DNA from: Laccaria trichodermophora
Lineage: Eukaryota > Basidiomycota > Agaricomycetes > Agaricales > Hydnangiaceae
Assembly (NCBI GenBank): GCA_018417955.1
Contig: JACTVC010000008.1
Coordinates: 992,001-1,056,000, forward strand
DNA: 64,000 nucleotides
Direction: 5' to 3'
The notes beneath the pieces were generated by a model. That model worked only from the letters and a program-made list of their open reading frames with translations. It was not told where the DNA came from and did not search any database. Positions 1 to 64,000 of this stretch are shown here, in pieces (position 1 is the stretch's first letter; the number at the start of each line of letters is the position of its first letter). The position numbers and the translations under genes are program-made.

Positions 1-1429
1 GGTCCTAGGAAATTTGGCAGCATGGACCCATGGGGCATGTATCGTTTACCCTTCCGAGATATTCAATCCCGAAGCCATCGTAGACGCGGTCGTTGAAGAA
101 GAATGCACTGCCCTACACGGTGTACCCACTCATTTTCTCGGCGTCTTGGCTGAGGTCGAAAAGCGAAGACAACTTGGGGATGAACTCGATACATCCAAAT
201 TGCGGTAAGCCCAGTGGCTCCTCTGAATCTTTGAAGTCGTAGCGTACTCTGAATCTGGTTATCAGAACTGGAATTGCTGCTGGCTCGCCGATCCCAATTG
301 ATCTGATGAAGAGCCTGATTTCGAAGATAAATCTAACGGATCTTACAAATGCGTATGGCATGAGTGCGTTTTTTCGTCCTACTTCCCTTGACGTCCCAAT
401 ATTGAGATGATTTTTCTGCGTAGCGGAAACTAGGTTCGCCGCAAATTTCTTTGGATGAGCGGCGGTATACTTACAAAGTCGCCAGTCCTGTATCCTTCCA
501 AACGACACCTGCCGATCCTATTGAGAAACGGGTGGAAACGGTTGGGAAGGTCCAGCCCCATGTCAAGGCAAAACTTATCGACTCAGAGGGTAACATCGTT
601 CCCGTTGGAGTCCCAGGAGAAATTTGCGTTGCTGGATATTTGTTACAGAAAGGGTAAGTATTCGCAATTGAGTTTTTTCTTTGAATGAGAAATGACGGTG
701 TAATAGGTATTGGGAAGATGAAGTTCAGACAAAGGCTGTTATGAAGGTTGACGAGGAAGCCATTTTGTGGATGCACACCGGCGACGAAGGTATAATGGAC
801 GCTGAAGGTTATCTTCGGAGTGAGTAGCCCTCTCCCTTGTGATCGTTCCATTGTTGATGGTCTTTGGCAGTCGTTGGCCGTATAAAGGTAGCTCGATTGA
901 ACCTGAGTGATGTCGCAAAGGCTAATTGTTAACAAGGATATTATCATCCGTGGTGGAGAGGTACGCCGGTCGTTTCGAACTATATTGTAGTATGGACTCA
1001 CTAGACGTTTCATTTCAAGAATTTATTCCCAGTGCAGATAGAAAATGCAATGACGTCACACCATGCCATTCGCGAGGCTGCAGCAGTCGCAGTGCCGAGC
1101 GAACAATATGGAGAAGTTGTTGGGGTGTGGATTGTCCGTGAACCGGGCACCCACATCTCTCGGGAGGAGGTTCGCAATCATGTCGCGAGCACGATGAACC
1201 CTCAGGTGAGTTTCTTGTTTCCGTGGAATAAAAACATTCATTTCTAATTCTAAATACCGATCTAATACAGAACGCCCCGGCGTGGGTGTGGTTCACGGGT
1301 GAAGACGGTGTTGAAGGTGAATTGCCCAAGACAGCAAGTGGCAAGGTGATGAAGCATGTACTCCGGAAGTGGAGCAAGAAAGCTGTGGAATTGCAGGTTG
1401 GGCAAGTCTCACGCTTGACCCGATGTTGA
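1..1429 (+). CDS. Acyl-CoA synthetase / AMP-binding ligase, 3' part (partial at window edge)
   Basis: This is the C-terminal half of an ANL-superfamily enzyme that activates a carboxylic acid with ATP and transfers it to CoA, most like medium/long-chain fatty acyl-CoA synthetases. The exons I can join are about 1-204, 266-370, 480-653, 707-819, 871-887, 937-960, 1020-1205 and 1271-1429, all with short GT..AG introns. Visible motifs are the HTGDEG stretch (A7 region), the RIVGRIKD hinge (A8), RGGENLFP, and the C-terminal PKTASGK with the catalytic lysine (A10). The start lies left of the window. Intron 2 (about 371-479) is the least certain join. The protein ends soon after A10 and shows no peroxisomal SKL tail. 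Base composition is ordinary and CpG is present, unlike the DNA that follows. I am sure of the superfamily but not of the substrate. Confidence 0.88.
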
Positions 1430-2098
1430 TGTGAACTTGCCTGCAGGATGTTTGGCTCTGGAGCCATGTCTGGAACAGTCAATGGTTTTTCAAATTTTTT
1501 CAAAGATGTGCATCTAAGAAGTAGGGTACTTTACCCTGACTACATATGTAAAATTGTAGATCAAGAGCAAAAGTTGTTCAAATTTGACAAATTTATTTTC
1601 AATTTTGGATAGATTTATTGTAACACAGTCCAGATCTTGATATAAGTACAACTCTTTTGCACATGAAGCTCAAGGCAATGTCAGGAACTATTAATAACAT
1701 ACCAGTAGCTTATGTATCAGCATTTGAGAGCAGTGCAACAATCTTTTTTACCTATTGATTCTTTTTTTGTTGCCTGCTGCATGGCAACATACCATTAGGA
1801 AGGAGAAGTGTATGTAAAGTGCTTCCACATACCCTGAAATATTTTATCAGCATTGACTCATACTTTGATGAGCAATTGCATTGAGTAGAACTGACTTTAT
1901 ATGTTCAGAACAACACAATTTTTCTTCCCAATGGTTCAAAAATGCATTCTGGGTTCAAATTGGAATATCCTACAATTTATCACAAGTAAAGTGAGCTATT
2001 CAAATATTTTTCTGGCCTGCAGCACATAACACAACAAGAAAAGCCTATAGGGAGGTGAGCTGCTTGAGCAGCTGCCTATTTGGGTGTTACTGTACTAT

Positions 2099-2230
2099 TT
2101 CGACCAAGTGTTCATGTCACACGTCACATCAACAAAAAAACTTTTTTTTTTTATTTGTCTTAAATCAAAAGAAAATTTTTCGGCCATCTTGGTGTGAAAA
2201 ATTTCCCAAAATCGTGAACACTTGGTCGAA
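2099..2230. repeat. Short inverted repeat (hairpin)
   Basis: TTCGACCAAGTGTTCA at 2099-2114 is the exact reverse complement of 2215-2230. The arms are 16 bp and perfect, separated by about 100 nt. It may be the end of a small palindromic element. No target duplication was found. Confidence 0.6.
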
Positions 2231-2424
2231 TATTAGGTGTTAAATTTTCCCAGGTTCCAGAACAGGCGTTAACTACATTACTGTGATGTCAGACATTTTT
2301 CCTATCAAATTTTACTGACCACATAAGTAGAGGTAAGCATAGAATACAGGTTTTTTTTTTCTCAGCCTGTGGCACAAGTTATGGTTTTGTGGAAGATTGT
2401 GTGTGTTTGAGGCTGCCTGCCTAT

Positions 2425-2525
2425 TCGGGTGTTAATTTTGATGGCATTCCGAGTTGGGTGTTATTTTTGATGGTTCCCAAACGGGTGTTAAATAATGCCC
2501 AATTAGGCGTTATTTTGTTCCAGAC
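2425..2525. repeat. Degenerate tandem GGTGTTA phrases
   Basis: GGGTGTTA, GGGTGTTA, GGGTGTTA and GGCGTTA recur about every 25 nt in AT-rich DNA, with a further GGGTGTTA near 2082. The units are only loosely alike, so this is a decayed short tandem array of unknown origin. Confidence 0.45.
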
Positions 2526-3436
2526 ATGGCACCTGAGCCAGATGTTTGTCCATATAAGCAGTGAATTTGAGTTGATAGATATTTTTAATTTGTCCTCCAC
2601 ATATTCAAATTTTATTCGCTGAATATATAGGCAGTGCTAGAACTTGGATCTCCAGCCCTTTGACTTCATGTATTTTCCCAGGCTATTATATGTTGCTGCT
2701 AGATTTTCCATGACATATACAGTGTAAGACACCTCCATGTATCTAACCACTTGCCAAATTTGAGATGATTTGGTACAGTAGGTGTCTCAGAATTGTGCAA
2801 TTGAGGAGGAAAATGGCCCAATTTGGGTTAATGCATGATTGTGCAGCTCAAGTTTTGTGCCAATGAAGCAACAGTTAGGTCCCAAATTTTCACATTAGGT
2901 AGAGTATATCATATTCCATTGATCTGGCTATTTTTATTGATAAAACTAGATGAAATGCATCCAGAACAGGTATTCAGATGTACATGTTGTGAATCCATGA
3001 TAAAGTGCTTATATAATGTGTGTTCTTTGGTCAGCCTCAACATTGGTTCCCTTGTTTTTAACTCTACCAACTTGCTCAGGATAGTTGAAAAGCACTTTTT
3101 GAGGCTGTTAAAACTATCAAGCAGCACCCTACCAATGTGTGCAGGGTATCTCAGGCATTGGAATGCAATATCAAGCCATATAAGGTCATATCACATTTGT
3201 GTAAAGGTGGTGTCACAGGGGAGAATTGGCTATTTGGCCCATGGGCACATGAGTAAGCAAATGTTGATTGGAGGCATTGATGCTCTCCCATATTCTTCCC
3301 ATATGCCTACCATGCACATTTAAAATTCAATTCATGTAAGCTCCAAAATGCAAATATCATGGGACTCCTAGCCACAGAAAAAATATGCTCATCAAAATGG
3401 GCCAACATATGTAGCTCAGGGCAGTTAGTAGGAATC

Positions 3437-3506
3437 ACCCACCAACACTGAGAGCCCTGAACATACAAACAGGCCATAGTTAATGGTGCCTGCTGATGGG
3501 CCGATA
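3437..3506 (+). repeat. Left terminal inverted repeat of the KDZ element
   Basis: It begins ACCCACCAACACTGAGA and ends CCGATA. The reverse complement of 33905-33975 matches with about five substitutions in the inner 53 bp and one small indel near the tip. It includes the shared blocks ACAAACAGGCCATAGTT and ATGGTGCCTGCTGATG. Confidence 0.85.
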
Positions 3507-4327
3507 TAAGACAATAACCTAGTATTGATGAATTGGCCGATGTCATCCCCACTGTTGAGGTAGCGAAGGGTCGGCCAGTGACGTAAATTTTAGCACAGCC
3601 GGATCAGCAGGAAGTAAACCCAGAGAGGTAGGTGGTATATCGGCTGATGGAGGATAGCTATGCAAGGTCGGCTGACAGTTTTGAATGTTCCTGGGTTCAT
3701 GATCGGCCGAGAGCCTTAAATTCTGATGTGATGGGTCAGCTGGTGGGATTCATATTATTGTAGTTACGGTTTGGCTGATTAGTCAAGCGAATGGATACAG
3801 CTACCCAGTCGGCCGATGAAAGTGGACAATTCATAAGCTCTGGATCAGCCAGCTTTTTACCCCTTTTCTAGATGGATCGGTATCTCTTTTCCCCTTTGCT
3901 TTTATTTTGTCCAATGTTGACTTGGACAAGTGAATGGGCCTATAGACCAAGCAGGAACGACCGGGTCTGGTTCAAGCAACCGTGCTCGGCTGCCTAGATA
4001 TTTTACAGCAGCCGATGGTCAGGACCGGGGTTCATTCCAAAGGTGACATCGTTTCTAAATTGAACACAATCCGGCCTTTCGAAAGTACTAAAGCACTTGG
4101 GCAGAGTTCCCTGAACCTAATGCTTACCCCTCAGATTAGTTGTATTCCTTCAAGATTGCAGTACTTTTTCTCTTTTACAAAGAACATGACACAAAAAACC
4201 TATATATTCACAAGAAGTTACAAGAGAGGGCGTTACAAAATATGGAGTATTTGATTATTGTGGATCTTCATTAGTGGGAGTTATAGGGTGATCATCTAAC
4301 TGGCATTTAGATGTTGAATCATTACTA
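3507..4327. repeat. Left subterminal region with TCGGCCGA/TCGGCTGA-type repeats
   Basis: There is no gene here. Words of the form (A/T)CGGCC(G/A) or TCGGCTGA recur in both orientations near 3535, 3570, 3643, 3668, 3703, 3770, 3811 and 3843. About 3655-3790 is inverted relative to 32650-32780 in the right arm. They share the order: GACCTTGCATA / TTCAAAA / CCCAG / CTCTCGGCCGA / CAGCTGACCC / AACTACAATA. Such subterminal repeats are plausible transposase-binding sites. The part from 4100 to 4327 is the 3' flank of the next gene and shows nothing further. Confidence 0.65.
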
Positions 4328-7300
4328 TCAAGTAGGGAACATACCAGATGAAGGTATCAGCCGAGGAGACCTCCTGGTGCCAACTGTGAAGGGAGAGGGT
4401 GATCGGCCGCGGCGTGTTGCACGAACTGGCTTGGGAGCCAAATAGATTGGGGCCGGGCTCTCAGCTTGAACCAGATTCGGAGCTGTGGAAATTGGAGGTG
4501 GGCTCGACGCTTGTACAGCTGCCGATTGAACTGGAGCCAGGCTCAAAGCTTGCGCTGGCGTCAGAGCTGCTGATTGGATTGGGGCCGGGCTCGTTGCTTG
4601 GACCGATTCCTCTGCTGATCGATCGGTGTTGACGCCAATATCCATAGTACCCTTCAGCGTGTTGATGCCGATATCGGCCGTCCTCTTGGTCGCATCGATC
4701 TGGGCATCGGTCATGACTTTGCGTCCGAAATGATTGAGGACAATTTGCTCCACAATCGTTTGTCGGTTACCAAGTTTTATCTGACCCTCGGTCAGTGCCC
4801 TATATGATGTCGTCAGAGTATCCTGTGCTTGCTCGGCCTGGTGGACTCGGTTCGTAAGTTCGGCCATAGACTTCTCGACCTGTTCTTGCAATGCAGCCGG
4901 CGTCACCTTCATCATATTCCTGACCTCCCCCTCAAAAGCTTCATGCTGAACCCTTATCGTGCACAAGTCCATCTCGTGTTGTTCGAGCCTGGCTTCGGCA
5001 TCCTTCCACCGTGCTTGGTGAAGCTCTTCAAATCGGTCGATCCTCGCGTTGTGTGCATTCATTCTTCTTTCCTCTTCAAACCACGACAACGTTTCCAAAG
5101 TTTTGACTTGTTCAGCCAGACGATCGCCAGCAGATTCAACGTCTTGAAGTCTTCGGGTCATTTCCTCCAGGGAGGCCAGACGTTCACTGAGTGAAGTGGA
5201 GTTCACGAATGGGGGGAGAAGAGCGCTGGGGTCGATGCCAGTATGCTCTGACACGATGGTCACCTGAGCCTGTTGTTCGCGGAGAGTGTTTTGAATGTCG
5301 GTCTGGTCTTGACCGAGTCTCCTGATCTCGTGCTGGATTGCATGCATGTCGAATGCCGGTGGCGGACTGAGGGACCTTAAATCCACCTTGATATGAAGTG
5401 CTGTATCAACTAAGTTTTTAAGCAAAGGATGTTCGATAAGAACATAGAAGAACTTACGATGAAGTTCTTCAGCATGAGGCGGATTGACGCGGCGTGAGTT
5501 CGAAACCGACTGCTTGGGCTCGACCGAGGTTGGACCGCTATTGCCTACGATCCCCATGTCATTGGTGGGAACTGGGATCGGGTCAGGCAACAGGGCAGTA
5601 ACATCTAGGTTGGTTAGTAAGGAAAAACAAAGTTAATGGAGTCTTACCTGACGATGGCCCGAGGTCGGGCACGTTGGACATTGCAGCACCTGCTGATTGC
5701 CCGAGGTCGGTCGTGATGGGCGTTGGAGCAAAATCTAGTCTGGTCAGCAAGGTAAAATTGATTTGATTGAATCTTACCTAATGATTGCCCGAGGTCCCCT
5801 CCTCCTGTTGATATTTGCCCGAGGTCGGCCACGATGCCTGATGATTGCCCGAGGTCTTCTGCTGCTGATGTTTGCACAAGGTCGGCCACGATGCCTGATG
5901 ATTCCCCCATGTTGGGTATGAGGGAAGCTAGGCTGGTTAGTAAGGAAAAACTGATTTGATAAACTCTTACCTGATAATTGCCCAACGTCGGGCATGGTGG
6001 GCATTTCATCCATGGCCAGACTCAACTTGGGTTGGACTGGGGGTGTTGGTGTTGGTCGTTCAATGACAATGGCTGGAGTTGCCCGCGCCTTGCCTTTGTC
6101 AGGTCGCGAAGAAGTACCGACCTCGGCATCCCTGCCCGAGGTCATGTCCACCATCTCTGAATCCTCCTCCTTTATAGACCCGAAATCGAAGCTCTCTCCC
6201 TCAGAAACCTCGGCCATTTCTACGTCCTTCTTTGCCTTCTTGGGTTTTCGAACGACCACAGCTTCCTCCTCTCCCCCGTCCTCGGCTCCCTCTGCCATTT
6301 TGATATCCTCCGACTTCTTAGCCTTCGATTTCTTGGTTTTCTTCTTTCCCTTCTCTCCCTTCTCTCCCCCGTCCTCGGCTTCTTCATCCTTTGCCTTGCG
6401 CTTCGTTTTCTTGACCACGATCTTCACTTCCTCTTCCTCCTCACCCTCAGTCTTCTTCGAATTCCCCCCTGCCTTGCTGCATCTCGTCTTGCCCGTGTTG
6501 CAAGTGAAACAGGCGGCGAGCCCATCTCTGGCGCTCTCTGCGCATGGGACGACCTCTCTGTCCTTTCGTCTACTGCAGGCTACACAGGGCTTGACGGCAA
6601 TCTTGTATTCTCCCGATTGAATGGCCACGTTCTGCTTTTCAAGCTTCTCTGCCGATGCCTGGGCCTTCAGTGCCAACTTTGCTGTCTCTGGGCTAGCCCG
6701 AGGTGCCGCTTTGGATTTGGGCTTTACAGTTATCTCGACGACGGGCTGTTGTTTCGACCTCGGCTTGGCAGTGTTGCCCGAGTTTCGTGAATTGGGTTTG
6801 GGCGTTGGCGTCTCCTCAGCGCTGCTTTCATCAACAAGTTTTGCGCTGACAATGCGCGTCTTCCTCGGCCGGGCGTCGAGGGAGTCCCCTCTCCTCTTTC
6901 TCCCACTGCTCGTGTCGGCCGAGGGTTTTGCTCGACTTTGTTGAGGTTTGGGCTCGGCTGGCTTCTTTTCTGGTGCTGGGCCGGCTTTTGGAGTTGATGG
7001 GCGTTGGGGAGCGTTTGGTATAGGGACAGATATGTCTGCCGATATTGGGGGCAACGAAGATTGGGCTGGGAGTGACGAATTCGGTATAGGGACAGATGAC
7101 GGTTGTGTGTCTGCCGATAGCGAAGATTGGGCTGGGAGCGACGTATTTGCCGATGTCGGAATGGTTGACGTAATGGGAGGAATGGGGGGAGAGGGGCCCT
7201 CGTAACCTTCCATGAAGAATGTAGGGGTGGTGGTCTGTGGGACTGCATAAAGTCTGTTCCAATCGACCGAGGGCCCGCCCATGACTCGCAACATGTCGGT

Positions 7301-7609
7301 GTATACCCAGATCCTGGCGGGATGGAGCCACTGGGATTCCTCACACCACAGCTGCTTGCCTGACAAAGTCTTTACCAATGTTACCTTGGTGAAACTAAGT
7401 GTCATTCAACAAAATATAAGGTAGTTACTTACAGCTTTGTCCAAGGCACGTGCTTCTAATGTCGGTCGGTTGGCGTCATTGGAATTCATAAGAGCCGCTT
7501 GATGTCGATTGAAGAATCTCAGGAGCGATTCTGTTTGGAACCTAACATCGTCCAAAAACCCGGGGTCGAGATTGTGAGCTTTAGCTTGTATGGTGAGGGT
7601 GGAGGACAT
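4328..7609 (-). CDS. KDZ-element accessory protein: Cys cluster, basic low-complexity middle, coiled-coil C terminus
   Basis: This is a multi-exon gene of unknown function. Exon 1 runs 7609-7433 and starts MSSTLTIQAK. Exon 2 runs 7384-5971, and then come short exons (about 5928-5779 and 5717-5650) and a last exon from about 5607 to the stop at 4328. The first 130 residues look globular. Next follow Pro/Ser-rich repeats and a six-cysteine cluster (CVACSRR, VPC, ACFTCNTGKTRC). Its spacing resembles, but does not equal, the Zn2Cys6 pattern. Long Lys/Glu tracts follow, then a charged coiled coil and a Pro/Ala-rich tail with RRSPR. The small exons encode DLGQS repeats and are separated by three almost identical introns of about 42 nt, which indicates exon duplication. 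A role in DNA or chromatin binding is only inferred from the cysteines and basic tracts. Confidence 0.68.
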
Positions 7610-8045
7610 TTGAGTTGGAATGGGACGAAGGATTAGAACGGGACAACGATGAAAGTTGAAGTCAAAAAGTTAAAAGTTGTAAACGGAGTCACGTGGTCGC
7701 ATCAGACCAGTTGAGATCCACAGAATGTTCCAAGGCCGATCATCGGTGGCTTTCCTTCCCACGGTTGAATTTTCAAGGGCCATCGCAAGGCCGAACAAAA
7801 CAATGGGTCTTTCTCTCGAACAACGTTCACTAGCAACTGCAATCCCTGGAAAAGCCATCTACTCCATGGCTGATATGTCTTTGACAAACCCGGGTAGGAG
7901 AATGTCTAATCTTCCAGGCAACCATTGTCACTAATTCTTTTGGAGCAGAAATTGTAATGAAAGACTTGGAGCTTAGGGAGGTGCAGGAAGGTATATAGTT
8001 TGGGCTTTTACTTACCGACACCGTTACAACCCTGCCTTCTTAGAA

Positions 8046-9531
8046 ATGGCCCAGACTGACCAGCCTTCAATCATTATTGGTCGAACAGACCTACCGAACG
8101 ACGACGGAATGCAGCCCACCGAACAAGCAATGGATGTCGACGTTCATAGCCTTACCCAACGTAAGTCGATAGGCCGAGCTTTAGAGATTGATATTAATGT
8201 GGCCTTCATTAGACCGTCAAGACAGTCAATCGATGTCCATTGATGTGACTGCGTCTCACCCGGCCCCGACATTCGACAAATCTATTTTCAATTTTCAACC
8301 GCCTGCCAAGTCTTCCATTTCTACAAAGGCCAGAGACATTAATTTCGATCGGTCCATATTCGATTTTACAACGCCCACGGTGTCTTCCTCCCCCCCGTCC
8401 ATCTTCAACTTTCAGAAACCCATCATCACTCCCGAGGCCAAAGACCTTGCTTTCGATCGTTCCCTATTTGATTTTACAAAGCCCTCCCCTTCCCCCCCGA
8501 GCTCGGGCATAATGCCCACTGGTCACGAACCCTTCGATCGGGCCATATTCAATTTTGACGAACCCAAAGGGTCTTCCCCGGCTAAAGATGTCGGTTTGGA
8601 CCGGGCGATGTTTGATTTTAAGGCCACGCAGTCGATCTTTGATTTTCAGAAGCCTGGAATGCCCTCGGCCTCGGGCTCTCACTTTTCCTTTGAATCCCAA
8701 AAGCCTGACGTGATCTCGGGTTTGTACATCTCGTCTTCACATTCAAAAAAAGCATTTAGCTTACCCAACGTCACAGATGTGGACAAGTCGGTCTTCTCAT
8801 TTCAACCATCTTCCGCCGCCTCAAGCAGCCAGAAGCCAGCCAGAGGAAACCCTGGGTCACGTACAAAGCACAATCGCCATCTTGCCAACCCAGGTTCATG
8901 GCCCCCAAACGAGCCCAAGGAAAACCTGGGTCCGATTGAAAGCACGAGGGCCATCGTACCAACTGCCTTTGGTCAGGCCATGGCATATGTTCCATACCCG
9001 ATCTTCATCCACACACATCGTCGGTTAGGACCCCGCCCACCACGTTCAACCAAATTGGTACAGTTAGATTCCAATTCCCGACGTGCGAGGGGGTTGTATC
9101 GAAACTTCGATCTCCGTGCCCGGTGGGAAAATTCCTCTATCGACAAGACCTTTGGCGACATGATAGAGGGATTCACCAAAGTCTGGGAAAGGGTCACTGA
9201 CCCAGATCCTTCACCCGATCCCGTACTCCGAGACATGCAGGCCAAACTGGATGAGCAAGACTCTCAAGAACTCACCCACGATGATGACCACGACGATGTT
9301 ATGTATTCTCTTTCTGGCCGTATTCACCAGGAGGCGGTCAGATCTCTGCCTGAAAACATCACGACGACCAGCCATTATAGGTATATTCTAACTCAAATGA
9401 GGAGGGATAAAGAAAGGTTGCTTGAACAGATTGAAACCGATCGTGATATTTTAGCCGCATTGGATGCAACGTTACTTTCACTAAAACCTTTTGTAACGAA
9501 CAAGGGGAAGGCGCGGGACCGGGGTGAATAA
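8046..9531 (+). CDS. KDZ-element accessory protein with an array of Phi-F-(D/N)-F motifs
   Basis: There are two exons, 8046-8160 and 8213-9531 (intron 8161-8212, GTAAGT..TTAG), which give 477 aa. The family is unknown to me. Residues about 60-260 contain at least eight copies of a short motif: SIFNFQP, SIFDFTT, SIFNFQK, SLFDFTK, AIFNFDE, AMFDFKA, SIFDFQK and SVFSFQP. Most follow FD(R/K) or LD(R/K) and are spaced by Pro/Ser-rich linkers, so this looks like an intrinsically disordered scaffold with repeated docking motifs. The C-terminal third is more ordered and ends in a helical, charged segment. The gene lies between two genes on the opposite strand, inside the transposon. Possible partners are the transposase or other element proteins, which is inference only. 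Confidence 0.72.
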
Positions 9532-9626
9532 GTACAATTATGTACATTTTGCAATTATGAACTCGGTCTTAAACCCCAACACGAAATGAATTGACATTGT
9601 TCTAATTGGAGGCAAAAAGATCTAAA

Positions 9627-12195
9627 CTACCGTTTCATGGATCGGGTGGTTCGGACACTCTCTTCAGCAATTCTCTTTGACCGATCTCGGGTCACAATGC
9701 CAAGCTCGGTGGACACCTTGCCTTTGATGGGCCGAGGTTTAGGTTTTGCCTTGAAAGGGATGGCCGACTTGATTACATTAACGTTCATTGATGGGCCGCG
9801 ACTGGCATGTGGACCGACCTCGGTAGATGGTTTGTTGATGGAAACGTCTTGCATGACACTGGAACCACCAACCTTCTTGATTTTACCAGGTCGGCCGTTT
9901 TTGGGGCCAAGTTTGTAACCGGCCTCCAACCGAGAAGTCTTGTTCGGGAGGGCATCCTCTTCATTGTCACTGTATTTTCTTTTCATCCTACGTCCACCCA
10001 ACGGCTCCGCCAAGTCCATTTCCCAAAAGCTTTCAGCCTTCTTTATTGGCCGAGCTTCGAAGTCCGACTCAGGCTTCGTGACTGCTTTCTCCTTGATCGG
10101 CCGAACTTCCTGCTTCACGTCTGAGTCGGAGTCCCATTGATCTTTCTGAGCTGCTGCTTCTGACCCTTCGAACTTCACTGCTTTTGTCTTATTGGGCCGA
10201 GGTTGCTCCTCTTCCACATCGGAGTCCCATTGATCCCATTCTCTTGTGGTTAAGTTGATCTTTTTGGCTGCTTTCTCCTTCGTCGGCCGAGCTTCCTCGT
10301 TCTCAACATCACCGTCCGAGTCCCATTGATCTTTGTGTTTTGGCCGAGCTTCCTCGACTGACCCGGCTTTGGTTCCTTTTAAGTTGGCTGCCTTCTTCGT
10401 CGGCTGAACTCCCTGCTTTTCCACTTCCACTGTGTCCTTGTGATTTGGCCTTCCTTTTACAATGCTCGGCCGAGCTTCTTCATCAGAGTCCCAATGATCT
10501 TGGGGTTTTTCCCCATTCGTTCTTGTAGACCGAGGTTCCCCGTCTGACCCGGACTCGGTGTGGGAGTCCTCCCAACCACTCGTGGATGCTATGTTCTTTC
10601 GAGTTGGCCGAGCTTCATCATCTGACCCACACTCGATCCTTCCCTTCCTTCCCTGCCCAACTAAAGCTTCCTCATCTGACAAGGACTCGGTTGCCGCCCG
10701 GCCTTTCCTTTGACCCTTGCTTTTGCCAAACTTCTTTCCCTTCCCAACACTATGAACTTGTCGTTTTGAAACTAGAACTTTGATTTTCTGCCGGGGAGGT
10801 GCTTCCCGAACGGCTTTGCCCTCCAAAAAGGCTTTGAATCGAAACGCGACTTTGCCTTTTTCTTGACGTTCATACCAAAATTGTAGAGCTTGACTGACCA
10901 TCTCCATCGGAAATTTGGAGGGATCGAGAAACTTGTAAAGGTTATCCCCCTCCGAGGTTACTGCTCTCCAAGCCTCGGGTATATGTTCCTTATCCACAAA
11001 GTTGGACAACTTTGCTCCGATAGCTGTCCAGGGAGCTGATCCCTTTTTCTGCCCAGCTGCAATATCTGAATAGATAGAAAAGTTGGATAATAATAAAGGG
11101 TTACTTGGACGTACTTACTATAATGCTGGTTCACAAAAGAACGAAGAAGATTTAGTCGCCAAATTCGGACATCATGGGAAGTTTTAACTGGTGGCTTCGA
11201 GGGATCGGGCAAAATGGGCTCCCCGTAGTTATTCATCTCCAGAGTCATGGCTGCCCGGCCACCTCGGTGTCCTCCTTCGGCCGAAGTCAACTCATCAGAC
11301 CCATAGTGGTCTTCGTTGTGTCCTCTCCAAGAAGCTACCGTTATTCCATCTTCTTGGAAACTGCGGCCGTGGCTATTGATGTAGTCCTTTCCATTGCCCA
11401 GTTCTTGATTGAAGTCGTAGGTTGAGACGTCCAAAGTGCCATCGGGTTTCAGGTAACAGCCAAATATAAAGACTCGGACACCCATTGTGTCATAAATCTC
11501 CTTGGAAAAGGCATGCATCCGAGCGGTGCAGTTCTTCACGGCCAACCTACGACAGATTCAGAGAAACCAACATTGACAATCAAATTACTCACTTTGACTT
11601 GAGTTCGGGGTCCACCCCCTTCTTGTTGAACTCCTCGGCCGTCCTCTCTAACCTTTTCACCTCTTTCTTTGTAAGTTTCTCCATCATTGTAGTGACCACC
11701 CGCTCCCGAAAATCAAAGTGAGTCCTTTCTCCCCCTTTAGGCCGGGTTTCACCAGCTTCATTGGCTTCTATACAGAGCTTGGTAGCCTCGGTATCAATGG
11801 CTTCCTTATTCTCATGTCGGAACACACGTCGGGCGTGCCATTGCTGACCCAACTTCGGCATTTTTTGGCTTCTTTTGCGACTGTGCCGCCCAAACCAAGC
11901 CTTGATATCCTAAAAATCAATCAGAAGGGGATTCAATATCTAGACCATGAAAATTAGTTACCTTCTTCACAGCCGTTCTCTCCTCCTTGTTGAACATCTT
12001 TCCATTGGCGAGTATGTCCAGCATTTCTTGCAAAACATCAGACAATATGTTGGCACGAGCTGAGTCACCGGCCTCTCTATACTCATCCCGATGTTTCTCC
12101 AACAACTCGCTTTCTTCCTTTGTCCAACACCTCCCTGACCCATGGTGCTTGGTTTGACTGTCGGATGGTTTAGGGGATTCGGAACGAGTGCTCAT
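9627..12195 (-). CDS. KDZ-element accessory protein: helical N-terminal domain and acidic W-D-S-D / E-A-R-P repeats
   Basis: There are four exons. The start is at 12195 (MSTRSESPKP). Splices leave KK|DIKAWFGRH near 11962-11910, SK|LAVKNC near 11595-11550 and HY|NIAAGQ near 11120-11068, and the stop is at 9627. Residues about 20-90 form a charged helical segment with W-T-K-E-E-S-E-L-L and ending KAWFGRHSRKR. This resembles the homeodomain-like segments of many mushroom hypothetical proteins. The middle is globular (V-F-I-F-G-C-Y near the start of exon 3). The C-terminal 400 residues are disordered, with about eight repeats of D-Q-W-D-S-D followed by E-A-R-P-x-K. An upstream in-frame ATG exists at 12255. 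The function is unknown, but a DNA-binding partner of the transposase is plausible. Confidence 0.68.
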
Positions 12196-12255
12196 AATGG
12201 GATGTATAATGATGGTTTGATGACAAGAGGTAAATGACCAAACAGGTCTAAACAA

Positions 12256-13187
12256 GGAGTGTTACTTCGATTTGCTAAAAATATCTGTGATGAGCGCCGA
12301 TCACAGATTAGCATCATCACGGAACGGAAACGTTAAGGTTGTTGCATCACGGAACAGTAATGATCGGGAGAAACCATCACGGAACGGAAACATCAAAAAG
12401 GTTGTGACCCTGACGATCATCATCGGAACAACTTCTGTATGACTTGAGGAATACTGAGATAAGAAATATTAAACTACACCTTGAAACTACCTTGAAACCA
12501 GTACAGTTGGGATAGCTGGCACATCTAGGTTAATTGGCAACCATTTTTGCAGAAGATAAAGAAAATTGACCGGACTTAACATTCTGTTTGAAAAGTGAAC
12601 ATTTTCCAAGAAAAAGAACTGGAGAAAGTGAAGATGGTTCATTCATTGTCTCAAAGAAGCAAGATGCACATGGTGCTTCCGATTTACAGGAAAATATTGT
12701 TTATTGCGACTTATTTTAGTGTTACGGCTATATGTGTGGTTTGACCGGAAATCAATTGCGAGAACATGGGGAAATCAATTGCGCACACATACATGCATGG
12801 CTTTACTGGTTCTTGTACCTGGATGTAGTATGAACATGGGTCCACTGCTTGCTTGTATACCATGTCAATCAGAAAATACCTGGTGGCAGTCTAATGAGGT
12901 CAATTAAGTATGCTAGCAATGCGGCCAGGTTGATAGCCATGTGGGTAGTCTGACCGGAATCAAATTCATGCACATACATCTACTGGTTCTAGTATTAGTA
13001 GAAAACCAAACCTACTGGTTGTATATATCCTAATGAACCATTCTCAAGCACAAATTATGTCCTAGTTCTTTTATAAACTCCACAGAAGCTGAACAAGCAG
13101 GAAATGAGATTCACTTGTTTATATTTGCAGTTGCTATTCAACGGCTACACTTTCCTTTTCCTTTCCCCCTCATTTGAATAATCACCC
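12256..13187. promoter_or_regulatory. Divergent intergenic region between an accessory gene and the transposase
   Basis: This stretch separates the minus-strand gene starting at 12195 from the transposase starting at 13188, so it must contain both promoters. Close to the minus-strand gene, CATCACGGAAC followed by (G/A)G(A/T)AA appears at about 12317, 12345 and 12374, with a relative, CATCATCGGAAC, at about 12418. The central part has two similar stretches containing ATCAATTGCG and CACATACAT near 12745-12800 and one near 12955. I see no open frame of note. Confidence 0.5.
12311..12432. repeat. CATCACGGAAC direct repeats upstream of the 12195 gene
   Basis: Three copies of CATCACGGAAC lie about 28-29 nt apart (near 12317, 12345 and 12374), followed by a degenerate fourth. 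Two are extended to CATCACGGAACGGAAAC. They lie 120-230 nt upstream of the minus-strand start codon, so they are candidate protein-binding sites. Confidence 0.6.
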
Positions 13188-14770
13188 ATGGGAAGAAGGT
13201 CCCACAGCACCACTGGTATTACCCACTATAACAGGCTTGTTATAAAAAAAAATGGAAGGAGGCATTTTCCCTCCTCCACTGTTCCCTCCCTGCCCTCTTC
13301 TCCTGTAAAAAAGCGGAACTGCAGCCACCTGGAAAGAGACAACGAAACTGGAACTGAAGATTTGCCATACATTGAATACGCCCCTCCTCTTGACAATCCA
13401 CCTCACAAAAACGTAAGATTTCACATCCAATATATCCATATACTAAGAGCTAAATTAACTTTGTTCAGTCATCCAATGATTATATGAGGGTCTGGAAACA
13501 GACGAAACGCAATCTATACCTCCATGAGCTTTTGGAGAGGAAGGCTTCAATCTGTGTTTGTACCATTTGCAAGAAGGAGGCGGCTTGGCGATGTCTGGAT
13601 TGCTTTGCCGGCCCCGCGTATTGTACAGACTGCTGCCGGACATCCCACTGCCGAGACCCATTCCACCGGATTGAACGATGGACCGGCATCTTTTACGAAC
13701 AGAGCTGGCTCTGGAAAGTAGGATTGGTTGTCAACCTAGGTCACCAAGGTGAACGGTGCCCTCAATCAGCCAGAAACTTGGATACCGATTTTGACATGGA
13801 AGAGGACGGATGGTTTGATCTTGAAGACCTTCCTAGCACTTCGGCCGATCCAAAGCCACCAGATAGGGTTTACAATGGTGGCAGGGTCATGACCATCGTC
13901 CATACTTCGGGTGTGCATCACCTGCCGGTCGTCTTCTGTGGATGTTCGGGGGCAGCTGCCGAGGACATACAGTTGTTCCGGGTTGGGTTGTACCCATCCA
14001 CCTACAAGTCTTGCCAAACTGCCTTTACCTTTCAACTCCTCGATGACTACCTGCTGGAAAATCTCGAGTGCAAAACCTCGGCCACCCACTACTACTCCAA
14101 ATTGAGAAGAATCACCAACTTTGCATTTCCAAATTCCATTCCGGTATGTTGTTCAAGATGCTATAACCCTAAACTCAAATGTTTGACAGAACCGGTATCA
14201 CGAGTTGATCAGGGCTGGTAGGCAATATCGTAATCTTACCGAACTGGCTACTTTTGGATTTGGACACAAAGATAAGGCTCCAAGACCAGGGGAGATGGTC
14301 TTTTTTTGCCCAACCTGCCCACAGCCCAGAGTCAATCTGCCTGATGATTGGAATGAAAATCCTGAAGATCCAGAGAATTGGAAGTATACCCGAGGATTTG
14401 TAGCCGATGGCAATTTCACAGCAGCACACCAGAAACAGGCACGACCCGAGGACGATGTTTGGCTGAAAGATGGCCATGGTTTCATGACCCGAAGAGGGCC
14501 CTACTTGAGCCACCTTCGGGACGCCATTGAAGATAATGATGTCAGTTTTATCCTTCGAGCAAGTCGGCCGATGTCTGATTCTTTCAGCCGAGGACATGTC
14601 ATGAGCACGATGCCATCAACAATAAAAATGTATTCCACCGAGGTTTCGATGCTACAGGAATTGGGGCCATCGCTTGCCTTCGCCACGGCACATTTTGTCC
14701 GGGCTCGGTGGTAGATTTTCAAAAGGGAGAACGGTATGGCAGTTATCTTCAGGTTGAACCATTCATTTAC

Positions 14771-14775
14771 GAAAC
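14771..14775 (+). repeat. Left target-site duplication (GAAAC)
   Basis: GAAAC precedes TGTAACGG and matches 26044-26048. Removing one copy plus the element restores a 44-nt intron that runs from GTATGG (14734) to the AAACAG ending at 26050. Confidence 0.92.
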
Positions 14776-15166
14776 TGTAACGGCGAGCTAATGTACTACA
14801 CAGTACTTGCTACTTCCCTTCTTACGTGACCTGGGATCATCATAATATTTACTTGTGTTTATCTATCATTATATAACGTTGTGTACATAACAAGGAGAAG
14901 ACACTTTTGCAACCACATATATATTACATGTGGACGGAGTCACACCCTTTCTGTACGGCTAGGCAGCCATATGCCTCCCCTCCGGGATACAAGAGTCCTG
15001 CGCCGGGTGACTGCGCCCCAGTTCCTGGGTCACAGGATAAACTACGCGTGGTACCGCTTAGCAGCACCACGTTACGAACTCTTTCACGTGTACCACGAAT
15101 ATTCTCTGCAGCCATCTCGCACTCACGCCTTCGTCGAGAAGTCCCGACTCGCCCTACGGTTTCACA
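14776..15166 (+). repeat. 5' LTR (391 bp)
   Basis: It is identical to 25653-26043 except at 15107 (T here, C in the 3' copy). It begins TGTAACGG and ends TTTCACA. Confidence 0.95.
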
Positions 15167-15167
15167 A

Positions 15168-15184
15168 TGGTGGGGGCACCGCGG
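15168..15184 (+). other. Probable primer-binding site
   Basis: TGGTGGGGGCACCGCGG starts one base after the 5' LTR, with the TGG expected to pair with a tRNA CCA end. I cannot name the tRNA. Confidence 0.5.
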
Positions 15185-15266
15185 ACTTCATCAAGATGAA
15201 GTCCCTGAGTGCAGAAGCTCGGAGAAACTACATAAGGCAAGTCAGATCAACAGATCCTGTCAACTC

Positions 15267-18200
15267 ATGACAGTTTCCAGACCTTCCATTTCCCAAGCAA
15301 ACCCAAAACCTAACAGAGGCGAGAAAACCGTTGACCACGCCTCGAACGACGCTCCCATACCCTCGATAGCGCGATCACCCGCTGCTTCCGAGGGTAACAC
15401 TTCGGCTACGTCGAACAATGGTTCTCGGCCTTCAATAATCCAGACGACATCGAAGAATCAATCTCTCCCAACCAACACGAGCTATGCCCAAGGCAGTTGC
15501 ACGAAGAACTGCCAATGTCAGAATTTTGAAAGCCAGAACTTCCTCTCGCAGACAAGCCCTCAACAGTGCGAAGATGAGCCAATTGACGATCTATCCAGCC
15601 AAACCACCCTGGAATCCTCGTTAGCGCGAGATCTCGCAGCTTTCGAGGATGACAGCGCCTCTCGGGTGATTGACAGCTCCTCATCCTCGACTACTCTGTG
15701 TGAAGAGGAAGCCATAAACGACCAGACCACCCAAGTCATTCTCATGCCCTCGATAGCGTGGATAATCACTGCTTCTGAGGGTAATGACTCAGCTACAACG
15801 GACGTCGACTCTATTCCTTCCCCTTCCACGTTAGCGCGTACGTCCGCTGCTCTTGAAGATAACAACTTAGCCACGATGGGCATCGACTTTACATCTTCCG
15901 TACCTACGATAGCGCGATCATCCGCTGCTTTCAAAGGTAATCACCTGGCTATGACAGACAATGGCTTCACGCCGTCGACAACCCTGACCACGTTGAAACG
16001 ACCTCTCCCAACCAACACGAGTGATGCCCGCGGCAGTTGCGCGCAGAACTGCCATCGGCAGGGCTTTGAAAGCCGGGACTCCCACTCGCAGTCAAGCTTT
16101 CAACCGCACGAAAACGAGCCGACCATCGACCTAACCAGTCAATTCCCCCAGGAAACCTTGTCAGCACGAAGTCTCGCAGCCTTCAAGGGCGACAGCGTCT
16201 CTCAGCTCATCGACAGCTCATCGCTTTCGATTACCCTGTGCGAAAATGGGAAGACGGACCAGCAAACTGCCCAAGTCGTTCCTGTACCCTCGATAGTGCG
16301 AATAACCACCACTTCTGAGGGTAATAACTCAGCAACGACAAACGTTGACTCTACTCTTTCCACATCCACGTTAGCGCGTTTGTCCGCTGCTTTTGAGGAT
16401 AACGACTCAGCCAGGATGGGCAATAGCTCGACATCTCTCTCACCTATGCTAGAGCGAATGCTCGCTGCCTTTGAGGGTAGCGGCCCAACTAGGATGAACT
16501 TCAACTCCGTGCTCTTCACGCCCTCGTTAACACTGATACCTGCCGTTTCTGAGGGTGGCCATGCAACCACGACAGACGGCAACTCCATATCTCCCATACC
16601 CTCGTTAGCGCGAAGAACCGCTGCTTCTGAGGGCAATTCCCTATCCATGTTAGTGTATACGCCCACCGTTCTCAAGGCTAACAGCTTGGTCACGATGGAT
16701 GATGGCTCCGTTCCCCCCACACCTTCGATAGCGCGGTCGCTCGCTGCTTTCGAGGGTATCACTTTGGTTACATTGAGCAACAGATCTCGGCTGAGCGAAG
16801 ACGACTCTACGCCTTCCCGACCCTCGTCAGTGCGAACAACGGCCACTTTCGAGAGTAATGTCCGGACCATGAAGGCTGACGACTCCCCGTTTCCCTTACC
16901 CATGAAAGCGCGAACTCTCGCAGCCTTTGAGGGTAACGATCTAGCTAGGATGGAGGCTAGCTCTGTGTCCTTCATACCAGTGTTAGCACAGATGCCTGCT
17001 GCTTTCGTGAGCAACCAAGCATCTGCAACGATAAAGGGCTCTACACCATCTATGACCCCGGCGCCAGCAGGACGACTCAACCACGACGTTCCCAATTCCC
17101 TGAATCCAACGAAATCTACTCTCCCAACCGTCATGAGCTATGCCCGCCACACACGTTCAAGGAACTGTCGCTCTCGGTGCTTTAAGAACTGGAAATTCCG
17201 GACCCTGACAACTCAAGCAATTGTAGTCCATGAGGAATTCCCTCCTTGCCGATGCCCTAATCACTTACGACCACCGATTAAACCTGGTGGCCGCCAACAG
17301 GTCATTCCGTTACCCTACTCAGCGAAATTGACTACCGATCCTTCCAACAACATCACCAATTACGAAATAATAACTCCGATAAGGTGTAGGAAAAAAAGGA
17401 ATGGAGTGTTGGTGATAGAAGAATCCGACTTCAAGGTCAATTATCCCGCTCATAGTAGATTGTTACCCTCGTTGGCGCGGATACTCGCTGCTTCTGAGGG
17501 CAACAGCTCAACCATGAAGGACGATGGCTCTGCGTCTTCGATACTCCTTGTAGTGCTAATATCTACTGTTTCCAAAGTGGCAGAGCGTCTAGATGGTAGT
17601 TTATCAGAACTTCCGAAACTGTTGATCATGAAAAAACCGTTGAAGGGACTAAGCCTCCCAATCTACATGAGTGGCGTTTGCTGCAGCTGCACAAGGAATT
17701 GCTACCCTCAGGACGTCGTAGGCAGGATTTCCCTTGCTCTGTCAGTCCAAACGGTTGTACCCAGGCCGGTAGTAACCCCCTGCCATCGATATCCTATCAT
17801 CCATATGATCCCCCGACCATACGAAGATGAGTCAATCGTTAATCCACCCAGCAAGTTTATACTGGAGTCTCTGTTAGCGCGAAATCTCGCAGCATTCGAA
17901 ATCGACAGCGCCACTCCGCCAAACGACAACTGGTCACCCTCAACAGCTCTGTGTGAAAGTGAGACCGCTGCCTATCAGGCCGTCCATGTCACTCCTAGAC
18001 CAATGTTAGCGCGACTACACGCTGCTTCCAGAGGTAGTAACTCGTTTCAGCTGGACTACGATCTCACGCTTTCAAAGACTCTTACCTCATCTGACCCTCT
18101 AAAGGATAGTATGCTATCGTCTCTCTCAAACGATGCGAGCCGTGCTCACGGCAAACATCCGAGTAACCATGAGACTCGAGAATCTGATGGCTGGAATGCT

Positions 18201-21200
18201 CCAGCTTGGGCGGCTCGAGCTACCCGGAATCCTGAGGAGTTCCCGCTGTACCTACGCCCTAAAGGTCTATCACCGCCGTCTAAATCAGACGACTATTGTC
18301 CGAACCTCCTGCCTCCTCACTTGTTGTGTCAGACAACCCTTTCCGCAGAAGATGAAAACCTGGGTCGTTGGTTCCGCAACATTGATGACCCTGCTAATCA
18401 CGAATCTGTGATTCCAGCAAAAACTGAGGAACATAGTTTCAGTGCCGCCTTCCTCAGGAGCGGCGGTCTTTCATCTCCTTCTGACCCCATACTTTCGGAA
18501 CTGTGCTTGCTAGCCGACCTTGGTCTAGCAGATCCTCCCTTGAGTTCCGCTGCCTATCAAGGCGCGAATCAAAGGCTTGCACCCCGTAAAAGCATGGTTA
18601 AGACACTCGCTGCTCTCGAGAGCGCGGACAACTCTAAAACCGCCATTCCCAACAAGGTGGCGCATAACCCTTTGCCACCCAGCGCGATTCTATTCGTCGT
18701 CGTCCTCCTAATAACTCATTCTAAGATCACGACCGACGAAGATCAAGTGCTATCGCCAAATCGAATCGAGGAAGAAAGCGTGCTAGAAGGACGCGAGAGC
18801 GTGTCTGAATCCCTCTCGTTCACCTGGGACCTCGAATCTGCTTCCTTGCTAAATTTCAGTCATACACCCATATTCGAAAGTATACCGATGAGGCCCCGCC
18901 TCCTGAACAATATGATCTTAGAAAGGATATACTCAGGCACCATTACTTCACTGAGTGCGAATCACTTACCTGCACTTGGTAAAGGTGCAATTAATTCACC
19001 TGCTGCTCTCGCTAGTGCAAATAATCCCATATCGGTCATCCAAAACAAAATGGATCGAAAGCCTTCAACAACGAGCGCGACTTGGCTCGCTGCCTCGGAA
19101 CAAAGTTTGTGGACCCTGACGATAGTGGATCTTGCTCGAACTATCACGGGGAACGAGAACGATCAAAGGAGATTCGCTGAGTCGAGATTCAAGGATTATG
19201 AAACTCAGTTGCCCTCGTCAAGTCGAGCTGAGGCTAGGAATGAACCAGATGTCGTTCGAGGAGAGTGTGAGAGAGCATTCAAGGCTATAGACGAGACACT
19301 TCTACCCCAAATAAAGGATGAATGCGATCAACCAAGGCGTACGATTGAACTAGTGAACAAAACTCCAAAGGAACACTTAAGTCTGGCTAAACAAAGTTTT
19401 ACGAGTTACGACTTCACGACAGAAGACCTAGATAGATGCAACAATCCAGTTGCGGCTGTTAATCAGCTTCGGCGAGTTCTAGCAGGCTTCGTTCTGAATT
19501 GCCGGGTTACCACCTTGCTAATGCTAACTTTGCATACAAGCCGAATCGGAATCCTCACGCCCTGGTTGGCATTGCGACATTCAAATCTAATTGTAGACTC
19601 TAATCGCTCAGTACAAAGGACTGGTGCACTTACACGGAAGCATGGGAGGAATTGCAACAAGGAGACTATCTGTCTTCCCAAATTCGTTACAATGCCCTCG
19701 CTATCTGTCTCTGGTAATGGAACTACTAGAAATGGAGCGAGAAGGTTATTGGCGAAGCTGAAGTATTTCAACAAAATGCAAAAAAACTTGTCCGAAATGA
19801 CTATACACCGGCGTAGTCGAGCTTATAAGGATTTCCAGATCTCGATGGATTTTACGGCCCTCCACCCTTGCAGAAGGCTGAATGAAAGGGAGGCCGAATC
19901 AGATGCTGTCAGGAAATCGTCGAACTCCGCTACGGGACTAAATCTTACGCGAAGGTCCATGTCGAGTGAAAGTCCAAGTGTCAGATATGCTCTAATGCAG
20001 TTGCCAGAGGCGGGGATGATAGGAGTAACCATCCCAGGAATCTGTCCAGTGAAAATGATGATTTTGCTTAATGAACCAAAGACGGTGACTCCTATTAACC
20101 ATAATAATAAACTTGGGGTGCCTGCTGCGTACAGAACGCGCATACCAAGTCCTAAAACTTGGATCGGCTATACCTATTGGCTTAAGAGGAATCAATCGCG
20201 CACCACGCGTGTTGCGGTAGTAGTTCTGATGAAGACGAAAACCAAACTGAAGACCTATTCATCGAACAAAGAGCCAGAAAGGAATGCGAGCCTCATTAAC
20301 CTAACCAAGATCAAGACGAGAGCTCCGCAGGCTGGGGGGCTGAAAGCAGGATCTATAAGGGAATTCCGGCCGGAGAGGTCGATGGGTGCGGATTCCTCCA
20401 AGCTGAAGGACACTAGCCCTGTCCTCGGACAGCTACTCAAAGATGACTACGTCCTAATGTCTTGGAATCCAGCGTACGGAGAGGTAGTCGATACACCGCG
20501 CCCAGTAAAGTTGGCAGAGACTAGAACCTCAAGTCCAGCCTACGAGAATGATCAAATACCCGAACGAGTCGTAAAGGAAATTCATTCATCATCAGGACGT
20601 TCAAGAGAATTGCTCGCCGCTATAAAGCGCGAACAATCCGCTGCGAACTCGCGCGAGAATACAATTCGAATCCCGTCTCCTTCCTATACAGAGTACCTTC
20701 GAATATATCCAGTCCATCTCAGGGAACGAAAAAAGAAGGATCATGATGGAAGGAAAGATCCCGAATTCAACACCATTCCCAAAACCTTTAAATGTCCCTT
20801 ATCAAGGCTAACGGAGCGATCATGCGAACCAGAACAAGTGCTCCCAGCTATTGAGAGTCAATCGATGCCAGGGAGGAAGGATCCCCGAGAAACTAGAGCT
20901 CAGCGAGTCCGAACAAAAGTTGACAGATTAGACTCCGATTCAGAATGGACCAAAACTCGGTTAGACCCGGGATCATTTATCGCTGTCATCATGGTAGAAT
21001 ATTGGATATCCTCGACAAATGCGCCCCATCTGCAAGGAAGCATGAGAATTAAGTTATACCTTCTCGTAAGAGGAACGAAGATCTTGAGTTGCATCGAAAT
21101 CAATCCTTATGTCCCAGCGCAAGAGGAATTGACCACCAACCAGGGACTCAAACACTGCGTAGTAAGAAATTTGAACGTTCCCCTTATACAAGGAAAGGAC

Positions 21201-24200
21201 TCTGTGACTACGTACAGATGGAGCATCGCCAGATATGCTACAAGACATCGTGTAATGCTAGGAGGATGGTTTGAAGGGCGCGTGATATCCGCAGCCTCTG
21301 CTCAGAACCCCTATGTCGGATTTGAAATCCAAACGGCACCGGTGGCTCAAACTTTCATCTGGAAAAAAGCAGTAACCCCAGCGGAACTGAAGAAAGTTGG
21401 CAAGAAAGAACGCGCGAAAGTGGTAGCCATGGACGACACCTTTAACCTACTAGTGCCCTATCCCATTCGCACAGCATCAGATGGCCAAGACAGTAGGATA
21501 GTAGAGAAGACTGTCTTAAGCAACGCTAGTCCACCCCTGCGACATGTGGGAGTAGAAGTCATTAAAATCCTATGGGACCTCGATGTAACGGTTGACAACT
21601 TACCTCTAAATGCGAAACATCCCAACAAGATAGTGGCGTCCACCGAGGCACCCAAAATAACTATACGAGCAGTATCAAGAGTTCAATGTTTAGCAACCGT
21701 TAAGGATCTAATAGTGGACACTCCTGAGGACGACAACAGTCTCGAGGGCGGTCCTGATGAGTCGCGGGAACCCACGGAAGACCCGTTAAGCGGTTTTATG
21801 AACAAGATATTGAAATTCGAATCTGGCTTACCTGAGGACTCGGAGTATCGAGAGCTGTTAATCGAAGCGCTGCACAGAAAAGCCGCAGCTTCCAGGACCA
21901 ACTATTACATAGGGTACATAGAAGCGCGAGTCCATTCCCCGCCGCTCCTTAACACCCAGTCGAGTTCTGAATCAAGAATTGAAGACGGAATAGTTGAGCC
22001 ATCTGTCAGCTCAGAGGAACTTTCAGCGATTATCATCTACCAGAAGCTTAACTCGAGATTCAAGCTTAACAGACTCGGATACCCAACGCTTCGACAATTG
22101 GAAACTGCACAGGTGTCATTGGTAGTTCAAGCGCTATTGTCCTTTGATGTTTTAGCAAGATTCACCCGACGAATAATGAAAAAGAAATCTAAGGAGGAGA
22201 CTACCATATGTTATCCGTTAAGACTATGGCAGTTCAAGAAACCACCATCTAGTCCCTGGACCGAACCCACACAGCTGGAAATTGGACGACTGGACAGATG
22301 GGGGGCTACTTCAGTGGACGAATCTACTGTCCACATGGAACAGGTGGACACTTACCAAAGTAGAACATTAAGACCGACAGGACAAAAGCACAACACCGCG
22401 GAACACGAAGCCCTCACCATGACCATGAGAGAGGACCACGACGAATACACTGCCCTAGTCCGAGTGCGAGTTTACGAAGATGCCGGTCGTCTCGGAGTGG
22501 CAGTGTGGGGGGCGGCGTTGGCCGTTTACTCAGACCTTGAAATTGTACACCGAAGAGCAGTGTCTGTCGCTTGCCCAGACCAAAGGATTCAACACCGAAT
22601 CGAACAAGAGGAAATTGCCTTGATGCTAGTAACCGTTCACGATGCCCTAGTCTGGGCGCGAGCTTATGGAGATGCCAACAATCGAGTAGCAGAATGGGGA
22701 GCAGAGTTTGCCACTTGCACAGACCCTAGAACTGTACGACAGAAAGTTGTGAAACAAGACACTACTGAAAGAGTGGAGGATAGAAATTTCAGGGTAGCAC
22801 TAATTAAGGATCATGTCCGCCTCAGCCCCGAAATTGCACCCGGCACTGGGTGCTTAGCCGTGCGTAGAATGTGTCCGCGCTTGGATCATGAGCTTGTGGA
22901 GAGACATGAGCGGAAGAATCGATATACGGTCGCTGGCATGCCCTCAGGCGTCAACACGGATAGAATGGCATGGTTGGAATTTGATACACCGGCGGCTAGA
23001 GACATCAACCGAATCATTGCGCAGACTATTGGTGCCCATCAGTCTCAAGCCAATTCGGCCAGGACGCCTAAGCCTACTCCGTATGCCTTGCAATGGGAAG
23101 ATCTCATCGGGAAGAAAGCTTCAAGCATTTGTACCAGATGGGAGCTCGCAGCTGAAGTAAAGCGCGGAACCCAGATAGAAACCAGAAACATCTCATCGTT
23201 CTCCAAAACGGACTCATACCATCAGACTCACTGTCCGATAGAAGAAAAACCTCTCGAATTATCACTGGATAGAGATTGTCTAAAACAATTACTACTACCC
23301 TGCTTTGCTCAGGTTCAACATATTAAAGTGCAGCCCAACGAGAAATCTGTTATTTCTGTGAGCAATTACCACGGAGAACCGAATGAACTTCCATATAAAA
23401 TCAATGCCAGATGGAAATTACGTCCGCATATACCCGAGCTAGCCGTCGACTGTGTATTGTGCGGGACGCGTGGATCTCCAAAGGAGGGTACACATACAGG
23501 ATCCCGCCGCTTTATAGCGCGACTACAACAATTGTTATTACAGTCTTCTAGTAGGAATAAGGATGCTGAAGCCCACTCACCCGAGTCAAATCGCTATGAC
23601 CATCAGAAGATTAACTCTATCTGCCGAGTTTTAGTGAACGCACTACCACCCTTGCATGCCTTGTCACAGCCCTCCCCAATAGTGACGATAGTCATGTCAA
23701 CAGGGCTACCAGCCTCAAGTGAACAAGAAGAGTTCACTAAAGTTTTCATTGGAAAAGTCATCAATGTTTATGGGTTCCCTAAGTCGATAGTCTCAGATCA
23801 AGACGAACTTAGAGTATTGTGGAAACGAGCAATTGCTATTTGTGGCAGCCTCGTAACGCCTTCATTTACTTTCCCCCTGCAAATGGAAGGACAGACAGAA
23901 ATCTCCAAGACTACCATAAAGCGGACGCTTCGCGCTTATGTCTTCGCGGTGGAAGAAAGTCAGATGATCGAGCTCGACGTACTAGCCTACTCATGCACTG
24001 TTAGCAGCATCATAAGCGTTCCTGCTAAATATTCTCGGAACCGACTACTATCAAGGGAACGTAACCCAAGAATCTCTGAGGGCATGATAATTCCTGAAGA
24101 CAACTCTCTGCACGAGCCCCTCCTACTTGGTCAAACGTTCAAAAACTTTATCAAAGATCTGATATTCCATCGAAGCACAGTCAAGATCGTTATTACCTTG

Positions 24201-25406
24201 ACTCCTAGCAAAGAATGGAGAATGGTGATAATTTCACTTGCTGCGGGCAATCCGCGCAATAATCCTAAGTACGAACCTACCTTTAGTTGTTGGAGGAACG
24301 ATGGAGTCCCGACCTTTGTTACTGGAAGAATCCATGATGAAACTCTGCCCAGAATTCGTGACCACTTCCACTTCCTCGGATCAGTACACACAGCCTTACG
24401 AAGTGTCAGAACCTATCCCATTGAATTCGCTCCCAAGATTATCTATTCTTTACGAAGTCGCAGACAATTTCCCCTAGCCATCGATTGGACTACTGAGGAT
24501 CAAAGAGACATCCTGTTTTGGGCACCGATGAACCCCGGCGACATGGAGAGCTTCCATCGCGTCACGATACGAGAGGCTACATCCCCTAAGCGCGAGCAAC
24601 TCGCTGCTCAAAAAAGGAAAACGATGATCGACTCTGCGACAAAGACTACGACCACTTCGATTCGCTGCGCCCTGTCCTTCCATGACCAAAATTGGACTGG
24701 GTTCAGAATAGAGACTGGCATCGACTTCACGGCCTTCCCTACTGAAGATGGACAACAGATCAAGCTCCTTCCAGTAAGATTTAGTGATAAATTCCACCTG
24801 GATGAAATCCTTCTAGACGGATCTGCAAAGGGCTCTACCGATCATCAGATCCGCTCTGTGTACAATCAGGGAGAGGGTTGCCAAACACTGCCCCTCCGAT
24901 CTCTCAATGACCCCCTCAGTCATTTAGTGGATCCGAATCAATATAGACGACCATGCCTGGAAGGTACTTGTAAAGATCGAACCGAAAAGCAACACGTTCA
25001 ACCTAGTCGGATCCACAACCATGTGGAGCCTAAGTCTACCAATGTAATGGAGGAAAATCCCATTCCCCAAACCAAGGAATTGCCTCTCTCGAAGTTCCTT
25101 CATTTAACCCCAGGAGCCGATAGCTATGGTTATGACAATTTCTATCCTGGTTCAAGTGATACTGAGGGATGCACCAAGAACCACTTCGAGGAAATCAATA
25201 TCTCCGCAAAGAGCGCGATAGTTAGACCCGCTGCTCAAAACTCTGGACGAAGACCCGCCATCTCTAACTCAACCTATCATTGCTTCTGGTCTCTCGTTCT
25301 CCTTCATCACCTGGAGACATTTCACCTACGGCTATCAGGCCAAGACTTGTACTGCATCCGGGAATATCCTTCCCATTCCGGCACATCGCCATCTGTCACC
25401 AGCTAA
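15267..25406 (+). CDS. Giant single-exon ORF of the LTR element (3379 aa from this start; open from 14907 inside the LTR)
   Basis: The frame is open without a stop for 10.5 kb, from inside the 5' LTR (ATG at 14907, 3499 aa) to 25406. I chose the ATG at 15267 because it lies just after the LTR and primer site. About the first 900 residues are Ser/Thr-rich and built from degenerate repeats of the type A-R-x-(L/S)-A-A-(F/S)-E-G-N. One unit of about 180 aa is duplicated in tandem (about 15440-15965 and 15985-16440), with a third copy near 17630-18050. The middle is charged and not recognised. Near 23,690-23,940 there are remnants of a gypsy integrase core: a LPASSEQEEFTKVFI-type stretch, SIVSDQDE and GQTEIS..TLRAY. 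The first catalytic aspartate region looks lost. No RT (Y-x-D-D), zinc HHCC or clear protease is visible. Whether it is translated is unknown. Confidence 0.6.
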   Translation: MTVSRPSISQANPKPNRGEKTVDHASNDAPIPSIARSPAASEGNTSATSNNGSRPSIIQTTSKNQSLPTNTSYAQGSCTKNCQCQNFESQNFLSQTSPQQCEDEPIDDLSSQTTLESSLARDLAAFEDDSASRVIDSSSSSTTLCEEEAINDQTTQVILMPSIAWIITASEGNDSATTDVDSIPSPSTLARTSAALEDNNLATMGIDFTSSVPTIARSSAAFKGNHLAMTDNGFTPSTTLTTLKRPLPTNTSDARGSCAQNCHRQGFESRDSHSQSSFQPHENEPTIDLTSQFPQETLSARSLAAFKGDSVSQLIDSSSLSITLCENGKTDQQTAQVVPVPSIVRITTTSEGNNSATTNVDSTLSTSTLARLSAAFEDNDSARMGNSSTSLSPMLERMLAAFEGSGPTRMNFNSVLFTPSLTLIPAVSEGGHATTTDGNSISPIPSLARRTAASEGNSLSMLVYTPTVLKANSLVTMDDGSVPPTPSIARSLAAFEGITLVTLSNRSRLSEDDSTPSRPSSVRTTATFESNVRTMKADDSPFPLPMKARTLAAFEGNDLARMEASSVSFIPVLAQMPAAFVSNQASATIKGSTPSMTPAPAGRLNHDVPNSLNPTKSTLPTVMSYARHTRSRNCRSRCFKNWKFRTLTTQAIVVHEEFPPCRCPNHLRPPIKPGGRQQVIPLPYSAKLTTDPSNNITNYEIITPIRCRKKRNGVLVIEESDFKVNYPAHSRLLPSLARILAASEGNSSTMKDDGSASSILLVVLISTVSKVAERLDGSLSELPKLLIMKKPLKGLSLPIYMSGVCCSCTRNCYPQDVVGRISLALSVQTVVPRPVVTPCHRYPIIHMIPRPYEDESIVNPPSKFILESLLARNLAAFEIDSATPPNDNWSPSTALCESETAAYQAVHVTPRPMLARLHAASRGSNSFQLDYDLTLSKTLTSSDPLKDSMLSSLSNDASRAHGKHPSNHETRESDGWNAPAWAARATRNPEEFPLYLRPKGLSPPSKSDDYCPNLLPPHLLCQTTLSAEDENLGRWFRNIDDPANHESVIPAKTEEHSFSAAFLRSGGLSSPSDPILSELCLLADLGLADPPLSSAAYQGANQRLAPRKSMVKTLAALESADNSKTAIPNKVAHNPLPPSAILFVVVLLITHSKITTDEDQVLSPNRIEEESVLEGRESVSESLSFTWDLESASLLNFSHTPIFESIPMRPRLLNNMILERIYSGTITSLSANHLPALGKGAINSPAALASANNPISVIQNKMDRKPSTTSATWLAASEQSLWTLTIVDLARTITGNENDQRRFAESRFKDYETQLPSSSRAEARNEPDVVRGECERAFKAIDETLLPQIKDECDQPRRTIELVNKTPKEHLSLAKQSFTSYDFTTEDLDRCNNPVAAVNQLRRVLAGFVLNCRVTTLLMLTLHTSRIGILTPWLALRHSNLIVDSNRSVQRTGALTRKHGRNCNKETICLPKFVTMPSLSVSGNGTTRNGARRLLAKLKYFNKMQKNLSEMTIHRRSRAYKDFQISMDFTALHPCRRLNEREAESDAVRKSSNSATGLNLTRRSMSSESPSVRYALMQLPEAGMIGVTIPGICPVKMMILLNEPKTVTPINHNNKLGVPAAYRTRIPSPKTWIGYTYWLKRNQSRTTRVAVVVLMKTKTKLKTYSSNKEPERNASLINLTKIKTRAPQAGGLKAGSIREFRPERSMGADSSKLKDTSPVLGQLLKDDYVLMSWNPAYGEVVDTPRPVKLAETRTSSPAYENDQIPERVVKEIHSSSGRSRELLAAIKREQSAANSRENTIRIPSPSYTEYLRIYPVHLRERKKKDHDGRKDPEFNTIPKTFKCPLSRLTERSCEPEQVLPAIESQSMPGRKDPRETRAQRVRTKVDRLDSDSEWTKTRLDPGSFIAVIMVEYWISSTNAPHLQGSMRIKLYLLVRGTKILSCIEINPYVPAQEELTTNQGLKHCVVRNLNVPLIQGKDSVTTYRWSIARYATRHRVMLGGWFEGRVISAASAQNPYVGFEIQTAPVAQTFIWKKAVTPAELKKVGKKERAKVVAMDDTFNLLVPYPIRTASDGQDSRIVEKTVLSNASPPLRHVGVEVIKILWDLDVTVDNLPLNAKHPNKIVASTEAPKITIRAVSRVQCLATVKDLIVDTPEDDNSLEGGPDESREPTEDPLSGFMNKILKFESGLPEDSEYRELLIEALHRKAAASRTNYYIGYIEARVHSPPLLNTQSSSESRIEDGIVEPSVSSEELSAIIIYQKLNSRFKLNRLGYPTLRQLETAQVSLVVQALLSFDVLARFTRRIMKKKSKEETTICYPLRLWQFKKPPSSPWTEPTQLEIGRLDRWGATSVDESTVHMEQVDTYQSRTLRPTGQKHNTAEHEALTMTMREDHDEYTALVRVRVYEDAGRLGVAVWGAALAVYSDLEIVHRRAVSVACPDQRIQHRIEQEEIALMLVTVHDALVWARAYGDANNRVAEWGAEFATCTDPRTVRQKVVKQDTTERVEDRNFRVALIKDHVRLSPEIAPGTGCLAVRRMCPRLDHELVERHERKNRYTVAGMPSGVNTDRMAWLEFDTPAARDINRIIAQTIGAHQSQANSARTPKPTPYALQWEDLIGKKASSICTRWELAAEVKRGTQIETRNISSFSKTDSYHQTHCPIEEKPLELSLDRDCLKQLLLPCFAQVQHIKVQPNEKSVISVSNYHGEPNELPYKINARWKLRPHIPELAVDCVLCGTRGSPKEGTHTGSRRFIARLQQLLLQSSSRNKDAEAHSPESNRYDHQKINSICRVLVNALPPLHALSQPSPIVTIVMSTGLPASSEQEEFTKVFIGKVINVYGFPKSIVSDQDELRVLWKRAIAICGSLVTPSFTFPLQMEGQTEISKTTIKRTLRAYVFAVEESQMIELDVLAYSCTVSSIISVPAKYSRNRLLSRERNPRISEGMIIPEDNSLHEPLLLGQTFKNFIKDLIFHRSTVKIVITLTPSKEWRMVIISLAAGNPRNNPKYEPTFSCWRNDGVPTFVTGRIHDETLPRIRDHFHFLGSVHTALRSVRTYPIEFAPKIIYSLRSRRQFPLAIDWTTEDQRDILFWAPMNPGDMESFHRVTIREATSPKREQLAAQKRKTMIDSATKTTTTSIRCALSFHDQNWTGFRIETGIDFTAFPTEDGQQIKLLPVRFSDKFHLDEILLDGSAKGSTDHQIRSVYNQGEGCQTLPLRSLNDPLSHLVDPNQYRRPCLEGTCKDRTEKQHVQPSRIHNHVEPKSTNVMEENPIPQTKELPLSKFLHLTPGADSYGYDNFYPGSSDTEGCTKNHFEEINISAKSAIVRPAAQNSGRRPAISNSTYHCFWSLVLLHHLETFHLRLSGQDLYCIREYPSHSGTSPSVTS
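15360..18050 (+). repeat. Degenerate internal repeats in the giant ORF
   Basis: The DNA phrase AGCGCG followed by about 3-6 nt and then CTCGCTGCTT(T/C)(C/T)GAGGGTAAC recurs roughly every 70-130 nt and encodes A-R-x-x-A-A-(F/S)-E-G-N. On top of this, a unit of about 540 bp is tandemly duplicated. Shorter echoes (GCGCGA near CTCGCTGCT) occur as far as 25220. Confidence 0.7.
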
Positions 25407-25652
25407 ACAATTCAAGTCCTGTTTCAACCTCTGAGCCCCAATACTCTTGTCACCTTAGGATTACTATCCAATGCTCCGCAGCCTTATGGCACAAAAATTA
25501 ACTTCCGTGGGCGGACCCCTTTAGGAAACACGATAGTCTGGTCTTGCCTCTGGGTGTCTCCCTTTCCAGCAACCCTCGCGGAAACAACTCCTAGTGCTCA
25601 AATACCTCAACCTTCGTGCCCATGGACGATGCTCCCAGCTCACGGGGGGCTT
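25407..25652. other. 3' untranslated part of the LTR element with polypurine-like tract
   Basis: There are 246 bp between the ORF stop and the 3' LTR. A GGGGGG run at about 25644-25649, immediately before the LTR, is the best candidate for plus-strand priming. It is short and flanked by pyrimidines, so this is weak. Confidence 0.45.
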
Positions 25653-26043
25653 TGTAACGGCGAGCTAATGTACTACACAGTACTTGCTACTTCCCTTCTT
25701 ACGTGACCTGGGATCATCATAATATTTACTTGTGTTTATCTATCATTATATAACGTTGTGTACATAACAAGGAGAAGACACTTTTGCAACCACATATATA
25801 TTACATGTGGACGGAGTCACACCCTTTCTGTACGGCTAGGCAGCCATATGCCTCCCCTCCGGGATACAAGAGTCCTGCGCCGGGTGACTGCGCCCCAGTT
25901 CCTGGGTCACAGGATAAACTACGCGTGGTACCGCTTAGCAGCACCACGTTACGAACTCTTTCACGTGTACCACGAATATTCTCCGCAGCCATCTCGCACT
26001 CACGCCTTCGTCGAGAAGTCCCGACTCGCCCTACGGTTTCACA
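25653..26043 (+). repeat. 3' LTR (391 bp)
   Basis: It is the direct copy of 14776-15166 with one transition (C at 25984). It is followed by the duplication GAAAC. Confidence 0.95.
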
Positions 26044-26048
26044 GAAAC
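26044..26048 (+). repeat. Right target-site duplication (GAAAC)
   Basis: It matches 14771-14775. The next two bases, AG, form the 3' splice site of the interrupted transposase intron. Confidence 0.92.
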
Positions 26049-28006
26049 AGGCAAATGAACATGGACTATGCCTTGTGCCAGGCTCTAAAGAATACCATGA
26101 CCGGTGAAGAAAAAAGGGTTATTTTTGTCTATGACATCAACTGCCAGTATATGGTGAATTTGATGGCTCGGATAAAACGTGGTGCCAAACACCTCTGGAT
26201 CAGACCGGACTTGTTATTGGTATTCGGGATCGGCTTATTCCATGTCCATGGCCATCAAGAAATATGCTTTCCAAGATTTGCCCCAACATTCATCCCCGGG
26301 GCCGGTCAAACAGATGGAGAGATCTTGGAGACGTTGTGGGCTGTTCTCAACGAGGTCGGTCGCACCACCCGGACCATGACTTTGGCCCATAGATCCGAGG
26401 TATTGGACGCTCACATGCTAGATAACAACTGGAAAAAAATGATCAATATGGGTATCTATGTTCAACTGCTTTTACATCGCTGTTAAGCTAATAAGAGTCA
26501 AGTGAGTAGCCTTTGCAAGAAGTGGAAACAAGCAAAACTCGGGCTCTCTGAGAGCTTCCAGGCCCTTGAAGAATTAAGTGCCTCGGCAAGTAAGGAACAG
26601 ATTCAAGAATGGGAGCAACAGATCAAAACAGCAAATTTGAACCGGGCAAAGGACCTTTCCGCCATGGACATCTATTACGTCAAGGTCAAGGAAGGTAAGG
26701 ACCGTTTTCCATCACAAATGCCAGCTGTAAAATCCTTGAATCAGCCGAGACCGAAAAGGGCATTCGGCTAAAACTTATGACTAAAGAACAGGAAGGCAAG
26801 GCCAAGCCGGGGTTAACTGGATGGGTAAACAGCGGTATCAAAATTCAGGAAGCCCAGTGAGTGAAGTCAGATATTGCTAGATTCAAACATTGAACAATCC
26901 AGAGCCGAATTGGCCGCCTTTGTGAAGGCTCAAGGCAGTCGTCCAAGTGCCGATCAGAAGCTGGAGATCATGAAACGTCGAGAGAAGCTGTCGAAGCACC
27001 TTGAAGAGTTTTCCGAGGCCGGTCAAGGCCATTTTCCCAGCTTGGATATCAATGAAGCAACTATTCATGATCCACCGCTCTCGGAGGAGATCGTGGATGA
27101 CGATGACTGGAGCGATTGCGATGGAGAGGAGATTCCTGTACCCAGTATGCCTGATCGGGGGTATGGATCGGCCGAACATCAACAAATTCTCTTACCATCC
27201 TCATTCCAATCGGCCCTTCTGCCTACATCACTGGGAGAAGCCAGGTGCATAGAGATAGAATTGAGAGTGGCCCAGGCAAATAACGCTCTGAGACGTTTAC
27301 ATGAAGCCATCGGTTACAAGTCATTCCTTTATCGCAAGAGAATTCGAGCCGAGAAATCGAAAAAACGTGTAACTCGGGCTTACAATGCTGTACAAGGATC
27401 GGATCGCGATATGAAAAGTGCTCTCCGGGCATACAACCAAGCTTGATGGGCTCTCAATCAGCTCAATGCTCCTAGGGGCACTCGTGACCGATACAAGCCA
27501 ATAGGGAAAAAAGATACAAGGGCACTAACTACGGTATACGATGGCAACGCCCGGGGTCAAAGAAATATTGCTTTGCCATGGTTCTGGAATATGGCCGTGG
27601 CGGATGATTCGTTGGGTTCAACTTACATGGAACAAGGTCAGATCCAACCACTTTCATACCCTCTAGAAGAATTGAAACCAAAGCAACCCAATAGTATATC
27701 GGGTGAATTGGCTTAGAGCAAAAGCTCGGTATGACCGTTGGTTGGAAGAGCATACCTTGATCCCAAACGAAATGAACTGGACCCAGCTCTTTTTCATCAA
27801 TAAAGCCAAGGAGTGGACCGGGCTGAGGGACTTGGTGCCAGACAAGCCGGGACATGTTTCCTTTGCGGAGGGACAAATCAGTATGTGGAAACAGCTTGCC
27901 TTCCAGGCCACGAAAGAATTTATAAATGCCGGTGTCATGTGCCAGTCCATTGCATTACCTAATCTTGGTTGAATTAGATTATCATCCATCTTTATCCATC
28001 ACCACC

Positions 28007-28837
28007 ATGTCTTCTACACCAGTACTCTCAACACCAGTACCCCCTGTGCTGCAGGTTGAAATTGACTGGATGAAGGATATGATTGAAGGAAAAAAGTTTG
28101 AAGCACATTTTGGTAAACGTCTACTGTGGGAGAACCAGCAGGAGTTCCAGGAAGTGCTCGACTACTGGTCATCTCGATTTAGGGCCATTCACGTGGCTAA
28201 GCTTGCAAAGCCTATCGAGCCCGAGTTCCAAATCTCATGGAATGAGTATTATGCGGCCGAAGTGGTGAGCCACCTGGATTTTTCTGGATCTGGCCGCGAC
28301 TAACCTTGTTGCTTTGGAAAGGGCTTCATGATTGATAGTATTGGAATGGCCTTCGTTCATGGGCATGAGGTAAGCCATCCCGAACGCTTTTTTACTTGCT
28401 GACGTCGGCCCCAGTTTGAGGTCCCCGCGTTCCTTAGAAGCTGTATTCAACGTGACCCTCTTCACCCCGACATCGCAATTCGAAGAGATGCTGTTCGGCC
28501 TTCATATCAGTTTCCATGGTGGACGACTCCTAAAAGTTATCCGAAGGAGGGAATCTACTATATGCTTAGCCAGTCAGCCAAGTGGTATAAGTGGGCTGCC
28601 GATGGCGCTTTGCCACTTGTACGAACAAACCTTCAAACATCAACCCTATCACCCGAGGACGTCAGCCGGCTTAAAGCACAATTGGAGCAAGCGCGGGAAC
28701 TCATCGTGGAGAAGATTGAACATGCCGAGGCCGAGGTCGATCTCATGACGCGGCAGATTAGGGAGTGGGAAGATCTTGTATATTTGTCTTCCAAACTTGA
28801 TGCTGAGAAGCTCAGGGTATGCCAGCGGCCGGAGTGA
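28007..28837 (+). CDS. KDZ-element accessory coiled-coil protein (242 aa)
   Basis: There are three exons, 28007-28264, 28322-28369 and 28415-28837, all in phase 0 and joined by short GT..AG introns. The start (MSSTPVLSTP) lies 34 nt after the transposase stop. The N-terminal half is rich in aromatics (EIDWMKDMIEGK, LDYWSSRFRAIH, YQFPWWTTPKSYP, AKWYKWAADG), and residues about 175-235 form a charged coiled coil (LEQARELIVEKIEHAEAEVD). I do not recognise a family. Its stop is 11 nt from the stop of the convergent TET/JBP-like gene. Its position suggests it belongs to the element and could be a partner of the transposase, but that is inference. Confidence 0.78.
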
Positions 28838-28848
28838 TTCCACATACA

Positions 28849-30046
28849 TTAAATAGCCAGTATTGTACGAGTCAGCTCTTCTATTGTTTGCCATTGAGGT
28901 GGTTTGACGTCAAGCCTCTCCCCAACCTTTTTATGCCAGAAGTGAGCCAAACAGGCCCGGTCACCGACAACGGGACAAACGCCATGTGGCAACACATTGC
29001 CAGCCAGGCCCACAAGAGTTCCTGGGTCATAAAGGAGGCTGAATCCGAGCCCGGGCATGTAAAACCGACCTCGGTCGTACTGGCCGATCGTCAACAACAT
29101 GTCGAAAGACTCCCTATAGCCCTTTACATCTCGGTGGGTAATTGTCTCTCTGTTTATGATGACTGAAAGGCCGGTGAAAGGTGTACCCCACACTCCCAGA
29201 GCCGATCTGGTAGCTTGATCTTGCAGGCCGTCCTCGGCGAGCTTGTCAAAGACCGCAAATCCTGACTCACATAGGTCGGGTTGAATGATGGAGTATATGG
29301 CAGAGATAACGGCATTGATGAAGGAGAGTGATTTAAGATAGATTAGGTTACTGGCCTGTTGGATATCGGAGGAAGGATGAAGTGGATCAGCAGGACCTTC
29401 ATGTCCTTGGGAGAACCAGCCGGGTGATAAATTTACTATGCCGGTCGTTTTGCTACCGTGGTTGGGGTGGATTTGATCCCACCAACTCCCATTATTTTTC
29501 CTTTTGGGTTTTAGATTCTCCGTCTGGGTCCAAATCAGTTCCTGGACAGGTCCGAGTTAAAAACGTCTCAGTTATTGGGGGAAATAATTACCTGAAGGTC
29601 TTCTGAGAATAACTTTGGGAAGTACCACAGAAGAATATGGCCGGCCTTGTCGGTTATGTGGCAAGGTTTATCAAGGTAAGGGATGTCGACCGTCGATGTT
29701 GACTGGTAGATCAGTGGGAATCTTGTTAAGAGTCTCTTTTCTAAATCCTCATTGCTTCCACTCTGCCTTGGTGATAACTCGGCCACGTAATCTCGGACAT
29801 CCCAGTCAGTTTGATCTGGAGAGGCTTTATTAGCCTGTCTGATACAGCCAGTTGAACATCGGACTTACATGATTGATTCCAGGCTTCTTCGAGCATCCTA
29901 ATGACTTTTTGAACTTGAACTTGAGGTCCGGATGGAAGAAGCCATGTTGGTCTAGCAGGCTGAGGATGAATCAATGGCATTCTGGAACTTAGAAGCCGGC
30001 CTTTAATGTAGTGAGCTAAATCTTGTGAACATTGAGAGGGAGTCAT
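28849..30046 (-). CDS. TET/JBP-family 2-oxoglutarate/Fe(II) dioxygenase (364 aa)
   Basis: There are three exons, 30046-29869, 29815-29592 and 29541-28849. Phases agree and there is no internal stop, giving 364 aa. The C-terminal 110 residues show the double-stranded beta-helix signature of TET/JBP enzymes. H270-x-D272 lies in TITHRDVKG, then IGQYDRGRFYMPGLG and LLYDPGTLVGLAG, then the distal iron ligand H320 in LPHGV and the 2-oxoglutarate-binding R329 in VGDRACLAHFW. TET/JBP enzymes oxidise 5-methylcytosine or thymine in DNA, and in mushrooms they are expanded together with KDZ transposons. All key residues are present, so it could be active. The N-terminal 130 residues (with YFPKLFSEDLQ) are less familiar. 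It is convergent with the 28007 gene. The exact oxidation product cannot be read from sequence. Confidence 0.88.
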
Positions 30047-30333
30047 GGTTAAAAATAAAAATAAAAATCCCATTGACTTTTTATCTCCCAAAACATGAGG
30101 CCAGGGCATTGTCGTTCATTACGTCGAAATATATTAATTACGTTGAATTTAGGGTGAGAGGGTATTGATGGCCTTGTACTCGGCTCCATCTTGGCGTTGG
30201 TGCAGCCTGATGCTTATGGCCGGCCGATTCAGGCGGCCCATCAAAAGCGCAGATAATTTTTTTTTGGACAAATTCAACGTTACAGGTATGGAATGATATC
30301 TATTAAGAGACCCGTGTTACGCCGCATGCTCTT

Positions 30334-30680
30334 TCATAATAGGTGAAATGGTGTTTGGATAGAAAAAAACAGGACGTACGGAAGGGTGACCTTCTCCCCA
30401 TCATCGTCAATGATAGTTAAGAGCATGGTCCCCTGATCACCATGTTAGTGGACAAAATGAAGAACCGAGGGGATTGCTCACGTCAGGCAACCGGCCCGTG
30501 GAGTCCACCGTCGCAAACATGAGACCGCCGCTGCACAGATTGAACCATACACGGGTTCCTTTCTGATGGATCATCAGCTGGTTAGACCAATCAATGGAGA
30601 AATACAGAACTTACGGGGAAGGGGTTGGGTGGAGGGATGCCCAATAGAGTCCAGATCGTCATGGGGGTGAAGTGATTCAT
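30334..30680 (-). CDS. Short KDZ-element ORF, possibly the 3' end of a decayed gene
   Basis: Three phase-0 exons can be read on the minus strand from ATG at 30680: MNHFTPMTIWTLLG.., then LMIHQKGTRVWFNLCSGG.., then GTMLLTIIDDDGEKVTLP... They are joined by introns of about 40-45 nt and end at TGA 30336-30334. The same frame stays open upstream of the ATG for about 25 codons (ending near 30760), so the true start may be in a lost or unseen exon. The protein is about 87 aa with an acidic IIDDDGE loop. No family is recognised. It may be a remnant. Confidence 0.45.
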
Positions 30681-30860
30681 GTCACAGTGAGGGGTGTGGG
30701 GGAAGATGGGTCCTTGAAATGTGAGAGTTTTTAAACGAGGAAACACACATGTCTCAGGTTAAATTACAACCCTCGATCCAACCCTATATCAGAAGCATAA
30801 GAATATCTGGCAGATGCCTCGAGGACTCCCCACAAAAAGTTGAAAATGTCATCAGGATAA

Positions 30861-30909
30861 GCATGGCCGGGGATTGAACCCGGAAGGCAACTACCATTAG
30901 ACCATGCCA
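30861..30909 (-). other. Truncated tRNA-like sequence
   Basis: Read on the minus strand it has GCATGG paired with CCATGC, a D-arm/A-box (TGGTCTAATGGTAG) and a perfect T-arm with a CCGGG/CCCGG stem around TTCAATC. The anticodon arm is missing, so the total is about 49 nt. It is not a functional cytosolic tRNA. It could be a tRNA-derived repeat head or a Pol III promoter remnant. Confidence 0.6.
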
Positions 30910-31654
30910 GATTCCAAAGATTTTGGGCAAATTTGAAAGGACATTGATGGGGACCTGCCCAGGCACAAGTTGAAGCCCCATGCTCGGGCCTACTTTCTAA
31001 TCGTGTCCTGGGCCGGAAGTATCCAGTTAAGGCTCACTAAAATCTCCTGACCAAAATTATCTTGCAACACTGACTTGGCCTAGTCGTCATGGTGGAAGGT
31101 GCTTCATGATCTATGTGTATATGCCCTGGGTTCAAATCCCACACAAGTCATTCTCATGACATTTAATACTTGATTTTTGCACCGGTTGTCTTATGGCCCG
31201 GGTTCACCCCCCGAACAAGTAAGTCAGTGCCGACCTTGCAGGCCCTGATTCAGTATGCCCCAGCTTCAAATGCCGAACACGTTTACTTCTATTAGAATGA
31301 TTGTTGACCAGCATTTTGTTGTAAGATTGACTTGGCTTAGTGGTTAAGGTGGCATGTGTACGTAGTGCATCTGCTCGGGTTCAAATCCCAAACAAGTCAG
31401 TGCTTGTACATCTTCGAATATTTTTTACATACATTGCTATACGGTCGCCAGCTAAGAGATACTGACCAAGAGTTTGTTGCGACATTGACTTGGCTTATTG
31501 GTTAAGATGGCAGGTGTACTTAGTGTATCTCTGTATGCCCTGGGTTCAAATCCCGAAAAAGTCGTTCATTCTTCTCCACTATTTTTTACTTACTGCTATT
31601 ATTAGAAGTGACATGGTTGGCATCCATTCCCTCTTACAAACTACCGAGCTTGCA

Positions 31655-32215
31655 GAGTTAGGCCGAGAACGGGTAGTTGTCTTAGGCCGAGAACCTGTTG
31701 TCTTAGGCCGAGAACGGGTAAGTTACAAAGTGCCGAGCGGTTTAAATCATCGTCTTCCAAGATCTGGTCCCTAGAAGGGGTTGTTGTCTTTTGCCGAGAG
31801 CGGGTAAGTTACAAAGTACCAAGCAGATTGTCTTGGTAGTCATCTTCGGCCGAGAATGCGTAAAGTTACCAAGTGCCGAGCTTGCAGGCCCAGGTTCAAT
31901 TCATCGTCCGCTGAATTGACTGGAGAGTGACCAACATTTCTAGAACGGGTAGTTGTCTTCTTAGGCCGAGAACTAGTTGTCTTTGGCCGAGAACGGGTAA
32001 GTTACAAAGAGCAGAGTGGTTCAAATCATCATCTGGTCCCTAGAAGGGGTTGTTGTCTTGTGCCGAGAGTGGGTAGTATACAAAGTACCGAGCAGATTGT
32101 CTTGGTAGTCATCTTAGGCCGAGAACGTGTAAAGTTACCAAGTGCCGAGCTTGCAGGCCCAGGTTCAATTCATCGTCTTCCGAATTGACTGGAGATACTG
32201 ACCAACATTTCGCAA
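31655..32215 (+). repeat. Tandem repeat of about 280 bp rich in GGCCGAGAACGGG
   Basis: Two long units (about 31655-31935 and 31945-32215) share TTAGGCCGAGAAC, CCCTAGAAGGGGTTGTTGTC, AGCAGATTGTCTTGGTAG and GTGCCGAGCTTGCAGGCCC in the same order. A shorter third version lies at about 32890-33185. No coding capacity is evident. Confidence 0.75.
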
Positions 32216-32649
32216 CATTGGCTTGGCTTAGTGGTTAAGGTGGCAGGTGTATGTAGTATGCCCAGGTTCAAATCCCAAACAGGTCATTGCTTGGACATCT
32301 TCAAAAACTTATTGCTATTAGAGTCACATGGTCGGCAGGTAAAAGATACAGACCGACATCCTCTTCCCCTTTGGCTTGGCTTATTGATTAAGCTGGGAGG
32401 TGTGTGTAGTATATGTATGTATGCCCTGGGTTCGAATCCCGAACAAATTTTTTACTTACTGCTATTATGGTCGGCAGCCAAAAGATACTGACCGACGTCG
32501 TCTTCCAACGTTGGCTTAGCTTAGTGATTAAGCTGGGAGGTGTACAGAGTGTCTGAATGCCCTGGGTTCGAATCCCAGAAGTCAGTTACACCTATCAAAA
32601 CTCTTTTGTTAAAATTTACTAATCAATGCTAGTTTGACCGATATCTTGT

Positions 32650-32780
32650 GGATCATGTTGAAAATTAACCATAACTACAATAGGTCTCACCAGCTGACCC
32701 TGGTAACCAGAGTTCAGGGCTCTCGGCCGACCGCCAACCCAGGCAAATTCAAAATGTCCGCCGACCTTGCATAGCCTAGC
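32650..32780 (-). repeat. Right-arm copy of the left subterminal repeat (inverted)
   Basis: It shares with 3655-3790, in inverted orientation, AACTACAATA, CAGCTGACCC, CTCTCGGCCGA, CCCAGG, TTCAAAA and CCGACCTTGCATAG, in that order. It lies about 1.2 kb from the right end but only about 0.2 kb from the left end, so the right arm has gained DNA. Confidence 0.7.
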
Positions 32781-33904
32781 TGCTAATCAGAAGTGAAGGC
32801 CCTCAGCCGATCACCAACCCAGCAACGTTCAAAACATGGTTGCAACTTGTTCATTTTTGTAACACTGGCTAGAATTTACTAATCAATTCTTACCGAGCTT
32901 GCAGACCCGGATTAGGTGTCTTAGACCGAGAACGGGAAGTTGCTTTAGGCCAGGTAAGTGACCGAATCCATGTAACTTCTCAGTATCAAGTTACAAAGTA
33001 CCGAGCTTTCAGGCAGGGTCGAACATTGACTTCAGATACTGACAATTTTAAATTTTACTAATCAATGCTCCCTTATTGCAGAGCCGAGTTAGTCAGCTTA
33101 GGCCGAGAACGGGTAATTTTTTTGATAGTTATCTTAGGCCGAGAACCAAGTTACAAAGTGCCGAGCTTGCAGGCCGACATTGACTTGAGATCCTGACCAA
33201 TTGGCTTGGCTCAGTGGTTAAGATGGGAGGTGTACGCATTGTATCTATGTATGCCCTGGGTTCAAATCCCTAACAAGTCATGTTGGCTATCCTGAACAGT
33301 CTTTTACTTACTACTAACTATATTAGAGTGACATGGTCGTCAGCTAAAAGATACTCCCCAACTTCCTCTTGCAGCGCTGACTTGGCTTAGTGGTTGAGCT
33401 GGGAGGTGTACATAGTGTATGTATGTATACCCTGGGTTCGAATCCCAGAAGTCACTTGAGTACCGACGGAGTAAACTCTTTTTTTTTTGTAACCACTCAA
33501 GGTGATGTTAGAAGACAATCATTATTGTAGCATTGACCACTAAGCCAAGTCATTATGGCAAGGGAATGACACATCTGACCTGGGACATTATCCAGCCGAA
33601 AGAAGGTTACAACCACAGATGGGAAATAATGGCAAAGGGGAGTTGGGATAAAACGAGGAAAATGGTTTTGGGCCGGCCTCGGGCTGACAATGAGATTCAT
33701 GACCTCGGTATGTCAACTGATTGGACCGGGCCAAGTTTTGGCTGGTCAGCTGACTCATAATCCATGTTGGAACAGAGCGGCTGACCCACAATCCAAGGCA
33801 ATTTCAGTGGGGTCAACTCATCATTAGGCTCCTCGGCCGGCACATAGAACCACTCCTTAAGAATATATAGGTGGCCGGGCCAGGTTTGATGGGGTCAACA
33901 TATG

Positions 33905-33975
33905 TATCGGCTCATCAGCAGGCACCATCAACTATGGCCTGTTTGTATAGTCAGGGGTCTCAGTGTTGTTGGGGT
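33905..33975 (-). repeat. Right terminal inverted repeat of the KDZ element
   Basis: It is the inverted counterpart of 3437-3506, beginning TATCGGCTCATCAGCAGG and ending CAGTGTTGTTGGGGT. The outermost base is uncertain by several nt. Confidence 0.85.
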
Positions 33976-34498
33976 AAGGTCACTAATACTTGTGTGTAGC
34001 TGATTTGTTTATTTGATATGTGACCACAATGTATCTAATAGGTGCATTATGCTCACATGCTTGATGTATTACTGTGGTAAAGTAAATATGCACACACAAA
34101 TCCAATCAACACAGGACTGCTAGGCACAGTATATTGACATCAAATAAAATGCTTCCAATGTAATCAAGGGGCAAATTGAAAAGTCACAGAAGAACTGTGG
34201 CCATCATGCAGGCAAGATTTGGGTGACATGCACATGCTGGGGAAATTTATTATCTGAGCATCATTGAAGTGATGGTAACATTTTGATTACATATAAAATA
34301 TTCTTCAAATTTGCCTCAGTGGCACATGAAAGAGATATTTTGGTCACATTTAAGACATAATGCTTCCATTTGCTTCAAAATGAACACAGTATTTTCTTGG
34401 CAGTACCATTCATAATAAGCCTGGCATGGCCATGTGAAAGTATAGTGAATGATCAAAAAAAAAAAAACTTCGCATTTGCCTAGGAAACACATTGAGAA
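33976..34498. other. CpG-poor intergenic DNA
   Basis: AT-rich DNA without a recognisable gene or repeat. It has a 12-nt poly-A run near 34457. Confidence 0.5.
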
Positions 34499-35761
34499 TA
34501 GTGTTGCCAAAGTTCAGTTCCAAACCATCAGTTTGGACCAAACTGGCAGAACCAAATGGACAGTTCAGTTACAGTTCTGGTTCTGGTTCAGGCTAGGGTG
34601 GTCAGTTCTAGTTTGCAGTTCAGGCTTGAGAGAAATTTCGAGAACTGTATTAGAACTGGTTCAAACTGAACTGAACATTGACTGAATGTACATTTTATTA
34701 TTATTATTGAGAATTGGCTGAGTCATGCAAGAAAAATGTGGAATAAAGTTGCATTTGTGAGTGTTGAGTTGTGTTTGCATGTCTGTTTCCTATTCAACCA
34801 ACCCTACTATCTGCCTCCACTCTTTGACCCCCTTTAAACCTTCCAAATTGGATCAAGGAGATGATCAATCCCACTCATCACACTCACTTTCACATCCCCT
34901 GGATGGAGGTACTCTTTTCCCTAAACTCCTGCATCTCCCCAAACAATGAATGGTAGTATGATGTGGCTCCAAATTTTGTGCATGTTCAATGCTGAAAATG
35001 GTAGGGGTGTGTTATTGCTTATGAAGAGTGGTGAAGGGGAAGAGTTCAAGAGGAAAGGGGTGAAGAGGACAAAGTAAAGGAAGGAGCGATACAATTCACA
35101 TGGTTTGTAGGTGTTGAGGTTACACTCTTTTGTGAGTTGGTTGGTATGAGAACCCTTAAACAAACTTGAATTTTGATGTTAGGATGCTGAGGTGAAGACA
35201 GATATTAGTAAGTGTTGGAGGTTCTGCCTTGAGCTGATGATTGCTGCATGTAACTGTGTGCATGACAACCCAGATTTCATCTTCATCCATCCCCAATCAC
35301 AATTTTAACATGCAGGATAAAGTCCCTCATTGTCTCTCACACCTTTCCCCAACAACATTTGATTCTCTACAATAACTGTGTTTATTGACTTGCGGTGCAC
35401 AGTCACCCAAAACCTCGAAAATCATAGTCAATGATGTATCTCCCACTGCCAGGCCTTCAAGCATATGTCAGATCCACTGTTGAACTTGTTGGGCACACCA
35501 ATGCTGGAGATTTCATGTACAGCAACCTTGGTCGATTGAGTGATGACATCAGCAGCTGTTGAGGTGGAGATACCAACTTGCTGCCCAGTTTTTGCCAGTT
35601 TGGCAGTCCAAACTGAGAACTGAACTGAACTGGACAGGGAAGAACAGTTCTTACCAGTTGAGTCCTGTTCAGTCCTCAGTTCTGCCTGGGGGTCATCAGT
35701 TTGGTTCTCAGTTTTTAAAAAGATGAGAAGAACTGGACTGAACTGAACTTCGGCAACACTA
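34499..35761. mobile_element. Non-autonomous TIR element (about 1.26 kb)
   Basis: The left end TAGTGTTGCCAAAGTTCAGT (34499) is matched in inverted orientation by the right end, which finishes ACTTCGGCAACACTA (35761). About 20 bp match with one difference. TA at both borders could be the target duplication (Tc1/mariner-like), or the tips may be hAT-like, since CAGTGTTGCC-type tips occur there. Both ends also carry clustered AACTGAAC / CAGTTC words for about 180 bp. The interior has only short broken frames, so no transposase can be named. Confidence 0.65.
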
Positions 35762-35989
35762 AAATTTGAGAAAGAAATCTCATTACATGGGGTAAAATTT
35801 AAATCATTCAAAAAAGAATGCAGCTGTTCACTGGTAGAGTACCTCTAGTAAGAGTTACAGAAAGGGGTGACAGGGAGACTTCCAGCTAACAAGGTATCAA
35901 TAGACTGGCTTCATTAGCTGTCAGTATTCAAGTCTGGATGATTATTGATAATGGAAATTAATATGTGATATACTAATTATTGTGCTTAG

Positions 35990-36464
35990 CAGTCAGCAGT
36001 CAGCATTATTATTGAGATGAAATTTTGATTATTTGCAGTTAGCAGTCAGCATTACTCAGTGCATAGCTTACCTTTATCTATTTACCCATTAGCATCAGTC
36101 TAGCATCCTTCCTAAAATGTTCATCTACAATAGTCATCACTAACAACTAAGTGTTCTTATTAATGACAGTATGACTGGCTATCCTTATCAGATGTAAAGG
36201 TTGATCCTAACATAGGTAGTAATTGATTTTGCTGATGTTAATTGGTAACTTTTGAAGGTAAGTGATGCACAGGGTACAGATCATAAATAAAAATACTGCT
36301 AACTGTTGACTGCTAACAACTAACTGATCTTATTGATGCTAACTGTGACAGTATGACTAGCTATCCTAATGGATACAGATAATTGATAATCATAATGCTA
36401 ACTGCTGACTGCTAACAACTAACTGTTCTTATTAATGCTAACCATGATAGTATGACTGGCTATC
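35990..36464. repeat. Direct repeats of a TGCTAAC / GTATGACTGGCTATCC unit
   Basis: Three units (about 36128-36200, 36290-36372 and 36395-36466) share CTAACAACTAACTG, TTCTTATTAATG, GTATGACTGGCTATCC and similar words. Inverted forms (GTTAGCAGTCAGCATTA) lie at 35990-36060. This is a decayed satellite or hairpin-type repeat. It abuts the inverted gypsy duplication. Confidence 0.6.
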
Positions 36465-38268
36465 CCTGTACATGAAATAGAAATGTTAGCAGGAATTGAA
36501 ACAATGCTGTGGCATCAAGACATCCTGCAAGAAGTAAAATTCAAGTGGATTACAGACCACAAAGGTCTGGAACACTTACTAAACCAGAAGAACCTACCTC
36601 TCTGGACATCAAGTGCATTGGATCAAGAAGATTAGCAAGTTTGATTTTGACATCATGTATATCTCTGGCTCAGAAAATGTTGTTGCAGATTCTCTGTCAT
36701 GCATGTATTCAGCAGACAGTTCAGGTACAACACATGCATCAAGTGAATACACTTACTTTGGTGTTGTTGATGACAATGGCCTCAAACTTGAGTCCATGTG
36801 CATGCCTGTCCTAGCTGGGATTGAGGCACATGTGGCTGTACAAAAGTGCCCCAGAAAGGTCTTGGCTGGTGCTGAGACTGGTCAACCAGAAACATTGAAA
36901 GAATTTGTGGCACATATGAAAGAGCATTTCATTCTGAAAGGCCCTGCAGAATGAAAAGGAGGGCAGAAGTGGGAAGGTGAAAGTAAAAACATGCACCCAC
37001 AACTGCTAAACTCACAATTTGATTGCCACCAAGTGCTAAAAATAATGTTGTGCCCAGCACTCAGAATAGCATGGAATCTAGATCTGATTCTGCACTGCTG
37101 CTGAATGCTATAATTAGTGATCAATCAATCCTGAATGTGGAACAATTGAATTCCACACCACTGACTTACCCATTGCTTGTGAGTATAGTCTCCAAAAGTA
37201 CCCTCAGAATTGACCTGCTCAAAGAGGTGAAGGGAAAATACAAACTTGATCCTGCTTTCAAAATTATTATTGATAAGCCTCAGGATTTTAGGAACTTTGA
37301 GTTTGAGGATGGAATTCTATTCCTCAAAGATCAAGATCGGAAGCTTCTTTGTATTCCCAAAGTGCTGATACAGGGAAGAAGTGCTCATGAAATTATTCTC
37401 TTAGAAGCTCACTCACTCTTGGCTCATCTTGGAGCCAGTAAAACTCTGGATTTCTTATGAGACCATGTCTGGTGGAAGGATATTGTTTCTGACACTAAAG
37501 CATTTTGTGAAACTTGCAAGCAAAGCAAGCCAAGTAATCAAAAACCTTATGCTTCATTGAACCCTTTGCCTGTTCCTAGTCAACCCTGGGAATCTATAGG
37601 CATTGATTTTGTAGGCCCATTGCCTGAATCTAAAAATCATGATAGCATATTTGACTCTATCACAGTTGTCATTTGTTTGCTCACAGCAATGGTTCATTTG
37701 ATTTCAAGCTGGATCAATTACAATGCAAGGCAAATAGCTAAATTAATGTTCAAAGAAGTGTATAAATTACATGGGCTACCCAAGAACATTATTAGTGATT
37801 GAGATGTCCTTTTCACCAGTGTATTCTGGGGACATCTCCATAAATTGATTGGCACAAAATTGAAATTGTCAAGTGCTTACCATCCAGAAACTACCAAACA
37901 TGCTAACCACATGGTGACACAAATGCTCCATCAATGCATTAATGATCAGCAATCTGATTGGGTATCTCAGCTGCCTTCAATTGAATTTGCAATAAATTCT
38001 GCAAGATCAGAAAGTACTGGTTTTGCCCCCTTTTTCTTAAATTCTGCACCCATGGCCAGGCCTATGATCTGGACTTTGGCACACCCTGATGAATATCCTT
38101 CTGTCTGCACACTTGTGCTACAAAATAAATTAGTCCTTATATCAGCACATGACAGTATTCTTGCAGCATGCATAAAACAAACACACAATGCAAATAGAAA
38201 ATGGCAGTTGGTCCCATTTAAGGAAAATGACTTGGTTTACATTTCAACTAAAAACATATCATTTCCAA
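36465..38268 (+). repeat. Left arm of a 1,804-bp inverted duplication
   Basis: It is the reverse complement of 38526-40329. The arms have equal length, and several internal frame borders map symmetrically about 38397, so there are no net indels. The one difference I noticed is TGA (36952-36954) here against CGA in the other arm. The loop of 257 bp is 38269-38525. Confidence 0.9.
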
Positions 38269-38525
38269 AGGGACTAGCTTGTAAATCAGTCCCCAAGTAC
38301 ATAGGTCCCTACAAAATTATTAGGTACTTTAAAAACCAGTCATTTTGGATTGATTTACCAGCTCATTCGAAGCAGAGATGAGTGCATGATGTATTTCATG
38401 CTGTCAGATAAATGCTGAGGAATAGGGGAATAAATTTGGATATTACCCACAAAGATCTGTGGGTCTTCAGAAGGTGCACTGTGTCCTCTTGGAAAAGAAG
38501 ACATGTTGGATACACCTAGCAAGTC
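36465..38525 (+). pseudogene. Degenerate Ty3/gypsy pol, 3' part (RNase H to integrase C terminus), plus copy
   Basis: On the plus strand the fragment starts within RNase H (LAGIETMLWHQDILQ, WITDHKGLEHL). It continues through a linker and the integrase core (GIDFVGPLPESKNHD, LHGLPKNIISD, LSSAYHPETTKHAN) and ends with the GPY/F module (PKYIGPYKI) in the loop of the inverted duplication. It is broken by several stops, many of them TGA in place of expected Arg codons, which fits C-to-T decay at CpG. No LTR was identified. Confidence 0.85.
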
Positions 38526-40329
38526 TTGGAAATGATATGTTTTTAGTTGAAATGTAAACCAAGTCATTTTCCTTAAATGGGACCAACTGCCATTTTCTAT
38601 TTGCATTGTGTGTTTGTTTTATGCATGCTGCAAGAATACTGTCATGTGCTGATATAAGGACTAATTTATTTTGTAGCACAAGTGTGCAGACAGAAGGATA
38701 TTCATCAGGGTGTGCCAAAGTCCAGATCATAGGCCTGGCCATGGGTGCAGAATTTAAGAAAAAGGGGGCAAAACCAGTACTTTCTGATCTTGCAGAATTT
38801 ATTGCAAATTCAATTGAAGGCAGCTGAGATACCCAATCAGATTGCTGATCATTAATGCATTGATGGAGCATTTGTGTCACCATGTGGTTAGCATGTTTGG
38901 TAGTTTCTGGATGGTAAGCACTTGACAATTTCAATTTTGTGCCAATCAATTTATGGAGATGTCCCCAGAATACACTGGTGAAAAGGACATCTCAATCACT
39001 AATAATGTTCTTGGGTAGCCCATGTAATTTATACACTTCTTTGAACATTAATTTAGCTATTTGCCTTGCATTGTAATTGATCCAGCTTGAAATCAAATGA
39101 ACCATTGCTGTGAGCAAACAAATGACAACTGTGATAGAGTCAAATATGCTATCATGATTTTTAGATTCAGGCAATGGGCCTACAAAATCAATGCCTATAG
39201 ATTCCCAGGGTTGACTAGGAACAGGCAAAGGGTTCAATGAAGCATAAGGTTTTTGATTACTTGGCTTGCTTTGCTTGCAAGTTTCACAAAATGCTTTAGT
39301 GTCAGAAACAATATCCTTCCACCAGACATGGTCTCATAAGAAATCCAGAGTTTTACTGGCTCCAAGATGAGCCAAGAGTGAGTGAGCTTCTAAGAGAATA
39401 ATTTCATGAGCACTTCTTCCCTGTATCAGCACTTTGGGAATACAAAGAAGCTTCCGATCTTGATCTTTGAGGAATAGAATTCCATCCTCAAACTCAAAGT
39501 TCCTAAAATCCTGAGGCTTATCAATAATAATTTTGAAAGCAGGATCAAGTTTGTATTTTCCCTTCACCTCTTTGAGCAGGTCAATTCTGAGGGTACTTTT
39601 GGAGACTATACTCACAAGCAATGGGTAAGTCAGTGGTGTGGAATTCAATTGTTCCACATTCAGGATTGATTGATCACTAATTATAGCATTCAGCAGCAGT
39701 GCAGAATCAGATCTAGATTCCATGCTATTCTGAGTGCTGGGCACAACATTATTTTTAGCACTTGGTGGCAATCAAATTGTGAGTTTAGCAGTTGTGGGTG
39801 CATGTTTTTACTTTCACCTTCCCACTTCTGCCCTCCTTTTCGTTCTGCAGGGCCTTTCAGAATGAAATGCTCTTTCATATGTGCCACAAATTCTTTCAAT
39901 GTTTCTGGTTGACCAGTCTCAGCACCAGCCAAGACCTTTCTGGGGCACTTTTGTACAGCCACATGTGCCTCAATCCCAGCTAGGACAGGCATGCACATGG
40001 ACTCAAGTTTGAGGCCATTGTCATCAACAACACCAAAGTAAGTGTATTCACTTGATGCATGTGTTGTACCTGAACTGTCTGCTGAATACATGCATGACAG
40101 AGAATCTGCAACAACATTTTCTGAGCCAGAGATATACATGATGTCAAAATCAAACTTGCTAATCTTCTTGATCCAATGCACTTGATGTCCAGAGAGGTAG
40201 GTTCTTCTGGTTTAGTAAGTGTTCCAGACCTTTGTGGTCTGTAATCCACTTGAATTTTACTTCTTGCAGGATGTCTTGATGCCACAGCATTGTTTCAATT
40301 CCTGCTAACATTTCTATTTCATGTACAGG
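38526..40329 (-). repeat. Right arm of the 1,804-bp inverted duplication
   Basis: It is the reverse complement of 36465-38268. This arm is continuous with the rest of the minus-strand gypsy element to 42235, so it is probably the parental arm. Confidence 0.9.
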
Positions 40330-42235
40330 ATAATTCTGCTGAGCAGAATTTAATTTTGCTGAGTAGAATGTGGCAATTTTTGCTGTTTTCCAATCACTTC
40401 CCTGGCTCACAACACCAGCAACACCAGTAGTGCACCCATCTGTCACCATCCATACTTGGGGAGCATTCAGCACATAATTGACAGGTACCCAGTGATGATC
40501 ATGAGCTGCTTAAACAAGTGCTTCAACATCTTCAAACACACACTGCTCAGTGTATCCCCAACAAAATGGAACAGCATCCCCAGTGAGTTTATGAAGTACC
40601 CCCATTGGAATCCTTACATTAGGAATATCTTTGGCCAGGTAACCAACAGATCCAAGGAACCCACACAAGAGGTCTTGATTAGTCAGTGTCTCCAGTTCAG
40701 GACACTGTCGACTTTACATGGATCCATACAGATACCTTTGTCAGTTATGATGTGTCTGAGGATCTGCAACTCCAAGCATAGAAAATGGAGTTTCTTTGTG
40801 CTCAGGTAAAGTTTTTCATGTATTAGGATGTCTTAACATGCTTTACATGCTCCTTAACAGTGTTTGAATAGACAATGACATCATCAAGGTAAACATCCAT
40901 AAATTTTCCAATGTATGGGGAAAAAATGTGGTTCATCAGAGCCTGGTAAGTCGCAGGCACATTACAATCTCCTTGCTGAATGATGTGATAGATCATATTT
41001 CCATCAGGCATTGTGACAGCTGTATGATTAATGTGTGCACAATCAATCCAAATCTGCTCATATGCATCTTTCCCATCCATCATGGACCAGAAGCAGTGAC
41101 AAGCCACCCTTTGTAGAATCCCTTCAGGGTCAGGTAAGGGCAAAGTCATCTTGTGCATGTTTTCATTTCATGCACATAGGTCAAAAACTGTATGAAGCAA
41201 TGGTGGATCACCAGGCTTCCTGGGCTTTATAATAGCATTGGGATAGTATTTGATGTGTTGGCTACTTCCCAATGGCCTGTTTTTAAGTAAGCATTTGTCT
41301 TTTCCACCCATTGTGATCTGAGGGCTTCAGGATAGTGTGAGGGACACCAAGGATACACTTTATCTTTAAGGTATCATGTGGTTGATAGCTCTTAAAGGTG
41401 GCAATTCCATCTCACCTACTGTCTTACAGAGAGGTTTGGCATATGCCTTGAGATAATTTCTCACTGCTGTGACCTCATCTTCCTGCAAAGCTACTGCATG
41501 AGACACAATTTCTGTGACTGATGGACCAGTGATCAGTAACACGACATCACTGCCAATCACCACTTGAGCAGGATTGAATCCTACACATGCTTGGTGCTGA
41601 AGCAACCATGGTGTACCTAGGATTAGGTCATATCTCAATATGTTTATTATGTCAAGGTAACATTCCTCTGAAATTCCTTGATAACCAAGTCTAATATTTG
41701 CCCCAGCATTAATTTTTGGAGTGAGAACCTTGAATAGCAAGCTGCAGAGATAGAGGTGAGCTCAGTTTCATGTGCTTTACATTTGACTGATCAGCCGCTG
41801 TAGATGTGATAAAATCTCCAAGTGATCCTGAGTCAAGTAAAGCTTGCACAGGATGACCATTGACCTTTATGGTCACTACAATTGGTCTAGGAACAATGCA
41901 GCTAGGGTAGCTGCAGCATTATGTTGAACTGCAGAGTAAGTTCCACAAGGAACTTGTACCCCATATAATCCCAGCTGAGTGTTGTTTGCCTCACACCCTC
42001 CAGAACATGTAATTTTGACATGATCAAAAAGTGCGAAATAACATCCAGTGTCTGTTGAGGTTTCAGCAACAGATGCCATTGGTGTGCCTCCATCTGAACC
42101 ATCATGTGGGTCCTCCAAATCACTTTGGTGCTTAGTAAGTGACTCTGAATCTCTGTCAGCTAAATACTGACAAAGAATCTCCTCTAGCTGATCACTGTAC
42201 CATTCCACTACATCAAACTCAGGCATTTCAACCAA
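38526..42235 (-). pseudogene. Degenerate Ty3/gypsy gag-pol, minus copy (protease, RT, RNase H, integrase)
   Basis: Read on the minus strand: an acidic gag/pre-protease frame (42235-41876), a retropepsin with LLDSGS near 41830 and LILGTPW near 41630, an RT with PRKPGDPP, SMMDGKDAYEQI and FMDVYLDDVIVYS (41158-40823), RNase H (40473-40159) and integrase (39237-38526). The 38526-40329 part is the second arm of the inverted duplication. Stops and frameshifts occur throughout. Many expected Arg/Thr/Ala codons read as Trp/Cys/Met/Val, typical of CpG deamination. It is inactive. Confidence 0.88.
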
Positions 42236-44517
42236 GATTTGAGGTAAGCAGATGAAAACATCCTATAGTAAATCCTGTATTAGAAACAGGTCATTATCTA
42301 GTGGCTCAATGAACACCTCAAAACAATGTTCTAGTGGCATGATTGGATAAGTTTTATCTGGATGATAGGGAATACCCTCTCAGAGTCTACGGCAAATTTC
42401 TCTTTCAAGAATGCCTGCCATCATGAGTTGTGTAGTGTCCTCAGGTCAACCACAGTGTGCAATCCTGGTGCATAGTGAACAGCACCATGTGTACCACACT
42501 GAGGGTTCAAATCCAGGGTCACATACAGTCTCAGCTGGTAGATACGAATATACTTGCTAATGTAGATCATGTATCTGATACCTATCATCAGCAATTCAGA
42601 TCACCTCAAAGCAGTGTCCACTACTATAGTGAAATGGGTGATCACCTGGGTAATGTTCACACACATTCAAAATTTGAGCTAACATATTTCTGAGAACTTT
42701 GCCTATCAGATGGTAAGGTCATTCTCCAGAATCAGACTCAGATTCCAATGGATCTTCATCAATTATAGATCTATCTGTGCCAATGTAATCTGTTGCAGCA
42801 TCATCTGAGGATGACTCCTCCTCAACATCCAAATCAGATACAGACTCAAGGTCTGGAAAGTCATCTGTAAATTCTGACAAGTCTAGAGCCTCCAGAAAAT
42901 GGTCATTCTGTACTATTTTGGTCATTTTTGGCCTGTTTTAGACAATATAAGCCATTTTCCAAAGCCTCTACAGACCTAACTGCTCAGTATTTTTAACTGA
43001 TTCTTTGATAGGCTCATTCAGGTTAACCAGACATATGTTCTGGCTACCTCCCCCAATTACCACATATTTATTTTTTCAGATGCCAACAATGGCCTCCAGA
43101 ATAAAAACCTTCTCAAGGCCCCAGCTTTCACTGAAATTAGTTCATACCAAGGGAAGTGTAATACAACTACATAATGTAAAAGAATACACAAATATATTTG
43201 AGGTACAATAGATTCTTAGAAAGAACCAGAACATGACCCAACCTTCATTCTTTTTGCACTCCTCTGTACAGTATAAGAGAAGGCTAACAGATCTAAGGTG
43301 AGGTGTTGAAGTGCCAGGTGTGAATTGAGCTTGTGAAGGATGTTGGTAGTGGGTAACATTGGCAATGATGTATTGCAGATGCAATGTGTGCCATGCATGA
43401 TACATGGGTTACGTTTTTCATCATAGAAAGTGCTGCCATAAGCAATCACCATCATAGACACCATAACTTCCAATTCTCAAACTTACTGCAAAGACTGGAC
43501 TGCTGTTGCAGTCTCTGACAGTTCTGGGATTTTTGGTCTGAGGTGGTCTGGGTTCAGTTCAGTCTCAGTCTTTTTTCAGTCTTGGGACTGGACTTTCAGG
43601 CAATAATTGAAATTGCAATGAAAATCTGATGCTATGACCCCTGCAAGTCTCCAGAAAATCCACAGAAAGTTGAGTGTCAGATGTGTGGTTTCAGGAAGTC
43701 TAGAATGTCCTAACAAGCCCACTTTACTAGAGAAGAGTTAGTGATCAACTCTGGACTATGCTACTTACTTAAGATGAGGGAAGCAAGGTAACATGTCTCT
43801 TTCAGGAGCTAGTTGCAGTGATAGTAGAAGTAAAAAATAGATTGTCCATATTTACTACTCAATGTGTAAATTACTTGTGTGACATGTGACTAGCATCACA
43901 CAAAGAGTAAAAGGTATCATGAAGAAGTTCTGTCAATAGAAAGTAAACTTAATGTGATGAGGAAGGGAGTTGAATTCCTTGTTACAGGTGGGGCAGGATG
44001 AGTGGCTGTGTGCCCCAAAAAGAAAGAAGGTTTGAAGCAAAATTTTAGACTTGGTAACTCTTGTAATTCTAACAAGGATGTATTCCAAACAAAGTGCATA
44101 ATGTGCAAGTCATGTTTGAGTGCTTTCATGGATGCACTAAGTAGAGTGACAATGGAATACAACTATGTTATGTAATAGTGAGACAGAATAAACTAGTCAG
44201 GTAATACACAACTGAAGTGAAATATTGGTGAGGTCAGTTTGGTGATGAGAATGAAAGGATATTGAGTCTAATAACCTGAGTACCCTAACAAATATCATCT
44301 TGCTGTATTTGACTCCACTTTGTTCCAGAGAGAAAACCTGCAAAAGAAAGCTTTGTTGTGTATTTTGCAATAACTAGGCAATTTTTAGGTTGCCATTGAA
44401 GATTCTTTCGATACCAAGGAGGTACCCAAAATAACAAATCTTGTGCTGGCAAACAAACCCAGCCTGTGGATGTCTGGGTAGCTGTATTGATCATAAATGC
44501 AACTAAGATATGGATAA
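42236..44517. other. CpG-depleted repeat-like DNA without recognised gene
   Basis: Only short frames are present. One acidic frame (42925-42719, minus) could be a gag remnant. 43500-43580 contains CAGTTCAGTCTCAGTC words like those at the ends of the TIR element at 34.5 kb. Nothing else is recognisable. Confidence 0.5.
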
Positions 44518-47500
44518 TCAATAAATTACAAATTTACAAGAAGACTTAAACTGACCATTTTGATCAAGATCAGACTGCCATAATCCCAAGTCTTCATCAT
44601 GACTCCCATGAGCCAAGCAAAAATTAGAGCTGACCTGTGATGTATAGCCTTGAAAAACACCTGAAATAGAATTGTCTGCATGTGCATCCCACACTCTAAT
44701 GGTCATATCATTTGATCCAGAAACAAATTGTTTTCCATCAGGAGAGAATGCCACAGATGTAACTCTATCAGTGTGGCCTTCAAATGAGCCTGCAACAAGA
44801 TCTCCTGTGTGTGCATCCCACAATCTAATGGTCTTATCATTTGATCCAGAAATGATGTATTTTCCATCATGAGAGAATGCAACAGACATGACCTGATCAG
44901 TGTGGCCTTCAAATGGACCTGAAACAAGATTTCCTGTATATGCATCCCACACTCTAATGGTCATATCATTTGATCCAGAAACAAAGTGTTTCCCATCAGG
45001 AGAGAATGCAACAGAGTTGACTGATTGGGTGTGACCTATAAATGGGCCTGAAACAAGATTCCCAATGTGTGCATCCCACACTCTAATGGTCATATCATCT
45101 GATCCAGAAACAATGTGTTTTCCATCAGGAGAGAATGCAACAGACCCAACCCAATCAGTGTGGCCTTCAAATGGACCTGACACAAGATTTCCTGTATATG
45201 CATCCCACACTCTAATTGTCATGTCATGTGACCCAGAAACAATATGTTCTCCATCAGGAGAGAATGCAACAGAATTGACTGATTGGGTGTGACCTTCAAA
45301 GGGACCTAAAACACAATTTCCTGTATATGAATCCCACACCCTGATGGTCATATCATGTGATCCTGAAACAATATGTTGTCCATCAGGAGAAAATGCAACA
45401 GACATGACCCAAATAGTGTGGCCTTGAAATGGACCAGAAACAAGATTTCCTGTGTATGCATCCCACACTCTAATAACCATATCATCTGATCCAGAAGCAA
45501 TGTGTTTTCTATCAGGAGAGAATGCAACACAGTTGACTGACAGGGTGTGACCTTGAAATGGATATGAACAAAGACTTTCTGCATATGCATCCCACACTCT
45601 AATGGTCATATCATATGGTCCAGAAACAATGTGTTTTCCATCAGGAGAGAATGCCACAGACCTGACTGAATGAGTGTGGCCTTCAAATGGGCCTGAAACA
45701 AGATTTCCTGTATCTACATCCCACACTCTAATTGTCATATCATGTGATCCAGAAATAATGTGTTTTCCATCAGGGGAGAATGCAACAGAATTGACTGACA
45801 GGGTGTGACCTTTAAATGGACCTGAAATAAAATTTCCTGTGTGTGCATCCCACACTCTAATGGTCATATCATCTGATCCAGAAGCAATGTGCTTTCCATC
45901 AGCAGAGAACACAACAGAATTAACTGACAGAGTGTGACCCTTGAATGGATCTGTAAAAAGGTTTCCTGTGTGTGCATCCCACACCCTAATGGACATATCA
46001 TCTGATCCAGAAACAATATGTTTCCCATCAGGAGAGAATGCAACAGAGTTGACTGACAAGGTGTGACCCTTAAAAGGACCTGAAACAGGATTTCCTGTGT
46101 GTGCATCCCATACTCTGATGGTCATATCATCTGATCCAGACACAATGTGCTTTCCATCAGGAGAGAATGCAACAGACCTGACTGAATGAATGTGGCCTTC
46201 AAATGGACCTAAAACAAGACTTCCTGTATGTACATCCCACACTCTGATGGTCTTATCATGTGATCCAGAAATAATGTGTTGTCCATCAGGAGAAAAGATA
46301 ACAGAGTTGATGTGAGTGTAGCCTTTAATAGGATGTGAAACAAGGTTTCCTGTGTGTGCATCCCACACTCGAATAGTCATATCATCTGATCCAGAAACAA
46401 TGTGCTTTCCATCAGGAGAGAATGCAACAGACTTGATCAGATTAGTATGCCCATGCATGACATTAATAATTGATGGCCATGATTTTGTTCTCCCCTTTGC
46501 AAAAGACACCAGACCCTTATAGTAGGGTAGATATTTTTTAGCAATAAGAGACTCAGTTGGTGCAAATGGTAATGCTGATAAATAAATATGAGGAGCACTC
46601 TCAGTGATTGGTTGAGCAAAGCTGTTGACAAACTTGATGGCATCTTCAATAAGATCTGTGCATTTTCCATTTTTCTGAACAAATGTCATTTAGAATAGTT
46701 CCTTATAGAGTGGCCTATCTTACCTTGAGCCATTTTGATATTTCTGAAAGTGTATTGTGTGCAGTCCATAGTCTTTTTGTTACACTCAAAACCTCCAGCC
46801 AAGATAAAAATTGTCTATCCATGAAGGTGTTCAACTCTTCTTCAAAAACATTCTCCCATGCAACCATTTTAAGATGCTCTGCAAAGAAAACACAGGAATA
46901 AAACAGCTGTGATGAGATCTTATCAGATAGATTGATCAAGTGATTATCATTTGTTTTGTAGGATGAAGGGATTTTGCAGATGTTAAAATGAAGCTCAGTG
47001 TTGAGAATGTGCAGACATGTAAGAGCAAAATTTCTTTCAGCTTCATATGTGTCAATGTAAAAGTCTTCACTTTTTGAGGAGCAAGTCAGAAAATTCTGAA
47101 AGGAGCTGTGCAATGGCTTTATAGGATCATCATTCATCTTGATGCTAGACAGTAAACAACCCAATGGTTGGATAATTGCCTGGGTCTCTTCTCTTGTTAA
47201 CTTTACAACATGCATTTGTGACAATGTTGACAGTGATAATGGTTCTTTGGCTGTCAGAATCCTGCCTATCACTGACTGGTAACGGCCCATTACTGTAGGT
47301 GTGATTTTAGGAAAAGCTTGTTTCAGAACTTGACAGTACAGATTATCCAAGCCTTTTCCTTCTTGAAGAACAGATTTTAAATGCTCAACAACAGTCATCC
47401 CTTCATATGAAGTAATGTCATCACAAGCAACAGCTACCCATTGAAACAGGCCTTCTGCACTCTTTACAAGCAGCCTGCACCATTGGTCATTTGGCCACTC

Positions 47501-49183
47501 AGTTTCAAGTTCAGAAAATGCGGCAAGTCTACTCTTGATATAAAGAGAAAGATCATGCTCATTGCTCTCACTTTCCATCTCAGAAGCATGTATCTCCTTG
47601 TGTTTGATGTATTGATGAGGCATCTCAAGAATTTTTGATACATCAGGTTCAGGCTGTGTGGTTACCAAAACACAAAAGTTTTTTGGCAACTTTGCAGCTC
47701 CCTTGACAAGTATATCCAGAAGAGGTTGTCTTTTTTTGAGACTACCACTTTCATCCAGAGCATCAATCACAAGAACAATAGGCCCAACATTAGTTAGGGC
47801 TAAACCAGGCTTGACAATAAAGTTCTCAAATTGTGCCTGTAGTGACTGAGTAGTGCAAAGAGCTGGATTCTCAGAAATCACAGAACAGAGAGCAGACTGC
47901 CAGTACTTATCAAGCCCAGAAATATCCTTAGAGATGGTGCTAAAGAGATATTCAATCCTTCGATTCTCTTGTTCAGCTTGGTCAAAGCAATGTGATGAAC
48001 CTAGACAATGCAATCCATCAAAATGATAAGCAACAGTATGAGCAATAGCTGATTTTCCAAAGCCTGCCATAGCAGTCAAAAATAGAACCCATGGAGTCTC
48101 ATCACCATCAGGACTATCAATCCAGCTAATTAGTTCATCAAGAATAGATCCACGTGTTCCAGGGAGATATTTCTTATCAGGATCAAAGCGAGCACCCTTG
48201 GCATAGCACATGTCTCTGAGATCTGCAGCTGCACCTGAAATTGAATGATTTTAGTTACCAAAATTCTGAAATAAAAATAAAATAAAATAACCAAGTTTCT
48301 CCAGAGTGTAAACCATCCGCAAAACGGTAAGCTGAGTATCCTGAATGGCATAATCATTAAAAGCTAACTTGAGTTTCTTGAATTGATCTTGATAGTTCTG
48401 AATTTCTTGGTCTGTATTTGAGGCTAAATTCTTTCCAGTCTGTTTCCCTAGGAGGCAAAAAGTATATCAATTAGTAATTTGAAGATTTTAAAATTAAAAA
48501 GCATACAAAAGTTTGTGATGCCAGCATAATCACAAATAAAGTATGCACATTCTGTGGTCTGCTTGGCTAGAAGGGTGACAACCTCCTTCTGTTGATCACC
48601 ATACTCAAATGGTTTTGCTTGATTGATATATTTGTACAAGTCTTGAATTTCCTGTAGAAGATTGGTAATTTTGGCATCACGTTCAATCTGCCCCAGAGCA
48701 GTCTAGCATATGCATGAGATCTAAAAATAGATCATCCAATGTGAACCAACATACCTTGGGAATAGCAGATAGAATAAACCAAGCTGCCTTGGCATATGGA
48801 TGGACCTATGAAAGTAAATTTCAGAGATTATAGACAGGTCATTTGCTTACCTCAGCTAGCTTATATACAGCATTAGCAAAAAATTTGACATTCTCAACCA
48901 TAGTGTTGTATGCAGTGGAGAAAGCATCAGAAGAGACTGTACTGATAGCAGTGTCAAGAATAGATGCAGCACCCTGTGGGCCAGCTTCCATTCTTTTAAC
49001 AGTACCTTCAGCTGAACCTAAAGCAGAAGTGAAATCTGACATGACTTGAGTGTTAAAATCAACTTGAGGTGAAGAAACCTTGATGGGTGTTAGACAGTAT
49101 TCATGAGAATAATGTAGCCTTCTCACAACAGGAATGCCAATCTCTGGCAAGATAGATACAAAAAAATTAATGGTGGTAGCCAT
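44518..49183 (-). CDS. STAND/NLR-like protein: helical N-terminal domain, NACHT NTPase, 14 WD40 repeats
   Basis: There are six exons on the minus strand, starting at 49183 (MATTINFFVS) and ending at 44518, with short introns near 48850-48806, 48754-48703, 48508-48449, 48296-48240 and 46724-46676. The N-terminal 190 residues are helical, with HPYAKAAWFILSAIPK and TTECAYFICDYAG stretches like the Goodbye-type domains of fungal STAND proteins. The NACHT domain has Walker A (AMAGFGKSAIA) and Walker B (VLVIDALDESG). The C terminus carries 14 WD40 repeats of 43 aa plus a degraded fifteenth. The repeats are strikingly alike, mostly GHT..V.SVAFSPDGKHI.SGS.D.TIRVWDA. Such proteins are fungal counterparts of innate-immunity receptors and control self/non-self responses. 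The whole gene is almost free of CpG although its frame is intact. Confidence 0.9.
44650..46458 (-). repeat. Fourteen 129-bp WD40-coding repeats
   Basis: Units of exactly 129 bp encode 43-aa WD40 blades. They differ mainly at a few positions, including the residue pair after GHT (NL, HI, HS, LS, IW, QS, DW, DQ, DR). High similarity with variable contact positions is known in fungal NWD genes and reflects repeat exchange plus diversification. Confidence 0.9.
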
Positions 49184-51675
49184 GAACTTTGAGGTATCAT
49201 CAGGCCTATGGAAGCAACAAACTATTCCTAATTATAAATTTATGAATTTTAAGAAGGGCACACTTCTATGAACAGGAGACAAACCTTTTTCGGAAGCTTC
49301 CCCAAGTAACAAATGGAAGTTTTCCTTCATTATCCCTATAACTTGATCACCATGATGGAAGATACGGCCAATACGACTGGATGACTGGTAAAGCCGGCAG
49401 GTGAGAACAGACGACAGTGTGGCATTGCTTGATGACCGTAAGTTCTCGGATCTGACGTTGAAAGTGCGATACGCACAAAGAAAAGGTCTCCAGCCAAATG
49501 GGGTCCGTCACTTTCTCGCTCTTTCCTGTGGTCTGGACAACTCCATCAATCTCAAATTGAACCTAGTGCTTGTGCCAATGTCCTGGGATCTGAGCTATTT
49601 TCTGAACGTTTATATCTAGAAAGTCCGATCCCAATTGAGTGACACATCGAACTTGTTGCCAGATCTTGCCTTTGATCTCAATCGCGATTGTGGCATCAGA
49701 AGACGCAACGCTAGGGAGGCCTGAGCAAGCTGTATATAGAACGAAAACATGAATACTAACGGAGTATCGCTGTTTATGTTGGGAGTTGTATTCATCGTTT
49801 CAATTTCGCAAGATGAAGGTTGAAAGTAAGTCTGCTAAGCGCCCAGCGGCTTGTTGTTTGCGCATTGAAATGTTGAATCAACAAAACCCAATAGTATACA
49901 ACATCGAGGTTCTGCGTCGAGTCATAGATATCTGTGAGTTCTATCTAGTCTTTGATGATATGTCTTTCAGGCCAGGCAGAATTGTGCACCGCGCATCTCC
50001 CCGCCACGGCCCACCATCGTCTTCCCGCACCCACCTCACCTCACAGCCTAACAAAGCTCTATCCCGGTTCGAGTGTCCCATTGCTCTCAGCTTGTCGTTG
50101 CCCAGACGACAACTAGGGTTTCGCTGGCATGTCAGACCTCAACCTTTCTGCAGCCGTTGGAAGGCGGATGTGTCCACCTCACGCGGAGGACTCCAATAGA
50201 CGTAAGGGGTCAGCACAAAGACATGATTTCCCCAGACGGATACTGACGCAGACTCAGATTTTTGGGCCCTTCGCCAACGGCAACACTCAACCATCTAGGA
50301 CGTTCTCAATACCCGTGCCATCCTCTGGTACCCACTCCCAGCGGATCATTTCCAAAGTCGTCACTATGGTTGACCTCGATCTCAGTACCACTCATGACGT
50401 TATTCATTATTGCCCAATCCCTGCCTCATTTCCTTGCAATAAACTCGACATGCACACTGCCCTCTTCCCATCGTCCTCTGTGCACTGCCAGGGCTCCTCC
50501 ATGCTGCCACCATTCCCGACTTGCGTTTGCAACGCCCCAATAACGGGAAGGAAGTCTTCCTGGATGGTGCGCAAAGCACGTCCCGTTGTCCATTTCGTGT
50601 CGATTCAGGTTGGTTGTATGGGACGTCCACAATATTTGAGATCCTGACCAGGGAACCTGGGCGTAGGTTTCACATCCATTCGCGACTTATAACCCGTCGA
50701 TGAATCTCAGGAGCGATAGCAATCTCCTCGGCTGCCGCTGTTGTCTCCTCCCCTTTCAGAGGGACCATTTGGTGCTCAATTCTCAATCCGCTCGGCTTTG
50801 ATCCACCCTTTGCTCACCCGCCACTGTTCCAGCTTTTCCGCTTTGGTCCGCCAGATTTGGCTTCGTTTCCAAGCTCAAGGCCTATCCACGACACCACTCA
50901 CATGCTTCACCCCCTTCTTACCGAGACCGTCGAAGCTTGCACCATCAATGGAAGGTCTATACTTGACGCAGTGACTTGGGCACACCTCTAGGCCATGCTG
51001 CGAACGCCAATGGCTTCTTGCAGTCTCGCGCTGTCGTTATGTAGCTAAAAATTATTGCATCTTGCCATCAGCTAACGTTAACAAGGAGGTTGACGCTGTA
51101 AATGAAGAGGGTGGGTGCACTACCATCTTTTATACTGCCGGCGGGAGGAGTCGATTTCTCGGATTCCCCCTCTGGGTGCCTGGGATAAATGAGTAAAAAG
51201 CATGGCTTGCTAATGCGACTCACAATGTCCTGGCTGTACCAACATTTGTGGATATCACGTCCGAGCTACGTTCTCGAACGGTTTGCCTCCAGTACATCCT
51301 GCCCTAGCACATACTACTTACCGGCCCTCAGGAACACAACATAGATTGTAAAGAAGGTCGGAACCTCCAGCGCGGTATGCTCACATGTTGCGCTTTCTCG
51401 AGCTCTCAATTTACATCAGACCTTCAGCGGTTGAAATGACATTTCTACGCGGATCCCAGGAATCGTTCTTTTCAAGTCACCTCGACTCTCTCAGTGCCGT
51501 CTCCAATATAGAGCGGTCGACTTCATTCCACGCATGTGGTGACTACTTTACAATTGACCAGGTTCATGTAGTTAATGAGTCCGTCCTAGTCGCTACCAGC
51601 TATACATCCTCAACGACCGCAGTTCTCAAACAAAATAATGTGCATGGTGAGGGGGAAGGGGGGGAACGACGGTTA
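49184..51675. other. Intergenic region, no recognised gene; composition boundary near 49.28 kb
   Basis: CpG becomes frequent again from about 49,280. Frames up to 172 aa exist (for example 50129-50647 +), but none resembles a known family or shows a clean exon pattern. The GC-rich part at 49,970-50,950 could be a decayed gene or an untranslated transcript. The plus-strand stretch 51385-51681 contains FHACGDYFTIDQVHVV, loosely like a leader found before fungal NACHT proteins, but it stands alone. Confidence 0.45.
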
Positions 51676-53228
51676 TCATGATGAAAAGAAGCTCGAAATC
51701 ATATCACACAAGGATGAAGACCGAGGCGATTCCAACTCTCTCGCGCGAGCCGACTGGGATTCGCTGATCTCAAATGCCATTTTCTCCTGCGCTTCCTGCG
51801 ATATCTTTAGTTGCGACTCCAAGTGGGCTATCTTCGATTTTGCCTCCGTAAGATCAGAAAGCGTCTTGTCGTGTGTCTTCACTTTCGCTTGGAGCTCCTC
51901 TTTCGTCTCCCGCAGAAGTTGAGATAACTCTGACACGGTAGCTCTGAGACCTTCGCAAGTTTTCTCAAGCCGTGATCTTTGCTGTGCATCATCAAAGCTG
52001 GCGTCGAACAGGCATCGGATCTGGAATCGACATTCAAGGGTTTCCTTGGTATGTAGAGTTTTCAGAAGCTCAAATTCATGTTGCAGCTCAATACGACGGA
52101 GGTTAGCCAGTTCGAGTTCCTTTTGCTGTTGAATCACTCTAAGCAATCACTTCAGAAGGGATAGATCGTTACGGGCCCACCTTCGCCAATGCCTCCTGTT
52201 CTCGTTTTAACTGCATTGTAGTCCTGACTTTCTCAAGCTGCGCTATCGACACTTTGCTTTCGTCTTCCAACGCCTCCCTCGCTGCTTTGTCTCTGGCGTT
52301 GGTGGATTTCATCTCTGTAATTCTTAGGCTCAAATCGATAACGACCTTCTTATGTTGACGCTTAAATTCTTGAATTTCCTTGTACAGCTCCGCACCAGCA
52401 GAAGTCTTCTCCACAGTCTTACCCTCGGCGAGCTCCTTCTGCATCTCGACAAAGACGGGATTAAGCGCGAGGAGGTCGGAGACGATAGAGATTGGAGGGG
52501 GGAACTCTGGACCTTTGGGGGTCTCTCCCGCAGGATATCTTCCAGAGCGAGCGAATCTGCAACCACCGTCAACGAGTCCTTTAAAAAATCTATCCTTGGT
52601 CTTCAGGACTGTATCGAATTTGGCACCTTCCGTCAAATCTACTTCGTCCCAAAATGTGGTGACGACAACGACATTATTCAGAGAGTCGGCTCCGCATAAT
52701 TTCTTGAACATCGTCATAGTTCGCTGCGAAGAACCGTCAACTTTCAGATCACAGATGTTATGCAAATATATAATGCCAGACAACTTGCGTTGCTCGTCAT
52801 ATCTGTACGTCAATGAAGGTTAGATTATCAATATACGGAGGGACAGTTCCCCTACCTCGCTTTGAGATAGGCGCCAATTTCTTTCAAAATCACTAGGTCG
52901 GATCTACTACCATATTCCTGATAGTCATCGAAACCTGGAGTGTCGACGAGGGTCACACGAATGCCATTGGGCATCGAGAATTCGTATTCTTGAACCTCCG
53001 TGGTTCCCGACTCCAAGCTATGTCCAACATATGCAACGTCCCTGCCGATGATGGTGTTGATGAACTTTCAGAACGTCAAGAGTGGCGGCGGCGGCAGTTG
53101 TGGACTAGCCCATACCGTCGATTTCCCGACCCCAGTCCCTCCCATAATTCTGTGGTAGTGGTATGTCAGCTCAACACGCAACTAGGAAGGCTCCACTAAA
53201 CATACGCTATCAAACCAGCTGGCTCCAT
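51676..53228 (-). CDS. P-loop GTPase (AIG1/septin-like G domain) with C-terminal coiled coil
   Basis: This is a fungal G-domain protein of the TRAFAC/AIG1-like type, common in mushrooms as a multi-copy family of unknown role. On the minus strand, the start at 53228 (MEPAGLIA) joins IMGGTGVGKST (P-loop, G1), then FINTIIG, LVDTPGFDD (G3), YLKAR, and the exon 52813-52169 with GIIYLHNICD and VVVVTTFWDEV. A last exon, about 52146-51676, follows. Introns are short. Residues beyond about 250 form a long charged coiled coil down to the end. The splice after the P-loop is read from a GTATGG..AAAG intron and is likely but not certain. Neighbours are unrelated housekeeping genes. Confidence 0.8.
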
Positions 53229-54075
53229 TGTCGGTGCGTGGGCCTGTATCTTGTGGAAGACTCGAGAAAGAGGGCAGTTGGAATTTCGACAAAGGGTGGA
53301 TGTCCTTGGTGGGCGTAAGATGAGAGTCACTTATCAATGAGGACTATTGTGTGGTGTCTGGTAGTCTTGCCACAAGGAAAGGTGCCTCGAAGGCAAGGTC
53401 ACCTCGAGGCTTGCTTGAGTCGATCTTTCAATGTACATCAAGGTGGATGTCATTGACCAATATCAAACCCAAAATGCCTCAGTGACATGATTGTGACATG
53501 CTTTGCAAATCTTGCAGTTGTTCCCTTCAAGCCTCCTCACGTCGGCAACGCTTCGAGGCTACAACTCCGAAAATTCTCAAAAATTCTGGCAGTATGCAAA
53601 ACTACAAGTGTCAAATCTCCAGGCTTCATGGTATGATGTTGAAGCTACAATGAAAAAGTGAAATTTCCGCATCCTGCCTTGCAACGAATTTAAGTATTAA
53701 ACGGAACCTCTAGGCCTAAGCCTTCAGTTTGACACTGGTGAGTTGACATTTGCGTGATTCTTCTACTTATTTATTTAACAAAAAGGGTTGATCAGTATAT
53801 GGTTTCGCTTCCCGTCGAATGCCGTAGATTTTCTTTTTTTCTCATTTCGCGCGAGAAGCTTACCGCGTTCATTAGCCCGTCTGCGCCAGAAACGAGTAGC
53901 ATTCCCAACTTGAACGATCTTTAGCCCATCATTCGTCCCAAGATGAGTCACCAGTTCTGCCGCTATAACTCGAGATATACACAAGCACGCAGTTGGGGTG
54001 GGACTGAATCTGAGGAACATGTTTTATGCTATCAAAATTCTTCGTTTAGTATGTTATTTAGATCGCTGCTCAAAT
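53229..54075. other. Intergenic region
   Basis: No gene is recognised. Around 53370-53570 there are several inverted CCTCGAGGC / GCCTCGAAGG / CTTCGAGGC words, possibly a small hairpin element or regulatory repeat. Confidence 0.45.
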
Positions 54076-56109
54076 CTACACCGCTTCACGTCTCCGTGGT
54101 GCGGCTCGCAAGATATCATCCACGCTATATCACAAAGACGTAAGTCTTCGTCTGAACTACATGACAGACAAAGAAAGGACGAACCGAATGATCATTTCAG
54201 CAGCTTCACTCGCGCTGAGAACTACCTGGCGCTTGAGTTTATAGCTCTCAGTGATCCCCAATTCCCTCATAGATCCAATCGCCCCTTGCTCCATATCTAG
54301 AAAAAAAAAAAAGGGATTAGATAGGGGTAAGGAGACGAAAGGGAAAGATGGAAGTTGTTTACCCAAACCCGCATCAGAATGCCCTTCATAATGCGCCGCT
54401 CTCAGCCTCGAGACCAAATCCGAAGAGTCGTATCCAGCGTTATCGGCCAGAATGATGGGAATCTGTTTCAGAGCTTGACTGAACGCTTCTACGGCGAGCG
54501 CCTTCTTGCCCTTCACTGATCTAGCTTCATCCTCGACTGCACAGCTCATGAGCATTTCGGCACATCCGCCGCCGAGCACGGTTCGTGTCTCCTTGACCGT
54601 CTGGGACAGAACGGAAAGAGCGTCGTGCAGGGATCGCTCGGCCTCGTCTACCATTTGGTTTGTAGATCCACGGAGGACGACGGTGCACGCTTCGCCAGCG
54701 GCCACTCCGGAGAATTTGATGAGCTGTAAGAAAGAAAATGTAAGTTGAAGGCGCATTGCCAGGAAATGGGTTGGAGGAGAAACGCACCTTGTCCTCTCCG
54801 ATCATGATCTCTTCAATCAACTCGCACTGCCCGAGCTTGACTAGATCCGGTCGGTCAAAGGTGCTTGCGATTTCACCCCCAGTGACGAGCGACAACCTCT
54901 CCACGCCCTCAAAGTCGGCATGTTCGATGACCATGATACCTTTTTCGGTGAGGAGGGACTCGGGATAGTTGTAGATGAGCTGCCTGTTCACGAAGCAGTT
55001 GATTCCGTGCGCTGCGATAGCGTCGACCTTGGCCTTCATTTTTTCCTGTCAAGGAGTCAGCTAGGTGGTATACAAGAGAGAGAAAATTCAAGATGTCGAA
55101 CGCACTCTCTCAGCCCGTTCCAACTCTGCCAACTTCCCTGTGCTGTCCACCTTTACGCGAGCACCAAAGATCTTGATTTTGTCGGTGTCCATTGCTAGAG
55201 TCAAGGTTTAGCCGATGATCAATTGTTCTGGTCAATGTACGTACAGGTGTTTGCAATGAGAATCTTGACATTCTCCATCCGCTTCGGTGAATTCACTGCG
55301 ATAGTTTTGTCCAAGATGAAGCCCTCGTCGAGATAGGAGTCTGTTAGCTTCCCGCCAACTTTTTTGATGATTTGGATGTGTTCCAGATCTATTGATCCCT
55401 ATGCCAAAATTTCAGTCTGGCCGGTGCTTCAAGAGGAGGGGAATTGAACAGGAACGTACCTTCAGCCTTAGAACAGCATCAACTGCCAGATTCGCAAAGT
55501 AGTCTTTGTCTTGTGAGAGGACTTTTGAAGAGAGTGTTGTTCGGGCAATGTTGAACAGGTCTTCTCGGAATTTATGAGGATTTGAGCTAAAGTCCCTTGA
55601 GTGAAAGATCTCAATGAGTAGAAATCGCTCACAAGTTGTTAACCGCGGCCTTTTCCAATGCCTTCAAGGCAGCCAGACTAGCGATCCGATAACCCTCAAC
55701 AATCGTCTGCGGGTGGATTTTCTTCGCTATGAGCTTCTCTGCCTCCCTCAGCAACTCTGCAGCCAAAACGGTAACGGTAGTCGTTCCATCCCCAACCTCG
55801 TCGTCCTGAACCTTTGAGATGTTGACGAGAATCTTGGCTGCCGCATTATCAAGCTGGATCGCTTTCAGGATCGTCGCTCCATCGTTTGTGACGTTAATTT
55901 CGCCGGTTGACGCGGATTGGAGAATCTTGTTCATGCCTTTTGGCCCTAGTGTTGATTTTACGAGGTCTCCGAGCGCCAGGGCGCCGACGAACGATGAGAG
56001 ACGCGCATTTTCTGCTTTCTCCTCTGTTGCCTGCGAAACTGCCGTTTAGAGTTGGAAGATATCTAGATAGATGCTCTCGCACCTGCTCTCCAAATATTTG
56101 CATGGACAT
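54076..56109 (-). CDS. CCT2: T-complex protein 1 subunit beta (CCT2), cytosolic chaperonin
   Basis: This is the beta subunit of the hetero-oligomeric TRiC/CCT ring, which folds actin, tubulin and other proteins with ATP. The start is at 56109 (MSMQIFGEQ). After a 50-nt intron the protein runs [21 protein letters not shown]. Class II chaperonin motifs are present: [30 protein letters not shown], and later [10 protein letters not shown] and [11 protein letters not shown]. Subunit-specific stretches ([45 protein letters not shown]) fit CCT2 throughout. The last exon encodes [16 protein letters not shown] and stops at 54076. About eight short introns interrupt the gene, and the length is normal at about 530 aa. 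It is divergent from the next gene with 169 bp between start codons. Confidence 0.95.
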
Positions 56110-56278
56110 CCTGGTTCGTTTAGATCGGTTTTAATCGTAAAAGGGAAGGTCCAATGTCGACGAAAATTAGAAAACGATACAGCCGTTTGCAATGTCGTCG
56201 CGCACTCAATTCAAAATCACGCACGTGATACGTAACGCACACCAGAAACTTACCGCCATCCTGAAGGTTCAACTTTTG
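56110..56278. promoter_or_regulatory. Bidirectional promoter region between CCT2 and mitochondrial RRF
   Basis: The two start codons are only 169 bp apart on opposite strands, so both promoters must share this stretch. No clear TATA box is seen. CACGTG (E-box-like) occurs at about 56222. Confidence 0.55.
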
Positions 56279-57223
56279 ATGTCTTTGACTCGCCTAGTCC
56301 TGCAATTTCAACGGAATGGACGAATCTTATCACGCTCATTAACGCAATGTCGCCAACCGACCCACTTCACCCCAAGATTGGTCTTAGGTTCACGAAGCTA
56401 TGCTACGAAGGGCAAAGCCAAATCCACTGCCACTTTCGTACCAGGCTCAAAGCAACCCATCACCGATGAAGCTGCACGTCAGGAATATGACAAGGCAGAG
56501 ACCGCCATGAAAACTGCTGCAGAATGGTTCCGTAAGGAATGCGCTAGCTCCGAGGTGCGCGCAAGTGGACGTGTTACCCCGGCGTTGCTTTCTCCCGTTC
56601 GCGTTAAGCTTCCGTCAGCCGAAAAGGAGTTCAAGTTGGAAGAGTTGGCTACTGTTGGTGTAAGGGATGGAACGACGTTGTTGGTTACGCTGTTTGATGA
56701 ACATGTGAGCCTCTGTCCTTTGCCCGGCCTTTTGGACTCCTCCGACCTCGGATTGATATCTCGCCTCTGTTTTAGTAGACTATCAAACATGTCGAGTCGG
56801 CATTGCATACTTGCAAGATACCGGGGGTTGTGCCGCATAGGTATGACGATCGAACTATCAAGATTCCAATCCCAAAGTATGTTGTTCATTTCTGCGTTGT
56901 CCTCACGGCGTATTGATGATGTGTTTTCATCTTCAGGCCAACGGTGGATGCCCGCCACGCTCTATATGCAGCTGCTAAGCGGAAAGCTGAAGAAATGCGT
57001 GTACAGATACGAAAACAACACTCCCTCAGTGTGAAGCGTGGCAAGTTTGAGAAACACTCGATCGAATTGGAAGAGGTGTGTGTTTCAACTGTTTCTACGC
57101 CATGGCCAGCTTCTGATTTGGCTACGATGCCATGAACAGTTCCAGAAACTCACTGATAGATATATCGGCGAGGTGGATAAGGTTCTCGCAAACCTTCAAA
57201 AGGCGACTGGGGCACCCAAGTAG
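56279..57223 (+). CDS. RRF1: Mitochondrial ribosome recycling factor
   Basis: This factor releases post-termination ribosomes from mRNA in mitochondria. I chose the ATG at 56279 (MSLTRLVLQFQRNGRILSRS) because it begins a basic, hydroxylated presequence; an in-frame ATG at 56192 also exists. Exons: 56279-56704, 56779-56878, about 56939-57077 and 57140-57223. Conserved RRF features are RASGRVTPALLSPVRV, LEELATVGVRDGTTLLV, RTIKIPIP, VDARHALYAAAKRKAEEMRVQIR and a C-terminal helix ending ANLQKATGAPK. The RRF domain is complete, so the protein is probably functional. The symbol follows yeast usage. Confidence 0.9.
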
Positions 57224-57596
57224 TCGTGATTGGCGTATACACCGTGACGACAAGCCTCCCCACTTACGGAATAAATAGATCAAAATCTAAACTGCCATTT
57301 ACGACTTGAAATCGACTGAGATTTTGGATTGGTTGCCCTCCGAACGTTGTACATTCTGCTCAACCAAGCACGGCTTCCTTTCAAGAATTCAACCTGAAAT
57401 AGATTCTTTGGATGATTAGTTATATTTTTGCGATGACGCGTAAACTTTCCAGACTAAGGCTAGAAGGTACTGGCGACGCGTGGACTCGTTATTCCAGATC
57501 AATGACACGGTGATCACGTGATCTCGGTATGGAAGTTTCTAAGCTAATAAAAGTGGCGAGACTTCCTACTACCTAGTACCATTTCCGTCCTACGCC

Positions 57597-59089
57597 ATGT
57601 CCAAACGAATTCGCATGTACACGCTGGAAGACGTGGCGTCGCACTCCAATGCGTCCAGCTGCTGGATATCTCGCGCTGGCAAAGTGTACGACGTCTCTGG
57701 GTTCCTGAACGACCATCCAGGCGGTGACGACTTGATTCTCAACCACGCTGGGAAGGACGTTGGTGATGCTATGCGAGATGAGGACGAACATGTGCATTCT
57801 GAGTCTGCTTATGAGATGCTGGAGGAATATCTTGTTGGAAGAATAGGAGCGGAGGAGTCTATCGTTCGAGAAGGTCCGTCCGTCATGCCCACCGGTTATT
57901 ATAACAGCCTTTGGAAGTCTGACCTCACAAAATAGATTGGGAAGCTACGGATGATTTTCATCCTGATGACACGGATTCTGCGAGGGATTATGAGAAAAAC
58001 CAGTTCCTTGACCTCCGCAAACCCCTCTTCATGCAGATGTGGAATGTCAACTTTAGGTGTGTCGCTGTGACGTGTTTTGTTGCCTTCCGCCTATTAAACC
58101 ACTTATTAGTAAATCATACTATCTGCAGCAGGTCCATCAACCCCGTCATCTTCCTGAGCCGGCGCGTTTGTTTGGTCCGGATATACTGGAGGTGAGGACA
58201 CCTTCTCCCTTTTTTTCGTCACTGACCAATAAAAAACAATAGATGGCGACGCGCACAGTGTGGTACGTGGTGCCCATATTCTGGGCCCCAATCGCAATAT
58301 ACCTATTCCTGCGCTCCGTGTTCCAATTCACCGGACCTCTCCCCAGTTTCTTCTCGAATCCTACGCTGCCGCTATCTCAACTTGGCACAATCCCGACGGA
58401 TTCTTTCGTGAAAACCGGGTTGTGCTTTTTGGCTGGGAATGTTATTTGGACTATGTTGGAGTATGGGATGCATCGGTTCTTATTCCACATTGACGAGTAC
58501 CTTCCTGATAAACCTGCGTTTCTGACGCTGCATTTCTTGATGCATGGGATTCACCATTATTTGCCCATGGATCGGTGCGTTGTTATGTCTTGGTTTCGAG
58601 CCTTGTGCTGACTTGTTTCCTACCACGTAGTCTGCGGCTGGTGATGCCCCCGACCCTTTTCACTGTTCTACAGTTTCCCTTCACCCAGCTCGCATATGTT
58701 ATCTTCCCCGCATCAGTCTCGAACGGCATTATCGCCGGTGCTTTCACCTTTTGTGAGTTTGTCCATCGTTTTGAGTGACGTTGTGCTCATCATTCCACGC
58801 TCAGATATCCTGTACGACTGCATGCACTATGCGTAGGTCTTAGCTCCTTGCGAGTAAGATTGACCTTTGACCTTCTTCTCCCAAACTCAGGTTACACCAC
58901 ACGAAGCTCCCGCAGTACATGAAAGACATGAAGAAATACCATCTTGCGCATCACTACAAAAACTTTGAGCTCGGGTTTGGTGTTACCAGTAAGCCGCTGG
59001 TCTCCCCTCAACGAAAGAGCAGAGGATTGACTTTTTTTTCGTAAGGCAAAATCTGGGACATTGTTTTTAACACTGTCCTCAAGGTATAG
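57597..59089 (+). CDS. SCS7: Sphingolipid fatty acid alpha-(2-)hydroxylase with cytochrome b5 domain
   Basis: This enzyme hydroxylates carbon 2 of the very-long-chain fatty acid of ceramide in the ER membrane. The start is ATG 57597. Residues 1-90 are a cytochrome b5 domain with the heme motif HPGG at 40-43 and a second histidine in ILNHAGKD. After introns near 57871-57934, 58052-58113 and 58193-58242 comes the membrane part, with several hydrophobic helices and the di-iron histidine boxes HRFLFH, HFLMHGIHH, HYALHH and HLAHH. Further introns lie near 58575-58630, 58754-58804, 58834-58890 and 58990-59043. The stop is TAG 59087-59089. All catalytic histidines are present. The gene is downstream of and in the same direction as the RRF gene. 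Confidence 0.92.
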
Positions 59090-59502
59090 AATCATTATGC
59101 CTTGTGTTCGACTTGACTCACGGATTTATGGACTGAACACATATCCCATTTATACTCTTCGAGCTTAATATATACGTTCTCTGGGGTTTATTTGTTATCA
59201 AGTACTTGTACTGGCGGAGTAATTGTGGATTTATATAGGACCCTTCGGTTATGTTTGTGGAATTCTTATTTAGATGAGTTTTCGAAAACGCTCACAGACC
59301 CAAATATAGATTCGAGATTGGGCTCACTCCATTGTTACTTGCTGGCCTCTAACCTTCTAACTTCCATTGTACACATCGCGAACAACTCTCTCTACAGCGC
59401 ATTGACCCCAATAAGAACTGTGGGGGCGCGTTTCAGGTTCTTCAAGTCTTTCGTATCGCGGCTGTAATACTAACACTGGGTGTGATCACTTGGCTCAACA
59501 GG
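59090..59502. other. Intergenic region between SCS7 and SEC5
   Basis: About 410 bp with no recognised gene. It holds the 3' end of SCS7 and the promoter of SEC5. Confidence 0.6.
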
Positions 59503-62500
59503 AATGCCGAGGTTAAACTTCGACATTGACGAGGCTGCATTGCTCAAAGCTTACAAAATCGGCACACTCAACCCCACGTACGCGCTCGCACCATATTGAG
59601 AAGCGAACGATTGTTGTTGACCATCGTAAATGCAGGCAGTGGGAGGAAGTCGATCATGACCTCGAAGACTCGGTTGCTGGTGCCTTGCTTAGTCCTTCAA
59701 GCAACAATGATGCAGAAGGAGATCCACTGGGTATAGGGAGTGCTGTTAAGTGCGTTATTGAACCATACTCCGGGGGTCTGACTTTTGACTGTCTCTTTCT
59801 GATAGAGTGAGAGAAATGGACATGGAATCCAGTATGGTTGCCTTGATCGTCTCAATGCCACGGAAGCAGCTAAATGGATATGCCACGTAGAGGCCGCCGT
59901 TCTTCTGACATCCAAGTCGTTCGACCCGAAAGCGTTTCTCTCGGCGGTGCATCCCAATGCGACATATCAAGATCTTGCGAGAGGCATTGCGCACCTCCAG
60001 AACTCTATCGAAGCGCGTTCTGAAGCACTGAGGATTCTTGTCGAGGACAATTTTGATCGTTTTGTGGCTGTAAAGGCGTCGACAGATGGTACGAGTTCTA
60101 TGTGTTGACTGTTGTCTGTTGCGTGTGTTGATTTTTGTTCTTTCCTCAGCCTTATATACAGAAATGAAAGAAGGGATACTAGCGACGGAGACAGATTATG
60201 CTTCAAAGCCTCTGAGAGACCACCTCAAGCGTGTGTACTACTCCCTTCTTTGACTTATGACACATGGATGAATAGCATTTTCAGAGGCCACTCAGAAAGC
60301 TAACCAAGTTTTCCTCCCCGTGTTAGAAAACGCTTCGAAGGCACAGAAGCTCCGGACCACCCTCGGCGTATTTGAACGCTCGAAGTTTTTCTTTAACCTC
60401 CCAAGCTTCATCATTGAGTCGATCGAAGCGGTATGTGTCACACGACTCACCTTGATTTTCATAACTATAGAGACAAATCCCTGACACCTTGTTGAAATTA
60501 GGGACGATACGAAATGGCCTTGCGAGATTACAAGAAAGGAAAATATATGCTGGAGACGCGTCCGGGACAATTGCTCCCCATTGGCAACAACAAAGATGGG
60601 CCGGCGACGCTGGCTGCCGAACAGCAGCAAAAGCGTGTCCTTGATAAGGTGTGGAACAGCGTGGAGAAAGCTATGGGTGAGATGCGAAATGTTTTAGTTT
60701 CTCAACTTCAAGATCCTGCGCGAAGCGTGGAGGAACAAGAGAAAACGCTTGAGTACGTTTCTTTTGGCTGCTGACTTTTACTTTCTGTAGTTGACCCCTT
60801 TTTTCCTCATATAGAATTCTAATGGAACTTCAGCTAAATGATGATCCCGTCTGGCTGTATTTCGACAGCCACCATAAACAGATCATGGATCAAATGAATC
60901 AGGCGTATCAAGCTGCCGTCCGTTCCATCGAAGGTATGACACAGAGAGTAAATATTTCCCACATAGTCTCACATTCATGAGACAGCAATCATTCAGAAGA
61001 CGAACCCAGACCCCTCGGACTCTGCCGCGTTGACCGCATCATTAGCAGCCCAGTTACAGACGGCTGTACTTGGGCTGGAGGCCAAGGAAAGTGATGCCGC
61101 CGTCGGTGCGCATTTCTTTTTTTTCTACTACGGCCGAAGAGAGTCGGGCTCTGACACCGTCCACCCAGCTCAGTCGCCTGGAGAACCAGTCTGGTTGGCC
61201 ATCCATGATCTGATCAAGAATGTATCGGAGATTATGATGTCTTCTATTCCAAGTTTTTGGAAGATCTCGAAAAGCTTTATGGACGGAAAATTTAAGAAGG
61301 TTGGTGGAGTCCACCCCTCGTTATTGTCACTCATCCAAAGCTCTTTAGCCTACCAACTCTCCCAACGGGACGCGTAGGAGTACGTCACAATGCCGCACTA
61401 TGACCTTGGACATAGTGAAGCTCTACATATCTCTGATCTCCCAATTTTTCAACCTTTCGGATATGGCCGTCATGACTTCCCCCAGCGGATCCAATAACAA
61501 CACTCCACTTCCCCTTCTTCCGAAGAATTCTCATTCCATTTCAACGGCCCATTACCTGATCAAGATCCTCGCCGAGGTTCACGAGACCGTCAATGAGTTG
61601 AACGCAATGGAAATATCCAATGAAGCCGCGTCCGGCCTTAGAAACCTTTTGGAGAGTGCTAAATGGAGATTCGAGGATATTCTTATCGGCTCGTGGTTAA
61701 GAGGTAGGCCGCAATTCCTCTACCTGTAAGACCGTGTTTCCAGTGTCCCATAGACGCGAGCATCTTTTACCACGTTGAGGCGTGGATTGCCGGCCCCTCT
61801 GATTTGTTCGCCACCCATTATCTGTCGCAGATTGAACTCTTCCAGCGACACCTCACCACTGCGGCTTTCAAGATTGCTGGCGGAGTCGATATCTCTGCGA
61901 CATCTCTGTCTAAACCTTTGAAACAAAACCCGGTTCCGCAAGCATTTGTGTCAAAGATTACCAAGGCGTTCTTGGACGCCCTCTACGCTTTCCTTGATGG
62001 GCTGGTTCTGTTGGCCTCCGACGAATCGCCAGTTATCACCGGGAAGCAACCCCCTTTGGCAGTCATGAAATCCAACGAACCCAATACGCTGGATCTACTA
62101 GATGTTACCGATGGGGTATGAAAGCTCCACTCTTGGAATCGCAAGAAAGTTTGCTAACACACATCCAGGATACCAGGATGCTACTGGTGATATCTAACTT
62201 TGGTCATCTCGCAAACACTATCATTCCCAGCATGCTCGCACAATTAGAAGTTGCTTTGAATGTATCCATGATGGACGACAGACAGGTACAGTATCATTAT
62301 CGGACAAGGAAACTTATGCTTATTCTCTTCTCATCAGACCTTGATGACTGTTGTGAAAGAGTTGGACAAAACCCTCTTTGAAGGCTACGTAAAACCAAGA
62401 GCAAAGATCGTCACGGACATTGTCCGTGGCGGAGTTCTCGATCCCCAGATGGATTGGTACGAAACGCCCCACCCGACAGGTCAGTACTCGCCCTATCCTC

Positions 62501-63057
62501 ATGGAACTCGACTGATTCTTTCCTCAGAAATCCGCCCCTACATGTATGAGACCCTGATGTATTTGGTTAGCACACATGCCCAGATATGCAGGGTGGCCGA
62601 ACCCTTGTTGGACAGAGCATTGAATGCCCTTGTGGAGGAACTTGCCAATGAGGCTCTTTCATGTTTCCGTCAAGTGAAACGGTTTGGAATGGGCGGGATG
62701 TTGAGGGTAACTCTTGTTTCAATCATCCGGCTAAGTCGTTTCTTACCCTGCAATTAGGCGACCCTTGAAATTGAATTCATGCATCAAACATTGGGGCGAT
62801 ATGTCACACCCGCCGCTGCACGAACCCTATCTGATCTTTACAATAAAATCTCACAAGCGTACGCGCGGCGTCCAGGAGATGAAAACCTACAGGCCAATTT
62901 GGACGGTGTTAAAAAGACACTTGCTGAAACACGCCGCGCGACCGGGATCGAGTTTCTATGCTTTAGGCAAACAAAGTCGAGCACCAGCCGCAGCACGCCC
63001 TCAGGTTCTAGACGGGATAAGGATGCGGGCCGCAGTAGTAACACTGGAAAGGTGTAG
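59503..63057 (+). CDS. SEC5: Exocyst complex subunit SEC5
   Basis: SEC5 is a subunit of the octameric exocyst, which tethers secretory vesicles to the plasma membrane at growing hyphal tips. The start is ATG 59503 ([20 protein letters not shown]). Many short introns interrupt it. The recognisable order is [113 protein letters not shown] and [23 protein letters not shown]. Later come [28 protein letters not shown] and a helical C-terminal half ending NTGKV at 63057. The N-terminal region is the most diagnostic for Sec5. The exact splicing of the helical middle was not traced at every junction. Confidence 0.9.
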
Positions 63058-63288
63058 AGTATGACCGTTTTGGCAAAAGCTTTTGTATTGTACCAAGGAT
63101 TATTTATTAACTTTCATACCCATGTAGACATAATAGCAAATCAGACAACTAGTGTCATATGGAGGGACGTGTTCCAGCTGCTTGTTCAGCAAATTGCGGG
63201 TTCTCTACGCTCGAGTCAGAGTAAGTCCGATGTTATGTCAAAATAAGTTACAATTTAATTATACGATGGGGGGTATAAACGGCTATGT

Positions 63289-64000
63289 TCAGGCCATCAA
63301 ATCAACAAGGATCGTCACTATTCCCAAAACTGATAGTATCAGTGGATTAGCGTAAGACCGAGGGATAGAACGTCTAAAAACAAACCCACCAATTTCGATG
63401 GCAATCAAGGCGATGACGATCTGTTCAAGGCGTTCGGCATGTTTACTTGAGACGGACTCTTTCAAAAGCTGTAGCATATCCTGGAGAACCTAGAACGAGG
63501 GGCTCAGAAGGGTACCCAAGGAGAAGGGGATTGATAGGACCAACCTCGACACGTGTATTGAGGAGGTTGATTCTCTGCGGAATTTCGAGGTAACTCCGAG
63601 CTGCGTCATACAAGGGTTGAAGATCGGGGTAACTCTGTCAAACTACGCGTAAGCCCAAATAAGCCATCGATTAAACCTGGTAAGCGTGCCCAAAAGACCT
63701 CCTGTAAAGGCATGTCAGAGCGGGAGCGCAGAAGCATGGATGGCCTTACTGGAGAATCGAGAACCGACCCAACGGAGTTGATATTTGTTCGAAGAAGGAA
63801 CAATTGACCAATCTGTTGCATGATTTCTGCGGCCCCGATTCATTTCAAAAGTTTCAGGGTCGTGGAGAGAGCATGTCACCTTTGTGAGGCATTCCAATTT
63901 TTCCTGTTTCGCTGATGACTTCTGGAATATCTTTCGTTTCTTCGATGGTTGACGATATCAGGTCTTCAAACTGCGAATCGGAAAGCATGGAGTCAGCGTG
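63289..64000 (-). CDS. RMD1/SIF2-family (DUF155) membrane protein, C-terminal part (partial at window edge)
   Basis: On the minus strand, exons from the right edge read FEDLISSTIEETKDIPEVISETGKIGMPHK, then EIMQQIGQLFLLRTNINSVGSVLDSP, a short exon with EVFWARLP, then SYPDLQPLYDAARSYLEI..INLLNTRVE, VLQDMLQLLKESVSSKHAERLEQIVIALIAIEI, and finally VLGIVTILVDLMA with the stop at 63289. This order is characteristic of the C-terminal half of the RMD1 family, which includes yeast RMD1/RMD8 and mitochondrial RMND1. It ends in one hydrophobic segment. The N terminus lies outside the window. The gene is convergent with SEC5, with 231 bp between stops. The cellular role in this organism is not certain. 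Confidence 0.85.

What the first reader, a model, noticed from the sequence alone, without database searches (positions are those of the whole stretch)
14907..25406. A 10.5-kb stop-free reading frame in a retrotransposon without a recognisable RT
A frame of about 3,500 codons cannot survive by chance, yet the predicted protein has no clear gag, protease or reverse transcriptase and only eroded integrase fragments. One explanation is selection on openness rather than on protein sequence: a non-autonomous genomic RNA with a full-length frame would escape nonsense-mediated decay. Another is a new repeat-built structural protein. Either would be an undescribed kind of element.
Basis: partly seen in the sequence, partly recalled or inferred. 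Interest (0 to 1): 0.9.

Follow-up and report, generated by a model that had tools for sequence, protein, structure and literature searches.

The report
Jumping element keeps dead gene stop-free
In a fungal genome, several families of parasitic mobile elements have lost the recognisable enzymes of their ancestral gene, yet copies of that gene's 10-kilobase reading frame are still free of stop signals, as if the copied RNA must be readable from end to end although the protein itself no longer matters.

Summary
In detail: window 14907-25406 is stop-free for 3,499 codons, while the other forward frames hold 202 and 204 stops. It fills a recently inserted LTR retrotransposon (391-bp LTRs, one mismatch, 5-bp target duplication). 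Against an intact relative in the same genome it is a decayed Ty3/gypsy gag-pol frame: patches of protease, RT, RNase H and integrase align, but the YIDD region and other catalytic parts are gone.

At least six subfamilies of such RT-less elements, 53-61% identical in DNA within clades, each have a copy open for about 3,150-3,560 codons. They form two clades with different pol deletions, so pol was probably lost at least twice. Unconstrained drift over that distance leaves about 70 stops per lineage. Codon patterns match simulations in which only stops are forbidden and differ from coding elements.

So selection appears to act on openness, not on protein sequence. Most likely the genomic RNA must be translatable end to end in cis. 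Nonsense-mediated decay is the leading but untested cause; a missense-tolerant filler protein is not excluded. Half of the 46 detected 5' ends have first frames under 2,000 codons, and most of those could not be read.

The parts
14771..14775 (.). target-site duplication GAAAC, left
   Evidence: GAAAC directly before the 5' LTR and directly after the 3' LTR
14776..15166 (+). 5' LTR, 391 bp, TG...CA
14870..14877 (+). TATA-like box in the LTR (inferred promoter)
   Evidence: position; function inferred
14928..14930 (+). first ATG of the long frame, inside the LTR; conserved in the A, B, C24 and B7 LTRs aligned
14907..25406 (+). stop-free frame, 3,499 codons (stop to stop from 14877); decayed gag-pol frame
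15168..15180 (+). putative primer-binding site just inside the 5' LTR
   Evidence: position after the LTR and sharing with RT-bearing elements; function inferred, primer tRNA not identified
15184..15203 (+). inverted repeat GACTTCATC-AA-GATGAAGTC, conserved hairpin next to the primer site (packaging or dimerisation signal inferred)
   Evidence: 85 sites in the genome with up to 3 mismatches over a 46-base pattern; predicted stem, z -2.55
15446..16479 (+). 540-bp-spaced tandem duplication (two blocks, 75% alike) in the repeat-rich N-terminal part
18942..20192 (+). stretch homologous to residues 379-884 of the intact relative (upstream of its gag domain)
   Evidence: 28% identity over 515 columns, E 1.6e-29
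20451..22247 (+). decayed protease and N-terminal RT (residues 1309-1954 of the intact relative)
   Evidence: 35% identity over 669 columns, E 1.6e-84; protease DSG reads DPG
22248..22277 (+). junction where RT palm with YIDD, RT C-terminus and the first RNase H part (relative's residues 1963-2182) are missing
   Evidence: borders approximate
22278..22808 (+). decayed RNase H remnant
   Evidence: 33% identity over 195 columns, E 3.5e-14
23004..24215 (+). decayed integrase remnant
   Evidence: 32% identity over 482 columns, E 2.0e-48; internal deletion and altered catalytic region
25641..25652 (+). putative polypurine tract before the 3' LTR
   Evidence: position; function inferred
25653..26043 (+). 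3' LTR, 391 bp, one mismatch to the 5' LTR
26044..26048 (.). target-site duplication GAAAC, right

Best explanation
This is a recently mobile, non-autonomous relative of a Ty3/gypsy element with a chromodomain. It keeps the LTRs, primer site and leader hairpin and is presumably copied by proteins from RT-bearing relatives in the same genome. Its ancestral gag-pol frame lost its catalytic parts through deletions and missense change and then drifted with little or no measurable selection on the protein. Copies that acquired stops or frameshifts did not found the long-lived lineages seen here, so the frame stayed open for more than 3,000 codons. Shown here: the element anatomy, pol descent and decay, openness in at least six subfamilies of two clades, and divergence matching openness-only simulations. 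Inferred: the genomic RNA must be translated, or be translatable, almost to its end in cis to be copied. The most likely reason is decay of RNAs with early stops; coupling of translation to packaging or localisation is next.
For: Anatomy and recency: 11 of 11 copies (the window copy and ten fetched by LTR similarity) have 5-bp target duplications and LTR pairs with 0 (9 copies) or 1 (2 copies) mismatch (for four I shifted one or two ambiguous bases at the LTR edge). Openness: 7 of these 11 are uninterrupted from the ATG to within 746 bases of the 3' LTR, 3 carry one private stop, and 1 is cut by a nested insertion at codon 2962. Six subfamilies have copies with 0 stops in frame against 180-212 in each other forward frame. 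Descent: W aligns to the intact relative across PR-RT, RNase H and IN; catalytic blocks are missing, and the two clades lack different blocks. Little protein constraint: 7 of 7 within-clade pairs have a third-position ratio of 1.10-1.15 and omega 0.50-0.57. Twelve openness-only simulations gave 1.07-1.18 and 0.47-0.63. Twelve omega=0.3 simulations gave 1.55-2.06 and 0.15-0.21. Four autonomous pairs (one of whole frames, three of RT-centred pieces) gave 1.52-5.16. Low divergence: W-A4 has 60 nonsynonymous and 24 synonymous changes against 55.4 and 26.1 expected, with similar results in three other pairs. Expected stops without selection: mean 67-71 per lineage at 0.34 substitutions per site, minimum 51 in 40 runs. 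Partners: the leader motif is shared with RT-bearing elements (positions; at least 20 cases by eye).
Against:: of 46 detected 5' ends of this lineage, 17 sit in a frame of 2,900 codons or more and 23 in one of 2,000 or more; 23 are shorter. Of four further copies fetched by similarity and not for openness, all four are interrupted: B7 (359 then 2,732 codons), B8 (2,101 codons, then another frame, although 99.8% like B2), C24 (two stops) and C77 (several). Most other short ones could not be read, and two on C1 share a 324-codon first frame, which may be an interruption that was passed on. Within family A stops are not clearly depleted: W against A4, A3 and A5 shows 0, 1 and 1, with 2.5-3.1 expected each, so selection shows only on long branches. 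Frame ends lie from 0 to about 1.6 kb before the 3' LTR, and two RT-bearing relatives have about 3.7 kb after their main frame, which does not suit a simple rule about 3'-UTR length. The first 140 codons show a slight third-position excess (75, 63, 91 differences summed over seven overlapping pairs). Second-position G and glycine stay a little lower than openness-only drift from the intact relative predicts. Mini-Ty1 elements without most internal sequence transpose (PMC4974528, passages), and wheat non-autonomous RLC_Angela elements spread with many stops (PMC9744471, passages), so the requirement is not general.
Confidence: 0.72

Rival explanations
1. The frame encodes a long protein whose bulk, length or rough composition matters but whose exact sequence does not (a disordered tail or filler that helps the element's RNA or particle). 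Stops are harmful because they shorten the protein.
For: Compatible with the sequence results. Residual bias at codon position 2 and low glycine in all six open subfamilies compared with openness-only drift. Slight third-position excess in the first 140 codons. The N-terminal repeat units are shared with the intact relative.
Against: Frame length and end point vary: 3,151-3,565 codons and 0 to about 1.6 kb from the 3' LTR. Beyond the first 200 codons no window has a clearly raised third-position ratio in all seven pairs.
Confidence: 0.17
2. No selection on openness: these are recently inactivated copies of coding elements that have simply not had time to gather stops.
For: LTR pairs are nearly identical, and at the tips stops are not clearly depleted (three single stops among 11 copies; 0, 1 and 1 against 2.5-3.1 expected in W comparisons).
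Against: The subfamilies are 53-61% identical at DNA level within clades with a neutral-like codon pattern. Unconstrained drift over that distance gives 51-84 stops per lineage. Each clade has its own shared pol deletions, so pol was already lost before the subfamilies split.
Confidence: 0.05
3. A fast-evolving functional protein under positive or relaxed selection, for example a new structural or interference protein.
For: Nonsynonymous changes are slightly above neutral expectation in three of four low-divergence pairs: 60 against 55.4, 47 against 42.6 and 9 against 5.7; 16 against 15.9 in the fourth.
Against: Excess small; long-range pairs fit neutrality with stops barred over most of the length. 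No Pfam match in four frames scanned (best E 0.16), and for the window frame no relative in the PDB sequences or the large protein collection. The sequence is derived from pol enzymes with missing cores.
Confidence: 0.06

Closest known systems
Intact Ty3/gypsy elements with a chromodomain in the same genome (example C12:3357122, read as L044)
   Same: Same frame layout starting inside the LTR; N-terminal region, repeat units, leader hairpin and primer site shared; collinear over the region before gag, PR, RT, RNase H and IN
   Different: The intact relative has RVT_1, RNase H, integrase zinc finger, SH3 and chromodomain hits above cut-off; the four RT-less frames scanned have none. Protein constraint is present among autonomous pairs, not detectable over most of the frame here
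Athila non-autonomous families of Arabidopsis (PMC2410132, passages seen)
   Same: pol-less elements that keep intact open frames and multiply with help from relatives
   Different: Athila gag/env frames are reported under purifying selection; here no purifying selection on protein was detectable over most of the frame and no gag domain is recognisable
Non-autonomous RLC_Angela, RLG_Sabrina and RLG_WHAM of wheat (PMC9744471, passages seen)
   Same: Non-autonomous LTR elements that co-evolve with autonomous partners; RLC_Angela of similar size to its partner
   Different: Wheat RLC_Angela non-autonomous copies are described as highly degenerate with numerous frameshifts and in-frame stops; here lineages keep the dead frame open
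Coronavirus defective interfering RNAs selected for a large open frame (title of Kim, Lai and Makino 1993 seen in a reference list; de Groot 1992 and clover yellow mosaic virus work recalled, not read)
   Same: A helper-dependent genome kept open although its proteins are not needed
   Different: RNA virus genomes selected in passage, not an integrated retroelement diverging over long time; a tombusvirus defective RNA instead evolves by losing a translation enhancer (PMC3185524, passages)
LARD and TR-GAG non-autonomous LTR elements (recalled)
   Same: Non-autonomous LTR elements with long interiors or partial coding
   Different: LARDs have no long frame and TR-GAG keeps a functional gag; neither describes an open but non-coding pol frame (recalled, not tested)

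Membership tests
LTR retrotransposon | Direct terminal repeats TG...CA with target-site duplication | tested here: met
   11 of 11 copies
LTR retrotransposon | Primer-binding site and polypurine tract at the LTR borders | tested here: inconclusive
   Candidate sites by position and by sharing; primer tRNA not identified
Ty3/gypsy (Metaviridae), by descent | pol order PR-RT-RNase H-IN and sequence descent | tested here: met
   collinear alignment with an intact element whose RT, RNase H and IN Pfam hits are in that order
Ty3/gypsy autonomous element | Intact RT with YxDD, RNase H and integrase catalytic residues | tested here: not met
   no domain; YIDD block and first RNase H block absent in W
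Athila-like coding non-autonomous element | Retained frame under purifying selection on protein | tested here: not met
   only a slight third-position excess in the first 140-200 codons
LARD (large retrotransposon derivative) | Non-autonomous, long interior without coding capacity | tested here: inconclusive
   Non-autonomous, and little coding constraint seen, but a frame spanning nearly the whole interior is kept open
Defective-interfering-like helper-dependent RNA genome | Depends on a helper; openness needed in cis | not testable with these tools
   Helper sharing of leader and primer site seen; cis requirement inferred from evolution only

The most novel reading that the evidence does not exclude
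A class of translation-licensed mobile elements: after losing gag and pol, helper-dependent retroelements in this fungus repeatedly evolved under a regime in which the only selected property of a frame of more than 3,000 codons is that it contains no stop. Such giant open frames are then not genes, and an open frame alone is no evidence of a protein.
Probability: 0.6. Interest if true: 0.9.

Novelty: new variant of a known kind. Interest (0 to 1): 0.83.

Why it matters
A long open reading frame is normally taken as proof of a protein. Here long-term maintenance of openness is separated from maintenance of protein sequence, in several lineages at once. That gives a natural assay for how fungal cells or retroelement particles check whether an RNA can be translated, and it warns against annotating such frames as genes. 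It also turns an old question, whether a retroelement's genomic RNA must pass through the ribosome before it is packaged, into something testable by comparing copies.

Full report
What is there. The window lies in a 59-Mb genome of 77 contigs, at C76:992001-1056000. Gene content (NACHT and WD40 ORFs, KDZ transposase cysteine cluster) suggests a mushroom-forming fungus; the species is not given. The frame at 14907-25406 is real: 3,499 codons from TTG, 3,509 stop to stop, first ATG at 14928. The other forward frames hold 202 and 204 stops. It fills the interior of an LTR retrotransposon: LTRs of 391 bp with one mismatch, TG...CA, target duplication GAAAC. The frame begins inside the 5' LTR and ends 246 bases before the 3' LTR.

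Copies. An LTR search scored 40 of 179 candidates. I fetched ten further copies from it: four close ones (family A: A2-A5, 97-98% LTR identity) and six of family B (88%). With the window copy (W), 11 of 11 have 5-bp target duplications and LTR pairs differing at 0 (9 copies) or 1 (2 copies) positions (for A2, A4, A5 and B4 I moved the printed border by one or two ambiguous bases). All are recent insertions. From the ATG, 7 of 11 are open to within 746 bases of the 3' LTR: W, A4, B1, B2, B3, B5 and B6. Three carry one private stop (A3 codon 528, A5 codon 2062, B4 codon 525). A2 is open to codon 2962, where another element is inserted; its part beyond was not assessed. In family B the last 519 bases before the LTR (746 in B1) do contain stops, so the opened stretch has an end.

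What else is conserved. The leader just after the LTR is nearly invariant and holds the inverted repeat GACTTCATC-AA-GATGAAGTC. With up to three mismatches a 46-base leader pattern has 85 sites and none for its reversed control. Comparing by eye with the RT places, at least 20 sites lie 5-6 kb upstream of an RT in the same orientation (for example C30:9348 with RT at C30:3515, and C12:3357354 with RT at C12:3362750). These RT-bearing elements are the likely helpers. The first 140 codons are 88-97% identical within clades. Differences there, summed over seven overlapping pairs, are 75, 63 and 91 at the three codon positions: mostly RNA-like conservation, with a slight third-position excess that leaves room for weak protein constraint. 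The 0-200-codon window has ratios of 1.19-1.59 in all seven pairs; no later window is clearly raised in all seven.

How it most likely works. Shown: non-autonomous structure, recent mobility, pol decay, openness with little or no protein constraint. Inferred: an RNA that stops translation early is not copied. In yeast Ty1, translated and packaged RNA appear to come from one pool, and a minimal level of translation may be needed for Ty1 RNA stability (PMC3945221, passages). That makes translation-linked filtering of genomic RNA plausible. Decay of RNAs with early stops is my first choice (about 0.45 of the total), coupling of translation to packaging or localisation second (about 0.25), a sequence-tolerant filler protein third. 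Against a simple 3'-UTR-length rule: frames end from 0 to about 1.6 kb before the 3' LTR, and two RT-bearing relatives (one with a stop near its start) have about 3.7 kb between frame end and 3' LTR (a third listed there has a shorter frame and was not used). The same Ty1 paper says that decay factors are themselves needed for Ty1 transposition.

Known relatives. Wheat non-autonomous RLC_Angela elements spread with many stops and frameshifts (PMC9744471, passages). Athila pol-less families keep frames under purifying selection (PMC2410132, passages). Mini-Ty1 elements move without most internal sequence when helped (PMC4974528, passages). The nearest parallel is coronavirus defective RNA selected for a large open frame (only a title seen, in the reference list of PMC9610340; related work by de Groot and by White is recalled). 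I found no description of an open but protein-neutral retroelement frame in the listings of searches; most subscription papers are outside that library.

Noticed in passing
window 44518-48211 (-): A 723-aa ORF made of about 14 WD40 repeats encoded by 129-bp units (82% matches), next to a NACHT/NPHP3_N ORF (46715-48211): looks like a NACHT-WD40 innate-immunity type gene of fungi, possibly split by an intron or stop.
   Followed up: partly
window 31327-32446: Three repeat copies with tRNA-like A- and B-box-like motifs (my reading) and a 269-bp tandem repeat; SINE-like, no Rfam match.
   Followed up: partly
window 13484-14221 (+): CxC2 cysteine cluster associated with KDZ transposases, just upstream of the element.
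   Followed up: no
window 15184-15203 and 85 genome places: Perfect 9-bp inverted repeat beside the primer site, shared by RT-bearing and RT-less elements; candidate packaging or dimerisation hairpin.
   Followed up: partly
L041, L008 and L040 (C34:64600-76500): Another autonomous gypsy element with a 2,671-codon frame followed at once by a second 904-codon frame shifted by +1.
   Followed up: no
C19:499762, C34:3047760 and C34:2957607: RT-bearing relatives are about 12.7 kb from ATG to the 3' LTR ATG; two have about 3.7 kb of unexplained sequence after the main frame.
   Followed up: no
C1:3920639 and C1:4057034: Two shorter elements of this lineage both with a 324-codon first frame; possible mobile subfamily with an interrupted frame. 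Sequence could not be fetched.
   Followed up: partly
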